61,808 nt of DNA from Comamonadaceae bacterium CG_4_9_14_3_um_filter_60_33 (lineage in GTDB: Bacteria; Pseudomonadota; Gammaproteobacteria; Burkholderiales; Burkholderiaceae_C). The DNA is taken from contig PFUD01000133.1 of assembly GCA_002789915.1 (NCBI GenBank), positions 1-61,808 of the forward strand, written 5' to 3'. Positions 1 to 61,808 of the stretch are shown piece by piece. The notes beneath the pieces are model-generated. The model ran no database searches and had not been told where the DNA came from. It worked only from the letters and a program-made list of their open reading frames with translations. Position numbers and translations under genes: made by a program. Position 1 is the first letter of the stretch, and the number at the start of each line of letters is the position of its first letter.

Positions 1-1
1 G

Positions 2-712
<711 letters not shown>

Positions 713-721
713 AAGCCCGTC

Positions 722-1951
722 ATGTCCGTTCATCTGCCTCCCCCCAACCCCACCGAGTTGTTCCCCATTGCCGGGGTGCGCATCGGCGTTACCGAAGCTG
801 GCATCCGCAAGGCCGGTCGCAAGGACCTGAGCGTGGTGCTGCTCGACGACGGCGCCTCGGTGGCCGGCGTGTTCACGCAAAACCGCTTTTGCGCGGCCCC
901 GGTACAGTTGTGCCGCGAGCATCTGGCCTTGGGTGAGGGCATTCGCGCCATGCTGATTAACACCGGCAACGCCAATGCCGGCACCGGTGAAGACGGCCTG
1001 ATACGCGCTTTGCACACTTGCCAGGCTCTGGCCGACAAGCTGGGTGTGACCAAGCAACAGGTACTGCCGTTTTCGACCGGCGTCATCATGGAAACCCTGC
1101 CCATCGAACGCATTGAAGCCGGGCTCGATGCCGCCATTGCCGATGCCAAAGCGGACAACTGGCTGCGCGCAGCAGAAGCCATCATGACCACCGACACCGT
1201 GCCTAAAGCCTTTGGTGCGCAGGTAATGATTGACGGCGTGCGCGTGAGCATCACCGGCATCAGCAAGGGTGCCGGCATGATCCGCCCCAATATGGCGACG
1301 ATGCTGGGTTTCATGGCCACCGATGCCTGCGTTAGCCGGGGGCTGATGAAACAACTGGCGCTGGAATTGGCCGAGGGTTCGTTCAACCGCGTCACGGTCG
1401 ATGGCGACACCTCGACCAACGACTCGTTTGTGGTGATCGCCACCAACCAGGCGGCGCATGCGCCGATCACCTCGCTGGACAGCGCCGCTGGCCAGGCGCT
1501 CAAGACTGCCATGCTCGGCGTGGCGCGCCAACTGGCGCAAGCCATTGTGCGTGACGGTGAAGGTGCGACCAAGTTCATCACGATCGTGGTCGAAGGCGGC
1601 AAGACGTCGGCCGAATGCCGCCAGGTGGCTTATGCGATTGCGCATTCGCCGCTGGTCAAGACCGCATTCTTTGCCAGCGACCCCAATCTGGGCCGCATTC
1701 TGGCCGCCGTGGGCTATGCCGGCATTGCCGATCTGGACCAGACCGGTATCGATTTGTACCTCAACGAGGTGCTGGTGGCGCGCAAGGGCGGGCGTAACCC
1801 GGACTACCGCGAAGAAGACGGCCAGCGCGTCATGCAGCAAGCTGAAATCACAGTGCGCGTGAGCCTGGGCCGTGGCGCCGCCTTCGATACGGTCTGGACT
1901 TGCGACTTGAGCCACGACTATGTGTCGATCAACGCCGATTACCGCTCATGA
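722..1951 (+). CDS. argJ: Bifunctional ornithine acetyltransferase / N-acetylglutamate synthase ArgJ
   Basis: ArgJ transfers the acetyl group of N-acetylornithine to glutamate in the cyclic arginine pathway and can also make acetylglutamate from acetyl-CoA. The 409-residue product has the family length. The autocleavage site is visible in [15 protein letters not shown]: Thr193 should become the N-terminal nucleophile of the beta chain after self-processing. TGNANAGTG near residue 81 is a conserved alpha-chain motif. The start is 9 bases after the secA stop. Its stop overlaps the next start as ATGA, so the following ATPase gene is probably translationally coupled. The sequence alone does not show whether it is mono- or bifunctional. 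Confidence 0.96.
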
Positions 1952-2826
1952 ACGCGAGTTTCGAGCACTTGCTGCTGCGTGCCGAGCAGCTCATCACCCG
2001 CATCGAACTGGTTTTGCCACAAGCGCCCAGCCAACCTGACTGGAACGCGTCAACTGCCTTTAGATACCGCAAGCGCAGCTCCGGCCGCGCCACGCTGGAG
2101 CCGGTGCGCCATGTGGGCGCCATGGCGCTGACCGACCTGAAGGAAATCGAGCCGCAAAAGGAAAAAATCCATCGCAACACACACCAGTTTGTCAACGGCC
2201 AACCGGCCAACAATGTGCTGCTGACCGGCGCGCGGGGCACCGGCAAATCATCCTTGATTCGCGCTTGCCTGAACGAATTTGCTGCACAGCGCCTGCGCTT
2301 GATCGAGGTGGACAAGGCCGACCTGATCGACCTGCCTGATATTGTGGACCTGGTGTCGGAGCAGCCGTACAAGTTCATTGTGTTTTGTGACGATCTGAGC
2401 TTTGACGAGGGCGAACCCGGCTACAAAGCGCTCAAGTCGATCCTGGACGGCTCGGTGGCCGCCACCACCGCCAACGTGCTGATTTACGCCACCAGCAACC
2501 GGCGCCACCTGTTGCCTGAGTACATGAAGGAAAACCTCAGCTACACGCATACCGCTGACGGCGAGGTGCATCCGGGCGAGGGTGTGGAAGAAAAAATTTC
2601 TTTGTCGGAGCGTTTTGGCCTCTGGGTAAGTTTTTACCCGTTCTCCCAAGACGAATACCTGACCATCGTGGCCCAGTGGTTGGCCTCTTTTGGCGTGCCG
2701 ACTGCCGCCATTGAAGCTGCGCGTGCTCAAGCGCTGGTGTGGGCGCTGGAGCGCGGTTCGCGCAGCGGTCGCGTGGCCTACCAATTTGCCCGTGACTACG
2801 CCGGCCAGCACGCTGTGTTGGCATGA
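1948..2826 (+). CDS. DUF815-family P-loop ATPase
   Basis: A 292-residue AAA-type ATPase of the DUF815 family, whose cellular role is not established. The Walker A motif is GARGTGKS at residues 94-101. A Walker B-like stretch, [10 protein letters not shown], lies about 50 residues further on, followed by [13 protein letters not shown], a sensor-1-like segment. A polar N-terminal 80 residues precedes the ATPase core. The ATG is chosen because it overlaps the argJ stop (ATGA); a longer in-frame extension into argJ exists but is not needed. The stop overlaps the next gene in the same way, so argJ, this gene and the Nudix gene form one coupled unit. Confidence 0.9.
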
Positions 2827-3296
2827 GCCAGCAAGTCAGGTCGTCCGCAACGCTGGTGGCTGATGCTGCCGAGCCACGCCAGGGAGGTGAGAGCCGCACC
2901 GTGGTCGATGTGGCGGTGGGCGTGCTGATCCGCCCTGACGGCAATTTCTTGCTGACTTCGCGCCCGGTGGGTAAGGTTTACGCCGGCTACTGGGAATTTC
3001 CCGGTGGTAAGTTCGAACCCGGCGAGTCAGTGCAGCAGGCGCTGCAACGCGAACTGAACGAAGAGCTTGGCCTTCACATTGATATTGACGGCATTGAGCC
3101 CTGGCGGCAGGAACTGGTGGACTATCCGCACGCCCTGGTGCGCCTGCATTTTTGCAAGGTTTGGGCCTGGTCGGGTGAGTTGCAAATGCGCGAGGCCCAG
3201 TCTTTTGCATGGCAGCATCTGCCAGTCACGGTGAGTCCGGTGTTGCCCGGTACAGTGCCGGTGCTGCAGTGGCTGACCCAGGAGCGCGGCGCTTAA
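2823..3296 (+). CDS. mutT: Nudix hydrolase, MutT-type (8-oxo-dGTP diphosphatase)
   Basis: The 157-residue protein has a perfect Nudix box, GX5EX7REUXEEXGU, from Gly62 to Leu84 (GKFEPGE then RELNEELGL). WEFPGGK just before it is typical of MutT enzymes that hydrolyse oxidised dGTP to keep it out of DNA. The N-terminal 25 residues are extra relative to E. coli MutT and look unstructured. The start overlaps the preceding ATPase stop (ATGA). The gene converges on yacG with a 7-base gap. MutM and MutY, the other arms of the 8-oxoguanine repair system, are also in this window near 20-22 kb. Substrate specificity is inferred from the motif. Confidence 0.9.
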   Translation: MSQQVRSSATLVADAAEPRQGGESRTVVDVAVGVLIRPDGNFLLTSRPVGKVYAGYWEFPGGKFEPGESVQQALQRELNEELGLHIDIDGIEPWRQELVDYPHALVRLHFCKVWAWSGELQMREAQSFAWQHLPVTVSPVLPGTVPVLQWLTQERGA

Positions 3297-3303
3297 ACCG
3301 GGG

Positions 3304-3507
3304 CTATTCCGGCAAAAAATCTTCAGGCGGCGCCTTGACGGGCACGGCAAATTGCTCACTGGCCCAAGCGCCCAGGTCAATCTGCTTGCAGCGCTCCGAG
3401 CAAAACGGGCGATAGCGGTTGCTGGCCGCATAAATGCTGATGCCACCACAGCCCGGGCAAGTGACGATCTTGGTGGGCAGGGAGGTCTCAGCGGCAGGCT
3501 GGATCAT
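3304..3507 (-). CDS. yacG: DNA gyrase inhibitor YacG, zinc-binding
   Basis: This small protein (67 residues from the ATG at 3507) has the YacG treble-clef zinc site: Cys17-Pro-Gly-Cys20 and Cys36-Ser-Glu-Arg-Cys40, followed by the family signature [12 protein letters not shown]. YacG family proteins bind GyrB and inhibit gyrase; that role is transferred from E. coli. A GTG two codons upstream (3513) could also start translation, but the ATG forms an ATGA overlap with the zapD stop and is preferred. The coaE-zapD-yacG order is conserved in proteobacteria. Confidence 0.93.
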
Positions 3508-4259
3508 GCGCACAGGGCCAGCTCCAGGCTGACATCTTCGGTGACGGTTTGCAGGCGGTTGTCTTCGCCTTGATGCATCAGCCGCACCGACACCATCAGC
3601 CGGTTGCCGCTGATTTCGGGCACCATGTCCAGCGCTTCATCAAGCGCCAGTCGCAGCAGCAAAAAGGTGCGCCCTTGCGGCAGGTTTTGTTGCAACTGCC
3701 CGTTGTTGACAATGACTTTTTGCGGTGCGCCAGAGTCGCGCAACAATTTGAGCAACAGAAATACGGTATCGGCCATCGGCTTGAGGGACAGGGTCCACTG
3801 CTGCAACTGGGACTGCCTGAGCGCACTGGGTTTGTGCTGCCACGCGTGGTAGGCGGGCAAATCGAACCCACAGGTGCCGCCGGGGATCACGATACGGCTG
3901 CGAATGGCCATGAGCCATTCGTTTTCGCTCAAGGTCTGGCCTATTTTGCCGGGCAGGTTGTTCAGGGTTTCAAAGCACAAGTCGAGTTGTCCGATCACCG
4001 CATCGAGCACTGACTCGGCAATGGCCGGGTTGCCGCGGTAGCTGTCAAGGGTGTGTTTTTGCTTGTCCAGGTCTTTCAGCAGATCGGATTTGAGGTCGGA
4101 GCGCGTGCTCACCTCAAGAATCTCGAACAGCGTTGCCAGCGCAAAGTGGTGATCCATGGCGTCGGTGCGCGGCAGCAACTGCTGCAGGCGAAGGAAAAGA
4201 TGCTCCAGCCGCAGATAGGTGCGAATGCGTTCTTGCAGTGGGAATTCGTAAAGGATCAC
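3504..4259 (-). CDS. zapD: Cell division protein ZapD (DUF1342)
   Basis: ZapD bundles FtsZ filaments at the division ring. The 251-residue product from the GTG at 4259 begins [21 protein letters not shown], matching the start of the family, and its length agrees with E. coli ZapD (about 247). An in-frame extension to 4346 exists but would run into coaE and adds a non-conserved segment, so I reject it. The gap to the coaE stop is 16 bases and the 3' end is coupled to yacG. The protein is mostly helical at the N-terminus and beta-rich at the C-terminus. Confidence 0.93.
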
Positions 4260-4275
4260 GCTAGGGTTCAATCGG

Positions 4276-4902
4276 TCAAGTCGTAAAACGTAATGATAGC
4301 TTGAAGCGAGGCGCCAGGGCCGCCACCGCCAGTCGCAAATCCTCAAGCGTCATGCCCTCATTGAAGATCACACTGTCTGCCGCCTTCAGGCGGCGCAGGC
4401 GGCTGCTCTGGTTCGCCATGATGGCCTCGACTGCGGCGCGCGGCATGGCATTGCGCGCCATGACACGCGCAATCTGGGTGTCCGCCAGGCAGTCCACCAC
4501 CAGCACATGGTCCACCTTTTGGCGCCAGGTGGCTGACTCCACCAACAACGGGACATCGAAAACCAGGCAGGGATGACCGGCCGCCTGGGCTACTTGGGCC
4601 TGGCGCCAGGTTTCTTCAGTCACCAGCGGGTGGATGATGGCTTCGAGTTGTTGCCGGGCTGCCGGTTGGGTGAAGGCCAGGTCGCGCATCCGGTCGCGGT
4701 TCAGCGCCCCTTCTGCGGTGATGAAGTCGGCGCCAAAACGCTGGCCAATGGCCGCCATGGCCGCACCCCCGGGTGCGGTGAGCTGGCGCGCAATGGCATC
4801 GGCATCAATGACTGCGGCGCCATGTCCGGCCAGTAGGGCTGCCACGGTGCTCTTGCCGCTGCCAATGCCGCCGGTCAGCCCGACATGAAATGCTGCCTGC
4901 AC
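4276..4902 (-). CDS. coaE: Dephospho-CoA kinase
   Basis: CoaE phosphorylates the ribose 3'-hydroxyl of dephospho-CoA, the last step of coenzyme A synthesis. The product is 208 residues with the P-loop GGIGSGKS at residues 11-18, then DADAIARQL and IIHPLV, all family signatures. The start codon appears to be GTG at 4902, three bases after the pilD stop. The previous step, coaD, is at 12.5 kb in this window. Neighbours pilD upstream and zapD downstream on the same strand are the usual arrangement in Burkholderiales. Confidence 0.96.
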   Translation of the reverse strand: MQAAFHVGLTGGIGSGKSTVAALLAGHGAAVIDADAIARQLTAPGGAAMAAIGQRFGADFITAEGALNRDRMRDLAFTQPAARQQLEAIIHPLVTEETWRQAQVAQAAGHPCLVFDVPLLVESATWRQKVDHVLVVDCLADTQIARVMARNAMPRAAVEAIMANQSSRLRRLKAADSVIFNEGMTLEDLRLAVAALAPRFKLSLRFTT

Positions 4903-4905
4903 GCG

Positions 4906-5745
4906 CTACAGCCCAACGGCCTTGAGAATCGCGTCGGGTCCGATCACCATGGCCGTCAGGCCGGCCATCGACAAGAACGGCCCAAAGGGCACGTAGCTGC
5001 CTTCGCGCAGGCTCTTGGAAAACTTCATGGCGATGCCCACCACAGCGCCAATCACCGACGCCATCAGGATGATCGGAATGAGGGCTTGCCAGCCAAACCA
5101 GGCGCCCAGCGCGGCAAAGAGCTTGAAGTCGCCGTAACCCATGCCCTCCTTGCCGGTGACCAGTTTGAAGGCCCAGTACACCAGCCAGAGCGACATGTAG
5201 CCACCCACGGCGCCCCAGAACGCGTCTGGCAAGCCGATCGGGGTCAGGTTCAGTGCCGCAACTGCCAGGCCGCCCCACAGCAGCGGCAGCGTCAGGTCAT
5301 CGGGCAACAGCGTGGTGTCCCAGTCAATCAGGGTGAGCGTCAGCAAGCTTGCGCAAAAAGCACACCAAACCAACCCGGTGGCGTTGATGCCCCACTGCCA
5401 GCCGCACCACAAGAACAGCAGCCCGGAGACCAGTTCCACTGCGGGATAGCGCAGGCTGATGCCCGCCTTGCAATGGCCGCAGCGCCCGCGCAGCACCAGG
5501 TAGCTCAGCAGCGGGATGTTTTCGTACCAGCTGAGCTGATGACCGCAGCTTTGGCAGCGCGAGCGCGGCACCATCAAATTAAAGGGCGCACTCTCGGGCG
5601 GGGTCTGGCCCTGCAGGTCGGCGCATTCGGCCTTCCACTGCGCCTCGAGCATGACCGGCAAGCGGTAAATGACCACGTTGAGAAAACTGCCGATGAGCAG
5701 CCCCAAAATTCCCAGCAGGCTGGCATCCATGGCGTGAGCACTCAT
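4906..5745 (-). CDS. pilD: Type IV prepilin peptidase / N-methyltransferase PilD
   Basis: PilD is an inner-membrane aspartyl protease that cleaves the leader of type IV prepilins and pseudopilins and methylates the new N-terminus. The 279-residue protein has the cytoplasmic cysteine tetrad Cys64-X2-Cys67 and Cys89-X2-Cys92. The two catalytic aspartate regions are DWDTTLLPDD and GMGYGDFK, the latter being the GxGD signature. About seven to eight hydrophobic segments are visible. The start overlaps the pilC stop by one base (TGATG). It would also serve any type II secretion system in the cell. Confidence 0.96.
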   Translation of the reverse strand: MSAHAMDASLLGILGLLIGSFLNVVIYRLPVMLEAQWKAECADLQGQTPPESAPFNLMVPRSRCQSCGHQLSWYENIPLLSYLVLRGRCGHCKAGISLRYPAVELVSGLLFLWCGWQWGINATGLVWCAFCASLLTLTLIDWDTTLLPDDLTLPLLWGGLAVAALNLTPIGLPDAFWGAVGGYMSLWLVYWAFKLVTGKEGMGYGDFKLFAALGAWFGWQALIPIILMASVIGAVVGIAMKFSKSLREGSYVPFGPFLSMAGLTAMVIGPDAILKAVGL

Positions 5746-6959
5746 CAGACCACCTGCCCAAGTTTGAATATGGGCAGGTACATGGCGACCACGATGCCGC
5801 CAATGACGGTGCCCAGGATCACGATGATGATGGGTTCCATCAGGCTCGAAATACCGGCCACCATATCGTCCACCTCGGATTCGTAAAAGTCGGCCGCCTT
5901 GCCCAGCATGTGGTCGATGGAGCCGGATTCTTCGCCGATGGCGGACATCTGCAGCACCATCGACGGAAACAGGTTGGCGTTGGTCATGGCCTGCGTGAGC
6001 GCGGTTCCGGTGGAGACTTCCTGCTGAATCTTGACTGTGGCCATTTCATACACCGAGTTGCCAGACGCGCCGCCCACCGAGTCCAGCGCTTCGACCAGCG
6101 GCACGCCGGCGGCAAACATGGTGGAGAGCGTGCGCGTCCAGCGGGCAACGCATGATTTTTCGACCAGAGTGCCGAAAATAGGCATTTTCAGCATGATGCG
6201 GTCCATCACCAACTGCATTTTTTTGCTGCGCCGCCAGGCCTGCATGAAGAAATAGAACCCCCCGCCGATGCCGCCAAAAATCAGCCACCAGTAATCCACA
6301 AAGATTTCACTGATGGCAATCACCATCAGGGTGGGGGCGGGCAGGTCGGCGCCGAAGTTGGAAAACACCTCCTTGAACGCCGGCACCACAAAAATCATGA
6401 TCACCGCGGTCACCACAAACGCCACCACCAGCACCGAGATCGGGTACATCAGGGCTGATTTGATCTTGGATTTCATGGCCTCGGTTTTCTCCATGTAAAC
6501 CGCCAGCCGGTCGAGCAACTGGTCCAAAATGCCAGCGGCTTCGCCGGCCTCGACCAGGTTGCAGTACAGGTTGTCGAAGTAGAGCGGGTATTTGCGAAAG
6601 GCCGTGCTCAGCGAGGTGCCGGTTTCAACGTCGTTGCGGATGTCGTTGAGCAGCCGCGTCACGCTCGGATTGGGGTTACCGCGACCGACAATGTCAAAAG
6701 CCTGCAGCAGCGGCACACCCGCCTTCATCATGGTGGCAAGTTGGCGCGTGAAGATGGCCATGTCCTTGGGCTTGATGGATTTGCCCGCGCTCATGCGGCG
6801 CTTTTTAATCTTGGTCGGCATGATGCCCTGGCGGCGCAAGGAAGACCTCACCAGGTTTTCGCCTGCCGCACGCGTTTCGCCGCGCACCTGCTTGCCATTG
6901 CGGTCCTTGCCCTCCCACTCAAAGACAAATTCCTTGATGGTTTTCTTTTGGGTTGCCAT
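5745..6959 (-). CDS. pilC: Type IV pilus inner-membrane platform protein PilC
   Basis: PilC is the inner-membrane platform of the type IV pilus (GspF family) on which the PilB and PilT motors act. The 404-residue product from the ATG at 6959 starts with the family sequence KEFVFEWEGKDRNGKQVRGE and contains two T2SSF domains, each with long hydrophobic helices. The second repeat has the conserved VEALDSVGGASGN and IGEESGS stretches. A GTG start 13 codons upstream is less likely. pilB, the usual upstream neighbour, is not in front of pilC; a carboxylesterase is there instead, so pilC probably has its own promoter between 6960 and 7089. Confidence 0.96.
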   Translation of the reverse strand: MATQKKTIKEFVFEWEGKDRNGKQVRGETRAAGENLVRSSLRRQGIMPTKIKKRRMSAGKSIKPKDMAIFTRQLATMMKAGVPLLQAFDIVGRGNPNPSVTRLLNDIRNDVETGTSLSTAFRKYPLYFDNLYCNLVEAGEAAGILDQLLDRLAVYMEKTEAMKSKIKSALMYPISVLVVAFVVTAVIMIFVVPAFKEVFSNFGADLPAPTLMVIAISEIFVDYWWLIFGGIGGGFYFFMQAWRRSKKMQLVMDRIMLKMPIFGTLVEKSCVARWTRTLSTMFAAGVPLVEALDSVGGASGNSVYEMATVKIQQEVSTGTALTQAMTNANLFPSMVLQMSAIGEESGSIDHMLGKAADFYESEVDDMVAGISSLMEPIIIVILGTVIGGIVVAMYLPIFKLGQVV

Positions 6960-7089
6960 GAGATGTTGACGGGTTAAGTTAATCGTTGCTGACGGCACGT
7001 GCTTCTTCCAACGAAGCCAAACACTATTTTCACTTTTTTTAAGTCAGATTCTCAGTAGCGCATCAAAGCGGCGGGCGCTGGGGTTGCTT

Positions 7090-7770
7090 TCAGACCACTT
7101 GCTGGGTCAGCACCCGCGTCAAAAAGACGGCGATGTCAGCCACTTCATGCGGGTGCACGCTGTGCGGCATCGGGTAGCTGTGCCATTCCACCGGGTAACC
7201 CAGTTGGGCCAGCAGGTCGCGACTGGCTGCACCGCGTGCCGGGTCAACCACTGGGTCTTGGGTGCCATGCGCCATGAAGATAGGCGTGTGGGCGTTGGCT
7301 GCGGCGCGCTCGGCGGCAAAGTGCTCGGCCAGCGGCAGGTAGCCCGACAGCGCCATGATGCCGGCCAATGCCTGCGGAAAGCGCAGCCCGGTGTGCAGCG
7401 CCATGGCGCAGCCCTGGGAAAACCCAGCCAGCACGATGTTTTTGGCCGGTATGCCGCGGACGATTTCGCGTTCAATCAGCGCCGCGACGGCCTGCTCCGA
7501 GGCGCGAATACCCGCCTCGTCCTGGCGGCTGGTCAGGTCGGCGCCACGAATGTCGTACCAGGCGGGCATGACGTAGCCGCCGTTGATCGTCACCGGCATG
7601 CTCGGGGCGTGCGGAAAGATGAAGCGAATGGCCGGGCAGCCCGACAGGTCGAGCTCAGGCACCAGCGCGGCAAAGTCGTTACCGTCAGCGCCCAGGCCAT
7701 GCAGCCAGATCACGGCAGCACGAGGGTTGGGGGCAGTTTCAATCTGGATGTGGGGGAGCAGAGCGGTCAT
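7090..7770 (-). CDS. Carboxylesterase / phospholipase family alpha-beta hydrolase
   Basis: A 226-residue cytoplasmic esterase of the phospholipase/carboxylesterase family. The nucleophile elbow is GFSQG with Ser118; Asp172 in HGTQDPVV and His203 in MPHSVHP complete a normal catalytic triad. [10 protein letters not shown] near residue 24 forms the oxyanion hole. The natural substrate cannot be told from sequence. The ATG at 7770 is preferred over a start 19 codons upstream because conservation begins there. The gene stands alone between pilC and ftsY, all on the minus strand. Confidence 0.9.
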
Positions 7771-7804
7771 GTGCGTCGGATAAGGTTGGTTGCAGAAAAT
7801 CGAG

Positions 7805-8962
7805 TTACGAGAGCAGTGCCTGGGCAAATTCGCGGGCGTTGAAGGTTTCCAGGTCTTCCAGCTTTTCGCCCACGCCGATGAAATACACCGGCACCGGCCG
7901 CTCGCGCGCGATGGCCGCCAGCACGCCGCCCTTGGCAGTGCCGTCGAGCTTGGTCACGATCAGGCCAGTCAAACCCAGCGCGTCATCAAAAGCCTTGACC
8001 TGAGTGAGCGCGTTTTGGCCGGTGTTGCCGTCAATTACCAAGAGTATCTCGTGGGGCGGCGTGGCCATTTTTGCGTCATCCGCCGTGGTTGCCGACTGCC
8101 CCATGTTGTCCTGGGCCGGCCCGGCTTTTTGAATCACACGCTTGATTTTGACCAGTTCCTGCATCAGATTCAACTGCGTTGGCAGGCGCCCGGCGGTATC
8201 GACCAGCACCACGTCGCGGCCGCGCGCCTTGCCTGCGCTCACGGCGTCAAAGGCCACGGCAGCCGGGTCGCCGCCGTCCTGGCTGATGATGTCTACCGCA
8301 GTGCGGTCGGCCCACACCCCGAGCTGTTCACGCGCTGCTGCGCGGAAGGTGTCGGCCGCAGCCAGCAGCACGCTGGCACGGTTGGCCGCCAGATGCCGAG
8401 TGAGCTTGCCGATGGAGGTGGTTTTGCCGGCGCCGTTGACGCCCGCAACCATGATCACGGTGGGCTTGAAGCGGCCGATCACCAGCGTTTTTTGTAGTGG
8501 CGCCAGCAGGTCGGTAAGCGACGCCACCAGCAGCCCCTTGACAGCAGCCGGGTCGGTGGTTTTGCTCTCTTTGACGCGGCGTTTCAGGTCCTGTAGCAAA
8601 TGCGCGGTGGCCTTGACCCCGGTGTCGGCCATCAGCAGCGCGGTTTCCAGGTCTTCGTAAAGCGCATCGTCGATTTGTGTGCCGGTAAAGACAGTGGCAA
8701 TGCTGGCGCCGGTCTTGCGCAAACCGGCCTTGAGTTTGTCGATCCAGGATTTTCTTGCCGGGGCTGGCGCTGGTTCTTGCTCGTGTGCATCGTATTTTGG
8801 TTCCGCCACCGCAGCAGGTGGCAATACCGCAGTCTGCAGGGGTGCGACCGCAGGGGCCGGTGTCGCAGCGGGCGGGGCCAGCGTTTCAGGTGTCGCAGGG
8901 GCGATGCTCGGGGCGAACGTCGGTGGCGTGGCAGAGGGTTTTTTTTTGAAAAAACTGAACAT
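7805..8962 (-). CDS. ftsY: Signal recognition particle receptor FtsY
   Basis: FtsY is the SRP receptor GTPase that docks ribosome-nascent chain complexes at the membrane. The 385-residue product opens with MFSFFKKK, followed by a Pro/Ala-rich acidic A domain to about residue 70. The NG domain then has G1 GVNGAGKT (174-181), [13 protein letters not shown] (255-259) and [10 protein letters not shown]. Between KIKRVIQKA and [15 protein letters not shown] there is a polar insertion of about 20 residues (about 281-301) that I do not expect in the family. The start is the ATG at 8962. It is divergent from the M16 peptidase gene with only 29 bases between, so promoters must overlap. Confidence 0.96.
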
Positions 8963-8991
8963 TTGATAAGGTCGTGGTATCACTGCATTCT

Positions 8992-10431
8992 ATGAAACAC
9001 AACGCACTTCCTTTTTTTCCCCGCAGCATGACCCGATGGGCCACTGCTTCGATGCTCTGGGTCACCCTGACCTCTGCGAACGCGCTGACGCCCAGCGCTC
9101 CTGAGTCGCTGCAAGTGCAGGCCCAGCAGTTCACCTTGGCCAATGGTATGAGCCTGATTGTCAAGCCCGACCGGCGCGCGCCCACGGCGGTGCACATGCT
9201 GTGGCTGCGCGTGGGCTCGATGGAAGAGGTCGATGGCACTTCAGGCGTGGCGCACGTGCTCGAGCACATGCTGTTCAAGGGCACACCAAACGTACCTGGG
9301 GGCGAGTTTTCGCGGCGGGTGGCCGCGCTGGGAGGTCGCGACAACGCCTTTACCAGCCATGACTACACCGGCTACTACCAGCAAATTCCGTCGGCCAGGC
9401 TGGCCGACGTGATGCAGCTTGAAGCCGATCGCTTCGCCCATAACCAGTGGCCCGATGAAGAGTTTAAAAAAGAACTGGAAGTGGTCAAGGAAGAGCGCCG
9501 CATGCGCACCGAAGACAACCCGCGGGCGCTGATGTATGAGGCACTCAATGCCACGGTGTTTGTCGCCTCGCCCTATCGCCGCCCGATCGTCGGCTGGATG
9601 AGCGACCTTGAAGCCCTCAAGCCTGAGGATGCCCGCGCTTTTTACCAGCGCTGGTATGTGCCCGCCAACGCCGCAGTGGTGGTGGCCGGTGACGTCGATG
9701 TGGCCGAGGTGCGCCGGCTGGCTGAAAAATACTATGGCAGCATTCCGAGCCGCGCCGTGCCGGAGCGCAAGCCGCGCGTCGAGCCGATGCAAACGGGCAT
9801 CAAGCGCATGGCTTTCAAAGCGCCGGCCGAACAGGCGCTGGTGACACTGGCTTATAAAGTGCCGTCATTTCAGTCTTTCGAGGGCGGCCCGGACGAAGAC
9901 GACGCGCTGGCCCTGACCGTGCTGGCCGCAGTGCTCGACGGCTACAGCGGCGCCCGCCTGGAGCGCGCCCTGACCCAGGGTCCGAACCGCCTGGCCGACA
10001 GTGCCGGGGCCGACAACGGCCTGTGGGGCCGCGGCCCGCAATTGTTCACGCTGTCGGCAGTACCCGCCCAAGGCGAGACGGCTGAAGAGGTAGAGGCCGC
10101 GCTGCGCGAGCAGGTGGCGCGCATTGCCGCCGAGGGCGTGTCTGAGGCAGAACTTAACCGCGTGAAAACCCAGTGGGTGGCCAGCGAGGTCTATAAGCTC
10201 GACTCGGTGTTCAATCAGGCACGTGAATTGGGCACCAGTTGGGTTCAGGGCCAACCGCTCGATGCCAACGAACGTGTCATCGAGCGCTTGCGCACCGTGA
10301 CGGCGGAGCAGGTCAAGGCGGTGGCGTCGAAGTACTTTGGCGATGATCAGTTGACTGTGGCCCGGTTGCTACCCCAGCCCCTTAACAAAGAACGCAAGCC
10401 GCGCGCTGCTGTAGCCGGTGCACGGCATTGA
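8992..10431 (+). CDS. M16 family zinc metallopeptidase, catalytic partner
   Basis: A secreted pitrilysin-family peptidase of 479 residues. The inverted zinc motif HXXEH is HVLEH at residues 88-92, and the downstream glutamate ligand lies in VVKEERRMR about 76 residues later, so it should be active. A hydrophobic N-terminal segment ending in TSANALTP looks like a signal peptide; starts at 8992 or 9028 are both possible. It is followed 12 bases later by a second M16 protein lacking the zinc motif. The two probably form a heterodimer, as in other active/inactive M16 pairs. The substrate is unknown. Confidence 0.92.
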   Translation: MKHNALPFFPRSMTRWATASMLWVTLTSANALTPSAPESLQVQAQQFTLANGMSLIVKPDRRAPTAVHMLWLRVGSMEEVDGTSGVAHVLEHMLFKGTPNVPGGEFSRRVAALGGRDNAFTSHDYTGYYQQIPSARLADVMQLEADRFAHNQWPDEEFKKELEVVKEERRMRTEDNPRALMYEALNATVFVASPYRRPIVGWMSDLEALKPEDARAFYQRWYVPANAAVVVAGDVDVAEVRRLAEKYYGSIPSRAVPERKPRVEPMQTGIKRMAFKAPAEQALVTLAYKVPSFQSFEGGPDEDDALALTVLAAVLDGYSGARLERALTQGPNRLADSAGADNGLWGRGPQLFTLSAVPAQGETAEEVEAALREQVARIAAEGVSEAELNRVKTQWVASEVYKLDSVFNQARELGTSWVQGQPLDANERVIERLRTVTAEQVKAVASKYFGDDQLTVARLLPQPLNKERKPRAAVAGARH

Positions 10432-10443
10432 GAAATATACCGA

Positions 10444-11838
10444 ATGAACCTCATGATCACCTTTAAAAAAATAATCGGGCAAGCGGTTTTAATTGTCGCC
10501 ACCAGCCTTGTTGGCCTGCATGCTGCTACGGCGGCCATTGCCATCGAACACTGGACCCAGCCCAGTGGTGCCCAGGTCTTTCTGGTGCAAAGCCACGCCA
10601 TTCCGATGGTCGATGTGCAGCTCGACTTCGACGCCGGCAGCCGTCGCGATCCGGCTGCTCAGGTCGGCTTGGCCAGCGTCACGGCCAGCATGAGCGGCAT
10701 GGGCGTGCGGGCCAATCCGGCGCGCGGTGAACCCGCGTTGGATGAAAACGCACTGGGCGAGGCCTGGGCTGATCTGGGCGCCAACTTTGGTGGCCACGCC
10801 AGCAGCGACCGCATGAGCTTTGCCCTGCGCTCGCTCACCTACCCGGATTTGTTGGCCAAAGCGGTGCCTCTGGCCGCGCGGCAACTGGCTGAACCCTCTT
10901 TTCCCGCAGACATCTGGCAGCGCGAGCGCGAAACCATGAGCGCCGCCATCAAGGAGGCCAACACGCGCCCGGCTACGCTCGCCCAGCGCGCTTTCGACCA
11001 GGCTGTGTACGGGGTGCACCCTTACGGTTATGACACAACCGAGGATAGTTTGAAGCGCATTGAGGTGACGCACATGGCTGAGCTGTATCGCCAGATGCTC
11101 CAGCCCTGCCGTGCCAAGGTCTCGCTGGTGGGGGCCTTGACGCGTGCGCAGGCTGATGCGTTGGTGGCGCAACTGCTCGCAGGGCTGGCGGGTTCGCAAT
11201 CATCAACGGCTGGGGACGCGCACTGCCAGGCGCTGCCCGCCGTGGTCGAAGTGGCGCCGCTGAGTCAAGCCAGCGAGCAGCGCATCGCTTTCGACTCGGC
11301 GCAAGCCCATGTACTTTTGGGCCAGCCCGGCTACAAGCGCAACGATCCCGACTTTTTTGCTTTGCTGGTCGGTAATTACATATTGGGAGGCGGTGGCTTT
11401 GTTTCGCGGCTGACCAACGAGGTGCGTGAAAAGCGCGGGCTTAGCTACAGCGTGTACAGCTACTTTGCGCCTGGCCTGCATGCGGGTGCTTTTACCCTGG
11501 GCCTGCAAACTCGCCCGGATCAGGCTGATCAGGCGCTGCAAGTCTCGCGCGACGTGCTGGCCCGTTTTGTTGCCGACGGACCCACCGAGGCTGAGCTCCA
11601 GGCCGCCAAAGACAACTTGATTGGTGGCTTTGCGCTGCGCCTGGACAGCAACCGCAAGCTGCTCGACAACGTGGCCAACATCGCCTGGAACAACTTGCCG
11701 CTGGACTATCTGGACAACTGGACGCAGCGTGTGCAGAACATCACCGTGGCGGACATCAAGGCAGCCTTCCAGCGCAAGTTGCAGCCCGACCGGATGGTGA
11801 CCGTGGTGCTGGGTGGAGCTGGCGCAAGCGCCCAGTGA
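10444..11838 (+). CDS. M16 family peptidase-like protein, non-catalytic partner
   Basis: A 464-residue periplasmic M16 homologue with an N-terminal signal peptide (hydrophobic run ending near LHAATAAIA). At the place of the HXXEH zinc motif it has VGLASVTASMSGMG, so it lacks metal ligands and is predicted inactive. It keeps the family's C-terminal REKRGLSYSVYSYF region, which in active/inactive M16 pairs contributes to the partner's substrate pocket. It lies 12 bases after the catalytic M16 gene in an evident operon. The start at 10444 has an alternative ATG three codons later; neither has a strong ribosome binding site. Confidence 0.9.
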   Translation: MNLMITFKKIIGQAVLIVATSLVGLHAATAAIAIEHWTQPSGAQVFLVQSHAIPMVDVQLDFDAGSRRDPAAQVGLASVTASMSGMGVRANPARGEPALDENALGEAWADLGANFGGHASSDRMSFALRSLTYPDLLAKAVPLAARQLAEPSFPADIWQRERETMSAAIKEANTRPATLAQRAFDQAVYGVHPYGYDTTEDSLKRIEVTHMAELYRQMLQPCRAKVSLVGALTRAQADALVAQLLAGLAGSQSSTAGDAHCQALPAVVEVAPLSQASEQRIAFDSAQAHVLLGQPGYKRNDPDFFALLVGNYILGGGGFVSRLTNEVREKRGLSYSVYSYFAPGLHAGAFTLGLQTRPDQADQALQVSRDVLARFVADGPTEAELQAAKDNLIGGFALRLDSNRKLLDNVANIAWNNLPLDYLDNWTQRVQNITVADIKAAFQRKLQPDRMVTVVLGGAGASAQ

Positions 11839-11865
11839 TGCCCGGCAAGTGCCCCGGCGGGTAAG

Positions 11866-12531
11866 ATGCTGCGCATGAAGCGAACCCCGTCCCCAGACAA
11901 GCCCCGAGCCCCCCACCCACCCCGTCCGCCCCGCCCGCCCCGCCCGCGAGCGGTGCAAAGTCACGAAGTGCGCATCATCGGCGGCCAGTACAAACGCAGC
12001 AAACTGCAAGTAGCCGACAAACCCGGGCTGCGCCCGACGCCCGACCGGGTGCGCGAAACCCTGTTCAACTGGCTGGGCCAGGACCTGAGTGGCTGGCGCT
12101 GTCTGGATGCCTTTGCCGGCACCGGCGCACTGGGTTTTGAGGCTGCCTCGCGCGGCGCCGCGCAGGTGTTGCTGATCGAGCAAGACGCTGCTCTGGTGGC
12201 GCAGCTCAAACGCGTGCAGGAGCAACTCACGGCGACCGCGGTGCAGGTGCTTCGCGGCGACGGCGTGGCGGCAATGCGCCATGCTTGTGCAGGCAGCCTG
12301 GAGCTGATTTTTCTGGACCCGCCGTTTGACTCGACTTTGTTTGAGTCGGCTGTGCAGGCAGCTGCGCCTGCGCTGGCCGTGACTGGCTTTGTCTATCTGG
12401 AGGCGCCCCGGCGCTGGCTTGATGCTGAACTGCATGGCTTGGGTTTGCAGCTGCATCGCCACCTCAGGGCCGGCATGGTGCATGCGCATTTGCTGCGGCG
12501 AATCGACGTGGTGGCAGACTCAGCGGGTTGA
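11866..12531 (+). CDS. rsmD: 16S rRNA (guanine966-N2)-methyltransferase RsmD
   Basis: RsmD methylates G966 of 16S rRNA in assembling 30S subunits. The 221-residue protein has the family start EVRIIGGQYKRSKL, the SAM site DAFAGTGALG (81-90) and the catalytic DPPF (151-154). It carries an unusual N-terminal extension of about 30 residues made of a Pro/Arg repeat (PHPPRPPRPPRPR) encoded by a near-perfect ccgccccgcc-type DNA repeat, likely basic and disordered. An alternative ATG at 11875 keeps the tail. It is followed by coaD, the usual partner of rsmD. Confidence 0.94.
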   Translation: MLRMKRTPSPDKPRAPHPPRPPRPPRPRAVQSHEVRIIGGQYKRSKLQVADKPGLRPTPDRVRETLFNWLGQDLSGWRCLDAFAGTGALGFEAASRGAAQVLLIEQDAALVAQLKRVQEQLTATAVQVLRGDGVAAMRHACAGSLELIFLDPPFDSTLFESAVQAAAPALAVTGFVYLEAPRRWLDAELHGLGLQLHRHLRAGMVHAHLLRRIDVVADSAG

Positions 12532-12567
12532 TAATGCCTGCATGTCAACTTCAACATATTGCCTGTC

Positions 12568-13071
12568 ATGGCCAATGATCTGATCGCTGTTTACCCGGGC
12601 ACCTTTGATCCGATCACGCTGGGCCACGAAGACGTGGTGCGCCGTGCGGCCCAACTGTTCGGACAAGTGATCGTGGCCGTGGCGGCCGGTCACCATAAAA
12701 AATCCATGTTTTCACTGCAAGAGCGCATGGCCATGGCGCGTGAGGCGGTCGAGGCGCTACCGGGTGTGCGCGTGGAAAGCTTTGACGGTTTGATGCGCGA
12801 CTTTGTGGTCAAGTGCGGCGCCAAGGCGATGGTGCGCGGCTTGCGTGCCGTGACCGATTTTGATTACGAGTTTCAGTTGGCCGGCATGAACCGCAGCTTC
12901 ATGCCCGACGTCGAAACCGTATTCTTGACGCCGAGCGACAGATTCCAGTTTATTTCCAGCACCTTTGTGCGCGAAATCGCCACACTTGGTGGCGAGGTAG
13001 ACAAATTTGTCTCGCCCGGTGTCAATCAGCGCTTGCTTGAAAAAGTGCGCAGCCTCGCTGGTACACCCTGA
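12568..13071 (+). CDS. coaD: Pantetheine-phosphate adenylyltransferase
   Basis: CoaD joins 4'-phosphopantetheine and ATP to give dephospho-CoA. The 167-residue protein begins with YPGTFDPITLGHEDVVRRA, containing the nucleotidyltransferase motif TLGH (17-20), and has the second signature FISSTFVREIA near the end. The ATG at 12568 is preferred to the in-frame TTG nine bases upstream. The gene sits 36 bases after rsmD, a widely conserved pairing. CoaE, the next enzyme, is encoded at 4.3 kb. Confidence 0.96.
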   Translation: MANDLIAVYPGTFDPITLGHEDVVRRAAQLFGQVIVAVAAGHHKKSMFSLQERMAMAREAVEALPGVRVESFDGLMRDFVVKCGAKAMVRGLRAVTDFDYEFQLAGMNRSFMPDVETVFLTPSDRFQFISSTFVREIATLGGEVDKFVSPGVNQRLLEKVRSLAGTP

Positions 13072-13087
13072 ATTTCTGGAGAAATAC

Positions 13088-13543
13088 ATGAAGATTTTGT
13101 TACCTTTCGACGGCTCGCCAGTGGCGCTGGAAGCCGTGCGCTTTGTCATTCGCATGGCCGCCGATGGCCTACAGACCAGCGTGGTGCTGGCCAATGTGCA
13201 GGAACCCGCCAGCCTGTATGAACTGATGGTGGCGCACGACCCGCAGGTGATCGAGCAGGCCAGCGCGGCCGCCGGGGCCAACATGCTGCAAGCCGCTCAG
13301 GCGCTGCTCGATGCGGCAGGTCTGTCGTATGAGGTGGAAGTGGCCTCGGGCGACCCGGCGCACACGCTGGTGGATATTCTGGAAAACTACAACTGCGACC
13401 TGGTGGTGATGGGCGCCAGCGGCACCAGTGCGCTGCGCAGCGCACTGCTGGGCTCGGTCTCCAACGAGGTACTGCATGCCGCTTCTGTGCCGGTGATGAT
13501 CGTCAAGGGCGCGCCACAAGACAGCGTTGACACCCCGGAATAA
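13088..13543 (+). CDS. Universal stress protein, UspA family
   Basis: A single-domain universal stress protein of 151 residues. It begins KILLPFDGSPVALEAV and ends with the ATP-binding signature GASGTSALRSALLGSVS (G-X2-G-X9-GS), so it is of the nucleotide-binding type. A GGAG ribosome binding site lies just before the ATG at 13088. It is 16 bases downstream of coaD and may be co-transcribed. Its role is only known in general terms: it accumulates under starvation or other stress. A longer start would overlap coaD and is rejected. Confidence 0.9.
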   Translation: MKILLPFDGSPVALEAVRFVIRMAADGLQTSVVLANVQEPASLYELMVAHDPQVIEQASAAAGANMLQAAQALLDAAGLSYEVEVASGDPAHTLVDILENYNCDLVVMGASGTSALRSALLGSVSNEVLHAASVPVMIVKGAPQDSVDTPE

Positions 13544-13591
13544 GCCGAACTTTTAAAATCAGGGTCTGTTAAATTTTGCCCGACTGCGCTT

Positions 13592-13861
13592 ATGGCCCTG
13601 TGGATCACTGACGAATGCATCAACTGCGATGTGTGCGAGCCCGAATGCCCCAATGAAGCCATTTACATGGGGCAAGAAATCTACGAAATTGATCCGAAAA
13701 AATGCACCGAATGTGTCGGCCATTTTAACGAGCCGCAATGCGTTCAGGTGTGCCCGGTGAACTGCATCCCGGTCAATCCCGATTGTGTCGAAGACCAGGA
13801 AACCCTTTGGCAGAAGTACCGAAGCCTGCAAGCGCAAAAAACACCCGCGCCATCGGCGTGA
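13592..13861 (+). CDS. 2[4Fe-4S] ferredoxin, YfhL / Alvin type
   Basis: An 89-residue low-potential ferredoxin with two cluster motifs: Cys9-X2-Cys12-X2-Cys15-X3-Cys19 and Cys38-X2-Cys41-X8-Cys50-X3-Cys54. The eight-residue gap in the second motif and the C-terminal tail after Cys58 and Cys65 identify the Allochromatium-type (YfhL) subfamily, which has unusually negative and unequal cluster potentials. Electron partners are not known from context. The gene lies 48 bases after the stress protein and converges with a small secreted protein. Conservation next to coaD is common in Burkholderiales. Confidence 0.94.
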   Translation: MALWITDECINCDVCEPECPNEAIYMGQEIYEIDPKKCTECVGHFNEPQCVQVCPVNCIPVNPDCVEDQETLWQKYRSLQAQKTPAPSA

Positions 13862-13885
13862 AGCTGCCGCAATGTGCGGCTTACT
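13861..13885. terminator. Weak hairpin between convergent genes
   Basis: GCCGC (13866-13870) pairs with GCGGC (13876-13880) around a five-base loop, exactly between the ferredoxin stop and the stop of the minus-strand gene. There is no clear U-tract on either strand, so termination here is only suggested. Confidence 0.3.
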
Positions 13886-14312
13886 TGCGACGAAACATCC
13901 GTTGATGGGTGGCCAGAGTCGCTGCGCTGGTGGCGACTAATTTTTTGGCTTTTGACTTCGGTCGTTTGATTTTTTTGCCGCTTGTCTTGGCTCGCGCCTT
14001 GGATTGCGCTTTGACTGGGGCACTGGCTGCAATTTGGGGTGAGGGCCGGTTGCCTGCCAGCAGGCGCTCTTCCTCTGCCAATCGTTCCCGCTCCATGGTG
14101 TTGGCGAGCCGGGCGTCGTTGAGGGCTGCAGCCTCGGTCTGCAATTTTTGCTCGGGCAGGCGTGCGTCATTGAATTCCATGGGAGACGCACCCGGGCAGC
14201 GAATCTGGCTGTAAGCGCTGCCGCATCGGTAAATGGTTTGGGCTTGAACCTGGCAAAGCAAAGAAAAGCCAGCGCTCACGAAAAAGACTTGCCAGTGCAA
14301 TTTTTGCATCAT
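13881..14312 (-). CDS. Small secreted DUF4124-like protein of unknown function
   Basis: A 143-residue protein with a clear signal peptide (hydrophobic core FFVSAGFSLLC, cleavage expected after QVQA). The mature N-terminus is QTIYRCGSAYSQIRCPG, whose two cysteines resemble the DUF4124 fold seen in many short betaproteobacterial periplasmic proteins. The middle is helical and charged. The last 50 residues are Lys/Arg/Ala rich (KAKKL, KSKAK repeats) and very basic, perhaps binding nucleic acid or peptidoglycan; that is a guess. Two adjacent ATG codons could start it, with an AAGGGA element just upstream. It is alone on its strand next to pth. Confidence 0.75.
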   Translation of the reverse strand: MMQKLHWQVFFVSAGFSLLCQVQAQTIYRCGSAYSQIRCPGASPMEFNDARLPEQKLQTEAAALNDARLANTMERERLAEEERLLAGNRPSPQIAASAPVKAQSKARAKTSGKKIKRPKSKAKKLVATSAATLATHQRMFRRK

Positions 14313-14355
14313 GATTCCCTTTTAGCTCTTGTCAGAGGAGGCTTAGCGCAGCGTA

Positions 14356-14994
14356 TCACGTGTCGCTGACTTGGGATGCTGGTGTGACAGCAACGACTGG
14401 TTTGGGTTTGTTGGGACGCGGTGGCTTGCTGGTATGCACCAGACGCGTGGCCTGCTCCATGTCGCCCGACAGAAAGTAGGGCAGCGCCTTGAGCGCACGG
14501 TCAATGGTTTGATTGATCGCGATGCGGTGGTCGAGCGACGGTTTTTTAAGCACCCAATTCAGCACTTCCGCCTTGCTGCCCGGGTGACCAATGCCCAGGC
14601 GCAGCCGCCAGTACTGGTCGCTACCCAATTGGGCGTGGATGTCGCGCAGGCCGTTGTGGCCGGCGTGGCTGCCGCCAAGCTTGAGTTTGGCTTCCCCAGG
14701 AGCAATGTCCAGGTCGTCGTGGGCGACCAGGATTTCCTGCGGCGATACCTTGAAAAAGTTGGCCAAAGAAGCGACTGATTTGCCGCTTAAATTCATGAAG
14801 GTTTGCGGTGCCAGCAGCCAGACAGACTGGCCGTGAACGCTGGTGCGCGCCACCAAGCCGTGGTAACTCTTATCTGGCGTCAGATTTATCTTGAGCTCGC
14901 GCGCTACCGCATCGAGCCACCAAAAACCGGCGTTGTGACGGGTTTGTTCGTATTCCGGACCGGGATTCCCGAGCCCCACAAAAAGTCTGATCAT
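14356..14994 (-). CDS. pth: Peptidyl-tRNA hydrolase
   Basis: Pth frees tRNA from peptidyl-tRNAs that drop off the ribosome. The 212-residue protein has every known active-site residue at the E. coli position: Asn10, His20 (in TRHNAGFW), Asn68 (TFMNLSG), Asp93 (HDDLD) and Asn114 (GHNGL). A Pro/Lys-rich tail of about 20 residues follows the conserved domain. It lies downstream of rplY with a strong terminator in between (15021-15050), so it likely has additional transcription of its own despite the conserved rplY-pth order. Confidence 0.97.
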
Positions 14995-15020
14995 GGCAAC
15001 ATTATTGAATATCTGCAGGC

Positions 15021-15050
15021 AAAAAAAGGGCCCACCATGATGAGCCCTTT
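15021..15050 (-). terminator. Rho-independent terminator after rplY
   Basis: On the minus strand AAAGGGC and GCCCTTT (15044-15050 and 15025-15031) form a stem continued by partial pairing inside, followed directly by a run of seven T residues. It lies 20 bases after the rplY stop and before pth. Confidence 0.8.
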
Positions 15051-15069
15051 GGTGTAAACCCTGATCGGC

Positions 15070-15729
15070 TTACTTTTTGGTGGCTTTTTCTGCCGGTTTT
15101 GCGGCAGCTTCATCAGTTGTTTCTGCAGCGGCAGCATCAGCTTCAGCAGCGGCTTCAGGATCTGCACCTGCGACGACCACCACAGAAACCACAACCGGGT
15201 TTTTGTCGCTGCCGTGTTTCACCAAGGACACGCCTTTTGGCAATTTGATTTCAGCCAGGTGCAGGGAAGAACCCTTTTTCAGGCCGCTCAGGTCAACCTT
15301 GATGAACTCCGGCAGGTCTTTGGGTAGGCAAAGCACTTCAATTTCACTGATCACGTGGTTGGCAATGCAGTTTTCTGTCTTGATGGCGGGCGATTCTTCG
15401 TCACCGAAGAAGTGCAACGGCACCTTCATGTGCAGTCTGGTGGTGGCATCCACGCGTTGAAAGTCGATGTGCAATATGAGCTGCTTGAAAGGGTGAACCT
15501 GAACGTCACGCAGCAAGACCTGGCTGCTGGTGTCGCCAATTTCCATGGTCAACACGCTGGAATGGAAGGCTTCTTTTTTCAGTGCATGCCACAGCGCGTT
15601 GTGATCCATTTCGATCGCTTGAGGGGGCGTGGCACCACCATAGACAATGGCGGGTGTGCGGCCGGTGATGCGGAGACGGCGGCTCGCACCCGTGCCCTGC
15701 TTGGAACGCTCAAAAGCGGTAAATTTCAT
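15070..15729 (-). CDS. rplY: 50S ribosomal protein L25 / general stress protein Ctc
   Basis: L25 of the long CTC type, which binds 5S rRNA. The 219-residue product has the N-terminal 5S-binding domain (KFTAFERSKQGTGASRRLR), the beta-barrel TL5-like C-terminal domain (LPEFIKVDLSGLKKGSSLHL), and an Ala/Glu-rich acidic tail ending KPAEKATKK. The ATG at 15729 is fixed by an AGGAG ribosome binding site at 15736-15740; a longer open frame upstream is leader. It follows prs by 117 bases that hold two hairpins (see the leader entry), and a terminator closes the unit. Confidence 0.96.
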   Translation of the reverse strand: MKFTAFERSKQGTGASRRLRITGRTPAIVYGGATPPQAIEMDHNALWHALKKEAFHSSVLTMEIGDTSSQVLLRDVQVHPFKQLILHIDFQRVDATTRLHMKVPLHFFGDEESPAIKTENCIANHVISEIEVLCLPKDLPEFIKVDLSGLKKGSSLHLAEIKLPKGVSLVKHGSDKNPVVVSVVVVAGADPEAAAEADAAAAETTDEAAAKPAEKATKK

Positions 15730-15742
15730 AACTAACTCCTGG

Positions 15743-15797
15743 AAGGACCCACCGCGACCAGTGGTGTCCTGATTGAACCCAAATGAATGTTTGGGTT
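15743..15797 (-). promoter_or_regulatory. Candidate structured leader of rplY
   Basis: Between prs and rplY the minus strand can form two hairpins. The first is a perfect 8-bp stem (15776-15783 with 15790-15797, six-base loop). The second is 15744-15752 with 15761-15770, GGACCCAC against GTGG-GTCC with one bulged base. The second ends four bases before the AGGAG ribosome binding site of rplY. Ribosomal protein genes often carry autoregulatory leaders, so this may control L25 translation or process the prs-rplY message; that is inference. Confidence 0.4.
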
Positions 15798-15846
15798 GAA
15801 AAAAACCGGGCACACTGGAGGGTGACACCGGCGACTTGAAATCTGA

Positions 15847-16824
15847 TCAGAAAAGGTTTTCCTGATCAGAGAAAAAACTCATCACCGACTTGCCCTTGGC
15901 GATGCGCTGGATGGTTTCGCCAATGAGCGGCGCCACGTTGAGCTGGCGAATTTTGGGGCAAGCCAATGCGGCAGGCGATAAGGGGATGGTGTTGGTAACC
16001 ACCACCTCGTCCAGCGCCGCGCCAGTGGTGATGCGCTCAATGGCCGGACCCGAAAAAATGGGGTGCGTGCAATAGGCATACACCTTTTTGGCGCCGCGCT
16101 CTTTGAGCACCTCGGCGGCCTTGACCAAGGTGCCTGCGGTGTCAATCATGTCGTCCATGACAACGCAGTTGCGGCCGTCGATTTCACCGATCACATGCAT
16201 GACTTCGCTGACATTGGCTTTGGGGCGGCGCTTGTCAATGATGGCCAGGTCGCAGTTGAGCTGCTTGGCAAGTGCCCGGGCGCGCACCACGCCGCCGACA
16301 TCGGGTGACACCACAATCAGGTCGTCATAATTTTTTTGCCGAAGGTCACCGAGAAGGACGGGCGAGGCGTAAATATTGTCTACCGGAATGTCAAAGAAGC
16401 CCTGAATTTGGTCGGCATGCAGGTCCATGGTCAGGACCCGGGCCACGCCTACAGCTTGCAGCATGTTGGCCACCACTTTGGCTGAAATTGGCACACGGCT
16501 GGAGCGCGGACGGCGGTCTTGCCGGGCGTAACCAAAATAGGGAATCACGGCGCTGATGCGTTCGGCAGAAGCACGCTTGAGGGCGTCCACCATGATCAGC
16601 AGTTCCATCAGGTTTTCATTGGTGGGGGCGCAGGTGCTTTGCACCACAAAAACATCACGGGCGCGCACGTTTTGTTTGATCTCCACGGTGACTTCACCGT
16701 CAGAGAAACGTCCGACCTCCGCATCGCCCAGACTGATGTGCAGGTAATGCGCTATGTCGCTGGCAAGGACGGGATTGGCATTGCCTGTAAAAACCATGAA
16801 ATCAGGGGTTTGATCGGCGCGCAT
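15847..16824 (-). CDS. prs: Ribose-phosphate pyrophosphokinase
   Basis: Prs makes PRPP from ribose 5-phosphate and ATP, feeding purine, pyrimidine, histidine, tryptophan and NAD synthesis. The 325-residue protein shows the class I signatures: [17 protein letters not shown], the metal-binding [17 protein letters not shown], and the PRPP loop [17 protein letters not shown]. The ATG at 16824 is unambiguous. It lies between tRNA-Gln and rplY in an order (ispE, tRNA-Gln, prs, rplY, pth) conserved across betaproteobacteria. Confidence 0.97.
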
Positions 16825-16881
16825 GGAAATCCCAACTTATGAATCGCTAGTTGCATGTCACATTCGGACATGTGTAAATTT

Positions 16882-16958
16882 TGGCAGGGGAGGAAGGATT
16901 CGAACCTTCGCATGCTGGAATCAAAATCCAGTGCCTTAACCAGCTTGGCGACTCCCCT
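16882..16958 (-). tRNA. tRNA-Gln (anticodon TTG)
   Basis: A complete 77-base tRNA with CCA encoded. Acceptor AGGGGAG pairs fully with CTCCCCT, the discriminator is G, the D arm is GCC/GGC, and the anticodon arm CTGGA-TTTTGAT-TCCAG reads TTG. The T arm GAAGG-TTCGAAT-CCTTC is perfect. It sits between ispE and prs on the same strand and is probably cut from their common transcript. Confidence 0.97.
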
Positions 16959-16994
16959 ACACGGGTCGCGCATGAGACATGCACAACCTATAAC

Positions 16995-17831
16995 TCACTT
17001 CTCAGCCCAGCCCTGAAGGGGATGAGCTGCTAAATTTCTACATGGTTTGATCAGAAAACCAGCTTCACTGCCGATTTCTAAATCTCCCTCGATCCGGGCG
17101 AAAACCGCGCTTCCGGAGCCTGTCATTTTGCCCTTCAACCCTCTTTCGCCGCACCAGTCAAGTGCTTGCGTTACAGAGGGACAAAGTAACTGAGCAACAG
17201 ACTGCAAGTCGTTGTGACCGAAGTCAAATTCGTTTGCAGCGAAGTCCAATATTGTAGCGGTTCCGGTGTCTCTTTTGAGGTCTGGATGTGAAAAAATTCT
17301 TGCGGTTTGCAGGCCGACGCTGGGTTTGATCACCACAAAACGGGCGGCTGGCAGCGTGATCGGCGTCATCTGCTCGCCGATACCATTCACCCAAGCGTTG
17401 TGGCCGTGCAGAAAAAAGGGCACGTCGGCACCCAGTTGCAGGCCGATTTGCTGGAGCTGCACCAGGCTCAGTTTGAGCTCCCACAGGCGGTTGAGTGCCA
17501 ACAGGGTCGAGGCCGCATCAGACGATCCGCCGCCCAACCCGGCCTGCTCTGGAATACTTTTGGCGACGCCGATGTGAACGCCTTGCGCGGTACCGCTGAC
17601 AACTTGCAGGGCACGGGCGGCGCGCGTGATCAGATCGTCTGCGGGCAGCGGTGTGGACAGGTCTTCGCGGCTGATGGTGCGGTCGGGTCGCAGGTCGAAG
17701 TGCAGGGTGTCGCACCAGTCGATCAGCATGAACACTGATTCCAGCATGTGGTAGCCGTCAGCCCGGCGACCGACGATGTGCAGAAACAGGTTAAGTTTGG
17801 CTGGAGCCGGGACGTCGAAAAGAGATTTCAT
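16995..17831 (-). CDS. ispE: 4-diphosphocytidyl-2-C-methyl-D-erythritol kinase
   Basis: IspE phosphorylates CDP-methylerythritol in the MEP isoprenoid pathway. The 278-residue GHMP-family protein has motif 1 PAPAKLNLFLHIVGRRADGYH, the ATP-binding PEQAGLGGGSSDAASTL, and the C-terminal MTGSGSAVFA. The length is normal. The product pathway supplies the polyprenyl chain for ubiquinone, whose ring-modifying genes are at 32-36 kb. It begins 18 bases after lolB, forming a TPR-lolB-ispE operon. Confidence 0.96.
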   Translation of the reverse strand: MKSLFDVPAPAKLNLFLHIVGRRADGYHMLESVFMLIDWCDTLHFDLRPDRTISREDLSTPLPADDLITRAARALQVVSGTAQGVHIGVAKSIPEQAGLGGGSSDAASTLLALNRLWELKLSLVQLQQIGLQLGADVPFFLHGHNAWVNGIGEQMTPITLPAARFVVIKPSVGLQTARIFSHPDLKRDTGTATILDFAANEFDFGHNDLQSVAQLLCPSVTQALDWCGERGLKGKMTGSGSAVFARIEGDLEIGSEAGFLIKPCRNLAAHPLQGWAEK

Positions 17832-17849
17832 TAACGTGTAATCATGCTT

Positions 17850-18350
17850 TCAGGGTTCGAGAATGACACGTATTTCAGCCTTGGGCGCGGGGTTGATGCG
17901 CCGGGCGGTGATTTTGCCACGGTCGAATTGCGACAAATCTACCTGCCAGTTGTCCAGGCTTGTCAGCTCGCCTGCCAGCCAGGCAAACAGCGCGGACACC
18001 GGAACGGGCGTGCCCAGTACCTGTGCGATCAAGATGTCAATGTTACTGAAAGACTGTACGTCGCTGCCGCTTCGCAGGCTGGCTTGTTCGGGGGTCCATA
18101 CAATAACCGCCGCAGTGCTGCCCAGCGGTGTGTAAAAGTGCAACTGCCCCTGTGCTGCCTGGCCCTGCAGTTCAAAAGCCGATGAAAACGACTGGGATGG
18201 CTGCGATTCAGTGGCATCCACCTGAACCGCCAAGCGGCCGCTCCAGGTCGGCGTTGGCGCACCATTCGGGCTGATTTGGGGTGTAGCGCAGCCAATGACC
18301 AAAAACAGTGTCAGCAGACACAGCGGCAGCCAGGCAAAGCGCAGTTTCAC
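17850..18350 (-). CDS. lolB: Outer-membrane lipoprotein insertion factor LolB
   Basis: LolB receives lipoproteins from LolA and inserts them in the outer membrane. The 166-residue product is itself a lipoprotein: the signal peptide ends in VIGC with Cys21 as the acylation site. The mature part has WSGRLAVQVD and LYTPLGSTAAVI-like strands typical of LolB. It is shorter than E. coli LolB (207), as is common in this group. Its start overlaps the stop of the upstream TPR gene (ATGA), and ispE follows at 18 bases. Confidence 0.88.
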   Translation of the reverse strand: MKLRFAWLPLCLLTLFLVIGCATPQISPNGAPTPTWSGRLAVQVDATESQPSQSFSSAFELQGQAAQGQLHFYTPLGSTAAVIVWTPEQASLRSGSDVQSFSNIDILIAQVLGTPVPVSALFAWLAGELTSLDNWQVDLSQFDRGKITARRINPAPKAEIRVILEP

Positions 18351-20083
18351 AGTGTGACGCGCAGCCGTTGCAGTGTTTCGTTCAGCGTCTCGTTGTCGGG
18401 GTTGGTCTGAAAACCTTCACGCCAGATTTGCAGCGCCTCATCGCGTTGCCCGCTGACCCACAACAATTCGCCCAGATGGGCAGCAATCTCAGTGTCTGGC
18501 CGCTGACTGTAAGCGCTGCGCAGGAGTTCAAGCGCTTCTTTGGTTTGACCCATGCGGTAGGTCACCCAGGCCAGACTGTCCACAATGAAAGAGTCGCCAG
18601 GGGCAAGCGCCAGTGCCTTTTCTATCAGTTGCCGGGCCTCGGGCAGGCGCAGATTGCGGTCGGCCAGCGCATAGCCGAGTGCGTTGTAGGCCTGCGGATC
18701 GTCCGGTTTGGCCAAGATCAACTGGCGCAGCAGCCGTTCCATCTCGTCGATGTCACCCATTTTTTCAGCCAGCATGGCCAGGTCGTATAGGATGTCGGTG
18801 TCGCCCGGGTTGTCAGCCAGCGCCTCTTCAAGCAGCCTGCGGGCGCGCGCAAACTGCTTTTGGTCGCGCAGAATTTCCACTTTGGTGCTGCGCTTGAGGC
18901 GAATGTCGGCGTGCGACTGTTCCTGCAGACCGTCAATGAGCGACAGCGCTTCTTCGACTTTGCCCTGCTGCGCCATCAGCCCGGCACGTCTGAGTTGCGC
19001 CGCCAACCGGTCGTCCGGGTGGTCAACGCGCTGCAACCAGACCTGGGCTTGCGTCAGGTCTTTGCGTTGCACCGCAATTTGTGCCAGCGACAGGTAGGCC
19101 TGCGACAGGCCCCGCGGCGCTGGCGCGCCTGTGTGCGCCTGAGCCGGTGTTTTCATCAGCTCGAGGTATTTAAGAAAATGGCTTTCAGCGGTGTTCCAGT
19201 CTCGCAATTGCAAATGGATCGCCCCCTGCATCAACCAGGCAGGGGCGTAGTCGGGCTGCTGCTGGTTGATGTTGCGCAACTCTGCTTTGGCCTCTGCGTT
19301 GCGCTGGGCCAGCAGCAGGGTTTGCACGTAGGCTGTCCGAAAATCAGTGCTGGGCACATTTGCCAAATAGTTCTTGACCAAGTTTTCGGCCCCGTTCACA
19401 TCGCTCCGCATCAGGGCCAGAGCCAGCCATGCCGGGTGATCCTGGTGAACCTGAAAGCCTTGCCCTTTTTCGGCGGCTTGCAAGGCTTTAGCCGTGTCGC
19501 CAGCGTTAACCCACATGCGTCCCAGCGCCGCCCAGGCCGTGGCACCCAGGGCGGGGTCAGTCATCATGGGGGCGAGGGCATTTTGTACCAACGAGGCCGC
19601 CAACGGCTTGTCGCTGGCGTGCTCAAAAAGAGAAGGTATGGCCCAGATCGTATCGACAAGTTCTGCCTTGGGGGTGAGCGTCAGCAGGCTTTTGAGTGGT
19701 TCCTGGGTGGCTGACAGGCGATTGAGGTTGAGCAAAATCTGTAGCACATAGCGGTTGGCCTCCAGTGAGCCTGGAACGTCCTCGCGCCAGGCATTGGCCG
19801 CCTGAAGCGCAGAGTCGCCTGATCGCGCCCGCAGCGCAATTTCTACTGCGCGCCGGTACAGGGATTCGTCACTGGTTTTGCGAGCGGCGTCCAGAAGCAA
19901 GGAAAACGCGGCAGCGGGCTCCTGCGCCTGCGCATTGAGTTCGCCCAGTAGCAGTTGGTAGAACAGCGAACTGTCAAGTGCGGAACTCCGCACTGGTGTT
20001 TCGGGCGGCGTTGCCGATTGGGCCGGGGCGCTGAAATTGCAAGCCAGCAGCAGGGGAATGAGGAGGCGGAGGGTTTGACGCAT
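18347..20083 (-). CDS. Periplasmic tetratricopeptide-repeat protein
   Basis: A 578-residue protein with a signal peptide ([19 protein letters not shown]) and many TPR units from about residue 40 to the end. The best are the C-terminal ones: [23 protein letters not shown] and [22 protein letters not shown]. Such proteins scaffold protein contacts; the partner is unknown. Position immediately upstream of and coupled to lolB suggests an outer-membrane biogenesis role, which is inference. The start at 20083 is preferred because it puts the signal peptide at the N-terminus; an ATG at 20101 is also in frame. It is divergent from mutM. Confidence 0.85.
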
Positions 20084-20121
20084 GTGGTCATAATAATTCA
20101 TGTCTGTCAGAAACGAGCGCC

Positions 20122-20937
20122 ATGCCTGAATTACCCGAAGTCGAAGTCACCCGGCGCAGTTTTGCCGATGCCATTGAAGGCGCCACCGTGCAGGCAGTGC
20201 GGCTTGGCAAACCGTTGCGCTGGCCGCTGGGCTGTGTCCCTGAGACCATGGTCGGTCGTAAGGTGCTGTCGGTGGGACGGCGCGGCAAGTATTTGTTGAT
20301 CAGCCTGAATCAGGGCCTGTTGCTGGTGCACCTGGGCATGTCGGGTAGCTTGCGTTTTGCCCCGGTTCTACCTGCTGCGGGCGCGCACGACCATTTCGAC
20401 TTGGTCACCTCTCTGGGCACCTTGCGTTTGCATGATCCGCGCCGCTTTGGTGCCGTGGTTTATGTGGACAGCCTGAACGACGTGCAAGCGCTCAAGCTGT
20501 TGGGCCGCCTCGGCCCCGAGCCCTTGGCGGACACGTTCGGTGTGGCACAGTTCCAGGCGCAACTCAGGCGCCACCAAAGCGCCATCAAGTCGGTTCTGCT
20601 GGCCGGCGAGGCGGTGGTAGGCGTTGGCAACATCTATGCATCCGAGGCACTGTTCATGGCCGGCATTCGCCCCACAGTGCGGGCCGCCAGGCTGAGCCGG
20701 CCCAGGGCAGCGCGACTGCACGCGGCCATTGTTCAGGTGCTGGGCCAAGCTGTGGCGCTGGGCGGCAGCACGCTGCGTGATTTTTCCAGCGCCAGCGGCC
20801 AGGCGGGTTATTTCCAGTTGCAGACCATGGTGTATGGCCGCGCCGGCTTGCCCTGCCATGTTTGTGCCAACCCGGTGCGCCTGATCAAGCAGGGCCAGCG
20901 TTCCACCTTTTATTGCCCCACCTGTCAAAAGCCCTGA
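20122..20937 (+). CDS. mutM: Formamidopyrimidine-DNA glycosylase (Fpg/MutM)
   Basis: MutM excises 8-oxoguanine and formamidopyrimidines from DNA and nicks the abasic site. The 271-residue protein begins [11 protein letters not shown] with the catalytic Pro2 and Glu3. Lys56 lies in RRGKYLL, the H2TH region contains [13 protein letters not shown], and the zinc finger CHVCANPV ... CPTCQKP closes the C-terminus. All parts needed for activity are present. It is followed 24 bases later by mutY; with mutT at 2.8 kb the full GO repair system is encoded in this window. Confidence 0.97.
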
Positions 20938-20961
20938 GATGATTTTTTTGAGGTTTTTCTG

Positions 20962-22005
20962 ATGGATGGCTTTCTGGCATTGCAAGTCATTGGCTGGCAG
21001 GCTAACTCGGGTCGCCACGATTTGCCTTGGCAAAACACGCGTGACCCGTACCGCGTCTGGCTCTCCGAGATCATGCTGCAGCAAACGCAGGTGGTCACGG
21101 TGCGAGCCTACTTTGCACGCTTTCTGGCGCGATTTCCCGACGTGCAGGCGCTGGCGCAAGCGCCGCTCGATGACGTGCTGCACCTGTGGGCCGGCCTGGG
21201 CTACTACAGCCGCGCGCGCAACCTGCATCGCTGCGCGCAGGAGGTGATGCGCCTGCACGCTGGCGCCTTTCCACGTACCGCCCAGCAACTGCAAACCTTG
21301 CCGGGGATTGGCCGGTCAACCGCTGCAGCCATTGCCGCGCTGTGCTTTGGCGAGCAGGTGGCCATATTGGATGGCAATGTCAAACGGGTGCTGACGCGCT
21401 ATCTGGGCTTTGATGGCGACCTGGCGCAGGCCGGGCACGAGCGCAGTCTGTGGGACCAGGCGACTAAACTGTTGCCTCAAGAAAACCTGTTGCGCGACAT
21501 GGTGCGCTACACCCAGGGCATGATGGATTTGGGGGCGACGCTGTGCAGCAGCAAAAATCCAGCGTGTTCGTATTGCCCATTGGCCACGCGCTGTGTGGCC
21601 CAGGCCTTGGGTTCGCCCGAGAAATTTCCGGTCAAGACGCGCAAACTCAAGCGCAGCGCCCAGTCGACCTGGCTGCTGTGGGCACTGGCTGATGACGGCG
21701 CGGTGTGGCTCAGCCAGCGGCCTACGCCCGGCGTGTGGGCAGGCCTGTATTGCCTGCCCCTGTTTGATGACAGGCAGGCCTTGCAGGCGGTTGTGGGCCC
21801 GCCCGGCAAGACAGAGCTGCAAGACCTTCCGTCGTTCAAGCATGTTCTGACGCACAAGGACCTTTATTTGCACCCGGTGCGGCTCAAGCTGCCTGCCAGA
21901 CAAACGCTACCAATCGAGGGGCAATGGATGGGTGCCGCGCAGTTGGCCCGGCTCGGCTTGCCCGCGCCGATCAAGAAATTGCTGCAAGTTCCCGGTGCCG
22001 CTTGA
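20962..22005 (+). CDS. mutY: A/G-specific adenine glycosylase MutY
   Basis: MutY removes adenine mispaired with 8-oxoguanine. In the 347-residue protein Glu36 ([10 protein letters not shown]) and Asp137 (ILDGNVKRV) correspond to the catalytic residues E37 and D138 of E. coli. The helix-hairpin-helix is LPGIGRSTA, and the [4Fe-4S] ligands are C-X6-C-X2-C-X5-C in [17 protein letters not shown]. The C-terminal Nudix-like domain that recognises 8-oxoG is present ([18 protein letters not shown]). Its 3' end overlaps the convergent rapZ by 35 bases. Confidence 0.97.
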
Positions 22006-22864
22006 GGGTGCTCCAGCGAGGCGTGAACAGGGTGTTCAACTGCTCCACAAGATAGACCGAGCGGTGCTGACCGCCGGTGCAACCTATGGCCACGGTGACA
22101 TAACTGCGGTGATTGCGCACCATCGCCCCCAGCCAGTGGTCCAGAAAAGCATGGATATGGTCCAGCATGGCTTGCACATCGACTTGTTGTTGTAAAAATT
22201 CGATCACCGGGGCATCGCGCCCGGTGAGCTCGCGCAGGCCAGGTTCGTAGTACGGATTGGGCAACATGCGCACGTCAAAGACAAAGTCGGCATCGTTGGG
22301 CACGCCGCGCTTGAAGGCAAACGACTCAAACACCAGCGTCAACTGGTCGTCGGGAGCGCGGATGAAAGACTTGACGTAACTTTGCAGTTGGGTGGGACGG
22401 ATGATGCTGGTGTCGATCACGTGGGCATCGGCGCGCAGCTCACTCAGAAGCTCGCGCTCAAGTTCAATGGCTTCGGCCAGTACGCGGTGTTGGTCGAGGC
22501 TGTGGTCAGGGTTATCGGTTTTGGACAAGGGATGCCGCCGTCGGGTTTCGGAGAAACGGCGCATCAGCGAGTCGGTGCTGGCGTCCAGAAAAATGGAGTC
22601 CACCTGCAAGCCCTGGATCTTGAGTTGTGACAGTTGCCTGGGAACCAGTGGCAGGGAGCCCGCGCTGCGCACGTCCATGGCAATGGCCAATTGACCGGCG
22701 TGGTAGCCGCGCTCAAGCTCAATCAAGGGCAGCAGGAGCTCGGGGGGCATGTTGTCAACGCAGTAAAAGCCCAGGTCTTCCAGCGCATTGAGCGCCACCG
22801 ACTTGCCTGAGCCAGACATGCCCGTAATCAGAACCAAATGCATTTTTTCGGTAGGTAAGCTCAT
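21971..22864 (-). CDS. rapZ: RNase adapter protein RapZ
   Basis: RapZ is a P-loop protein that in E. coli binds the small RNA GlmZ and directs RNase E to it, tuning GlmS level and amino-sugar supply. The 297-residue product has Walker A GMSGSGKS, then [15 protein letters not shown], and the C-terminal domain with [21 protein letters not shown] and [11 protein letters not shown]. Whether the GlmZ circuit exists in this group is uncertain; the family is broader than that role. The start at 22864 is six bases after the recN stop; an ATG at 22843 is an alternative. It ends inside mutY. Confidence 0.94.
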
Positions 22865-22870
22865 ATCGGA

Positions 22871-24523
22871 CTAGATGTCCTGACTGTGCAGAAGTTCCCG
22901 TGCATGGGCCAGTGTGCTGTTTAGCAGGCGCTCACCACCCAGCATGCGCGCCAGTTCGGCCACCCGCGCCTCATTGGCCACCGCGCCGACCGAGCTCAGC
23001 GTGATGCCCTCGTGCAGCTGTTTGCGCACCACCAGATGGTGGTCAGCACAAGCCGCCACTTGCGGCAGGTGCGTAACAGCCAGCACCTGGCGGTCGCGGC
23101 CCAGTTGTTTCATGAGCAACCCCACGGTTTCGGCCACGGCGCCACCGACACCGGCATCTACTTCGTCGAATATGAGCGTTTGTGCGGTACCCAGCTGGCT
23201 GGTGGTGACCGCGATGGCCAGCGCGATGCGCGAAAGCTCGCCACCGGAGGCCACTTTATTGACTGCGCGCGGTGTGCTGCCCGCATGGCCAGCCACCAGA
23301 AATGTCACCTCTTCGAGGCCACTTTGCAGCGGTTGGGGAGCAGTTTGCAACTGCACCTCAAATTGCCCGCCCTGCATGCCCAGGCCTTGCATGGCGCGGG
23401 TAATGGCCTGCGCCAGTTGGGGCGCACTGCGGGTTCTGGCAAGGGTCAGCGCCCCGGCCTCGTGGACATAAGCCTGCCAGGCTGCCTCCAGCGCGCTTTC
23501 CAGCGCCTGCACATCTGCGCTGGCATCGAGCTGCGCCAGCTCTTGCTGCCAGCTCGCCTGCAGTTGCGGCAATTCATGCGGGCTGCGTTTGTAGCGCCGC
23601 GCTGTCGCGAGCCAAAGCCCCATGCGCTCGTCGAGCTCAGTGAGCCGTTGCGGGTCGAGTTCGGTCTTGCGCAAGTAGCTGCGCAAGGCGTGAGCGCTGT
23701 CCTGCACCTGCGCCAGGCTGGAGGTCAGCACTTCGGTCAATGCCTTGAATTGAGGTTCCAGGTGTTCCTGCTGCTGAAGCACCTGGCGGGCATGGTCCAA
23801 GCGCGCTATCGCGTTGCCCTCGTCTTCGTCGAGCGTCAGGGCGGCGGCTTGGGCTGCGTCGAGCAGGGCTTGCGCGTTGGCCAGGCGGGTGTGCTCGGTA
23901 TTGAGTGCGGGCCACTCGTTGGGCGCTGGGGCCAGCTTGTCGAGTTCACCAATCTGCCAGCTCAGGCGCTCGCGCTCGCGCAGTAGCGAGTCCCGCGAGG
24001 CGCGCGCCTGTTCCAGTTGGGCTTGCGCCGCGCGCCACTGGTGCCATTTTTCTGCCACTGCCGTGGTTGACACTTGGGCATAGGCATCAAGCAGGCCGCG
24101 CACCGCATCCGGGCGCGTCAGGCTTTGCCAGGCGTGCTGGCCGTGAATGTCAAGCAACTGCTCGCCCAACTGGCGCAATTGCGTGGCAGTGGCCGGGCTG
24201 CCGTTGATCCAGGCGCGGTTTTTACCCTGGGCGTCGAGCGTGCGGCGCAGCAGCAGCGTGGTCTCCGCCTCGAACCCGGCTTCTTCCAGCCATTGCCTCA
24301 CGCCGGGGGTGCTGTCAAATTCGGCGCTCACCTCGCAGCGGCTGGCGCCTTCGCGAATCAGGTTAACGTCGGCTCGACCCCCAGTGGCCAATTGCAGGGC
24401 ATCGATCAAAATAGATTTGCCGGCGCCGGTTTCACCCGTCAGCACGGTGAATCGATTGCCAAATTCAAGGTCGAGTTCGCTGACGATGACAAAGTCGCGC
24501 AGCACCAGGCGTTTCAGGCTCAC
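22871..24523 (-). CDS. recN: DNA repair protein RecN
   Basis: RecN is an SMC-like ATPase acting in double-strand break repair. The 550-residue protein has Walker A GETGAGKS in the N-terminal head, a long central coiled coil (about residues 150-360), and the C-terminal head with [13 protein letters not shown] (ABC signature) and [12 protein letters not shown] (Walker B). The ATG overlaps the nadK stop (ATGA). LexA control is usual for recN, but because it is embedded behind nadK I could not find a convincing SOS box. Confidence 0.96.
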
Positions 24524-25422
24524 GTTGCAGACACTCCCTCGTTCCAGTGCAGTTTTTCGCGCAAAGTGTCGTAGTAAGACCAGCCTTGCGGGTGCAAAAA
24601 GCGCACGTGGTGCTTGGAGCGCGTTACTTCGATGCGGTCCCCGTGCATCAGCGATGCCAGTGACTGTTGGTCAAAGCTGGCGCTGGCGTCGCGCCCCGAA
24701 ACGATCTCAATGCCGATTTTGGAACTGTTGGCCAGCACGATCGGTCGGTTTGACAGGGTATGCGGTGCAATTGGCACCATCACCCAGCCGGGAATCGACG
24801 GGTGCAGCAGCGGCCCGCCCGACGACAGCGCGTAAGCAGTGGAGCCGGTGGGCGTGGCAATGATGAGGCCATCGGCGCGCTGGTTGGCCACAAAATGTCC
24901 GTCCACCTCGACCCGCAGTTCCACCATACCCGAGGTGGCGCCGCGGTTGACCACCACATCGTTCATGGCCATGGCCTTGAACACGCAATGGCCGTCGCGC
25001 AACACCTGGGCGTTCATCAGACTGCGGTGGTCTTCCACATAAGCGCCGCCCAGCATTTGGGCCAGATTGGTGGCAAAACTGCTGTAGGGAACGTCGGTGA
25101 TAAAGCCCAGGCGCCCCTGGTTGATGCCGATCAGCGGCACACCGTAGGGCGCCATTTGTCGGCCAATGCCCAGCATGGTTCCGTCGCCCCCCACCACCAA
25201 CCCCAGATCACATTGCTTGCCGATTTGCGCCACGCTCAAGGCTGGGTAGTCTGTGATGCCCATGTTGAGCGCGGTGTCGTGCTCCAGCGCGACGTCGCAG
25301 CCCAGGTCGTCCAGAAAATGGGCCACCGCCAGCAGGGCTGCGCGCGAGTTGGCGCCGCTGGTGCTGGCGGTGGTGGTCTGGTATCTGCCGATTAATGCGA
25401 CATGCTGGAATTTGGACTTCAT
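24520..25422 (-). CDS. nadK: NAD kinase
   Basis: NadK phosphorylates NAD to NADP. The 300-residue protein has the signature [11 protein letters not shown] with the catalytic aspartate, [10 protein letters not shown], and the glycine-rich [19 protein letters not shown]. The ATG at 25422 is used; a TTG two codons earlier is possible. The gene is divergent from hrcA with 28 bases between, an arrangement conserved in betaproteobacteria, and is coupled to recN. NAD synthesis genes nadC and nadA are also in the window. Confidence 0.97.
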
Positions 25423-25450
25423 TTGCAAATTACATCACTAAAATGAAACC

Positions 25451-26455
25451 ATGCTCGATGATCGTGCCAAGTTATTACTCAAAGCGCTGGTAGAACGCTA
25501 CATTGCCGACGGCCAGCCAGTCGGTTCGCGCACCCTGTCGCGTGCCTCAGGGCTCGACCTGTCACCGGCCACCATCCGCAATGTGATGTCAGATTTGGAA
25601 GAACTCGGCCTCATTGCCAGCCCGCACACCTCGGCCGGGCGCATCCCCACGGCGCGCGGTTACCGGCTGTTTGTCGACACCATGCTGACGGTGCAGCGCA
25701 GCCAGATCGGCACGCCCAGCCTGGCGCACGACCAACCGCAAAAAGTTATCTCCAACGCGGCCAACCTGCTGTCGAGCCTGTCGCAATTTGTCGGCGTAGT
25801 GATTGCGCCGCGGCGCACCTCGGTGTTTCGGCACATCGAGTTCCTGCGGCTCTCGGAGCGGCGCTTGCTGGTGATCATCGTGTCGCCCGAGGGCGACGTG
25901 CAAAACCGCGTCATCTTTACTGAGGTGGACTACACCCAGTCGCAGCTGGTTGAGGCAGCCAACTACCTCAACACCCACTATGTCGGCATGGCCATCGAGC
26001 AGGTGCGCGAGCGGCTGAAAAACGAGGTTGACGGCTTGCGCGCGGAAATTGCCAGCCTGATGAACGCCGCCGTGACGGCCAACACCGAGGCCATGACCGA
26101 AGGGCAGGATGAGGTGATCATTTCAGGCGAAAAAAATCTGCTCTCGGTCAGCGATTTCTCCAGTGACATGAGTCACCTGCGTCGCGCCTTTGACTTGTTC
26201 GAGCAAAAAGCCCAGTTAATGCGCCTGCTCGACGTCACCGGCCAGGCCGAAGGTGTTCGCATTTTCATTGGCGGTGAGAGCCAGGTGGTGCCGTTTGAAG
26301 ACCTGTCAATCGTCAGTGCTCCCTACGAGGTCGACGGCCAGGTGGTTGGCACGCTAGGTGTCGTCGGCCCGACCCGCATGCCCTACGACCGCATGATCCA
26401 GATTGTCGATATCACCTCCAAGCTGGTCAGCAACGCGCTAAGTCACCACAAATAG
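25451..26455 (+). CDS. hrcA: Heat-inducible transcription repressor HrcA
   Basis: HrcA represses groEL/dnaK-type operons by binding CIRCE elements, with GroEL as co-effector. The 334-residue protein has the N-terminal winged helix ([53 protein letters not shown]) and the GAF-like C-terminal domain with IFIGGESQ. No CIRCE inverted repeat (TTAGCACTC-type) is visible in the 28-base promoter gap or elsewhere in the window, so its targets lie outside. There is no clear ribosome binding site before the ATG at 25451. Confidence 0.96.
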
Positions 26456-26503
26456 CGCATCAGAAATGGCGCTTTTCTGCCCCGTACAATCTGCGGTCAG
26501 GTT

Positions 26504-26580
26504 GGGCCGTTAGCTCAGTTGGTTAGAGCAGAGGACTCATAATCCTTTGGTCCACAGTTCAAGTCTGTGACGGCCCACCA
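26504..26580 (+). tRNA. tRNA with CAT anticodon (Met or lysidine-type Ile2)
   Basis: A complete 77-base tRNA with encoded CCA. Acceptor GGGCCGT pairs with ACGGCCC, discriminator A. The anticodon arm GAGGA-CTCATAA-TCCTT reads CAT and the T arm is CACAG-TTCAAGT-CTGTG. It is not the initiator, since the first pair G1-C72 is normal. Elongator Met and Ile2 (C34 modified to lysidine) share this anticodon and cannot be separated by eye. A TACAAT at 26485-26490 could be its -10 box. Confidence 0.93.
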
Positions 26581-26655
26581 ATCTTTTTTTCACATCCGTT
26601 GCACGCCTTTCGCATTGATGTGACGCTCGCCACTTCATCTTGACCAGAGCACGAC

Positions 26656-27438
26656 ATGCAAACATCCCGGCCCATTGAACTGCGCGGCCAAGCCATTGCC
26701 AGCGGCAAGTTCCCGTTGGTCTGCGTCCCGCTGGTGGGGCGCACGCTCAAGCAGCTGACAGCTGAACTGGCCATCGTGCTGCCCAAGCGGCCCGACGTGC
26801 TGGAATGGCGCGTTGATTTTTTTGAGGCCATTGGCAACACCGCTGCCGTTATTGCCGCAGCGCTTGCCATTAAACGGGGCGCAGGCAATATCCCTGTGCT
26901 GTTCACGCGCCGCTCCACCCTCGAAGGCGGAGAAAAAATAGCGATCAGCGAAGCGCAAGTGATCGCCATGTACGCGGCTGTGTGCGAGAGCAAATGCATT
27001 GACCTGATCGACTACGAAATGGCCAACGACGCGACCCATATCGCGCAGGTGCGCGCCGCAGCGATTGCCAACGACGTCATGCTGGTGCTGTCATATCACA
27101 ATTTTTCAGCCACGCCCAACCTCGAAACCCTGGCGACAAAGTTTCTGATGGCCGAGAAATTGGGGGCCGACGTAGCCAAAGTGGCGGTGATGCCAGTCAA
27201 CCTCGACGACGTGCTGACGCTCCTGATCGCCACCCGCGAAGCCAGCAAGAATTTGAGCATCCCTTTCATCAGCCTGTCAATGGGGCCTTATGGCGCGCTC
27301 ACTCGCTTGTTTGGCTGGGTCTTTGGTTCCAGCCTGACCTTTGCCGTGGGGGCTGCCAGGTCGGCCCCCGGGCAAGTGCCAATCGAAGACCTGAACACAG
27401 TGCTGGCGATTGTGCAGAAGTTGATGGGTGGCAGGTAG
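26656..27438 (+). CDS. aroD: 3-dehydroquinate dehydratase, type I
   Basis: AroD dehydrates 3-dehydroquinate in the shikimate pathway by Schiff-base chemistry. The 260-residue protein has the type I fold signatures: LEWRVDFF (Glu50, Arg52), His148 in SYHNF, and the Schiff-base Lys175 in AKVAVMP. Many Burkholderiales use the unrelated type II enzyme AroQ, so a type I copy may be additional or catabolic (quinate use); no quinate genes are nearby. The gene stands alone after the tRNA. Confidence 0.93.
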   Translation: MQTSRPIELRGQAIASGKFPLVCVPLVGRTLKQLTAELAIVLPKRPDVLEWRVDFFEAIGNTAAVIAAALAIKRGAGNIPVLFTRRSTLEGGEKIAISEAQVIAMYAAVCESKCIDLIDYEMANDATHIAQVRAAAIANDVMLVLSYHNFSATPNLETLATKFLMAEKLGADVAKVAVMPVNLDDVLTLLIATREASKNLSIPFISLSMGPYGALTRLFGWVFGSSLTFAVGAARSAPGQVPIEDLNTVLAIVQKLMGGR

Positions 27439-27442
27439 ATCG

Positions 27443-27498
27443 ATAGTGGGCGTAGGCGTTTGCGATAGCGACTCTCGGTTCGCCTAAGTGCTATTTTT
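27443..27498 (+). terminator. Imperfect inverted repeat after aroD
   Basis: ATAG...TAGGCG (27443-27458) can pair with CGCCTA...CTAT (27481-27494) around a 22-base loop with an internal bulge, followed by TTTT. The rest of the 229-base gap to 27668 shows AT-rich sequence with no gene; a promoter for the next gene should lie there but none is clear. Confidence 0.35.
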
Positions 27499-27667
27499 GC
27501 GATTTAAAGAGAGCGCTTTTGAATACAAACAATGGCCTGCGCAGAGGGCGCTGTGTTCCCCATGACTGCAAAAGGGCAATGCTGCGCTGCGGTAAAATCA
27601 TTGGCCCAGCCAGCTCACGCTTGTGACAGGGCATGAATGCCCGCGATGGCCGCTACCACACACTTTG

Positions 27668-30600
27668 ATGAACGCCCCCACACAGCTCAGCCACTTGTTA
27701 CCTGCTGGCGCCATAGCGCAGCATGTGCCCGAACGCATCCGCGAAATTCCGTACAACTACACCTCGTTTTCTGACCGCGAAATCGTCATCCGGCTGCTCG
27801 GGGCGCCGGCCTGGGATTGGCTCAACAGCTTGCGCGAAGAGCGCCGTACCGGCCGCTCGGCGCGCATGTTATACGAAGTGCTGGGCGACATCTGGGTGGT
27901 GCAGCGCAACCCCTACTTGCAGGACGATCTGCTTGATAACCCGAAGCGCCGGGTGCTGCTGGTGCAAGCCTTGCAGCATCGGTTGGGTGAAATAGAAAAA
28001 CGCCGGACGCCCGCCGATGACCCCGGGCGCGATGCACTGGTGGGGCGGTTGCTCGCCGCGGCAGGGCAGGCGGTGCAAGCCTTTGACACCAATTTTGTCG
28101 AAACGGCGACCCTGCGCCGCAAGGCGCAAAAGGTGCTGGCCAAGCTAACGGCCAAAGATAACATCAAGTTTGACGGCCTGAGCCGTGTCAGCCACGTGAC
28201 CGACGCCACCGACTGGCGCGTGGAGTACCCATTTGTGGTGCTGACACCCGACTCCGAGGCCGAGATGGCACATCTGGTCAAGGGTTGTATTGAACTCGGT
28301 TTGACCATCATCCCGCGTGGTGGTGGCACCGGCTATACCGGCGGAGCGATTCCCTTGACCTGGAAAAGCGTGGTCATCAACACCGAAAAGCTCGAGGCCA
28401 TGACCGAGGTCGAAATGCGTACGTTGCCCGGGCTGGATCATGAGGTTGGTACGGTCTGGACTGAGGCCGGTGTGGTCACCAGCCGCGTAGCCCATGCTGC
28501 CGAGCGCGCGGGTTTTGTCTTTGCTGTCGATCCCACGTCGGCCGATGCCTCTTGCATTGGCGGCAACATTGCCATGAACGCGGGCGGCAAAAAAGCCGTG
28601 CTGTGGGGTACGTCATTGGACAACCTGGCAAGTTGGCGCATGGTGACACCGCAAGCCGAGTGGCTGGAGGTGACGCGCATCAACCACAACATGGGCAAGA
28701 TTCATGATGTCGATGTGGCCCGCTTTGAGTTGCAGTATTTCAAGGCTGACGGCAAAACGCCGCTGCGCACCGAGCGGCTCGACATTGCGGGCAAGACTTT
28801 TCGTAAGGAAGGCCTGGGCAAGGACGTAACCGACAAGTTTTTGAGTGGCCTACCCGGGATTCAAAAAGAGGGCTGCGACGGCCTGATCACCAGCGCGCGC
28901 TGGGTGGTGCACAAAATGCCCCAACACACGCGCACCGTGTGCCTGGAGTTTTTTGGTAACGCCAAAGACGCCGTGCCCAGCATCGTCGAGATCAAGGACT
29001 TCATGTTCGCCGAGCAAAAGCGCAGTGGTGTGCTGCTGGCCGGGCTGGAGCACCTCGATGATCGCTACCTGAAAGCTGTGGGCTACACGACCAAAAGCAA
29101 GCGCGGCGCAGCCTTGAGCGCGGGCGGTGTGCCCAAAATGGTGCTGTTTGGTGATATTGCTGGCGACGATGCCGATGCGGTGGCGCGTGTCACCAGCGAG
29201 GTGGTTCGCATTGCCAACTCGCGCAGCGGCGAAGGCTTTGTTGCCATCAGTCCCGAGGCACGCAAGAAGTTCTGGCTTGACCGCAAGCGCACTGCCGCCA
29301 TCAGCCGCCACACCAACGCCTTCAAGATCAACGAGGACGTGGTGATTCCGCTGCCGCGCATGGCTGAGTACACCGACGGCATCGAGCGCATCAACATCGA
29401 GCTGAGCCTGCAAAACAAGCTGGCGCTGTGCGATGCGCTGCAAGACTACTTCAAGCGCAGCCAGCTGCCGGTGGGCCGTCAGGACGATGCTGGTGAGATT
29501 TCTGCGGCCGAACTGCTCGAAGACCGCGTGGCACAGTCGCTGGCGCTGCTCGACCAGGTGAAATCACTTTGGTCGGGCTGGCTGCGCGATGTTGAGCCGC
29601 TATTTGCCCAGTTGCAGGACCACAGTTTGCGTGCAAGTTGGAAAACACAAATTCGTCACCCGCTGCAGCAGATTTTCAGCGGTGTGGCGTTCGAGGCCAT
29701 TCTGAAGGAATGCACCGCGATCCACCAGCGTGTGCTCAAGGGCCGCGTTTGGGTGGCTCTGCACATGCACGCTGGTGACGGCAATGTGCATACCAATATC
29801 CCCGTCAACAGCGACGACTACACCATGCTGCAAGCGGCGCACGGTGCGGTCAAACGCATCATGGCGCTGGCGCGCAGCCTCGGCGGCGTGATCTCGGGTG
29901 AACACGGCATTGGCATCACCAAACTGGAGTTTTTGAGCGATGCCGAACTGCAGCCGTTCACCGACTACAAGGCCAAGGTGGACCCTGAGGGGCGTTTCAA
30001 CAAGGGCAAGTTGCTGCGCGTCGCGCTGACCCTTGACGCCTTGCATGCCGACCTGACCAACGCCTACACCCCCAGCTTTGGGCTGATGGGGCATGAGTCG
30101 CTGATCATGCAGCAGTCTGACATTGGTGCGATTTCCGCCAGCGTGAAAGACTGCCTGCGTTGCGGCAAGTGCAAGCCGGTGTGCGCCACCCATGTCCCGC
30201 GCGCCAATTTGCTTTACAGCCCGCGCAACAAAATTCTGGCTACCTCCCTTTTGGTAGAAGCCTTTTTGTACGAAGAGCAAACGCGCCGTGGCGTGTCCAT
30301 CAAGCACTGGCAAGAATTTGAAGATGTGGCGGACCACTGTACTTTGTGCCATAAGTGCCTGAGCCCGTGTCCTGTCAACATCGACTTTGGTGACGTGTCG
30401 ATGAACATGCGCAACTTGCTGCGAAAAATGGGCAAAAAGAGCTTTCGGCCTGCCGGAGCGGCGGCCATGTTCATGCTCAACGCCACCAACCCCGAGACCA
30501 TCAAAATGGCCCGCTCGGTGATGGTCAACGTGGCCATCAAGGCGCAGCGTGCCGCTGCCGATGTGTTGAAAATAGTGGGCCGCAAGCAAACCAAGGCACC

Positions 30601-31564
30601 ACCTGCCTCGCTGGGCACGGCACCCATTAAAGAGCAGGTGATCCATTTCATCAACAAAAAGCTGCCTGGCGGGCTGCCCAAAAAGACTGCGCGTGCCTTG
30701 CTCGACATTGAAGACAAAGACTACGTGCCCATCATCCGCAACCCCAAAACTACCAGCGCCGAGACCGAGGCGGTGTTTTACTTTCCGGGTTGCGGCTCCG
30801 AGCGTCTTTTCAGCCAGGTCGGTCTGGCCACGCAAGCCATGTTGTGGCACGCCGGGGTGCAAACCGTGCTGCCACCGGGTTACCTGTGCTGTGGCTATCC
30901 GCAGCGTGGCGGCGGCGAGTTTGACAAGGCCGAAAAAATCATCACCGACAACCGGGTGCTGTTTCACCGCGTGGCCAACACGCTCAATTACCTCGACATC
31001 AAAACCGTGGTGGTGAGCTGCGGCACCTGTTTCGACCAGTTGCAGGGTTACGAATTCGACAAAATATTTCCAGGTTGCCGCATCATCGACATCCACGAAT
31101 TCTTGCTCGAAAAAGGCATCACGCTGGCCAATGCTGGCGCGTTTTTGTTCCACGACCCCTGCCACAGCCCGATGAAATTGCAAGAGCCGCTCAAGACGGT
31201 CAAGGCGCTGCTGGGTGACAACGTGATCCAGTCCGAGCGCTGTTGCGGCGAATCCGGCACGCTGGCCCTGACGCGTCCGGACGTGTCCACCCAGGTGCGC
31301 TTTCGCAAGGAAGAAGAAATCCGTAAGGGCGAAGCGCAGTTGCGCCAAAAGCCGGGCGTGGGTGCCAAAGATAACATCAAGATGCTCACCTCCTGCCCAG
31401 CCTGCTTACAAGGTTTGAGCCGTTTTGGCGAAGACCTGCAAAATGGCCTGCTGGAAGCCGACTACATCGTGGTTGAAATGGCCAGGCAGATTCTGGGTGA
31501 GCAGTGGATGCCTGATTACGTTAAGGTGGCGAACGACGGTGGCATCGAGCGGGTGCTGGTTTGA
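27668..31564 (+). CDS. Large FAD/FMN-binding oxidoreductase with Fe-S and CCG domains (DUF3683)
   Basis: A 1298-residue fusion. After an N-terminal DUF3683 segment (about 1-150) comes a GlcD-like FAD-binding domain with [14 protein letters not shown], then the FAD-linked oxidase C-terminal domain ending [15 protein letters not shown] ... GEHGIG. Two [4Fe-4S] motifs follow, [16 protein letters not shown] (about 827) and [14 protein letters not shown] (about 891), then two CCG cysteine-rich domains (CCGYP about 1073, CCGESGT about 1192). This is the flavin and Fe-S/heterodisulfide-like parts of a glycolate or D-lactate dehydrogenase in one chain. It should oxidise a 2-hydroxy acid and pass electrons to quinone; the substrate is not known. 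The ATG at 27668 is preferred to an upstream GTG. Confidence 0.9.
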
Positions 31565-31596
31565 ATTCAACAACTATTTTCAAGAGGTGACACACC

Positions 31597-32010
31597 ATGG
31601 CAGGTTTACAAAGCGGCGCGCCAGCGCCAAAAGACATCACGTTGCACAGCAAGTCGCGCGTGCTGGAGGTCAGTTTTTCTGACGGCGCGCAGTTTCGCCT
31701 CCCGTTCGAGTTGATGCGCGTCTATTCGCCGTCGGCCGAGGTGGCGGGTCACGGGCCGGGCCAGGAAACCCTGCAGACCGGCAAGCGCGATGTGACGTTG
31801 ACAGGGCTGGAGCCGGTGGGAAACTACGCCGTGCAACCCTCGTTTTCTGATGGTCACGATACCGGCATTTTTTCTTGGGACTACCTCTATTTTCTGGGCT
31901 CGCAGCAGGACAAATTATGGGCCGACTACAACGCTCGGCTGGCGGCCGCCGGTGTGGACCGAGACGCGCCGATGCCCGAAAAGGCCGGCAGCAGTTGCGG
32001 CAGCCATTGA
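31597..32010 (+). CDS. DUF971 family protein
   Basis: A 137-residue protein of the DUF971 family (gamma-butyrobetaine hydroxylase N-terminal-like fold). It shows SRVLEVSFSDGAQFRLPFELMRVYSPSAEV and the conserved DGHDTGIFSWDYLYFLG. The C-terminus ends SSCGSH, a Cys/His motif also found in DUF971 domains fused to Mrp/ApbC-type Fe-S carriers, which hints at metal or cluster binding. It lies 32 bases after the Fe-S oxidoreductase and upstream of ubiE; a role in maturing one of these is possible but unproven. Confidence 0.88.
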   Translation: MAGLQSGAPAPKDITLHSKSRVLEVSFSDGAQFRLPFELMRVYSPSAEVAGHGPGQETLQTGKRDVTLTGLEPVGNYAVQPSFSDGHDTGIFSWDYLYFLGSQQDKLWADYNARLAAAGVDRDAPMPEKAGSSCGSH

Positions 32011-32031
32011 TCTATTGCCACTTCATTCCCT

Positions 32032-32048
32032 CCCGAGGCTTCGGGTTT
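32032..32048 (+). terminator. Short hairpin before ubiE
   Basis: CCCGA (32032-32036) pairs with TCGGG (32041-32045) around a GGCT loop and is followed by TTT. It is small, so it could be a weak terminator for the DUF971 gene. Confidence 0.3.
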
Positions 32049-32089
32049 AGCGCGGCGAGTTCCGGCGCGCCACCACTCACATCATCGCC

Positions 32090-32821
32090 ATGAGCACCAC
32101 ACATTTTGGTTTCCGTACCGTTGAAGAGGCCGAAAAAGCCAACCATGTCAAAGGCGTTTTTGACTCTGTTGCACCCAAATACGACGTCATGAACGACCTC
32201 ATGTCAATGGGTCTGCATCGCCTCTGGAAGGCCTACACCGTGACAGTGGCCAACGTGCATGAGGGCGATAAGGTGCTCGACATTGCCGGGGGTACCGGTG
32301 ACCTGGCGCTGGCGTTTTCAAAAAAAGTGGGCCGCAGCGGCGAGGTGGTGCACACCGACATCAATGAAGCCATGTTGCGCACTGGCCGCGACCGCCTGGT
32401 CGATGCCGGCGTGGTGCTGCCCACGTTGGTCTGCGACGCCGAAAAACTGCCGTTTCCCGACAACCATTTCAACCTGGTGACGGTGGCCTTTGGCCTGCGC
32501 AACATGACGCACAAGGGCGTAGCGCTCAAGGAAATGAACCGGGTGTTGCAGCCCGGCGGCAAATTGCTTGTGCTGGAGTTTTCCAAAGTGGCCAAGCCGC
32601 TGGAAAAAGCCTATGACTGGTATTCGTTCAAGGTGCTGCCCAAACTGGGTGAATGGGTCGCCGGGGACGCCTCTAGCTACCAGTATCTGGCCGAGTCAAT
32701 CCGCATGCATCCAAGCCAGGAAGAACTCAAATCCCTGATGAAGGTTAATGGCTTTGGCCATGTCGACTACCACAACATGACCGGGGGTCTGGTAGCCTTG
32801 CATGTCGGTATCAAATGTTGA
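32090..32821 (+). CDS. ubiE: Ubiquinone/menaquinone C-methyltransferase UbiE
   Basis: UbiE methylates C2 of the benzoquinol ring in ubiquinone synthesis. The 243-residue protein begins [39 protein letters not shown] (shown in part), has the SAM motif [13 protein letters not shown], and the COQ5 signature [28 protein letters not shown]. The length is normal. It opens a run ubiE, Tim44-like, ubiJ, ubiB on the same strand. No good ribosome binding site precedes the ATG at 32090. Confidence 0.95.
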
Positions 32822-32879
32822 ATTGAATCAATGTTTTCGCCGCCCGATTTTTCCTTGGCTCATGAATTTTGGAGATGGT

Positions 32880-33860
32880 ATGAAACGATGGCTTCCCATG
32901 GTAACGATGTGTCTGGTGCTGTTTGCTGGTCACGCCGACGCTAAACGTTTTGGCGGCGGCATGTCATTTGGCAAGCAGTCCAACAACGTGACGCAACGCC
33001 AGGCTGCACCGATGCCAGCGCCAACGCAGGCGGCAGCCGCTAAAGCACCAACGGCTGCGAACCCCGCTGCCACTGCTCCCAGGAAGCCTTGGGGTGCGAT
33101 GCTAGGTGGTCTGGCCGCTGGTTTGGGGCTGGCCTGGCTAGCGAGTTCGCTGGGAATGGGTGAAGCCATGGGCCAAGTGCTGATGCTCGCCTTGTTGGCG
33201 ATGCTGATCATGGCTGCTGTGACCTGGTTCAAGCGGCGTAACAACGCGGCTTCCCAGTCGTCTGCCTCGCCTTTCGCATTTCAGGGCGCCGGCGCCGCTG
33301 GCCAGGCCACCATGCCTGCCAGTTACCGCCCGGAAAACGTGGGCAATGATGCTTCGGCGCGCCCTTGGGAGCGTAATTCGGCTGCCTTTGATGGCACCTT
33401 GGCTGGTACGGCAACTACTGCTGTGAACGGGTCGATGATCGGTTCTGGCTTGTCGGGCTCACAGACCTGGGGCATTCCTGAAGGTTTCGACTCCGAGGGG
33501 TTCCTAAAGGCGGCCAAGGCCAATTTTGTCTCGCTGCAAGCAGCCTGGGACAAGTCGGACATTCCGGCCTTGCGCGTCATGATGACCGACACCATGCTCA
33601 AGGAAATCCAGGCACAACTGGCCGAGCGTGAAGCACACACCGGTGGTCCGATGAACCAGACCGAAGTGGTGATGATCGAAGCGCATCTGCTTGGCATCGA
33701 AGACATGGGTGACGAATACATGGCCAGCGTCGAGTTCACCGGCATGATTCGCGAAGAGCCTTCGTCAGGCCCGAGTCCGTTCCGTGAAGTCTGGAACATG
33801 ATCAAACCGAAAAGCGGACGTAGCGGCTGGTTGGTTGCAGGGGTTCAAGCCTTGCAGTAA
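32880..33860 (+). CDS. Tim44-like domain membrane protein
   Basis: A 326-residue protein with an N-terminal signal sequence (WLPMVTMCLVLFAGHADA), then KRFGGGMSFGKQ and an Ala/Pro/Gln-rich linker. One or two hydrophobic segments follow (GAMLGGLAAGLGLAWLASS and VLMLALLAMLIMAAVTWF). The C-terminal 150 residues form a Tim44-like domain (NFVSLQAAWDKSDIPALRVMMTD). Bacterial members have no settled function. A GGAG site five bases before the ATG at 32880 fixes the start. It sits between ubiE and ubiJ, which suggests a link to the membrane ubiquinone complex, by inference only. Confidence 0.86.
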   Translation: MKRWLPMVTMCLVLFAGHADAKRFGGGMSFGKQSNNVTQRQAAPMPAPTQAAAAKAPTAANPAATAPRKPWGAMLGGLAAGLGLAWLASSLGMGEAMGQVLMLALLAMLIMAAVTWFKRRNNAASQSSASPFAFQGAGAAGQATMPASYRPENVGNDASARPWERNSAAFDGTLAGTATTAVNGSMIGSGLSGSQTWGIPEGFDSEGFLKAAKANFVSLQAAWDKSDIPALRVMMTDTMLKEIQAQLAEREAHTGGPMNQTEVVMIEAHLLGIEDMGDEYMASVEFTGMIREEPSSGPSPFREVWNMIKPKSGRSGWLVAGVQALQ

Positions 33861-33895
33861 GCGAAGTCTTGCCGTTTCAGGGAATAATGGGGTCT

Positions 33896-34447
33896 ATGGC
33901 AACACAGACCCCTTTTGCATTTTTGGAGAGTTTTGCAGAAAAACTCCCGCTTCCCAAATTCGCCCCGCCGGCATGGGCCGTCAATGAGGCCCAGCGCCGC
34001 ATTGTCTTGCTGCTCAATCACGTGTTGATGCAGGAAAGCGAAGCCATGACACGTCTTTCGCGCCACCAGGGCCAAATCATGCTGGCGCAATGGCGCACGT
34101 TCTACTTCAAGCTGGTCGCAACACCGGCTGGGTTGCTTGATCTGGCTGACCCCGAGGCCAAGCCTGATCTGGTGTTGACGGTGACGGACGAGTCGCCGCT
34201 GGCGCTCGCGCAGGCGGTTTTCAAGGGTGAAAAGCCAGCCGTGCGCATCGAAGGCGATGTGCAGTTGGCGGCCGAGGTGAACTGGCTGACCGAGCATGTG
34301 CGCTGGGACATGGAAGAAGACCTGGCGCGCATCATCGGCGACGTGCCAGCCCACACCCTGAGTCAGATGAGCCGTACCATGAGCACCAGCCTGCGGGAGT
34401 TTTTGGCCAAAGCAGCAGCGTTCACGCCTGGCAAGTCAGCCAAATGA
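33896..34447 (+). CDS. ubiJ: Ubiquinone biosynthesis accessory factor UbiJ (SCP2-type)
   Basis: A 183-residue protein with an SCP2-like lipid-binding fold, matching the UbiJ family that binds ubiquinone intermediates in the soluble Ubi complex. Recognisable stretches are [41 protein letters not shown] and [22 protein letters not shown], with a helical tail. It is shorter than and diverged from E. coli UbiJ; position directly before ubiB with an ATGA overlap supports the call. An in-frame ATG at 33887 is an alternative start. Confidence 0.85.
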
Positions 34448-36012
34448 CCCATATTTTTCGAGGCGCCTTCATCCTTTGGGTGATGTTGCGCAATGGACTG
34501 GATGAGCTGGTGCTCACCAGCTTCAAGAAACCCTGGTTGCTTCGCCTAGCCCGGCTGTTGACGCTGGGGCGAAAGCTCGACGCACCGCGTGGCCAGCGCA
34601 TCCGCCAGACCCTCGAGAGTTTGGGCCCCATTTTTGTCAAGTTTGGTCAGGTGCTATCCACCCGGCGCGATTTGCTGCCGGTTGACATTGCCGACGAGCT
34701 GGCCATGCTGCAAGACCGCGTGCCACCGTTCCCCAGCGAGGTGGCCACAGCCATCATTGAGCGCGCTTTCAAAAAGTCTGTCGATGAGATTTTTGTCTCG
34801 TTCGAGCGTGAGCCTGTCGCCAGCGCGTCGATCGCGCAAGTGCATTTTGCGGTGCTCAAGGACCGGCACGGCTATGCCAGGGACGTGGCGGTCAAGGTGC
34901 TGCGTCCGAACATGCTGGACGTGATCGACAAGGATCTGGCGCTGCTGCGCATGTTGGCCGGCTGGATCGAAGGCCTGACAGAAGACGGCAAGCGGCTCAA
35001 GCCGCGCGAAGTCGTGGCAGAGTTCGAAAAGTACCTGCACGACGAGCTCGATTTGGTGCGCGAGGCGTCTAGCGCGGCGCAGCTGCGCCGCAACATGGCC
35101 GACCTCGACTTGGTGCTGATTCCCGAGATGTACTGGGATTACTGCATGCCCGAGGTGATCGTGATGGAACGCATGAAGGGTGTGCCCATCAATCAGGTTG
35201 AGCGCCTGGTTGCTGCCGGGGTGGATATCCCCAAACTGGCGCGCGATGGTGTCACCATCTTTTTTACCCAGGTGTTTCGCGACGGGTTTTTCCACGCCGA
35301 CATGCATCCCGGCAACATCCAGGTAAGCCTGGACCCCGCCACCTTTGGCCGCTATATTTCGCTTGACTTTGGTATTGTCGGCACGCTCACCGAGGGCGAT
35401 AAAGAATATCTGGCGCAAAACTTCATCGCGTTTTTCCGCCGTGACTACAAGCGCGTAGCCGAATTGCACATTGAATCAGGCTGGGTGCCTGCCGCGACCC
35501 GGGTTGACGAGCTTGAGGCCGCCGTGCGCGCGGTATGCGAGCCTTATTTCGACCGGCCGCTCAAGGAAATCTCGCTGGGCATGATCCTGATGCGGCTGTT
35601 CCAGACCTCGCGCCGGTTCCAGGTTGAAATTCAGCCGCAACTGGTGCTGCTGCAAAAGACCTTGCTCAATATTGAAGGCCTGGGGCGTCAGCTCGATCCT
35701 GAATTGGACTTGTGGCACACCGCCAAACCTTTCCTCGAAAAATGGATGGTGAACCAGGTCGGCCCGCAAAAATTGTTGAAGGAATTGCGTAACGAAGCGC
35801 CACGCTACGCCAAGATGCTGCCAGAACTGCCGCGCCTTTTGTTTGATTTTTTACAGCAGGCGCCTACCCGGTCTAGTGCGCTAGAGTTACAGGCCTTGCT
35901 GGCTGAGCAAAAACGAACCAATCGTCTTTTGCAAGCCATCATTTACGGTGCCATTGGGTTCGCGCTGGGCATGATCATGATGCAGATTTTGGTGCGGGTG
36001 CGCCTGTTCTGA
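34444..36012 (+). CDS. ubiB: Ubiquinone biosynthesis protein kinase-like UbiB
   Basis: UbiB is an atypical ADCK-family kinase-like ATPase needed for aerobic ubiquinone synthesis. In the 522-residue protein the family KxGQ motif is seen in [16 protein letters not shown]. Then come SIAQVHFA in place of the usual P-loop, VAVKVLRPN, the catalytic-loop region [11 protein letters not shown], and DFGIVGTL. Two transmembrane helices close the C-terminus ([19 protein letters not shown]). The start overlaps ubiJ (ATGA). Confidence 0.96.
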
Positions 36013-36026
36013 CGGCTGGTACCCCG

Positions 36027-36057
36027 TTGGCGGGGCGCTGAATGCGCACTTTATAAT
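36027..36057 (+). promoter_or_regulatory. Candidate sigma-70 promoter for the fmdB-like/aspS unit
   Basis: A perfect TATAAT (36052-36057) lies 37 bases before the zinc-ribbon gene, with TTGGCG at 36027-36032 as a -35 candidate at 19-base spacing. A small CCCCG/CGGGG hairpin overlaps the -35 region and may end ubiB transcription. Confidence 0.45.
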
Positions 36058-36093
36058 CATCGGCTTTGCGACCCTTTCTTCAGCTTCAACACC

Positions 36094-36420
36094 ATGCCAA
36101 TTTACGCTTACAAATGCAACGCCTGTGGTCTTGCCAAGGACGTGTTGCAAAAAATGTCTGACCCGGTGCTCACAGATTGTCCAGCCTGTGGCCAGGCCAG
36201 CTTTGTCAAACAGCTCACGGCGGCGGGCTTCCAGCTCAAGGGATCGGGCTGGTACGCCACCGATTTCAAGGGCGGCGGTGCTGCTTCAACGGTGGCCGCC
36301 CCGGCTACAGCCGAAACGGCGACTGCCGCCGACGCCGGGCCCAGCGGTAGTCCCGCCGCCAAGTCCGACGCTGCACCTGCTGGCGCCGCTTGTAGCACCG
36401 GTTGCGCCTGCCACAGCTGA
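36094..36420 (+). CDS. FmdB-type zinc ribbon protein
   Basis: A 108-residue protein whose first 45 residues form the FmdB zinc ribbon: MPIYAYKCNACGLAKDV and DCPACGQ give the CxxC pairs. Then comes a low-complexity Ala/Thr/Pro segment and a Cys-rich tail CSTGCACHS. The FmdB family was named as a putative regulator in methylotrophs but its role is not established. It precedes DUF502 and aspS, the usual order in Burkholderiales. Confidence 0.9.
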   Translation: MPIYAYKCNACGLAKDVLQKMSDPVLTDCPACGQASFVKQLTAAGFQLKGSGWYATDFKGGGAASTVAAPATAETATAADAGPSGSPAAKSDAAPAGAACSTGCACHS

Positions 36421-36442
36421 CCCGATTTCGTAGAGAGTCCTT

Positions 36443-37081
36443 GTGCCGTTCAAAAAATACCTGCTAACGGGGCTGCTGGTCTGGTTGCCCACCGCCATCA
36501 CCTTTGCGGTGTTGCTATGGCTGATGGACTTGCTCGATGGCATTTTTGTCGGCATGTTGACGGTGTTGCAGGCCGTTTTGCCGGACTCCCTGATGAGTAC
36601 GCTGGAGTATTTCAAGCATATTCCCGGCCTCGGCGTGATCCTGGTTTTTGCCGGGCTGCTTATTACCGGGGCGCTGGTTTCTAATGTGGCGGGGCGCTGG
36701 TGGCTGGTGCAATGGCATCGTCTACAGACCAACATTCCGGTCTTCAAGACGATTTACAACAGCGTTAAAAAAGTGTCTGATACGCTGTTCTCCAGTAACG
36801 GCAATGCTTTTCGCACCGCTTTGCTGGTGCAGTATCCGCGTCGTGGCGCCTGGACCATTGCGTTTCAGACCGGTTCGCCGAGTGGCGAGGTGGCGCAGCA
36901 CTTAGGGCCTGACTTTGTCAGCGTCTATGTGCCCACCACACCCAACCCTACCAGCGGATTTTTTTTGATGCTGCCGCGCAGTGACGTGATTGAACTGAGC
37001 ATGAGCGTTGACGAAGCGCTGACCTATGTGATCTCGATGGGCTCGGTGGCGCCCACAGCAGCGGGTGTTTTTCCCGAATAA
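36443..37081 (+). CDS. DUF502 family inner-membrane protein
   Basis: A 212-residue protein with two strong transmembrane helices: LLTGLLVWLPTAITFAVLLWL and IPGLGVILVFAGLLITGALVSN. A cytoplasmic domain with IPVFKTIYNSVKKVSDTL and VPTTPNPTSGFFLMLPRSDV follows, all DUF502 signatures. The function is unknown. The start is GTG at 36443 preceded by GAGAG. It sits 22 bases after the zinc-ribbon gene and upstream of aspS. Confidence 0.9.
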   Translation: MPFKKYLLTGLLVWLPTAITFAVLLWLMDLLDGIFVGMLTVLQAVLPDSLMSTLEYFKHIPGLGVILVFAGLLITGALVSNVAGRWWLVQWHRLQTNIPVFKTIYNSVKKVSDTLFSSNGNAFRTALLVQYPRRGAWTIAFQTGSPSGEVAQHLGPDFVSVYVPTTPNPTSGFFLMLPRSDVIELSMSVDEALTYVISMGSVAPTAAGVFPE

Positions 37082-37095
37082 TTTTTTGACAACCC

Positions 37096-37116
37096 TGCTG
37101 CCCTGACAAGGCGGCA
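37096..37116 (+). promoter_or_regulatory. Hairpin in the aspS leader
   Basis: TGCTGCC (37096-37102) and GGCGGCA (37110-37116) form a seven-pair stem with one G-U pair and a seven-base loop, 15 bases before the aspS ATG. It could influence aspS translation; it has no U-tract. Confidence 0.3.
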
Positions 37117-37131
37117 TTAGAAAGCAGTTTT

Positions 37132-38934
37132 ATGGCAATGCGCTCTCATTATTGTGGATTGGTCACAGAAGCCCTGATGGGTGAAATCGTGACACTGTGT
37201 GGCTGGGTCAACCGCCGACGTGACCACGGTGGCGTGATTTTTGTCGATGTGCGCGACCGCGAAGGCTACGTGCAGGTGGTCTGCGACCCTGACCGTGCCG
37301 AGATGTTTGCTGTGGCCGAAGACCTGCGCAACGAGTTCTGCATCCAGGTCAAAGGGCTGGTGCGCGCGCGCCCGGATGGCACGGTCAACAATAACCTTAA
37401 AAGCGGCAAGATCGAAGTGCTGTGCCACGAGCTCACCGTGCTCAATCCGTCGGTGACACCGCCTTTCCAGTTGGACGAGGAAAACCTCAGCGAGACCACA
37501 CGTCTGACGCACCGCGTGCTCGACTTGCGCCGCCCCTACATGCAAAACAACCTGATGCTGCGCTACCGCGTGACCATGGAAGTGCGCAAGTTTCTCGATG
37601 CCCATGGCTTTGTCGACATTGAAACCCCCATGCTGACCAAGAGCACGCCCGAAGGCGCGCGCGACTACTTGGTGCCAAGTCGTGTCCATGACGGCCACTT
37701 TTTTGCGTTGCCGCAAAGCCCGCAGTTGTTCAAGCAGTTGCTGATGGTGGCCGGTTTCGATCGCTATTACCAGATCACCAAATGTTTCCGCGACGAAGAC
37801 CTGCGCGCTGACCGTCAACCCGAATTTACCCAGATCGATATCGAAACCTCGTTCCTTGACGAAGAAGAAATCCGCGATATTTTCCAAGGCATGATCAAGA
37901 CCATCTTCCAGAACACCCTGGGCGTTGACCTGGGCGAGTTCCCGGTCATGACCTACCAGGAGGCGGCGCGCCGCTTCGGCTCCGACAAGCCTGACTTGCG
38001 TGTGAAGCTTGAATTTACCGAGCTCACCGATGTCATGGTCGATGTCGATTTCAAGGTGTTCTCGACACCCGCTACCAGCGCAGGCGGCCGCGTGGTGGCA
38101 CTGTGCGTGCCGGGCGGGGCCGAGATTACCCGCAGTGAAATCGACAACTACGGCGAATTCGTCAAGATTTATGGTGCCAAGGGCCTGGCCTGGATCAAGG
38201 TTAATGACGTGACCAAGGGGCGCGAAGGCCTGCAAAGCCCGATCGTCAAAAATCTGCACGATGCGGCCCTGGCAGAAATCCTCAAGCGCACTGGTGCCAA
38301 GGACGGCGATATTTTGTTTTTTGGTGCCGACAAGGAAAAGATCGTCAACGACGCCATCGGCGCACTGCGCATCAAGATTGGCCACAGCGCCTTCGGCAAG
38401 AAAAGCGGCCTCTTTGAAGACCGCTGGGCACCGTTGTGGGTGGTGGACTTTCCGATGTTCGAGCACGACGAGGATTCTGACCGCTGGATGGCGGTGCATC
38501 ACCCGTTTACCGCGCCCAAGGACGGCCACGAAGATTTGATGGTCACCGACCCTGCCAATTGCATCTCCAAGGGCTACGACATGGTGCTCAACGGCTGGGA
38601 AATGGGTGGCGGTTCGGTCCGGATTCACCGTGCCGAGGTACAGAAAAAGGTGTTCGATGCGCTCAAGATCACGCCCGAAGAAGCACAACAAAAGTTTGGC
38701 TTTCTGCTCGACGCGCTGCAATACGGCGCGCCGCCACATGGTGGCCTGGCCTTTGGCCTGGACCGCATCGTCACCCTGATGACTGGCGCCGAGTCGATCC
38801 GCGACGTGATCGCCTTTCCCAAAACCCAGCGCGCCCAATGCCTGTTGACGCAGGCACCGTCGCCGGTGGACGAAAAGCAGTTGCGCGAACTGCACATTCG
38901 ACTGCGCACTCCCGAGGCGGTGAAAGCGCTCTGA
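37132..38934 (+). CDS. aspS: Aspartyl-tRNA synthetase
   Basis: A class II synthetase of 600 residues, the bacterial long form. The N-terminal OB fold ([23 protein letters not shown]) binds the anticodon, motif 2 lies around [19 protein letters not shown], the GAD insertion domain spans about 290-420, and motif 3 is [13 protein letters not shown]. It may be non-discriminating (charging tRNA-Asn too), as in many bacteria lacking asnS; the window cannot settle this. A second ATG two codons in is possible. A strong terminator follows at 39019. Confidence 0.97.
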
Positions 38935-38941
38935 TCAGTTG

Positions 38942-38977
38942 GGGTCAGAGCACGTCGCTGCGCGAGTGGTCTGACCC
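38942..38977 (+). repeat. REP-like palindrome
   Basis: GGGTCAGA (38942-38949) and TCTGACCC (38970-38977) are perfect inverted arms around a 20-base loop that itself pairs CAC with GTG. The arms resemble the GGGGTCAGA palindromes scattered between genes in many betaproteobacteria and linked to REP-associated transposases. Only this copy is seen in the window. Confidence 0.5.
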
Positions 38978-39018
38978 GCAAGCTTCTAAGTTGGCTGACA
39001 TTGGTTTGATGCAAAATG

Positions 39019-39045
39019 AAAGGGCGCTAACTTGGCGCCCTTTTC
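39019..39045 (+). terminator. Rho-independent terminator after aspS
   Basis: AAAGGGCGC (39019-39027) and GCGCCCTTT (39035-39043) form a nine-pair stem with a seven-base loop, ending in a T run. It separates aspS from the Nudix gene. Confidence 0.8.
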
Positions 39046-39066
39046 AATTGACACCGTCTTTTCCAC

Positions 39067-39555
39067 GTGAATGCAATTTTCCGTCCCTTCAAAATCCCGC
39101 AGTCGGTGCTGGTCGTCATTCACACGCCGGCCCTCGATGTCCTGCTGATCAAACGTGCTGATGCCGATGATTTCTGGCAATCGGTCACCGGCAGCAAGGA
39201 CACGCTGGAGGAGTCGTTTGCGCAAACCGCGCGGCGCGAAGTGATGGAGGAAACCGGCATTGACTGTGGTCAGGGCACTGCACTGGCGGACCAGTTGCAC
39301 GACTGGCAACTGGAAAATGTATTTGAGATCTACCCGCGCTGGCGCCACCGTTATGCGCCCGGCGTGACCCGCAACACCGAACATCTGTTTGGCTTGCTGG
39401 TGCCAGAAAACACGCCGGTGCGTTTGAGCCCGCGCGAGCACACCGCGTACCAGTGGTTGCCGTACAGACAAGCGGCAGAGGCCTGTTTTTCGCCGTCCAA
39501 CGCCGAAGCGTGTTTGCTGTTGCCAAGATTTTTCCAGAAGCGAAATTTGTCATGA
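39067..39555 (+). CDS. nudB: Dihydroneopterin triphosphate diphosphatase-type Nudix hydrolase
   Basis: A 162-residue Nudix protein with a full box in GSKDTLEESFAQTARREVMEETGI. The flanks IPQSVLVVIHTPALDVLLIKRAD and FWQSVTGSKD match NudB, which hydrolyses dihydroneopterin triphosphate, the second step of folate synthesis. FolE, the first step, is encoded 2 kb downstream. The start is GTG at 39067, 22 bases after the aspS terminator. It is coupled to the next gene by an ATGA overlap. Its location just after aspS is typical. Confidence 0.9.
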   Translation: MNAIFRPFKIPQSVLVVIHTPALDVLLIKRADADDFWQSVTGSKDTLEESFAQTARREVMEETGIDCGQGTALADQLHDWQLENVFEIYPRWRHRYAPGVTRNTEHLFGLLVPENTPVRLSPREHTAYQWLPYRQAAEACFSPSNAEACLLLPRFFQKRNLS

Positions 39556-40286
39556 ACATTATCCGGGTGGCCACCTACAACATCCACAAAGGCGTGCAAG
39601 GCATCGGGCCGGCGCGGCGCCTGGAAATTCACAACCTGGGTTTGGCTGTTGAGTCACTCGACGCGGATGTGGTTTGCCTGCAAGAAGTTCGGCAATCCAA
39701 CCGCCTTGAAGCCAAGCACTTTGCGCTTTGGCCAGAGCTGGCGCAAGCCGATTTTTTGGCACCTCAGGGCTACGAGGCGGTGTACCGCACCAACGCTATC
39801 ACGCGCCACGGTGAGCATGGTAATGCGCTGCTGTCGCGCTGGCCGGTGTTGTCGCACCAGCATGAGGACATGTCGGACCACCGCCTGGAGCAGCGAGGCT
39901 TTTTGCACGTCATGCTTAATTTTCACGGAAAGATGGTGCATGTGTTGGTGGTGCACCTTGGCCTGGTCAAGGCCAGCCGGGTGCGCCAGGTGGCGCAGTT
40001 GAAGCGCTTTATCGAGCGTGAAATCCCCGCGTCGGCACCGCTGCTGGTGGCCGGCGACTTCAATGACTGGGGCAAGACCGTGCAGCAGGCGATGGCGCAG
40101 GAAGGCTTGCAAGCCTGGAATGCGCGCCAGCCCACATTCCCGTCGCGCTTGCCTTTGGCGCAACTTGACTATGTGTTTGCCCGCAATCTGACGCCGATGG
40201 GATTGATGGTGCCGCAGGGGCGCATTTGGACGCGTATGTCCGACCATTTGCCGCTGATCGCTGAATTTACCTTGCCAGCGGGTTGA
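39552..40286 (+). CDS. Endonuclease/exonuclease/phosphatase (EEP) family hydrolase
   Basis: A 244-residue EEP-fold enzyme with the full set of motifs: VATYNIHKG, CLQEVR, HGNALLSRWP, VVHLGL, GDFNDW and SDHLPL. The fold covers DNases, sphingomyelinases and lipid or inositol phosphatases, and the exact substrate is unknown. It overlaps nudB at its start and cardiolipin synthase at its stop (TGATG). Cls B genes are often preceded by such an enzyme (ybhP-ybhO in E. coli), so a phospholipid role is likely. Confidence 0.9.
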   Translation: MNIIRVATYNIHKGVQGIGPARRLEIHNLGLAVESLDADVVCLQEVRQSNRLEAKHFALWPELAQADFLAPQGYEAVYRTNAITRHGEHGNALLSRWPVLSHQHEDMSDHRLEQRGFLHVMLNFHGKMVHVLVVHLGLVKASRVRQVAQLKRFIEREIPASAPLLVAGDFNDWGKTVQQAMAQEGLQAWNARQPTFPSRLPLAQLDYVFARNLTPMGLMVPQGRIWTRMSDHLPLIAEFTLPAG

Positions 40287-41506
40287 TGCATAGCATGCTG
40301 GCAGCCGGTCATCAGGTTGATTTGTTGCAGGGGTCGCAGGAATTTTTTGCCGCGCTGGTTCAGGCGATTGATCGCAGTACGCGCGAGGTTCGCCTGGAAA
40401 CCTATATTTTCAGCGTGGAGGCTTCGGGTACTGATGTGGCGCTGGCGCTGGAGCGCGCCGCGCAGCGTGGTGTCAAGGTCTTCGTGGTGATGGATGGCGC
40501 GGGCACCGACAACTTGAGCCAGGAGTGGGCCAGCCGTTTTTCGGCAGCCGGCGTGGCCTGGCGAATTTTTTCCCCGCTAGGAGGCTTGGGCCTTCTTATT
40601 CCCAGCCGCTGGCGACGCCTGCACCGCAAGCTGTGCGTGGTCGATGGTCGGGTGGCTTTTTGTGGCGGTATCAATGTGCTGGACGATTTTTTTGACCCCA
40701 ATTACGGCACCTTGACCGCGCCACGCTTCGACTTTGCCGTGCGCGTGACTGGACCCCTGGTGCAATCAGCGCACGCCGCGCTGGTGCAGTTCTGGTGGCG
40801 CTTGCAAGCCACGCGTATCGTGCGTCAAGGAGACCTTGCTGCGGCCTGGCAAGCCTTGCATGAGGCGAAAAAATCTGATCCTGACGCCTTGGTTGGCGCA
40901 GAACCGAAGCCATCGGCTGGCCAACCGGCACGTACCAAGGCGGCTTTGGTTTTGCGTGACAACCTGCGCCACCGCACCCGTATCGAGTACGCTTACCGCC
41001 AGGCCATCGGCGAGGCCAAAAAAGACATCATCATCGCCAACGCCTATTTTTTGCCAGGCCGAAAAATCAGCAAGTCCCTGATTTATGCTGCGCAGCGCGG
41101 CGTGCGTGTGCGCTTGCTGCTGCAAGGGCGCTATGAATACTTTATGCAGTTCCACGCCGCGCGCATGGTCTATGGCCGACTGCTGACTGCCGGGATTGAG
41201 ATCATCGAGTACCGGGTGAGCTTCTTGCACGCCAAGGTGGCCGTGATCGACGGTCATTGGGCCACTGTGGGCTCGTCCAACCTGGACCCATTGAGCCTGT
41301 TGCTAGCCCGCGAAGCCAATGTGGTGGTGGATGACGTGGCGTTTGCGCATAATTTACAGGCGCGCCTGGAGCGCGCCATTCAGCTCGAGGGCACGCGGGT
41401 GGACCCGGCAGTCTATGCAGGTCGGCCTCTGGTGCAGCGGTTGTTGGACCGGGCGGCCTATGTGGTCATGCGAATGCTTTTGTTCGTCAATGGTAAAAGC
41501 TATTAA
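40286..41506 (+). CDS. clsB: Cardiolipin synthase B
   Basis: A 406-residue phospholipase D superfamily enzyme making cardiolipin. Both HKD motifs are intact: HRKLCVVDGRVAFCGG in the N-terminal half and HAKVAVIDGHWATVGSSN in the C-terminal half. It lacks the N-terminal transmembrane helices of ClsA, which together with the upstream EEP gene points to the ClsB/YbhO type. An Ala/Lys-rich insert separates the two halves. The ATG at 40286 overlaps the preceding stop; a TTG one codon upstream is ignored. The last codon lies in an inverted repeat. Confidence 0.93.
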   Translation: MHSMLAAGHQVDLLQGSQEFFAALVQAIDRSTREVRLETYIFSVEASGTDVALALERAAQRGVKVFVVMDGAGTDNLSQEWASRFSAAGVAWRIFSPLGGLGLLIPSRWRRLHRKLCVVDGRVAFCGGINVLDDFFDPNYGTLTAPRFDFAVRVTGPLVQSAHAALVQFWWRLQATRIVRQGDLAAAWQALHEAKKSDPDALVGAEPKPSAGQPARTKAALVLRDNLRHRTRIEYAYRQAIGEAKKDIIIANAYFLPGRKISKSLIYAAQRGVRVRLLLQGRYEYFMQFHAARMVYGRLLTAGIEIIEYRVSFLHAKVAVIDGHWATVGSSNLDPLSLLLAREANVVVDDVAFAHNLQARLERAIQLEGTRVDPAVYAGRPLVQRLLDRAAYVVMRMLLFVNGKSY

Positions 41507-41518
41507 ATAAATAGCTTT
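41496..41518. repeat. Perfect inverted repeat at the end of clsB
   Basis: AAAGCTATT (41496-41504) and AATAGCTTT (41510-41518) flank a five-base loop, with the clsB stop codon inside. A second looser pair, CAGCAA (41525-41530) and TTGCTG (41555-41560), follows. No T run is present on the plus strand, so this may be an RNA-stabilising hairpin or a dispersed repeat and not a terminator. Confidence 0.45.
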
Positions 41519-41610
41519 AAAAGACAGCAATGTAGGCGTTTCAGACGAATAACCTTGCTGCCAAAAGACTGCTAACATCGTTTGACATTCAATAACTGAT
41601 AGTGACATCC

Positions 41611-42312
41611 ATGAATTCATCTCCCCCAGAAGAAGGCACGCCGGTCTCCGTCAAGATCCGCGAACGTATCCAGGCCGCCCGCAAGCGTTTCCATGCCAAC
41701 GACAACATTGCCGACTTCATTCAATCCGGCGAGCTTGAACTGCTGCTCGACGAAGTGGAAGACAAAATGAAAGGCGTGCTGGGCAGTTTGGTGATCGACA
41801 CCGAACATGACCACAACACCGACAACACCGCACGCCGCGTGGCCAAGATGTACCTCAAGGAAGTGTTTCAGGGCCGGTATGTCAAAGCCCCACCCATCAC
41901 CGAATTCCCCAATGCCGAGCACCTCAACGAGCTGATGATCGTGGGCCCGATCACGGTGCGCAGCGCTTGCAGCCACCATTTTTGCCCGATCATGGGCAAG
42001 ATCTGGATCGGCGTGCTGCCCAACGAACACACCAACGTGATTGGCCTGTCCAAATACGCGCGTCTGGCCGAATGGGTCATGGGCCGACCGCAAATTCAGG
42101 AAGAAGCGGTGGTGCAACTGGCCGACCTGATCCAGCACAAAACCCAGCCTGATGGCCTGGCCATCGTCATGGAAGCCAGCCACTTTTGCATGAGCTGGCG
42201 TGGTGTCAAGGACCCTGACAGCAAGATGATCAACTCGGTCATGCGCGGCAGCTTCCTCAAAGACGCCAATCTGCGTCGCGAATTTTTATCTTTGATTCCC
42301 CAGAAAGGTTAA
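41611..42312 (+). CDS. folE: GTP cyclohydrolase I family protein
   Basis: A 233-residue homologue of FolE, which converts GTP to dihydroneopterin triphosphate. Zinc ligands are present in SACSHHFCP and EASHFCMSWRG (equivalents of Cys110, His113, Cys181), and VIGLSKYARLAEWVMGRPQIQEEAVVQLADLI fits the fold. The usual CEHH is CSHH here, and the region after the last Cys (MSWRGVKDPDSKMINSVMRG) departs from the consensus, so this is a divergent clade that may serve a special pterin pool. The ATG at 41611 is chosen over an upstream GTG. A BLUF photoreceptor gene starts two bases after its stop. Confidence 0.88.
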   Translation: MNSSPPEEGTPVSVKIRERIQAARKRFHANDNIADFIQSGELELLLDEVEDKMKGVLGSLVIDTEHDHNTDNTARRVAKMYLKEVFQGRYVKAPPITEFPNAEHLNELMIVGPITVRSACSHHFCPIMGKIWIGVLPNEHTNVIGLSKYARLAEWVMGRPQIQEEAVVQLADLIQHKTQPDGLAIVMEASHFCMSWRGVKDPDSKMINSVMRGSFLKDANLRREFLSLIPQKG

Positions 42313-42314
42313 CC

Positions 42315-42737
42315 ATGTTGGTACGTTTGTTGTACGCCAGTCGGGCCATCGATACCCGCCCTGAGGCCATTGAATCCATTTTGCAGCAGTCGCGATCGCA
42401 CAACCCAAGCAGTGGCGTGACAGGTGTTTTGTGCTACGGTGGCGGCATCTTTCTACAGGCCCTTGAAGGTGGCCGCATGACCGTGAGTGAGTTGTATGGC
42501 CACATCCAGCGCGACCCACGCCACAAGGACGTCGTGCTACTACATTACGAAGAAATTTCCGAGCGCCGCTTTGCAGGCTGGACCATGGGCGAAGTCAATA
42601 TGACCCGCATCAACGCGTCCATTTTGCTCAAATACGCAGAAAAACCCGAGCTTGATCCCTATTCAGTTTCCGGCCAGGTTTCGCTGGCCCTGCTTGAAGA
42701 ACTGATGGCCACCGCCTCGGTCATCGGTCGCGCCTGA
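42315..42737 (+). CDS. BLUF-domain blue-light sensor
   Basis: A 140-residue single-domain BLUF protein that should bind FAD and sense blue light. The key residues fall in the expected spacing: Tyr7 (LLYAS), Asn30 (SHNPSSGVTG), Gln48 (FLQALEG), Trp89 and Met91 (FAGWTMG), equivalent to Tyr21, Asn45, Gln63, Trp104 and Met106 of AppA. About 45 residues follow the core and are probably helices for partner binding; no output domain is attached. It starts two bases after folE with its ribosome binding site inside the folE end, so the two are co-translated. Confidence 0.95.
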   Translation: MLVRLLYASRAIDTRPEAIESILQQSRSHNPSSGVTGVLCYGGGIFLQALEGGRMTVSELYGHIQRDPRHKDVVLLHYEEISERRFAGWTMGEVNMTRINASILLKYAEKPELDPYSVSGQVSLALLEELMATASVIGRA

Positions 42738-42740
42738 TTG

Positions 42741-43568
42741 GTGCCTGCGCGAGTGTTGCTTGGCTGTGATTTTTCCAGCGCTCCCACAACCAAAAAGCCC
42801 ATCGTTGTCGCTTTGGGTGGCCTACATCAGGGCCGAGTTAGTCTCGCCAAACTGGAATATTTTTCGACACTGACGGCTTTTTCCGACTGGCTCAAACTTC
42901 CACAAAATTGGGTGGGTGCCTTCGATTTGCCGTTTGGCCTGCCGAGAGAACTGGTGCAAACGCTGGGTTGGCCAACCGACTGGGCGGCCTGCATGAGTCA
43001 CTACACCTCGCTAAGCCGGGATCAGATTCGTCAGGCCTTTGCTGCTTTTTGCAACTTGCGTCCGGCAGGTGGCAAATTCGCTCATCGCGCCACCGACTGG
43101 CCAGCAGGCTCGAGTCCGAGCATGAAGTGGGTCAATCCGCCGGTCGCGTTCATGCTGCACGCCGGGGTGCCGCTGCTGCTTGAGGCCGGCGCCACGCTGC
43201 CAGGCGTGCATGCTGGCAATGGTCAAAAAGTTGCCCTTGAAGCCTACCCCGGCATGCTGGCGCGCGAGGTGCTAAGCCAGCGCAGCTACAAGGCCGATGA
43301 CAAGGCACGCCAGACCCCCGAGCGCCTGATTGCCCGCAAAGACCTGATCACGGCGCTTGAGCAGGGCAACACCCGGCTGGGTTTGCGCCTCAAGTTGTCC
43401 CACGCGCAACGCGATGCCGTGGCTGACGACGCGCGCGGCGATGCGCTCGACGCGGTGCTGTGCCTGATGCAGGCAGCCTGGGCGCAAACACAACATGACA
43501 GCGGCGCTGCGCTGTACGGTTTGCCGACGGACCTGGATCCGCTGGAAGGCTGGATCGTGAGCGCCTGA
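42741..43568 (+). CDS. DUF429 family protein (predicted RNase H-like nuclease)
   Basis: A 275-residue protein of the DUF429 family, predicted to have an RNase H-like fold. Visible motifs are GCDFSSAP near the N-terminus, FDLPFGLP, ALEAYPGMLAREVL, and the acidic DDARGDALDAVLC near the C-terminus, which supplies candidate metal ligands. The activity has not been shown. The start is GTG at 42741 (or TTG at 42738), three bases after the BLUF stop, so it belongs to the folE-BLUF transcription unit. Confidence 0.85.
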   Translation: MPARVLLGCDFSSAPTTKKPIVVALGGLHQGRVSLAKLEYFSTLTAFSDWLKLPQNWVGAFDLPFGLPRELVQTLGWPTDWAACMSHYTSLSRDQIRQAFAAFCNLRPAGGKFAHRATDWPAGSSPSMKWVNPPVAFMLHAGVPLLLEAGATLPGVHAGNGQKVALEAYPGMLAREVLSQRSYKADDKARQTPERLIARKDLITALEQGNTRLGLRLKLSHAQRDAVADDARGDALDAVLCLMQAAWAQTQHDSGAALYGLPTDLDPLEGWIVSA

Positions 43569-43574
43569 CGATTC

Positions 43575-44060
43575 ATGTGGCGCAAATTCATCATGGTCTG
43601 CTTGCTGCTGCCAGCTTGTGCGCAAGCGAGGGTCTGGAGCGGTGTGGTGAAGCATGTCTCAGATGGTGACACCCTTTGGCTCAAGCCTGCGGATGGCGCA
43701 GCGCCCAGAAAAGTGCGACTGCTTGGGCTGGATGCGCCCGAGCTTTGCCAAGAGGGTGGCAAGGCTGCGCGCGCTGCGTTACAAGTCCTGGTGGCCAACA
43801 AACTGGTGCAAGTCACGGTGAATTTTCAGGACAGTTATGGCCGCGATCTGGGTCGGCTGCGTGTTGATGATCGCGACGTTGGCGCAGCTTTGGTCAGTGC
43901 CGGCCAAGCCTGGTCGAGCCGTTGGCACAACAGCCTGGGGCCTTACGCGGCGCAGGAAGCGTCTGCACGGTCGGCCCGATCGGGGTTATTTTCTGACCCG
44001 GCGGCCGAATTGCCACGCGATTTTCGCAAGCGCCACGGCCCGTGTCAGGCGCCGCGCTGA
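43575..44060 (+). CDS. Secreted thermonuclease-family nuclease
   Basis: A 161-residue staphylococcal-nuclease-like protein with a signal peptide (FIMVCLLLPACAQA). Catalytic-region motifs are DGDTLWL, VRLLGLDAPELCQEGG and DSYGRDLGRL, giving the arginine, glutamate and arginine of the SNase active site. Most likely it is periplasmic or secreted. It starts six bases after DUF429. It converges on the MoeB-type gene with an 11-base gap. Confidence 0.9.
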   Translation: MWRKFIMVCLLLPACAQARVWSGVVKHVSDGDTLWLKPADGAAPRKVRLLGLDAPELCQEGGKAARAALQVLVANKLVQVTVNFQDSYGRDLGRLRVDDRDVGAALVSAGQAWSSRWHNSLGPYAAQEASARSARSGLFSDPAAELPRDFRKRHGPCQAPR

Positions 44061-44071
44061 GTATTCAGCAC

Positions 44072-44839
44072 TTACGCTGCTTGCGGCACCTGCGCCGTGC
44101 CACACACCGGGCAGGCGGCGTGGCGGCTGATGCGCACTTCGGTAAATTCCATGGCGCGGCCGTCGAGCATCAGCAGGCGGCCGGTCAAAGGGCGACCGGC
44201 ACCCGTGATGAGCTTGAGTGCCTCTGCCGCTTGCACGCTGCCGATGATGCCCACCAGCGGTGCAAACACGCCCATGGTGGCGCAGCGGGTTTCTTCGAAC
44301 GTGGTGTCTGGCGGGAAGACGCATGCGTAACAGGGCGACAGGGCGTCGCGCGCATCAAACACGCTGACCTGGCCATCAAAGCGGATCGCAGCGCCCGAGA
44401 CCAGCGGTTTTTGCTGCGCCACGCACGCCGCGTTGATGGCGTGGCGGGTGGCAAAGTTGTCACAGCAGTCCAGCACGACATCAGCCTGCGCCACCAACTG
44501 ACTCAACAGCGCGGCTTCGGCGCGTTGCTGAATCGCCGTGACCTCGACACCGGGATTGAGCTGCGCAATGGCTGCCTGAATGGAGCCTACCTTGGGATAG
44601 CCCACACGGTCCATCGTATGCGCGACCTGGCGCTGCAAATTGGTCATGTCCACCGTGTCGTCATCAACCACGGTGATGTGGCCGACGCCAGCAGAGCCCA
44701 GGTACAACGCTACCGGTGAGCCAAGGCCACCGGCACCGATGATGAGCACCCGCGCTGCCAGGATACGTTCCTGGCCCTCTACCCCGATTTCGTTGAGCAG
44801 GATGTGGCGCGAGTAGCGCAGCAGGTCATCATCGGTCAT
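44072..44839 (-). CDS. moeB: ThiF/MoeB/HesA family E1-like adenylyltransferase
   Basis: A 255-residue E1-like enzyme that adenylates the C-terminal glycine of a sulfur-carrier protein (MoaD or ThiS). It has the opening LRYSRHILLNEIGVEGQ, the nucleotide site GAGGLGSPVALYL, DDDTVDMTNLQRQ, and zinc pairs CYAC and CPVC. The segment ETRCATMGVFAPLVG is typical of MoeB. Whether it serves molybdopterin, thiamine or both cannot be read here; no moa or thi genes are nearby. It lies eight bases after ctpA. Confidence 0.92.
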   Translation of the reverse strand: MTDDDLLRYSRHILLNEIGVEGQERILAARVLIIGAGGLGSPVALYLGSAGVGHITVVDDDTVDMTNLQRQVAHTMDRVGYPKVGSIQAAIAQLNPGVEVTAIQQRAEAALLSQLVAQADVVLDCCDNFATRHAINAACVAQQKPLVSGAAIRFDGQVSVFDARDALSPCYACVFPPDTTFEETRCATMGVFAPLVGIIGSVQAAEALKLITGAGRPLTGRLLMLDGRAMEFTEVRISRHAACPVCGTAQVPQAA

Positions 44840-44847
44840 GCGGACCC

Positions 44848-46320
44848 CTAAATTTCTTTCTTCTCTTCGTTGCGCTCGACCAGCGTCTTGCTAGCCAACA
44901 CGGGAAGCCCCTTGAGTTGGTTCAGAGCTTGTGCCAGGGGGAAGTCCTTGTCTGAACCCAGTTCCGGCAGGCGGCGTTCAGACGCTGGCTTCTTCATTTC
45001 TTCTTCGAGCTTGATGCGGGCTTCTTCGCGGGATTTTTCCCGTGCCGCATCCTTGACCTCGGCGCCCTGGCCACTCGACAGGTGCTTTTCCAGGTCAGCC
45101 TCGCGTGTGCGCAGGGCGGCAAACAGGTTGCCGTCGGCCGACTCGTCGACCATCACGTCGGGTACGATACCTTTGGCCTGGATCGACTTGCCGCTGGGCG
45201 TGTAGTAGCGACTGGTGGTGAGCTTGAGCGCTGCGGTGGGGCAGTTGTCCATGCGAAAACCCGAATCGAGGCAGACCGCGGTTTGCACCGAACCCTTGCC
45301 AAAGGTCTGGTTGCCAAGCAAGGTGGCGCGCTGGTGGTCTTGCAGGGCGCCAGCCACGATTTCACTGGCCGAGGCCGAGCCTTCATTCACCAGCACCACC
45401 AGCGGCACGCTCTTGAGTGCACCGTTGGTAACCTCCTCGAGGCGTTTTAGCGGATCGGCACCACCGCGACGCTGGTAATAGCGCGGCGAGGCCTTGTAGG
45501 TGAACTTGCTGTCGGCAAGCTGCCCGTTAGCCGACACCACGGTCACGTTCTCGGGCAGAAAGGCGGCCGAAATTGCTACCGCGGCATCCAGGTAGCCACC
45601 CGGGTCGTTACGCAAATCGAGCACCAGACCCTTAAGTTTTGGCTCCTGCTTGTAAATGTCTTCCACCTTGCGTGCAAAGTCGGCCACCGTGCGCTCCTGG
45701 AACTGACTGATGCGAACCCAGGCGTAGCCAGGCTCGATCACTTTTGCCTTGACACTCTGGGTTTTGATTTCGGCGCGTGTGATGGTCACCGAAAAGGTAC
45801 GGCTTTCGTCCTTGCGGAAGATGCTCAAGTTCACCTTGGTGTCGGGCTTGCCACGCATGCGCTTGACACCTTCGTTGAGCGTCATGCCCTTGACCGGCGT
45901 GTCGTCAATCTTGATGATCAGGTCGTTGGGCTTGAGGCCGGCGTGGTCTGCCGGTGAGTCTTCAATGGGCGAGACCACTTTGATGAGTCCGTCTTCCTGG
46001 GAAATTTCGATGCCCACGCCGACAAACTTGCCGGTGGTGCCTTCGTTGAAATCCTGTAGCGCTTTTTTGTCCAGGTAGACCGAGTGCGGGTCCAGCCCGG
46101 CGACCATGCCGGCAATGGCATCGGTGATCAGCTTCTTTTCATCGACCGGCTCGACGTAGTTGGTCTTGACCATGCCAAAGACGGCCGCCAGTTGCTGCAA
46201 CTCTTCAAGCGGTAGGGGCGCCAGCGCGCCGCGCGCCATCGTTTGCAACGACACGGTGGTCAGTGCACCAGCGACTACGCCGACCGAAATCCAGCCAGCA
46301 ACTTTTAATTTATATCCCAT
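44848..46320 (-). CDS. ctpA: C-terminal processing peptidase, S41 family
   Basis: A periplasmic serine protease of 490 residues with an N-terminal membrane anchor or signal (VAGWISVGVVAGALTTVSL), a PDZ domain (about 95-180, EDGLIKVVSPIEDSPADHAGLKPNDLI), and the S41 catalytic core. The nucleophile is in NEGSASASEI and the general-base lysine in TFGKGSVQT. A Lys/Glu-rich C-terminal tail follows. The ATG at 46320 is chosen because the upstream in-frame extension has no signal sequence. The order gpmA-ctpA-moeB on one strand is conserved in Burkholderiales. Confidence 0.95.
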   Translation of the reverse strand: MGYKLKVAGWISVGVVAGALTTVSLQTMARGALAPLPLEELQQLAAVFGMVKTNYVEPVDEKKLITDAIAGMVAGLDPHSVYLDKKALQDFNEGTTGKFVGVGIEISQEDGLIKVVSPIEDSPADHAGLKPNDLIIKIDDTPVKGMTLNEGVKRMRGKPDTKVNLSIFRKDESRTFSVTITRAEIKTQSVKAKVIEPGYAWVRISQFQERTVADFARKVEDIYKQEPKLKGLVLDLRNDPGGYLDAAVAISAAFLPENVTVVSANGQLADSKFTYKASPRYYQRRGGADPLKRLEEVTNGALKSVPLVVLVNEGSASASEIVAGALQDHQRATLLGNQTFGKGSVQTAVCLDSGFRMDNCPTAALKLTTSRYYTPSGKSIQAKGIVPDVMVDESADGNLFAALRTREADLEKHLSSGQGAEVKDAAREKSREEARIKLEEEMKKPASERRLPELGSDKDFPLAQALNQLKGLPVLASKTLVERNEEKKEI

Positions 46321-46374
46321 TGTGTTTCCAGACCTGTGAGCGTTTGAATTAAAGCCATTTGGAGTGTTGAAGCC

Positions 46375-46391
46375 CGCAAGGGTTCCTTGCG
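46375..46391 (-). promoter_or_regulatory. Intercistronic hairpin between gpmA and ctpA
   Basis: CGCAAGG (46375-46381) and CCTTGCG (46385-46391) form a perfect seven-pair stem with a three-base loop, 12 bases after the gpmA stop. No T run follows on the minus strand, so an attenuator or RNA-stability element is more likely than a full terminator. Confidence 0.4.
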
Positions 46392-46402
46392 ACCGCAAAA
46401 AT

Positions 46403-47146
46403 TTACTGTTTTCCCTGTGCCGCCACAGCAGCGGCCGCCTTGGCGGCTGCCGCGGCGTCACCCAGATAGTAATGGCGAATCGGTTTGAGCTCGTCGTCGA
46501 GTTCATAAACCAGCGGAATCCCGTTGGGGATATTCAGACCGACGATCTCGTTGTCAGAGATATTGTCGAGGTATTTGACTAGCGCCCGGATCGAATTGCC
46601 GTGGGCTGCCACCACCACGCGCTTGCCCAGTCGCATCGCTGGCGCCAGCGCTTCGTTCCAGAACGGCATGACGCGCGCCACTGTGTCTTTAAGGCATTCA
46701 GTCAGCGGCACCTGCTCCAGGGCGAGCTTGACGTATCGCACATCGCCGCGCTCGCAGCGCGGGTCGGTGGCTTCCAGCGCGGGCGGTGCCGTGTCGTAGC
46801 TGCGCCGCCAGATCAGCACTTGCGCATCACCATACTCTTTGGCCACCTCGGCCTTGTTGAGTCCTTGCAGCGCGCCATAGTGGCGCTCGTTGAGGCGCCA
46901 ACTGTTCACCACCGGCAGCCAAGTGCGGTCCATTTCGTCGAGCACGTGCCACAGGGTGCGGGTGGCGCGCTTGAGGACGCTGGTGTAGGCGATGTCGAAG
47001 TCATAGCCCTCGGCCTTGAGCAGGCGCCCGGCAAAGATGGCTTGCTCAAGCCCGGTGGGGGTCAGGTCCACGTCGGTCCAGCCAGTAAAGCGGTTTTCCA
47101 GGTTCCAGGTGGATTCGCCGTGGCGAATCAAAACGAGTTTGTGCAT
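46403..47146 (-). CDS. gpmA: 2,3-bisphosphoglycerate-dependent phosphoglycerate mutase
   Basis: GpmA interconverts 3- and 2-phosphoglycerate in glycolysis and gluconeogenesis. The 247-residue protein starts [21 protein letters not shown], where RHG holds the phosphorylated histidine. It has [25 protein letters not shown] and the second histidine in [15 protein letters not shown] short Ala-rich tail ([12 protein letters not shown]) is added at the C-terminus. The ATG at 47146 is fixed by conservation. It is divergent from the rhodanese gene over 95 bases. Confidence 0.97.
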
Positions 47147-47241
47147 GGTAAAAAAGGAATAATTGCAGGTGCAGAAGCGATGCTGCGACTGCATTCTAAA
47201 ATGCTCGGATTGACACGCTCCCCCCACCTAGGAAATTACCC

Positions 47242-47649
47242 GTGAAATTTATTTTTGACAACTGGATGTTGATTGCCGTTGCTCTGGCGGCAGGCACCAT
47301 GCTGCTGATGCCCATGATCAAAGGTGCCGGCCAGGGCGCCCTGACCCCGGAAGCTGCCGTGCAGCTAATTAACCGCGAAAAGGCCGTTTTGATTGACATT
47401 TGCGAGCCCAATGAGTTTGCCGCCGGCCACGCGATTGGCGCCAAAAACATCCCTGTAGGCCAACTTGAAGGCAAACTGGCCACCACGGTCAAGAACAAGG
47501 CCTTGCCGGTGATACTGGTGTGCCAGTCGGGTGCGCGCAGCAGCCGTGCCCTGGGCATTGCCAAAAAACTGGGCTTTGAAAACGCGCAGTCTCTCGCAGG
47601 TGGTCTGGGCGCCTGGCGTTCGGCCAATTTGCCAGTTGAAAAAGCCTGA
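47242..47649 (+). CDS. Membrane-anchored rhodanese-like protein
   Basis: A 135-residue protein with one N-terminal transmembrane helix (WMLIAVALAAGTMLLMPMI) and a single rhodanese domain. The active-site loop is CQSGARSS with the catalytic cysteine, suggesting sulfurtransferase activity. The E. coli relative is YibN. The start is GTG at 47242 with AGGAAA upstream. It begins the conserved run rhodanese-grxC-secB-gpsA, seen across proteobacteria. Confidence 0.92.
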   Translation: MKFIFDNWMLIAVALAAGTMLLMPMIKGAGQGALTPEAAVQLINREKAVLIDICEPNEFAAGHAIGAKNIPVGQLEGKLATTVKNKALPVILVCQSGARSSRALGIAKKLGFENAQSLAGGLGAWRSANLPVEKA

Positions 47650-47664
47650 ACCCTGGAGCCAAAT

Positions 47665-47925
47665 ATGCAAGTCGTCAAGATGTACACCACCGCCGTTTGC
47701 CCCTACTGCATTCGCGCCAAGCAACTCCTCAAGGCCCGCGGCGTTGAGAATATTGAAGAAATCCGCATTGACCAAAATCCGGCTGAGCGCAACCAGATGA
47801 TGGCCATCACCGGTCGGCGCACGGTGCCGCAAATTTTCATTGGCAGCACACACGTTGGTGGTTGTGATGAGCTGGTGGCTTTGGACGCCCAGGGTGGTTT
47901 GCTGCCGCTGCTGCAGGCCGCCTGA
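47665..47925 (+). CDS. grxC: Glutaredoxin 3
   Basis: An 86-residue dithiol glutaredoxin with the active site CPYC in [30 protein letters not shown] forms the cis-proline and glutathione-binding segment. It reduces ribonucleotide reductase and mixed disulfides. It lies between the rhodanese and secB genes, 15 bases after the former. Confidence 0.96.
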
Positions 47926-47962
47926 GATAATTTCTCCCCTATTTTTAACTGAAAGACCATCC

Positions 47963-48445
47963 ATGGCTGAAACCCCAACCCCCGCAACCTCGGCAAACCC
48001 TGTTTTCCAAATTCAACGCGTCTATCTCAAAGAGGCTTCGCTGGAGCAACCCAATTCGCCCGCGATCCTGCTGGAGCAGGAGCAACCCACCGTCGACATC
48101 CAGCTGGGTGTCAATGCTGCGCCCGTTGGCGAGGGCGTCTTTGAAGTGATGGTGACCGCCACCGTGCAGACCAAAATCAAGGACAAGACTGTATTTCTGG
48201 TCGAAGCCACGCAAGCCGGTATTTTCGAGCTGCGCAACCTGCCACAGGAGCAGATGGGTCCGATCCTGGGCATTGCCTGTCCGCAAATCGTTTACCCCTA
48301 CCTGCGCGGCAATGTGGCCGACATGATTCAACGCGGTGGTTTTCCACCCGTGCACCTGTCAGAAATCAATTTCCAGGCCATGTACGAGCAGCAGAACGCC
48401 GCCCAAGCTGCCCAGGCCGAGTCCACCCCTGCTGCAGTGCAATAA
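47963..48445 (+). CDS. secB: Protein-export chaperone SecB
   Basis: SecB keeps preproteins unfolded and hands them to SecA. The 160-residue protein has [19 protein letters not shown], the central [14 protein letters not shown], and the SecA-contact region [35 protein letters not shown]. The ATG at 47963 is 37 bases after grxC with GAAAGA upstream. Its partner site, the SecA zinc motif, is encoded at the left edge of this window. Confidence 0.96.
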
Positions 48446-48469
48446 TTTTGCTGCTCTGGCGTGCTCCTG

Positions 48470-48487
48470 ATGCAGTGGCTACTGCAT
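48470..48487 (+). promoter_or_regulatory. Hairpin before gpsA
   Basis: ATGCAGT (48470-48476) and ACTGCAT (48481-48487) are perfect inverted arms around GGCT, ending eight bases before the gpsA start. It would cover the ribosome binding region and could limit gpsA translation. Confidence 0.35.
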
Positions 48488-48495
48488 AACTCAAG

Positions 48496-49521
48496 ATGAA
48501 AATCATTGTGCTTGGTGCTGGTGCTTGGGGCACGGCGCTGGCTGTCAGTGCCAGTCAGCATCCGGCGCATCATGCGGTGACGTTGTGGGCGCGTGATGCC
48601 ACCCAATCGGGTTTACTGCAAGCGCGGCACGAAAACCAGCGTTATCTGCCAGGGGTTTGTTTGCCGCCAACGCTGGCTTTCAATGCCGTTGCGTTTGCGC
48701 AACTCAAGGCTTTGGTGGCTGATGCCGATCTGGTGGTGGTGGCCACGCCGATGGCAGCGCTGCGCCCCATGCTGACGGGGTTGGCGTCCTGCCCGGCACC
48801 GCTGGCCTGGCTCTGCAAAGGCTTTGAAGCACCGGTTGGTGACGACATCGGCCTGCTGGCCCATGAGGTTCAGGCGCAGGTGGCGCCTGACTTGCAGGCT
48901 GGCGTGCTCAGCGGCCCCAGCTTTGCGCTCGAAGTAGCGCGGGGGCAACCGACCGCTCTGGTAGCAGCCAGCGCCCATGACTCAGTGCGCCGTGCGCTGG
49001 TTGATGCCTTTCACGGACCCATGTTGCGGGTTTACGCCAATGACGACGTCGTCGGCGTCGAAGTGGGCGGTGCAGTCAAGAATGTGCTGGCCATTGCCAC
49101 CGGCTTGTGTGATGGCCTGGGTCTTGGCCTCAACGCCCGCGCTGCGCTGATCACGCGGGGCTTGGCAGAAATGACCCGCCTCGGGTTGGCTTTGGGCGCT
49201 CAGTCCGCCACCTTCATGGGCTTGAGTGGCCTGGGTGATCTGGTGCTGACCGCAACCGGCGATTTGTCGCGCAACCGGCAAGTGGGCCTGGCTCTGGCGA
49301 AAGGGCAGAGCCTGTCGCAAACCACAGCCGCGCTCGGCCACGTCGCCGAAGGTGTTTATAGCGCCCGCACCGTGGTGCAGCGCGCTGCCCATCTGGGTGT
49401 GGAAATGCCTATTGCCAACGCGGTGGTGGCCTTGCTCGATGGGCTGCTAACCCCGCAGCAGGCGGTGGCTGACTTGATGGGGCGCGAGCCCACGGTCGAG
49501 CAGTCTGACACGTCATCCTGA
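48496..49521 (+). CDS. gpsA: Glycerol-3-phosphate dehydrogenase [NAD(P)+]
   Basis: GpsA reduces dihydroxyacetone phosphate to sn-glycerol 3-phosphate for phospholipid synthesis. The 341-residue protein opens with the dinucleotide site [12 protein letters not shown]. It then has [17 protein letters not shown], the catalytic-lysine segment [15 protein letters not shown], and [17 protein letters not shown]. All are family signatures and the length is normal. It closes the grxC-secB-gpsA run. Confidence 0.96.
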
Positions 49522-49551
49522 TTTAGTCACTTCAATCTTGAACACACTGAC

Positions 49552-50457
49552 ATGACGGCTCATTCTGAATTTTCTCCCGCCTTCGTGGCTGAACTGGCCC
49601 GCGCAGATGTGCTCAGGGCCTTGCAGGAAGATGTGGGCACCGGCGATCTGACCGCTGGCCTGGTGGACGCTAGCTTGCGCGCCCATGCCCGTGTGGTGAC
49701 GCGCGAAAGCGCCGTGATCTGCGGCCAGTCCTGGGCCGAGGCCGCCTTGCGCCAACTCGACCCCGAGGTCGATATCACCTGGCTGGTGCCCGAAGGCCAT
49801 CGCTGCAAAGCCGACCAGGTGGTGCTCGAAATTCATGGTAATGCCAGAGCGCTGCTGACGGCTGAGCGCACCGCGCTGAATTTTTTACAACTGCTCAGTG
49901 CCGTGGCCAGCAAAACCAGCGACTACGTGCAAGCCATTTGTGATGTGCCTGGCTCGCACGCCCGCATAGTCGACACCCGCAAAACCCTGCCCGGTTTGCG
50001 CCTGGCGCAAAAGTACGCGGTCCACATAGGTGGCGGCGTCAACCATCGGCTGGGCTTGTATGACGCGGTGCTGATCAAGGAAAACCACATTACCGCCGCC
50101 GGTGGCGTGACCGCCGTGTTGCACCAAGCCGCACGGGTGGCGCCGAGCGCCCGCTTTATCGAGATCGAAATTGAAACCCTGGCGCAGTTGAGCGAAGCGC
50201 TTGACGCCGGTGCTGGCATGGTGCTGCTCGACAACATGGGCCTGTCGCAGTTGCAGGAATCTGTGCAACTCAATGCCGGGCGCGCCATTCTGGAAGTCTC
50301 GGGCGGCGTCAACCTGTCGTCGGTACGCGCCATCGCCTCGACCGGGGTGGACCGTATTTCGATTGGCACCTTGACCAAAGACGTCAAGGCGGTTGATTTT
50401 TCGATGCGATTGGTGACCGAGCCGCCGTCAGCAGCAGCGCCTCGCCCTGCGTTGTGA
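49552..50457 (+). CDS. nadC: Nicotinate-nucleotide pyrophosphorylase (quinolinate phosphoribosyltransferase)
   Basis: NadC turns quinolinate and PRPP into nicotinate mononucleotide. The 301-residue protein has EDVGTGDLTA, the substrate-binding RIVDTRKTLPGLR, NHRLGLYDAVLIKENH and the barrel end VSGGVNLSSVRAIASTGVDRIS. It is followed 15 bases later by nadA, which makes its substrate. nadB (L-aspartate oxidase), usually grouped with these, is not in the window. Confidence 0.96.
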   Translation: MTAHSEFSPAFVAELARADVLRALQEDVGTGDLTAGLVDASLRAHARVVTRESAVICGQSWAEAALRQLDPEVDITWLVPEGHRCKADQVVLEIHGNARALLTAERTALNFLQLLSAVASKTSDYVQAICDVPGSHARIVDTRKTLPGLRLAQKYAVHIGGGVNHRLGLYDAVLIKENHITAAGGVTAVLHQAARVAPSARFIEIEIETLAQLSEALDAGAGMVLLDNMGLSQLQESVQLNAGRAILEVSGGVNLSSVRAIASTGVDRISIGTLTKDVKAVDFSMRLVTEPPSAAAPRPAL

Positions 50458-50472
50458 ACCTCAGGAGAAAGC

Positions 50473-51594
50473 ATGAACATCGCCCTTAAAGAAGTCGATT
50501 ACGAACAGCCGCAAGCCGACGCGAGTGGCTCGGTTTGTGCCACCAAACACGCCTGGGCACGGGTGCCGGAAGAGCCTGGCCCGGCTGAACGTGCAGCCCT
50601 GAAAGACAAAATCCGCCGCCTGCTGAAGGAAAAAAATGCAGTCATGGTGTCGCATTACTATGTGCACCCCGACCTGCAAGACCTGGCTGAAGCCACCGGC
50701 GGCCTGGTCAGCGACTCGCTGGAGATGGCGCGTTTTGGCCGCGACCACGCGGCGCAAACGCTGGTGGTCTCTGGCGTGCGCTTCATGGGCGAAACAGCCA
50801 AAATCCTGTCGCCCGAAAAACGTGTGCTGATGCCCGACCTCGACGCCACCTGCTCGCTCGACCTGGGCTGCCCGGCGGATGAATTCGGCGCTTTCTGCGA
50901 CGCCCACCCCGATCGCACCGTGGTGGTCTATGCCAACACCAGCGCGGCCGTCAAGGCGCGCTCGGACTGGCTGGTCACGTCCAGCTGCGCGCTCGACATT
51001 GTGAAAGCGCTCAAGGACAAGGGTCACAAAATCTTGTGGGCGCCCGACCGCCATCTGGGCGGCTACATTCAGCGCGAAACCGGTGCCGACATGCTGATGT
51101 GGAACGGCGCGTGCATCGTCCACAATGAGTTCAAGGCCGTTGAACTGAAATATCTGATGCAGCAGCACCCGGCGGCCAAGGTGCTGGTGCACCCCGAATC
51201 CCCTTCTGAGGTGGTTGCGCTGGCTGATGCCGTGGGTTCCACCTCGGCCATTCTCAAGGCCGCTCATGAGATGGACGCCGACATGTTCATTGTGGCCACT
51301 GACAACGGCATGATGCACAAGCTGCGCGCGCTCAACCCCGGCAAACTCTTTTTGGAAGCGCCCACGGCGGGCAACAGCGCCACCTGCAAGAGCTGTGCCC
51401 ATTGCCCCTGGATGGCGATGAACAGCCTGGCCGACGTGGCCCGCGTGCTGGAGACCGGCGCTAACGAGATATTTGTTGACCCCGCCATCATTCCCAGGGC
51501 GCGCTTGCCAATTGATCGCATGCTGGCGTTTACCTCGGCGCTCAAGGGCGGGCTTGATGCGGGTAGCCTGGTGCCAAATATTGGGGCTGCCTGA
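50473..51594 (+). CDS. nadA: Quinolinate synthase
   Basis: NadA condenses iminoaspartate with dihydroxyacetone phosphate using a [4Fe-4S] cluster. The 373-residue protein has [19 protein letters not shown], and cysteines in [22 protein letters not shown] and [13 protein letters not shown], which include the three cluster ligands. HPESPSEV is also conserved. A good AGGAG site precedes the ATG. About 30 bases after the stop comes the first of two long hairpins sharing an apical sequence. Confidence 0.96.
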
Positions 51595-51625
51595 GGGCTG
51601 GTTTCGGCGTGATTTTTCTTTAGCG

Positions 51626-51705
51626 GCAGTGGGTGGGGCATTGGGGACCGCCTCAGACGCGCTTCGCTTTGCGACATCGGCGCTCCTCAATGCCCCACTC
51701 ACTGC
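51626..51705 (+). repeat. Long hairpin 1 with conserved apex, 3' flank of nadA
   Basis: Arms 51626-51647 and 51684-51705 pair over 22 positions, 20 Watson-Crick and two that become G-U in RNA read from the plus strand. The 36-base loop holds a 32-base core (51650-51681) identical, in inverted orientation, to the core of hairpin 2. Inside the core GCGA and TCGC (AAA between) can pair. It starts 31 bases after the nadA stop, and no T run follows. The rest of the 355-base gap (51595-51949) holds only hairpin 2 and a plain spacer; I see no gene in it. Confidence 0.85.
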
Positions 51706-51810
51706 TGTGAGGCTCTGCTTTGCCAGCGCTGAATACCTGTAGGCCAACACTTGAGGCCGACGCGGTTGTCCCGTATTCGGTTTCTATGCTCGCCAAACCC
51801 AACGGCATCA

Positions 51811-51888
51811 GGCCAATCGGGGTAAGGCAGGGGGCCGATGTCGCAAAGCGAAGCGCGTCTGAGGCCCCCTGCCTTACCCCGATTGGCC
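51811..51888 (-). repeat. Long hairpin 2 with conserved apex, 3' flank of the EamA gene
   Basis: Arms 51811-51836 and 51863-51888 are a perfect 26-base inverted repeat; the loop is 51837-51862. The 32 bases 51834-51865 are the exact reverse complement of 51650-51681 in hairpin 1, while the outer stems are unrelated. Read on the minus strand, as in the EamA transcript, the loop has the same sense as hairpin 1 has in the nadA transcript. It lies 61 bases after the EamA stop and lacks a T run. Confidence 0.88.
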
Positions 51889-51949
51889 CATCACCGCCGC
51901 CAGTAAATCACGAATGAACCCTGTTTTCAAACGCAACAGGGCAGTTGCA

Positions 51950-52855
51950 TCAGCGCCGTGACGACGACACCGCAATGCCGCCGACGATCAACACAAACGC
52001 CAGCGCGTGGTACAGGTGCGGCAACTCGCCCAAAAAGGCCACAGACAGCACCGCAGTGAAAAGCGGCACCAGGTTGACGAAAAAACCGGCCACTGCCGGG
52101 CCGGCGCGCGCCACACCGGCGCCATAAGCCCGGTAAGCCAGCACGGCCGGGGCCGTGGCAATGAACAGCAGCGCCAGGGCAAGCGCCCAGCTCATCTCCA
52201 ATCGGCCAAGACCCAGCGACCACTCCACACCGGCGGACAGGCTCGACCAGACCAGGCCGAAGGCAATTTGCGCCAGCAAGAAGGCCGACCAGTTGCGCCT
52301 GATCTCGGTCGGCTCGGTGGTCGGGTGCGCCAGCATCCAGCTGTAATAGGCCCAGGCGGCTGCAGCTAACAACATGTAGATGTCGCCAGGTACCAGACGC
52401 ACCTGCAGCAGCACGTCAAGCTGACCCCGGCTCAAAACCAGCATCACGCCGCAAATCGACAACAGCGCGCCCAGCCACTGCCTGCCCGAAATGCGCATGC
52501 CAAAAAACAGCCGTCCAATCAACAGCATCCACACCGGCGTGCTCGACCCCACCAGCGTCACATTGAGCGGGGTGGATGTGTTGAGCGACAGATACAGCAG
52601 CGCGTTGTAGCCGCCAATGCTCAGCAGCCCGAGCAGCGCAAAACGCCGCCAGCTCGGCCACAGGGCACTGCCCCGGCGCAGCACCGGCGCGGCCAGCGGC
52701 AGCAGCAGGGCAAAGGCAATGGCCCAGCGCAGCAGGTTGAGCGTCATCGGTGAGACCAGCGGTGCCACCAGCCGCCCCACTACGGCGTTGCCAGCCCAGA
52801 AGATAGGCGGCAGGGTCAGCAACACAATGGTGCTGGGGCTGAGTTTTGCGTGCAT
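51950..52855 (-). CDS. EamA/DMT family transporter
   Basis: A 301-residue inner-membrane protein with about ten transmembrane helices in two EamA repeats: the first begins TIVLLTLPPIFWAGNAVVGR, the second GDIYMLLAAAAWAYYSWML. Members of the drug/metabolite transporter superfamily export amino acids, nucleosides or other metabolites; the substrate here is unknown. The ATG at 52855 fits the start of the first helix; an upstream in-frame extension is polar and rejected. It converges on nadA across the twin-hairpin region. Confidence 0.9.
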   Translation of the reverse strand: MHAKLSPSTIVLLTLPPIFWAGNAVVGRLVAPLVSPMTLNLLRWAIAFALLLPLAAPVLRRGSALWPSWRRFALLGLLSIGGYNALLYLSLNTSTPLNVTLVGSSTPVWMLLIGRLFFGMRISGRQWLGALLSICGVMLVLSRGQLDVLLQVRLVPGDIYMLLAAAAWAYYSWMLAHPTTEPTEIRRNWSAFLLAQIAFGLVWSSLSAGVEWSLGLGRLEMSWALALALLFIATAPAVLAYRAYGAGVARAGPAVAGFFVNLVPLFTAVLSVAFLGELPHLYHALAFVLIVGGIAVSSSRR

Positions 52856-52962
52856 AGAACGTGACTGTAGCAAGGCTTTTACCCTGGCCTGATGCCCGCG
52901 CGACAGCCCGCGCTGCCAAATCATGGCAACATCGTGCGAATCAACTTTTCAGGAATTAAAAC

Positions 52963-53955
52963 ATGACAACAACATCGCGCGCCATTCTCATCGATCAGCA
53001 TGGCGGCCCCGAGCAGCTCAAATTGGTCACTGTGTCCGTGGGTGAGCCCGGCCCAGACGAGATTCGCATTCGACACCACGCGGTGGGCCTGAACTTTATT
53101 GATGTTTATCAACGCAGTGGCCTCTACCCCATGACGCTGCCACAGCAGCTCGGCATGGAAGCGGCTGGCGTGGTCGAAGCGGTGGGCGAGGACGTCACGC
53201 ACCTCAAGGTGGGCGACCGCGCCGCCTACGCCAGCCAGCCCCCTGGCAGTTACTGCGAGCTGCGTGTGATGCCCGCCAAATGCGTCTGCAAGCTGCCCGA
53301 CGCCATCAGCTTTGAAACTGGTGCTGCCATGATGCTCAAGGGGCTCACCGCCCAGTATCTGCTCAAAAAAACCCAACCCCAAGGCGGTTTGCAACCCGGT
53401 GACTTCGTGTTGTTTCACGCGGCGGCGGGCGGCGTTGGCCTGATTGCCTGCCAGTGGGCCAAAGCCATGGGGCTGCAACTGATCGGCACCGCGGGGTCGG
53501 ATGCCAAATGCGCGCTGGCCAAGGCCAATGGCGCGGCCTTTGTCATCAACTACAGCAGCGAAGACTTTCTGGCGCGGGTGAAAGAAATCACGGCTGGCAA
53601 AGGCGTCAAGGTGGTCTATGACTCGGTGGGCAAAGACACCTGGGACAAGTCTCTGGATTGTCTGGCACCCTTTGGCCTGATGGCCAGTTTTGGCAATGCA
53701 TCCGGGCCGGTGGCGCCGTTTGCGCCTGGCATCCTGGGCCCCAAGGGCTCACTCTATTTGACGCGGCAAACCTTGTTCACCCACATTGCCAGCCGCGAGA
53801 GCACACAGGCCATGGCCGACGATTTGTTCGAAGCGGTCACCAGTGGCAAGGTGCAGATTCACATCGACCAGCGCTACAAGCTTGAAGATGTGCAGCAGGC
53901 GCACCGCGACTTGGAAGCGCGCAAAACCACCGGCTGCAGCATTCTGACCTTGTGA
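52963..53955 (+). CDS. qor: NADPH:quinone oxidoreductase, zinc-independent
   Basis: A 330-residue medium-chain dehydrogenase/reductase of the quinone-reductase type. It has VGLNFIDVYQRSGLYP, GMEAAGVVEAVGEDV, and the NADPH-binding HAAAGGVGLIACQWAKAMG. The zinc ligands of alcohol dehydrogenases are absent, as expected for Qor. It should reduce quinones by one electron or act on unsaturated carbonyls. It is convergent with lspA with a 13-base gap. Confidence 0.92.
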   Translation: MTTTSRAILIDQHGGPEQLKLVTVSVGEPGPDEIRIRHHAVGLNFIDVYQRSGLYPMTLPQQLGMEAAGVVEAVGEDVTHLKVGDRAAYASQPPGSYCELRVMPAKCVCKLPDAISFETGAAMMLKGLTAQYLLKKTQPQGGLQPGDFVLFHAAAGGVGLIACQWAKAMGLQLIGTAGSDAKCALAKANGAAFVINYSSEDFLARVKEITAGKGVKVVYDSVGKDTWDKSLDCLAPFGLMASFGNASGPVAPFAPGILGPKGSLYLTRQTLFTHIASRESTQAMADDLFEAVTSGKVQIHIDQRYKLEDVQQAHRDLEARKTTGCSILTL

Positions 53956-53968
53956 GATTGCGCGTTCT

Positions 53969-54469
53969 TTAGCGGCCGCGCCTCACGCGCAGTAGCTCGT
54001 CCAAAATGAGACAGGCGGCGCCCACCGTGATGGCGCTGTCGGCCACGTTGAAGGCCGGAAAGTGCCAACCGCGCCAATAGAAATCCAGGAAGTCCACCAC
54101 GTAGCCGTACAACACCCGGTCAATCACATTGCCCACCGCGCCACCGAGAATGCTGGCAATGGCGAAGGCAAACAGTTTTTGACTGGCATGTTTTTTGAGC
54201 AGCCAGACCATCAGCAAGGCGGCACCAACGCCGATAGCGGTAAAAAACCAGCGTTGCCAGCCGCCGGCGCCTGCCAGAAACGAGAACGCAGCACCGCTGT
54301 TGTGCACCCGCACGATGTTGAAAAACGAGGTCGCTGGCGTGCTGTCACCCAACTGGTAATAGCCCATGATCATCACCTTGGTGAACTGATCTGCAACCAG
54401 GATCAACATGGCCCAGCCGAGCCAGGCCAGCACGCTGACGCCGCCGGGTGAGAAGGGTTTGCGCGCCAT
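53969..54469 (-). CDS. lspA: Lipoprotein signal peptidase II
   Basis: LspA removes signal peptides from prolipoproteins. The 166-residue inner-membrane protein has four hydrophobic helices and the aspartyl active-site segments [21 protein letters not shown] and [14 protein letters not shown], with the two catalytic aspartates in IDR and NVADS. The ATG at 54469 overlaps the ileS stop by one base (TGATG). ribF-ileS-lspA is a widely conserved operon. LolB and the BON protein in this window are among its predicted substrates. Confidence 0.95.
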
Positions 54470-57360
54470 CAAGCCACCGTGCGGATTTCACCCGCGCCAA
54501 ACAGGTTGCTGGTGCAGCGGCCGCACAGGGTAGGGTGCTCCGTGTGTGCGCCGACGTCGTCACGGTAATGCCAGCAGCGCTCGCACTTGACGCCGCTCGA
54601 AGGGCTGACGCCGATGCTCAAGGCGTCACCCGCTTGCAGGTCGATGGCCGAGGTGATAAACACAAATTTCAGGTCATCGCCCAGGCTGGCCAGCAGGGCA
54701 TGGTCGTCAGCGCCGACCGTCAGTGTGATATCGGCTTGCAGCGATGAGCCCAGCTTGCCGTCGGCGCGCAGCACTTCAATTTCCTTGTTGACGGCGTCGC
54801 GCAGCTCACGAATGCGCGACCACTTGGCCAGCAGCGCTGCATCAGGCTCGGCCAGGGTCAAATACTGGTCCATGAAAATGGATTCGCGCGTGGCCGCAGG
54901 TGTCTTGCCTGCTGCGCCCAGCACAGCCCAGGCTTCTTCGGCGGTAAAGCTCAAGAAAGGCGCCATCCAGCGCAGCATGGCCTGGGTGATGTGCCACAGC
55001 GCGGTTTGCGCACTGCGCCGGGAAAGCGATTTTGCCGCGGTGGTGTAGAGCCGGTCTTTCAAAATGTCGAGGTAGAACGAGCCCAAATCTTCAGAGCAAT
55101 AAATCTGTAACTTGGCCACGACCGGGTGGAATTCATAGACCTCGAAATGCGCCAGGATGTCGGCCTGCAACTGGGCTGCGCGGCTCAGGGCGTAGCGGTC
55201 AATTTCGAGCATCTGTTCCAGCGGCACGGCATCCACCGATGGGTCGAAGTCGTTGGTATTGGCCAGCAAGAATTTCAAGGTATTGCGGATGCGCCGGTAG
55301 GTGTCCACCACACGCGCCAGGATTTTGTCGTCGCCGGCGATGTCGCCGGAATAGTCGCTGGCCGCGACCCACAGGCGGATGATTTCGGCGCCCAGCTTCT
55401 TGCTGGTTTCCTGCGGATCGACGCCGTTGCCGGCGCTCTTGCTCATCTTGTGGCCCTTGCTGTCCACCGTGAAGCCGTGCGTCAGGATGCCTTTGTAGGG
55501 CGCGCGGCCGTACATGGCACAGGCCGTCAACAGCGACGAGTGGAACCAGCCGCGGTGCTGGTCGTGGCCTTCCAGGTACAGGTCGGTTTCTGGGCCTTCC
55601 GGGTGGCCGCTGCCGGGATGCGAGCCCTTGAGCACCGTGGTGTGGGTGGTGCCGGAGTCAAACCAGACTTCCAGAATGTCGCTGCTCTTGGTGTAGTGGG
55701 GTGCGTCTGCGGCACAGCCGACTTTGCCCAGGATTTCTTCGGTGCTGGCCTTGCTCCAGGCCTCGATGCCGCCGGTCTCGACCATGGTTGCGGCCAGGTC
55801 CAGAATTTCCATGGTTTTTGGATGCAATTCGCCCGAGTCCTTGTGCAGGAAGAAGGGCAGCGGCACGCCCCAACTGCGCTGGCGGCTGATGCACCAATCA
55901 GGCCGACCGGCGATCATGTCGCGCAGTCGCGTCTTACCGTTTTCCGGGTAGAACGCAGTTTCTTCGATGGCAGCGAGTGCCATGTTGCGCAGGGTGTCGG
56001 GCGCCTTGTCTTTGGTGAACACGCCTTCGCCCTCGTCCATGCGAATGAACCACTGGGCCGCCGCACGGTAAATCACCGGCGTTTTATGGCGCCAGCAATG
56101 CGGGTAGCTGTGCACGATGTCAGTGGTGCAAAACAGCCGACCGGCTTCGCGCAAGGTGTCGATCACCACCGGGCAGGCTTTCCAGATATGCTGGCCACCA
56201 AAGAGCGGGAAGTCGGCGGCATACGTGCCGTTGCCCTGCACCGGGTTCAGGATGTCGTCATAGGCCATGCCGTGGGCCACACAACTGTTGAAGTCTTCCA
56301 CGCCATAGGCGGGTGCGGAGTGAACGATGCCGGTGCCGTCAGAAGCGCTCACATAGTCGGCCAGATAGACCGGGCTCAGACGGTCATAACCTGCATCGAC
56401 ATGGGCGAGCGGGTGCTTGAAGTGGATGCCGCCCAGCGCCTTGCCGTTGACGGTGGCCAGCACATTGCCACTCAGGCCGAAGCGCTCCAGGCAGGCGGTG
56501 ACCAGATCGGCGGCCAGCACCAGCAGGCCGCGCTTGGTATCGACCAGCGCGTAGGTCAGTTCGGGGTGCGCGTTGAGCGCCTGGTTGGCCGGAATGGTCC
56601 AGGCGGTGGTGGTCCAGATGACAGCAAACGCGTCTTTGGCGAGTGCCTCTAAACCAAAGGCACTGGCCAGTTTGGCCGGTTCAGCGCATAAAAAGCCCAC
56701 GTCGAGCGTTTGTGACTTCTTGTCGGCGTATTCAATCTCGAACTCTGCCAGGGAGGAGCCGCAGTCAAAACACCAGTACACCGGCTTCAGGCCGCGGTAG
56801 ACAAAGCCACGCTCGATCACGCGCTTGAAGGCGCGGATCTCATCGGCCTCGTTCTTGAAGTCCATGGTGCGGTAGGGGTGGTCCCAGTCGCCCAGCACGC
56901 CCAGGCGTTTGAAGTCTTCGCGCTGCAGGTCGATCTGCTCGGTGGCATAGGCGCGGCTCTTGGCCTGCATGTCGTCACGCGCCAGTTTGCGGCCAAACTT
57001 TTTCTCGATCGCGTTTTCGATTGGCAGGCCATGGCAGTCCCAGCCGGGGATGTAGGCCGCGTCCATGCCTTTGAGCTGACGCGCCTTGACGATCATGTCT
57101 TTCAAAATCTTGTTAACGGCGTGGCCCATGTGGATCTGGCCGTTGGCGTAGGGCGGGCCGTCGTGCAGCACAAACTTCGGGCAGCCGCAGCGGGCAGCGC
57201 GCAGCTTTTGGTACAGGCCTTGGTCTTCCCACTGCTTGACCCATTGCGGCTCGCGCTTGGGCAGGTCGCCACGCATCGGAAACGGCGTGTCGGGCAGATT
57301 CAGCGTGCTGCGGTAATCGGCTTTGCCGGTTGAGCCGGCGTCTGTGTTCTTAGTGGTCAT
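54469..57360 (-). CDS. ileS: Isoleucyl-tRNA synthetase
   Basis: A 963-residue class I synthetase. The HIGH motif appears as HMGH in [15 protein letters not shown], the editing domain contains [17 protein letters not shown], and KMSKS is intact in [14 protein letters not shown]. The C-terminal zinc finger is [12 protein letters not shown] ... CGRC. This is the bacterial IleS1 type normally sensitive to mupirocin. The ATG at 57360 lies inside ribF (11-base overlap), so translation is likely coupled. Confidence 0.97.
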
Positions 57361-58336
57361 GGTGTTGCGGATGAGCAAAGTAGGCACGGGCGTGCTCGCA
57401 ATCCTGACGGATGCCAGCGGTCAAAGCGTCCAGGGAGTCGTATTTGAGTTCGTCGTGCAGCTTGTGGAGAAGTTCCACGCGGACAATTTTACCGTAGGCC
57501 CCTTCGGCGCCTAACTCGGCAGGCCAGTCCAGGCAATGGGTTTCCAGCAGCACCCGCCCGCCGTTGACATCCTTGGGGTCGATCGACGGGCGCACGCCCA
57601 GGTTGGCCACGCCGCGCAGCGGCTCATTACTCAAGCCATACACCAGCACGGCAAAAATGCCGCTTGCCGCCGGCTTCCAGTGGGCAAAGCGCTGGTTCAG
57701 GGTTTTAAAGCCCAGGCTGCGCCCCAGTTTGCGGCCATTCACCACGTGGCCCGAGATACGGTAAGGGTGGCCAAGCAAGCGCGCAGCATCCGCCATACGG
57801 CCTTCCAACAGCGCGTCGCGCACGGCAGAGCTCGACACCCGCATGCCATGCACCTCATAGCTGTTCATGCGCGCCACGTCAAAGCCCTGCTTCAAGCCTG
57901 CGGCATCAAGCATGGCGTAATCGCCCGTGCGGCGCTGGCCAAAGCGAAAGTCGTCGCCGACCAGCACATAGCGCGCACCCAGGCCTTGCAGCAACACCTG
58001 GTCAATGAAGGCCTGAGGTGACAGGTTGGCCAGCCGCGCATCGAACGGCAGCACCACCGTTTGATCGACGCCGCATTGGGCCAGGTCGATGAGCTTGTCG
58101 CGCAGCGTGCCGACCCGCGCTGGCGCCAGGTCGGGGTTGCGGGTGAGCCCGGCAAAAAAGTCGCGCGGATGCGGCTCAAAGGTCAAGGCGCAACTGGGCA
58201 CGCCACGCTGTTGCGCCTCGCCCTTGAGCAGGCTCAGCATGGCCTGGTGGCCGCGGTGCACGCCGTCAAAGTTGCCGATCGTCAAGGCGCAAGCAGGGGC
58301 GATGTCCGGATGTTTGAAACCTCTGAAAACCTTCAT
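57350..58336 (-). CDS. ribF: Bifunctional riboflavin kinase / FAD synthetase
   Basis: RibF makes FMN and FAD, the cofactor for the flavoproteins in this window (BLUF, DUF3683 oxidoreductase). The 328-residue protein has the adenylyltransferase motif [33 protein letters not shown], and the kinase domain with [14 protein letters not shown] and [10 protein letters not shown]. The kinase motif usually written GxPTAN is GFKTLN here, apparently a lineage variant. The ATG at 58336 is chosen by conservation; a longer frame upstream is leader. Confidence 0.94.
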
Positions 58337-58382
58337 GATTTGGTATGGCTTTGATAGCGTGATGCGCCTGTTTACAAAGCGC

Positions 58383-58416
58383 TTGACATCAATTCGACTT
58401 GGAAAAAGTGTATATT
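58383..58416 (+). promoter_or_regulatory. Possible promoter upstream of the HNH gene
   Basis: TTGACA (58383-58388) and TATATT (58411-58416) are good boxes but are 22 bases apart, which is too long for a standard sigma-70 promoter. A long leader of about 85 bases would follow. Confidence 0.3.
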
Positions 58417-58505
58417 GTGCCTTGGATGCACGCCCGGTTCGCCAAGCTGGCATCATTTGCTCTGCTGAGGTTTGTTCGGATTGCGCACTTTTTAGGAGTC
58501 GTGTT

Positions 58506-59063
58506 TTGAAAGTCTTGAAGCTGTCAGCCCAGGGGTTACCCCAATCCTGGATTTCGCTCGAACAGGCGGTGATTCATTACGCCGCTCAGGAAGTGCGCTG
58601 GGAATTAGGCCGACATGTGGTGGTGTTTCATGGCGGCCACAACGCCATTACGGGGCAGCAGTCGATCATCACCGTGTCGAGCATCATCGGCACCAAGGGC
58701 GTGCCCAACATCAACCCGTTTGAACTCAAACCAGGCTTGACCAATGCCAAGCTGTTTGCCCGCGACCGCAAACTGTGCGCTTATTGCGGCGATGTGTTCG
58801 ATGAGCATGACCTGACCCGCGAACACATCGTGCCGTTTGCCCAAAACGGCATCGACACCTGGATGAACGTGGTCACGGCCTGCCGCCCCTGCAACCACCG
58901 CAAAAGCCACCGCACGCCCGAGCAAGCCAACATGCCGCTGCTCTACACGCCCTACGTGCCCAGCCTGTGGGAAGACTTTATTTTGCGTAACCACCGCATA
59001 TTGGCGGACCAGATGGAATTCTTGATGGCGCATGTGCCCAAGTCTTCTCGGCTGGTGGCCTAA
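58506..59063 (+). CDS. HNH endonuclease-family protein conserved in Burkholderiales
   Basis: A 185-residue protein starting at TTG 58506, with AGGAG seven bases upstream. The N-terminal 80 residues (KVLKLSAQGLPQSWISLEQA) form an uncharacterised domain. The C-terminal part is a zinc-bound HNH domain: Cys91/Cys94 (CAYCG), His107 (REHIVPFAQNG), Asn121 (MNVVTACRPCNHRK) with Cys126/Cys129 and His131. All catalytic positions are intact, so it should cut DNA or RNA. I recognise close homologues in this order but no assigned function; it is not next to restriction genes or mobile elements. It is divergent from ribF. Confidence 0.88.
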   Translation: MKVLKLSAQGLPQSWISLEQAVIHYAAQEVRWELGRHVVVFHGGHNAITGQQSIITVSSIIGTKGVPNINPFELKPGLTNAKLFARDRKLCAYCGDVFDEHDLTREHIVPFAQNGIDTWMNVVTACRPCNHRKSHRTPEQANMPLLYTPYVPSLWEDFILRNHRILADQMEFLMAHVPKSSRLVA

Positions 59064-59106
59064 GGGCTGGGTCACAATTAACGTGTAAAACTATTCATGA
59101 ACAAGC

Positions 59107-59134
59107 CCTCAGTTCCTTACAACCTCTGAGGTTT
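59107..59134 (+). terminator. Possible terminator after the HNH gene
   Basis: CCTCAG (59107-59112) and CTGAGG (59126-59131) form a six-pair stem with a 13-base loop and are followed by TTT. It lies in the 139-base gap between the HNH and ligase genes. Confidence 0.3.
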
Positions 59135-59202
59135 GCTGGCGCTGACACTGCGTGGCTCGGGCTGCGCCGTCAAAATGACTCGCAAACTGAAGGAGAAATG
59201 CC

Positions 59203-60099
59203 ATGACACCACACCACTTTGGCATCACGCCGCTTTCTTTGGCGCTGCTTTGTAGCGGACTCCTGGGTCCGGGCTTGGCCAACGCCACAACGGCTGAGCC
59301 GATGGCGGTGAAGGCGCAAGCGCCAGCGGCGCCTGCCTTGATGCACGCCCGCCTTTGGCACGAGGGCGACAACCCCAGCGCTTATTGGGTGAGCGAAAAG
59401 CTCGACGGCGTGCGCGCTTTTTGGGACGGTCAAACCTTGCGTTTTCGCAGTGGCTTGCCCATTTCAGCGCCTGACTGGTTCACGGCAGCCTTGCCCAAGA
59501 CCGCGCTGGATGGCGAACTGTGGCTTGGGCATGGGCGCTTTGATAAGCTCTCGGGTATTGTGCGCACGCAAGTACCAGTGACCGCTGACTGGCACCGCGT
59601 CCAGTACATGCTGTTTGACTTGCCTGGAGCCAGCGGCACCTTTTCGGAGCGCGCCGAGCGCCTGAAGGACCTGGTGGCGCAGGCTCAACAACCGTGGTTG
59701 CAGGCGGTGCCGCAACAGCGCGTGCGCAGTGCAGCAGGGCTGCACACCTTGCTGCGGGCCAGGGTGAAGGCGGGTGGCGAAGGCCTGGTGCTGCACCACG
59801 CCAATGCCCTTTGGGCGCCCGGGCGAAGCGATGCTCTGCTCAAACTCAAATTCCATCCTGACGACGAGGCCCGCGTTGTGGCGTTGTTGCCCGGCAAAGG
59901 CAAGCATACCGGGCGCATGGGGGCTTTGCTGCTGGAAATGCCTGATGGCAAGCGGTTTTCATTGGGCACCGGCTTTACCAACGCCCAGCGCGCCGACCCG
60001 CCGCCGGTGGGCAGTGTGGTGACCTACCGCTACCGCGGGATCACTCCTAAAGGTCTGCCGCGGTCTGCTTCATTCTTGAGGGTTCAGCCACAATTCTAG
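59203..60099 (+). CDS. Periplasmic ATP-dependent DNA ligase (Lig E-like)
   Basis: A 298-residue ATP-dependent ligase with an N-terminal signal peptide (SLALLCSGLLGPGLANA), hence exported. Nucleotidyltransferase motif I is EKLDGVR with the adenylated Lys66, motif III FDLPG, motif IV GGEGLVLHH, motif V LLKLK, followed by an OB-fold domain. Such minimal ligases are found in many proteobacteria and have been proposed to act on extracellular or incoming DNA. A strong AGGAG precedes the ATG. It ends three bases before greB. Confidence 0.9.
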   Translation: MTPHHFGITPLSLALLCSGLLGPGLANATTAEPMAVKAQAPAAPALMHARLWHEGDNPSAYWVSEKLDGVRAFWDGQTLRFRSGLPISAPDWFTAALPKTALDGELWLGHGRFDKLSGIVRTQVPVTADWHRVQYMLFDLPGASGTFSERAERLKDLVAQAQQPWLQAVPQQRVRSAAGLHTLLRARVKAGGEGLVLHHANALWAPGRSDALLKLKFHPDDEARVVALLPGKGKHTGRMGALLLEMPDGKRFSLGTGFTNAQRADPPPVGSVVTYRYRGITPKGLPRSASFLRVQPQF

Positions 60100-60101
60100 G
60101 C

Positions 60102-60686
60102 ATGAGCAAAGCCTTTACAAAAGAGTCAGACGGCGATGATGACGAAGACGAGCTTCGCCTGCCGCCCTTGCCGATGGGCGGCAAAAACTACATCACGTCA
60201 CAGGGTTTTGCAGCCCTGCGCCAAGAGTTCAAAAACCTGATCGACGTTGAGCGCCCAAAGATCGTAGAGCTGGTGCACTGGGCCGCCAGCAACGGCGACC
60301 GCTCGGAAAACGGCGACTACCACTATGGCAAAAAGCGCCTGCGTGAAATCGACCGGCGCATCCGCTTTTTGATCAAGCGCCTTGAAATAGCCGAAGTCGC
60401 TGACCCGTCGCTGCACTTTGGCAACACACGTATTTACTTTGGCGCTACCGTCACCTATGCCGATGCGCAGGGCGAGCAACGCACCGTGACGATCATGGGC
60501 ATAGACGAAGCCAACAGCGCCCAGGGCGAAGTCAGTTGGGTCTCGCCCATAGCGCGCACCTTGCTCAAGGCCGAGGAGGGCGACGTGCTCAAACTGGTCA
60601 TGCCAGACCGGGTGGAAGAGATCGAAGTCATCAAGGTGAGTTATCCGAGCCCCCAGGGCAATGGCTTGCTGAACGACGAACCGTGA
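60102..60686 (+). CDS. greB: Transcription elongation factor GreB
   Basis: GreB enters the RNA polymerase secondary channel and stimulates cleavage of backtracked RNA. The 194-residue protein has an extra acidic N-terminus (ESDGDDDEDE) and the coiled-coil tip GDRSENGDYHYGKKRLREIDRRIRFLIKRLE-type sequence (tip acidic residues in DRSE). Its FKBP-like C-terminal domain ends EEIEVIKVSY. The common SENADY is SENGDY here. It is three bases after the ligase gene, so the two are likely co-transcribed. Confidence 0.94.
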   Translation: MSKAFTKESDGDDDEDELRLPPLPMGGKNYITSQGFAALRQEFKNLIDVERPKIVELVHWAASNGDRSENGDYHYGKKRLREIDRRIRFLIKRLEIAEVADPSLHFGNTRIYFGATVTYADAQGEQRTVTIMGIDEANSAQGEVSWVSPIARTLLKAEEGDVLKLVMPDRVEEIEVIKVSYPSPQGNGLLNDEP

Positions 60687-60827
60687 ACGACGCAACGCTC
60701 GGCGTGGTTCCGAAGGGATCATGAGAATTGTCATTGTCACGCTGGTGAATCTCGGTAACGTGGCACATGTCTCGCTCACTCTCGGGCAGGCATTCAATCT
60801 CACCAAAACTTTGACAGGAGTTTGATC

Positions 60828-61142
60828 GTGATCATCCATACCACCCTTGCCGCCGTTATTTCTGCTGTGGCGCTACTCACCGTGTCGGGTTGCGCCGTCG
60901 TCCGAGATCAGCAGACCGTCGGCGCTTACATTGACGACACCACCATCACGACCCAAGTCAAGGCCCGTCTCCTGGAGAACAAGGACGTGGCAGGCACCTC
61001 CATCAGCGTCGAAACGCTCAACGGCGTGGTGATGCTCTCTGGGTTTGCCAAGAATGTCACTGAAAAAACCACTGCTGAGAGCATTGCGCGCAACGTCAAC
61101 GGCGTGAAGTCGGTCAAGAACGAGGTTGCTGTTCGACCTTGA
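60828..61142 (+). CDS. BON-domain lipoprotein
   Basis: A 104-residue protein with a lipoprotein signal (AAVISAVALLTVSGCA, acylation at the Cys) and one BON domain, DDTTITTQVKARLLENKDVAGTSISVETLNGVVMLSG in part. BON domains bind phospholipids and are common in osmotically or envelope-stress induced proteins such as OsmY. The GTG at 60828 has AGGAG seven bases upstream; a TTG at 60822 is too close to it. The 141 bases before it hold no gene. Confidence 0.88.
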   Translation: MIIHTTLAAVISAVALLTVSGCAVVRDQQTVGAYIDDTTITTQVKARLLENKDVAGTSISVETLNGVVMLSGFAKNVTEKTTAESIARNVNGVKSVKNEVAVRP

Positions 61143-61243
61143 GTATTTCATAGCGTATTTTTGAGTGGCGTACTCGTTTGGCGCTTGTCGGGGCAGCCCG
61201 CTGGCCTGGTCATTCGCCGAGCTTTGAAACAAGGAGACACCTC

Positions 61244-61390
61244 ATGCTCGAAACCATTGCCGTCATCTTGATCATCCTCTGGCTACTGGGTTTGGTCACC
61301 TCCTACACTGCGGGCGGACTAATTCATGCCCTGCTGGTGATCGCGCTCGTGGTCATCGTGATTCGCGTGATCCAGGGACGACGCCTGTAG
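61244..61390 (+). CDS. Small membrane protein, lmo0937/DUF5670 family
   Basis: A 48-residue protein that is almost entirely two hydrophobic helices: ETIAVILIILWLLGLVTSYT and HALLVIALVVIVIRVIQG, with the conserved glycines of the lmo0937 family between them. The function is unknown; relatives are stress-induced in several bacteria. AAGGAG nine bases before the ATG at 61244 fixes the start. It lies 101 bases after the BON lipoprotein, a pairing often seen. Confidence 0.88.
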   Translation: MLETIAVILIILWLLGLVTSYTAGGLIHALLVIALVVIVIRVIQGRRL

Positions 61391-61478
61391 CGAGCCGGAC
61401 ATAGTAACGTTACGGTGCGACAGTGCGTGAAATTGCAGTGCAAGATTGCTGCAAACTGTCACCTGACTCGAAAATAAA

Positions 61479-61509
61479 AAAGCCTGCTACGAATTAACTA
61501 GCAGGCTTT
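61479..61509 (-). terminator. Strong terminator after tRNA-Lys
   Basis: AAAGCCTGCTA (61479-61489) and TAGCAGGCTTT (61499-61509) form a perfect 11-pair stem with a nine-base loop. On the minus strand it is followed by TTTATTTT, ending the tRNA-Lys transcript; it may also stop plus-strand transcription from the small membrane protein gene. Confidence 0.85.
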
Positions 61510-61531
61510 CTATGTGCAGTAAAGCTTGTAG

Positions 61532-61607
61532 TGGTGGGAACTGAGGGGCTCGAACCCTCGACCACCGGATTAAGAGTCCGCTGCTCTACCAACTGAGCTA
61601 AGTTCCC
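61532..61607 (-). tRNA. tRNA-Lys (anticodon CTT)
   Basis: A complete 76-base tRNA with encoded CCA. Acceptor GGGAACT pairs with AGTTCCC, discriminator A. The anticodon arm GCGGA-CTCTTAA-TCCGG reads CTT, and the T arm GAGGG-TTCGAGC-CCCTC is perfect. A TAGAAT on the minus strand at 61648-61653 may be its -10 box. Confidence 0.95.
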
Positions 61608-61724
61608 TTGGTTTCAACGATGCATCGATTACAACGTTAAGCACTGAATTCTAGCAGAGCTAATTTTAAGAAAATATCGTGCGTTGGTGTGCGCCGAATG
61701 CCCATCAACCGGTGCATTCAACGA

Positions 61725-61808
61725 TCACATCAGCAAGTGCTCACCCGCGTTGTCCCCGCCCAGGGTGACGTAATTGACCTTGCGGATGTCCATGAGTTTT
61801 TTGCCACC
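61725..61808 (-). CDS. C-terminal end of an unidentified protein
   Basis: The minus strand is open from the window edge to a TGA at 61725-61727. The last 27 residues include KKLMDIRKVNYVTLGG and end in GEHLLM. The codon use is typical of the neighbouring genes, so this looks like the end of a real gene, but the fragment is too short for me to name. It lies upstream of tRNA-Lys on the same strand. Confidence 0.5.
   Translation of the reverse strand, partial: GGKKLMDIRKVNYVTLGGDNAGEHLLM

Follow-up and report, generated by a model that had tools for sequence, protein, structure and literature searches.

Paired hairpins with variable arms and a nearly constant internal loop in Rhodoferax and related genera

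Our data show that two hairpins lying between nadA and an EamA-family transporter gene in the window (the whole stretch of DNA analysed, 61,808 nt of a Comamonadaceae contig) belong to a dispersed family of palindromes. The arms of these palindromes vary while their pairing is kept, the internal loop near the apex is nearly fixed and marks the family, and arm mismatches survive as wobbles on a single strand, which we call the F strand. With somewhat better than even confidence, we read the element as a REP-like, non-autonomous mobile palindrome whose F strand would act as a single-stranded hairpin read by a putative trans-acting protein.

Two hairpins at the nadA-eamA site

Both hairpins sit inside the 355-nt gap between the convergent nadA and EamA transporter genes (Table 1). 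As the preliminary description of the locus stated, the 32-mers at 51650-51681 (+) and 51834-51865 (-) are identical on opposite strands, and stem 2 consists of 26 perfect pairs; its 26-nt arms are 100% complementary, and the 27-nt arms of stem 1 are 89% complementary. Fold z-scores of the window hairpins run from -6.4 to -10.8 over both strands, and the 28-base core, allowing three mismatches, had 0 chance matches in 100 shuffles of the window. That description also called the stems unrelated: the A and B arms are indeed unlike each other, but each falls in a recurring arm family. Its remark that neither stem is followed by a U-tract agrees with our own inspection of the window sequence by eye, in which none was seen, and we rejected an intrinsic terminator on this ground. 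An Rfam search of window positions 51500-52000 returned 31 matches, all below the gathering cut-off and mostly to microRNA models.

Table 1. Features of the nadA-eamA gap and its neighbours in the window.
Feature	Position	Strand	Basis
nadA, left neighbour	50473..51594	+	PF02445
Hairpin A, arms 51626-51652 and 51679-51705	51626..51705	+ is the CTCA strand; family F strand is -	arm family A
Apex A, type 1 (C-TCA-G-A-CGC-loop-GCG-A-C-ATC-G)	51652..51679	+	apex comparison
Spacer separating hairpins A and B	51706..51810	none	start partly conserved in other units (26-unit alignment)
Hairpin B, arms 51811-51836 and 51863-51888	51811..51888	- is the CTCA strand; F strand is +	arm family B
Apex B, identical to apex A, inverted	51836..51863	-	apex comparison
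B-side conserved flank, end GAATGAACCCTG..TTCA	51889..51929	+	common to many units (26-unit alignment)
EamA-family transporter gene, right neighbour	51950..52924	-	PF00892

nadA is present in 58 of 89 genomes, and we fetched 20 downstream regions, mostly from the closest. One of them (genome G424) carries the unit, ten have nadA beside eamA without it, and nine have no EamA match in the stretch. Sites without the unit have gaps, taken up to a point some 20 nt within the eamA match, of about 36-84 nt in nine relatives; a tenth, which holds other palindromes or repeats, has 235 nt, and the two carriers have 278 and 379 nt. We prefer insertion because 10 of the 11 relatives with nadA beside eamA lack the unit: it was probably inserted here, and loss in ten lineages would be a less simple history. 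No target-site duplication, the feature that the preliminary description took as favouring a mobile element, could be read, and we weighed this against a mobile origin. By eye, the nadA-eamA gap of G403 (L171) contains GTAGGG-type palindromes and a hairpin-less stretch like the B flank.

Variable arms, a constant loop and a favoured strand

The preliminary description carried an impression that the core recurs in Comamonadaceae, and the element is in fact dispersed in Rhodoferax and related genera. The 32-base apex, with up to three mismatches, has four matches in the window's genome; the 29-base core, at the same tolerance, was found in 20 of 89 genomes of the window's genus and in 8 of 399 drawn from its family. 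A degenerate core with up to two mismatches matched 2 of 399 order-wide genomes, both of the same family, and 0 of 387 from other families. Scanning genome contigs for exact matches yielded 17 stretches: 16 carry Rhodoferax in their titles and the remaining one is from a Burkholderiales MAG. The covariance model R1 detected the element, at E <= 1e-6, in at least 44 of 299 family genomes and at least 27 of 141 genera; across the order its matches fall in at least 3 of 200 genomes, all within the window's family; R1 also matched at least 14 of 16 genomes and at least 12 places in the window's own genome, and all these counts are lower bounds with at most 150, 24 or 16 candidates scored per genome. 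A second apex type, first met downstream of nadA in G401 and G417, is present in 11 of 20 genomes looked at. The window unit has no match in phages or plasmids and the type-1 core no exact match in viral contigs, and an origin in any of these sequence sets was rejected.

To follow the arms we collected 132 hairpins, listed the 102 with at least 19 pairs and placed 50 of these in a model alignment, which is almost gapless. Paired cells make up 91.6% of that alignment, compared with 35.0-43.6% when partners are slid, a value inflated by choosing well-paired hairpins, although the slid controls were drawn from the same chosen hairpins. Covariation scored 0.727, and no slid control exceeded 0.120. 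Both sides changed in 394 cells versus 118 in shuffles, and 0 of 500 shuffles reached 394, which bears out the compensatory changes in the flanking arms that had been proposed. Two other measures are close to their shuffled values: 24 of 27 pairs have a two-sided change somewhere (shuffle mean 21.9, reached by 27 of 500 shuffles), and there are 59 further pair types (versus 59.2, reached by 299 of 500).

The nearly fixed part of the hairpin lies at the apex. Our main set comprises 144 distinct hairpins from a finder that needs at least 17 of 23 Watson-Crick pairs, imposes TCA and [AG]TC, and drops decayed copies. With those letters imposed, the apex ends are CTCA/ATCG in 136 hairpins, TTCA/ATCA in 4, CTCA/GTCG in 3 and CTCA/ATCA in 1; in the TTCA/ATCA apices (4 of 144) the closing C-G is replaced by T-A. 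A further 33 hairpins came from 35 R1 matches under no TCA rule (the + matches in L273 and L285 repeat two of these places on the opposite strand), and their rows, read by eye, gave 32 CTCA/ATCG and one CTCA/TTCG (L280, - strand); R1 itself favours the CTCA/ATCG letters, so these hairpins are independent in place, not in method. One step inward, 78 of the 144 have T-A and 62 have G-C, and the position after that is A.A in 129. Inside this constant loop sits a variable small hairpin, with at least nine tip types, some of which R1 matches added. The apex that had been described as invariant is the same in both window hairpins, but its 26-base loop is one of many tips; the constancy lies in the internal loop below it.

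Read on the complement, this constant loop is 5'-GAU/5'-UGA and can form tandem G.A and U.U, followed by one pair and after it mostly U.U. In the type 1 apex of the window, the energy model prefers another pairing of the loop with UGA bulged; the whole hairpin set suggests the tandem-GA arrangement. A kink-turn motif includes a 3-nt bulge besides tandem G.A. Our loop is compatible with the tandem G.A and U.U but lacks that bulge, and a kink-turn was rejected.

The F strand is the one that reads CGAT...TGAG, the complement of the CTCA strand, and A.C on the CTCA strand is a G.U/G.T wobble on the F strand. Over 22 arm pairs in 144 hairpins, CTCA-strand cells comprise 2784 Watson-Crick pairs, 252 A.C, 25 G.T and 107 others; about 8% of the 3168 cells (252) are therefore F-strand G.U, and under 1% (25) F-strand A.C. 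Since hairpins at orthologous sites are not independent, we clustered arms at 65% identity here and took one unit per locus for the apex classes below; with clustered arms counted once per column and kind, 63 versus 17 favour the F strand (p = 2e-7). The 33 hairpins at 20 further family-search loci hold 55 F-strand wobbles versus 2. RNA folding energy is lower on the F strand in 138 of 144 hairpins, with the window's A copy among the six exceptions. Pairing on this strand is also kept by copies that share a site in different species: of 120 variable pair columns at orthologous sites, 50 show F-strand G.U, 11 CTCA-strand G.U, 36 two Watson-Crick states and 45 other mismatches, some of which seem due to damaged or shifted copies (L083, L097, L103). 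As a yardstick we took 28 E. coli REPs with seven outer pairs each, which gave 4 G.T versus 1 A.C; these counts are too few, and the yardstick was dropped.

The bias runs in one direction in every setting, with A.C:G.T counts of 88:8 and 67:11 in the two tandem classes, 57:5 in convergent gaps, 14:1 in divergent gaps, and 7:0 and 5:0 inside ORFs. This is compatible with a mark that is carried by the DNA and independent of transcription. Because the family wobbles sit on the opposite strand, the maintained fold of stem 1 would be antisense to nadA.

Composite units and copies within genes

The A-spacer-B unit of the window recurs in Rhodoferax. From the fetched Rhodoferax loci we picked and aligned 26 inward-facing pairs, and 25 of them combine an A-type hairpin with a B-type hairpin; the remaining unit (L093) has a damaged A copy. 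Assigning each of 88 type-1 hairpins to the nearest consensus, a forced choice with weak scores for some (L094, L123, L160), gave A arms to 41 and B arms to 42 and left 5 mixed. When all apex types are taken together, the CTCA strands of 43 distinct pairs face inward in 38, outward in 4 and in the same direction in 1, and both apices bear the same class label in 38 (L098, one mixed pair among the 43, is a label artefact). The 5:24 class agrees in 24 of the 26 Rhodoferax units, whereas within-genome shuffles average 15.7 and reach 24 in 2 of 10000; with one unit per orthologous locus it agrees in 13 of 14, and the 29-mers of the two apices are identical in 14 of 26. Since this class agreement exceeds that of within-genome shuffles, we conclude that the apices of one unit tend to change together.

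Single hairpins number 59: 51 have no partner, 6 have a possible weaker partner and 2 lie near a contig end. Two of the five mixed hairpins (L106:2971-3055 and L126:2990-3074) are hybrids in which an A arm faces a B-like arm, and they look like products of a deletion running from one apex to the far arm. L128 and L129 (genus g88) show a CTCA-outward pair between genes called divergent, with arms unlike A or B. At L259:2045-3397 (G264), facing hairpins about 1.2 kb apart, placed between genes that by eye resemble murB and argG, enclose lipoprotein-like and HTH-like ORFs. Pairs about 1-1.3 kb apart were rejected as autonomous elements: those in L079, L266 and L267 are two copies within one ORF with an MmeI-type domain, and the wide L259 pair flanks other ORFs.

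According to a home-made codon-score gene caller, 88 of the 144 copies lie in tandem gaps, 31 in convergent gaps, 14 in divergent gaps, 5 inside called ORFs and 6 beside a contig end; the divergent gaps account for 14 of 133 copies with both neighbours, as a raw count from this simple caller. Several copies lie within long open frames. In NCBIfam searches L278 (four hairpins) and L281 exceed both UvrA cut-offs and L285 one of the two, and Pfam places MmeI-type methylase domains in L079, L266 and, just over the cut-off, L267; blastn relates L125 to L079. L079, L266, L267, L269 and L271 had no NCBIfam family, and L268 and L271 had none in Pfam. The four L278 hairpins (G137) share one 1567-codon frame that fills the fetched stretch and carries the UvrA match. 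The methylase ORF of L079 contains a further palindrome (L079:3772-3827) of unlike sequence, which has an inverted blastn match in L125.

Known elements and possible modes of action

According to PMC3733652, REP palindromes are dispersed and frequently occur as facing pairs, chiefly in tandem or convergent gaps, with some copies in uvrA and other genes; their stems are 5-13 bp (GTAG) or 8-9 bp (CGTC) and bear terminal tags. Our element resembles REP/BIME in its common facing pairs (38 of 43) and in some intragenic copies, including those in UvrA frames. It differs in its long stems (24-32 positions in 103 of 144, both wobble kinds counted), in its widely varying arms with the constant part in an internal loop near the tip, and in having no Y1 gene beside its copies in the loci read. 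GTAG tags are in no excess at the hairpin foot (GTAG 3 and CTAC 2 in 288 flanks versus 1 and 3 in the control); CGTC occurs 23 times and GACG 16 times in the 288 foot flanks versus 12 and 12.

Rickettsia palindromic elements (RPE) comprise several palindrome families that join ORFs in frame, as PMC10969869 describes them. Ours likewise lies in frame in UvrA (L278, L281, L285) and MmeI-type genes (L079, L266, L267); compared by description, RPE belong to another lineage. The BRE repeats of Rhodoferax, Polaromonas, Delftia, Acidovorax and Bordetella, also found in coding sequence, are described in PMC3110155 as 75-91 bp long and often tandem direct. Our element differs from that arrangement, with 38 of 43 pairs facing, 4 outward and 1 direct. 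By these descriptions, the closest kinds are REP/BIME and RPE. The open-licence literature, in the portions available, describes no element with such widely varying arms around a constant loop, and six strings tried are absent from it. The attC site of integrons is a strand-specific folded recognition site with a variable tip, and by analogy our element, also a strand-specific fold with a variable tip, may be comparable.

Composite pairs, sites that lack the unit in relatives and copies inside genes all fit the dispersed, palindromic, mobile-element-like behaviour that the preliminary description had allowed for. In the mechanism we favour, the element would be inserted as DNA, as two long hairpins facing across a short spacer, and its F strand would fold as a single-stranded hairpin. 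The internal loop (tandem G.A and U.U, then mostly a U.U mismatch and a variable tip) would be the recognition mark for a putative protein, which most likely would act on single-stranded DNA to move or process the element, in the way Y1 transposases handle REPs; the arms would merely hold the mark in shape. In our judgement single-stranded DNA is favoured over RNA, because the bias ignores the direction of transcription. No transposase was found beside a copy in the loci read. All 23 genomes examined for Y1 (PF01797) have it, whether or not they carry the element and often in frames of ~230-260 aa, and a link by presence was rejected as uninformative; among 40 Y1 matches in these genomes, the 30 loci read hold no apex or like hairpin, and a Y1-flanked autonomous copy was rejected as well.

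A broader reading, which we rate a little below even, is a superfamily of mobile palindromes whose sole fixed information would be a strand-specific internal-loop motif read by a putative protein; the arms would be free, and the folded strand would be selected in place, in gaps and in genes such as uvrA. Under this reading, the same apex class kept in both hairpins of a unit would point to conversion or exchange between them.

The upkeep of F-strand pairing in resident copies at the same site suggests RNA or continued activity, a use in place beyond transposition. It is doubtful, though far from negligible, that the F strand acts as RNA, with the unit emitting or reading into an F-strand hairpin that would bind a protein through the tandem-GA loop as an outward insulator, a processing site or a small RNA. 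G.U wobbles with few A.C, the pattern of the F strand, are what one expects of a structured RNA, and both the pairing kept at orthologous sites (50 of 120 columns versus 11) and the outward-facing F hairpins of 38 of 43 pairs speak for this role. However, the bias has the same direction whether F is sense or antisense to its neighbours, and inside ORFs; the 51 partnerless singles lack a common promoter-holding spacer, and no Rfam family rises over the cut-off at the window locus. The preliminary description instead proposed a 3' UTR RNA hairpin in sense to the upstream gene (an RNase III site, a stabiliser or a stop to readthrough). The stems are very stable, and on the CTCA strand the nearest called gene boundary is upstream in 109 of 133 copies, 71 of these being 3' ends. 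Sense placement of the apex proved not to be general, holding for only 81 of the 138 intergenic copies for which an upstream gene was called; copies also occupy divergent gaps and coding sequence, and in every class with such mismatches the CTCA strand shows A.C rather than G.U, with the wobbles on the opposite strand, which makes this proposal improbable. The least probable explanation, and a very unlikely one, is that no fold is selected and that DNA polymerase template switching corrects the palindromes, with compensatory changes as a by-product. When standard pairs on the CTCA strand depart from the commonest pair, both sides differ in 394 cells and a single side in 6 (F-strand wobbles counted as unpaired), as this predicts; but under this explanation neither strand should be favoured with respect to the apex, whereas the bias is tenfold, and the constant internal loop under at least nine tips goes unexplained.

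These results mean that a search that starts from the sequence of one copy misses most other copies in the family, whose arms are unlike and whose tips are many (one core reached 20 of 89 genomes), and that a covariance model is now available that detects copies in at least 27 of 141 family genera. Genome data by themselves suffice to identify the relevant strand, the tandem G.A and U.U loop offers a testable recognition motif, and natural in-frame copies are available in DNA repair and restriction genes.
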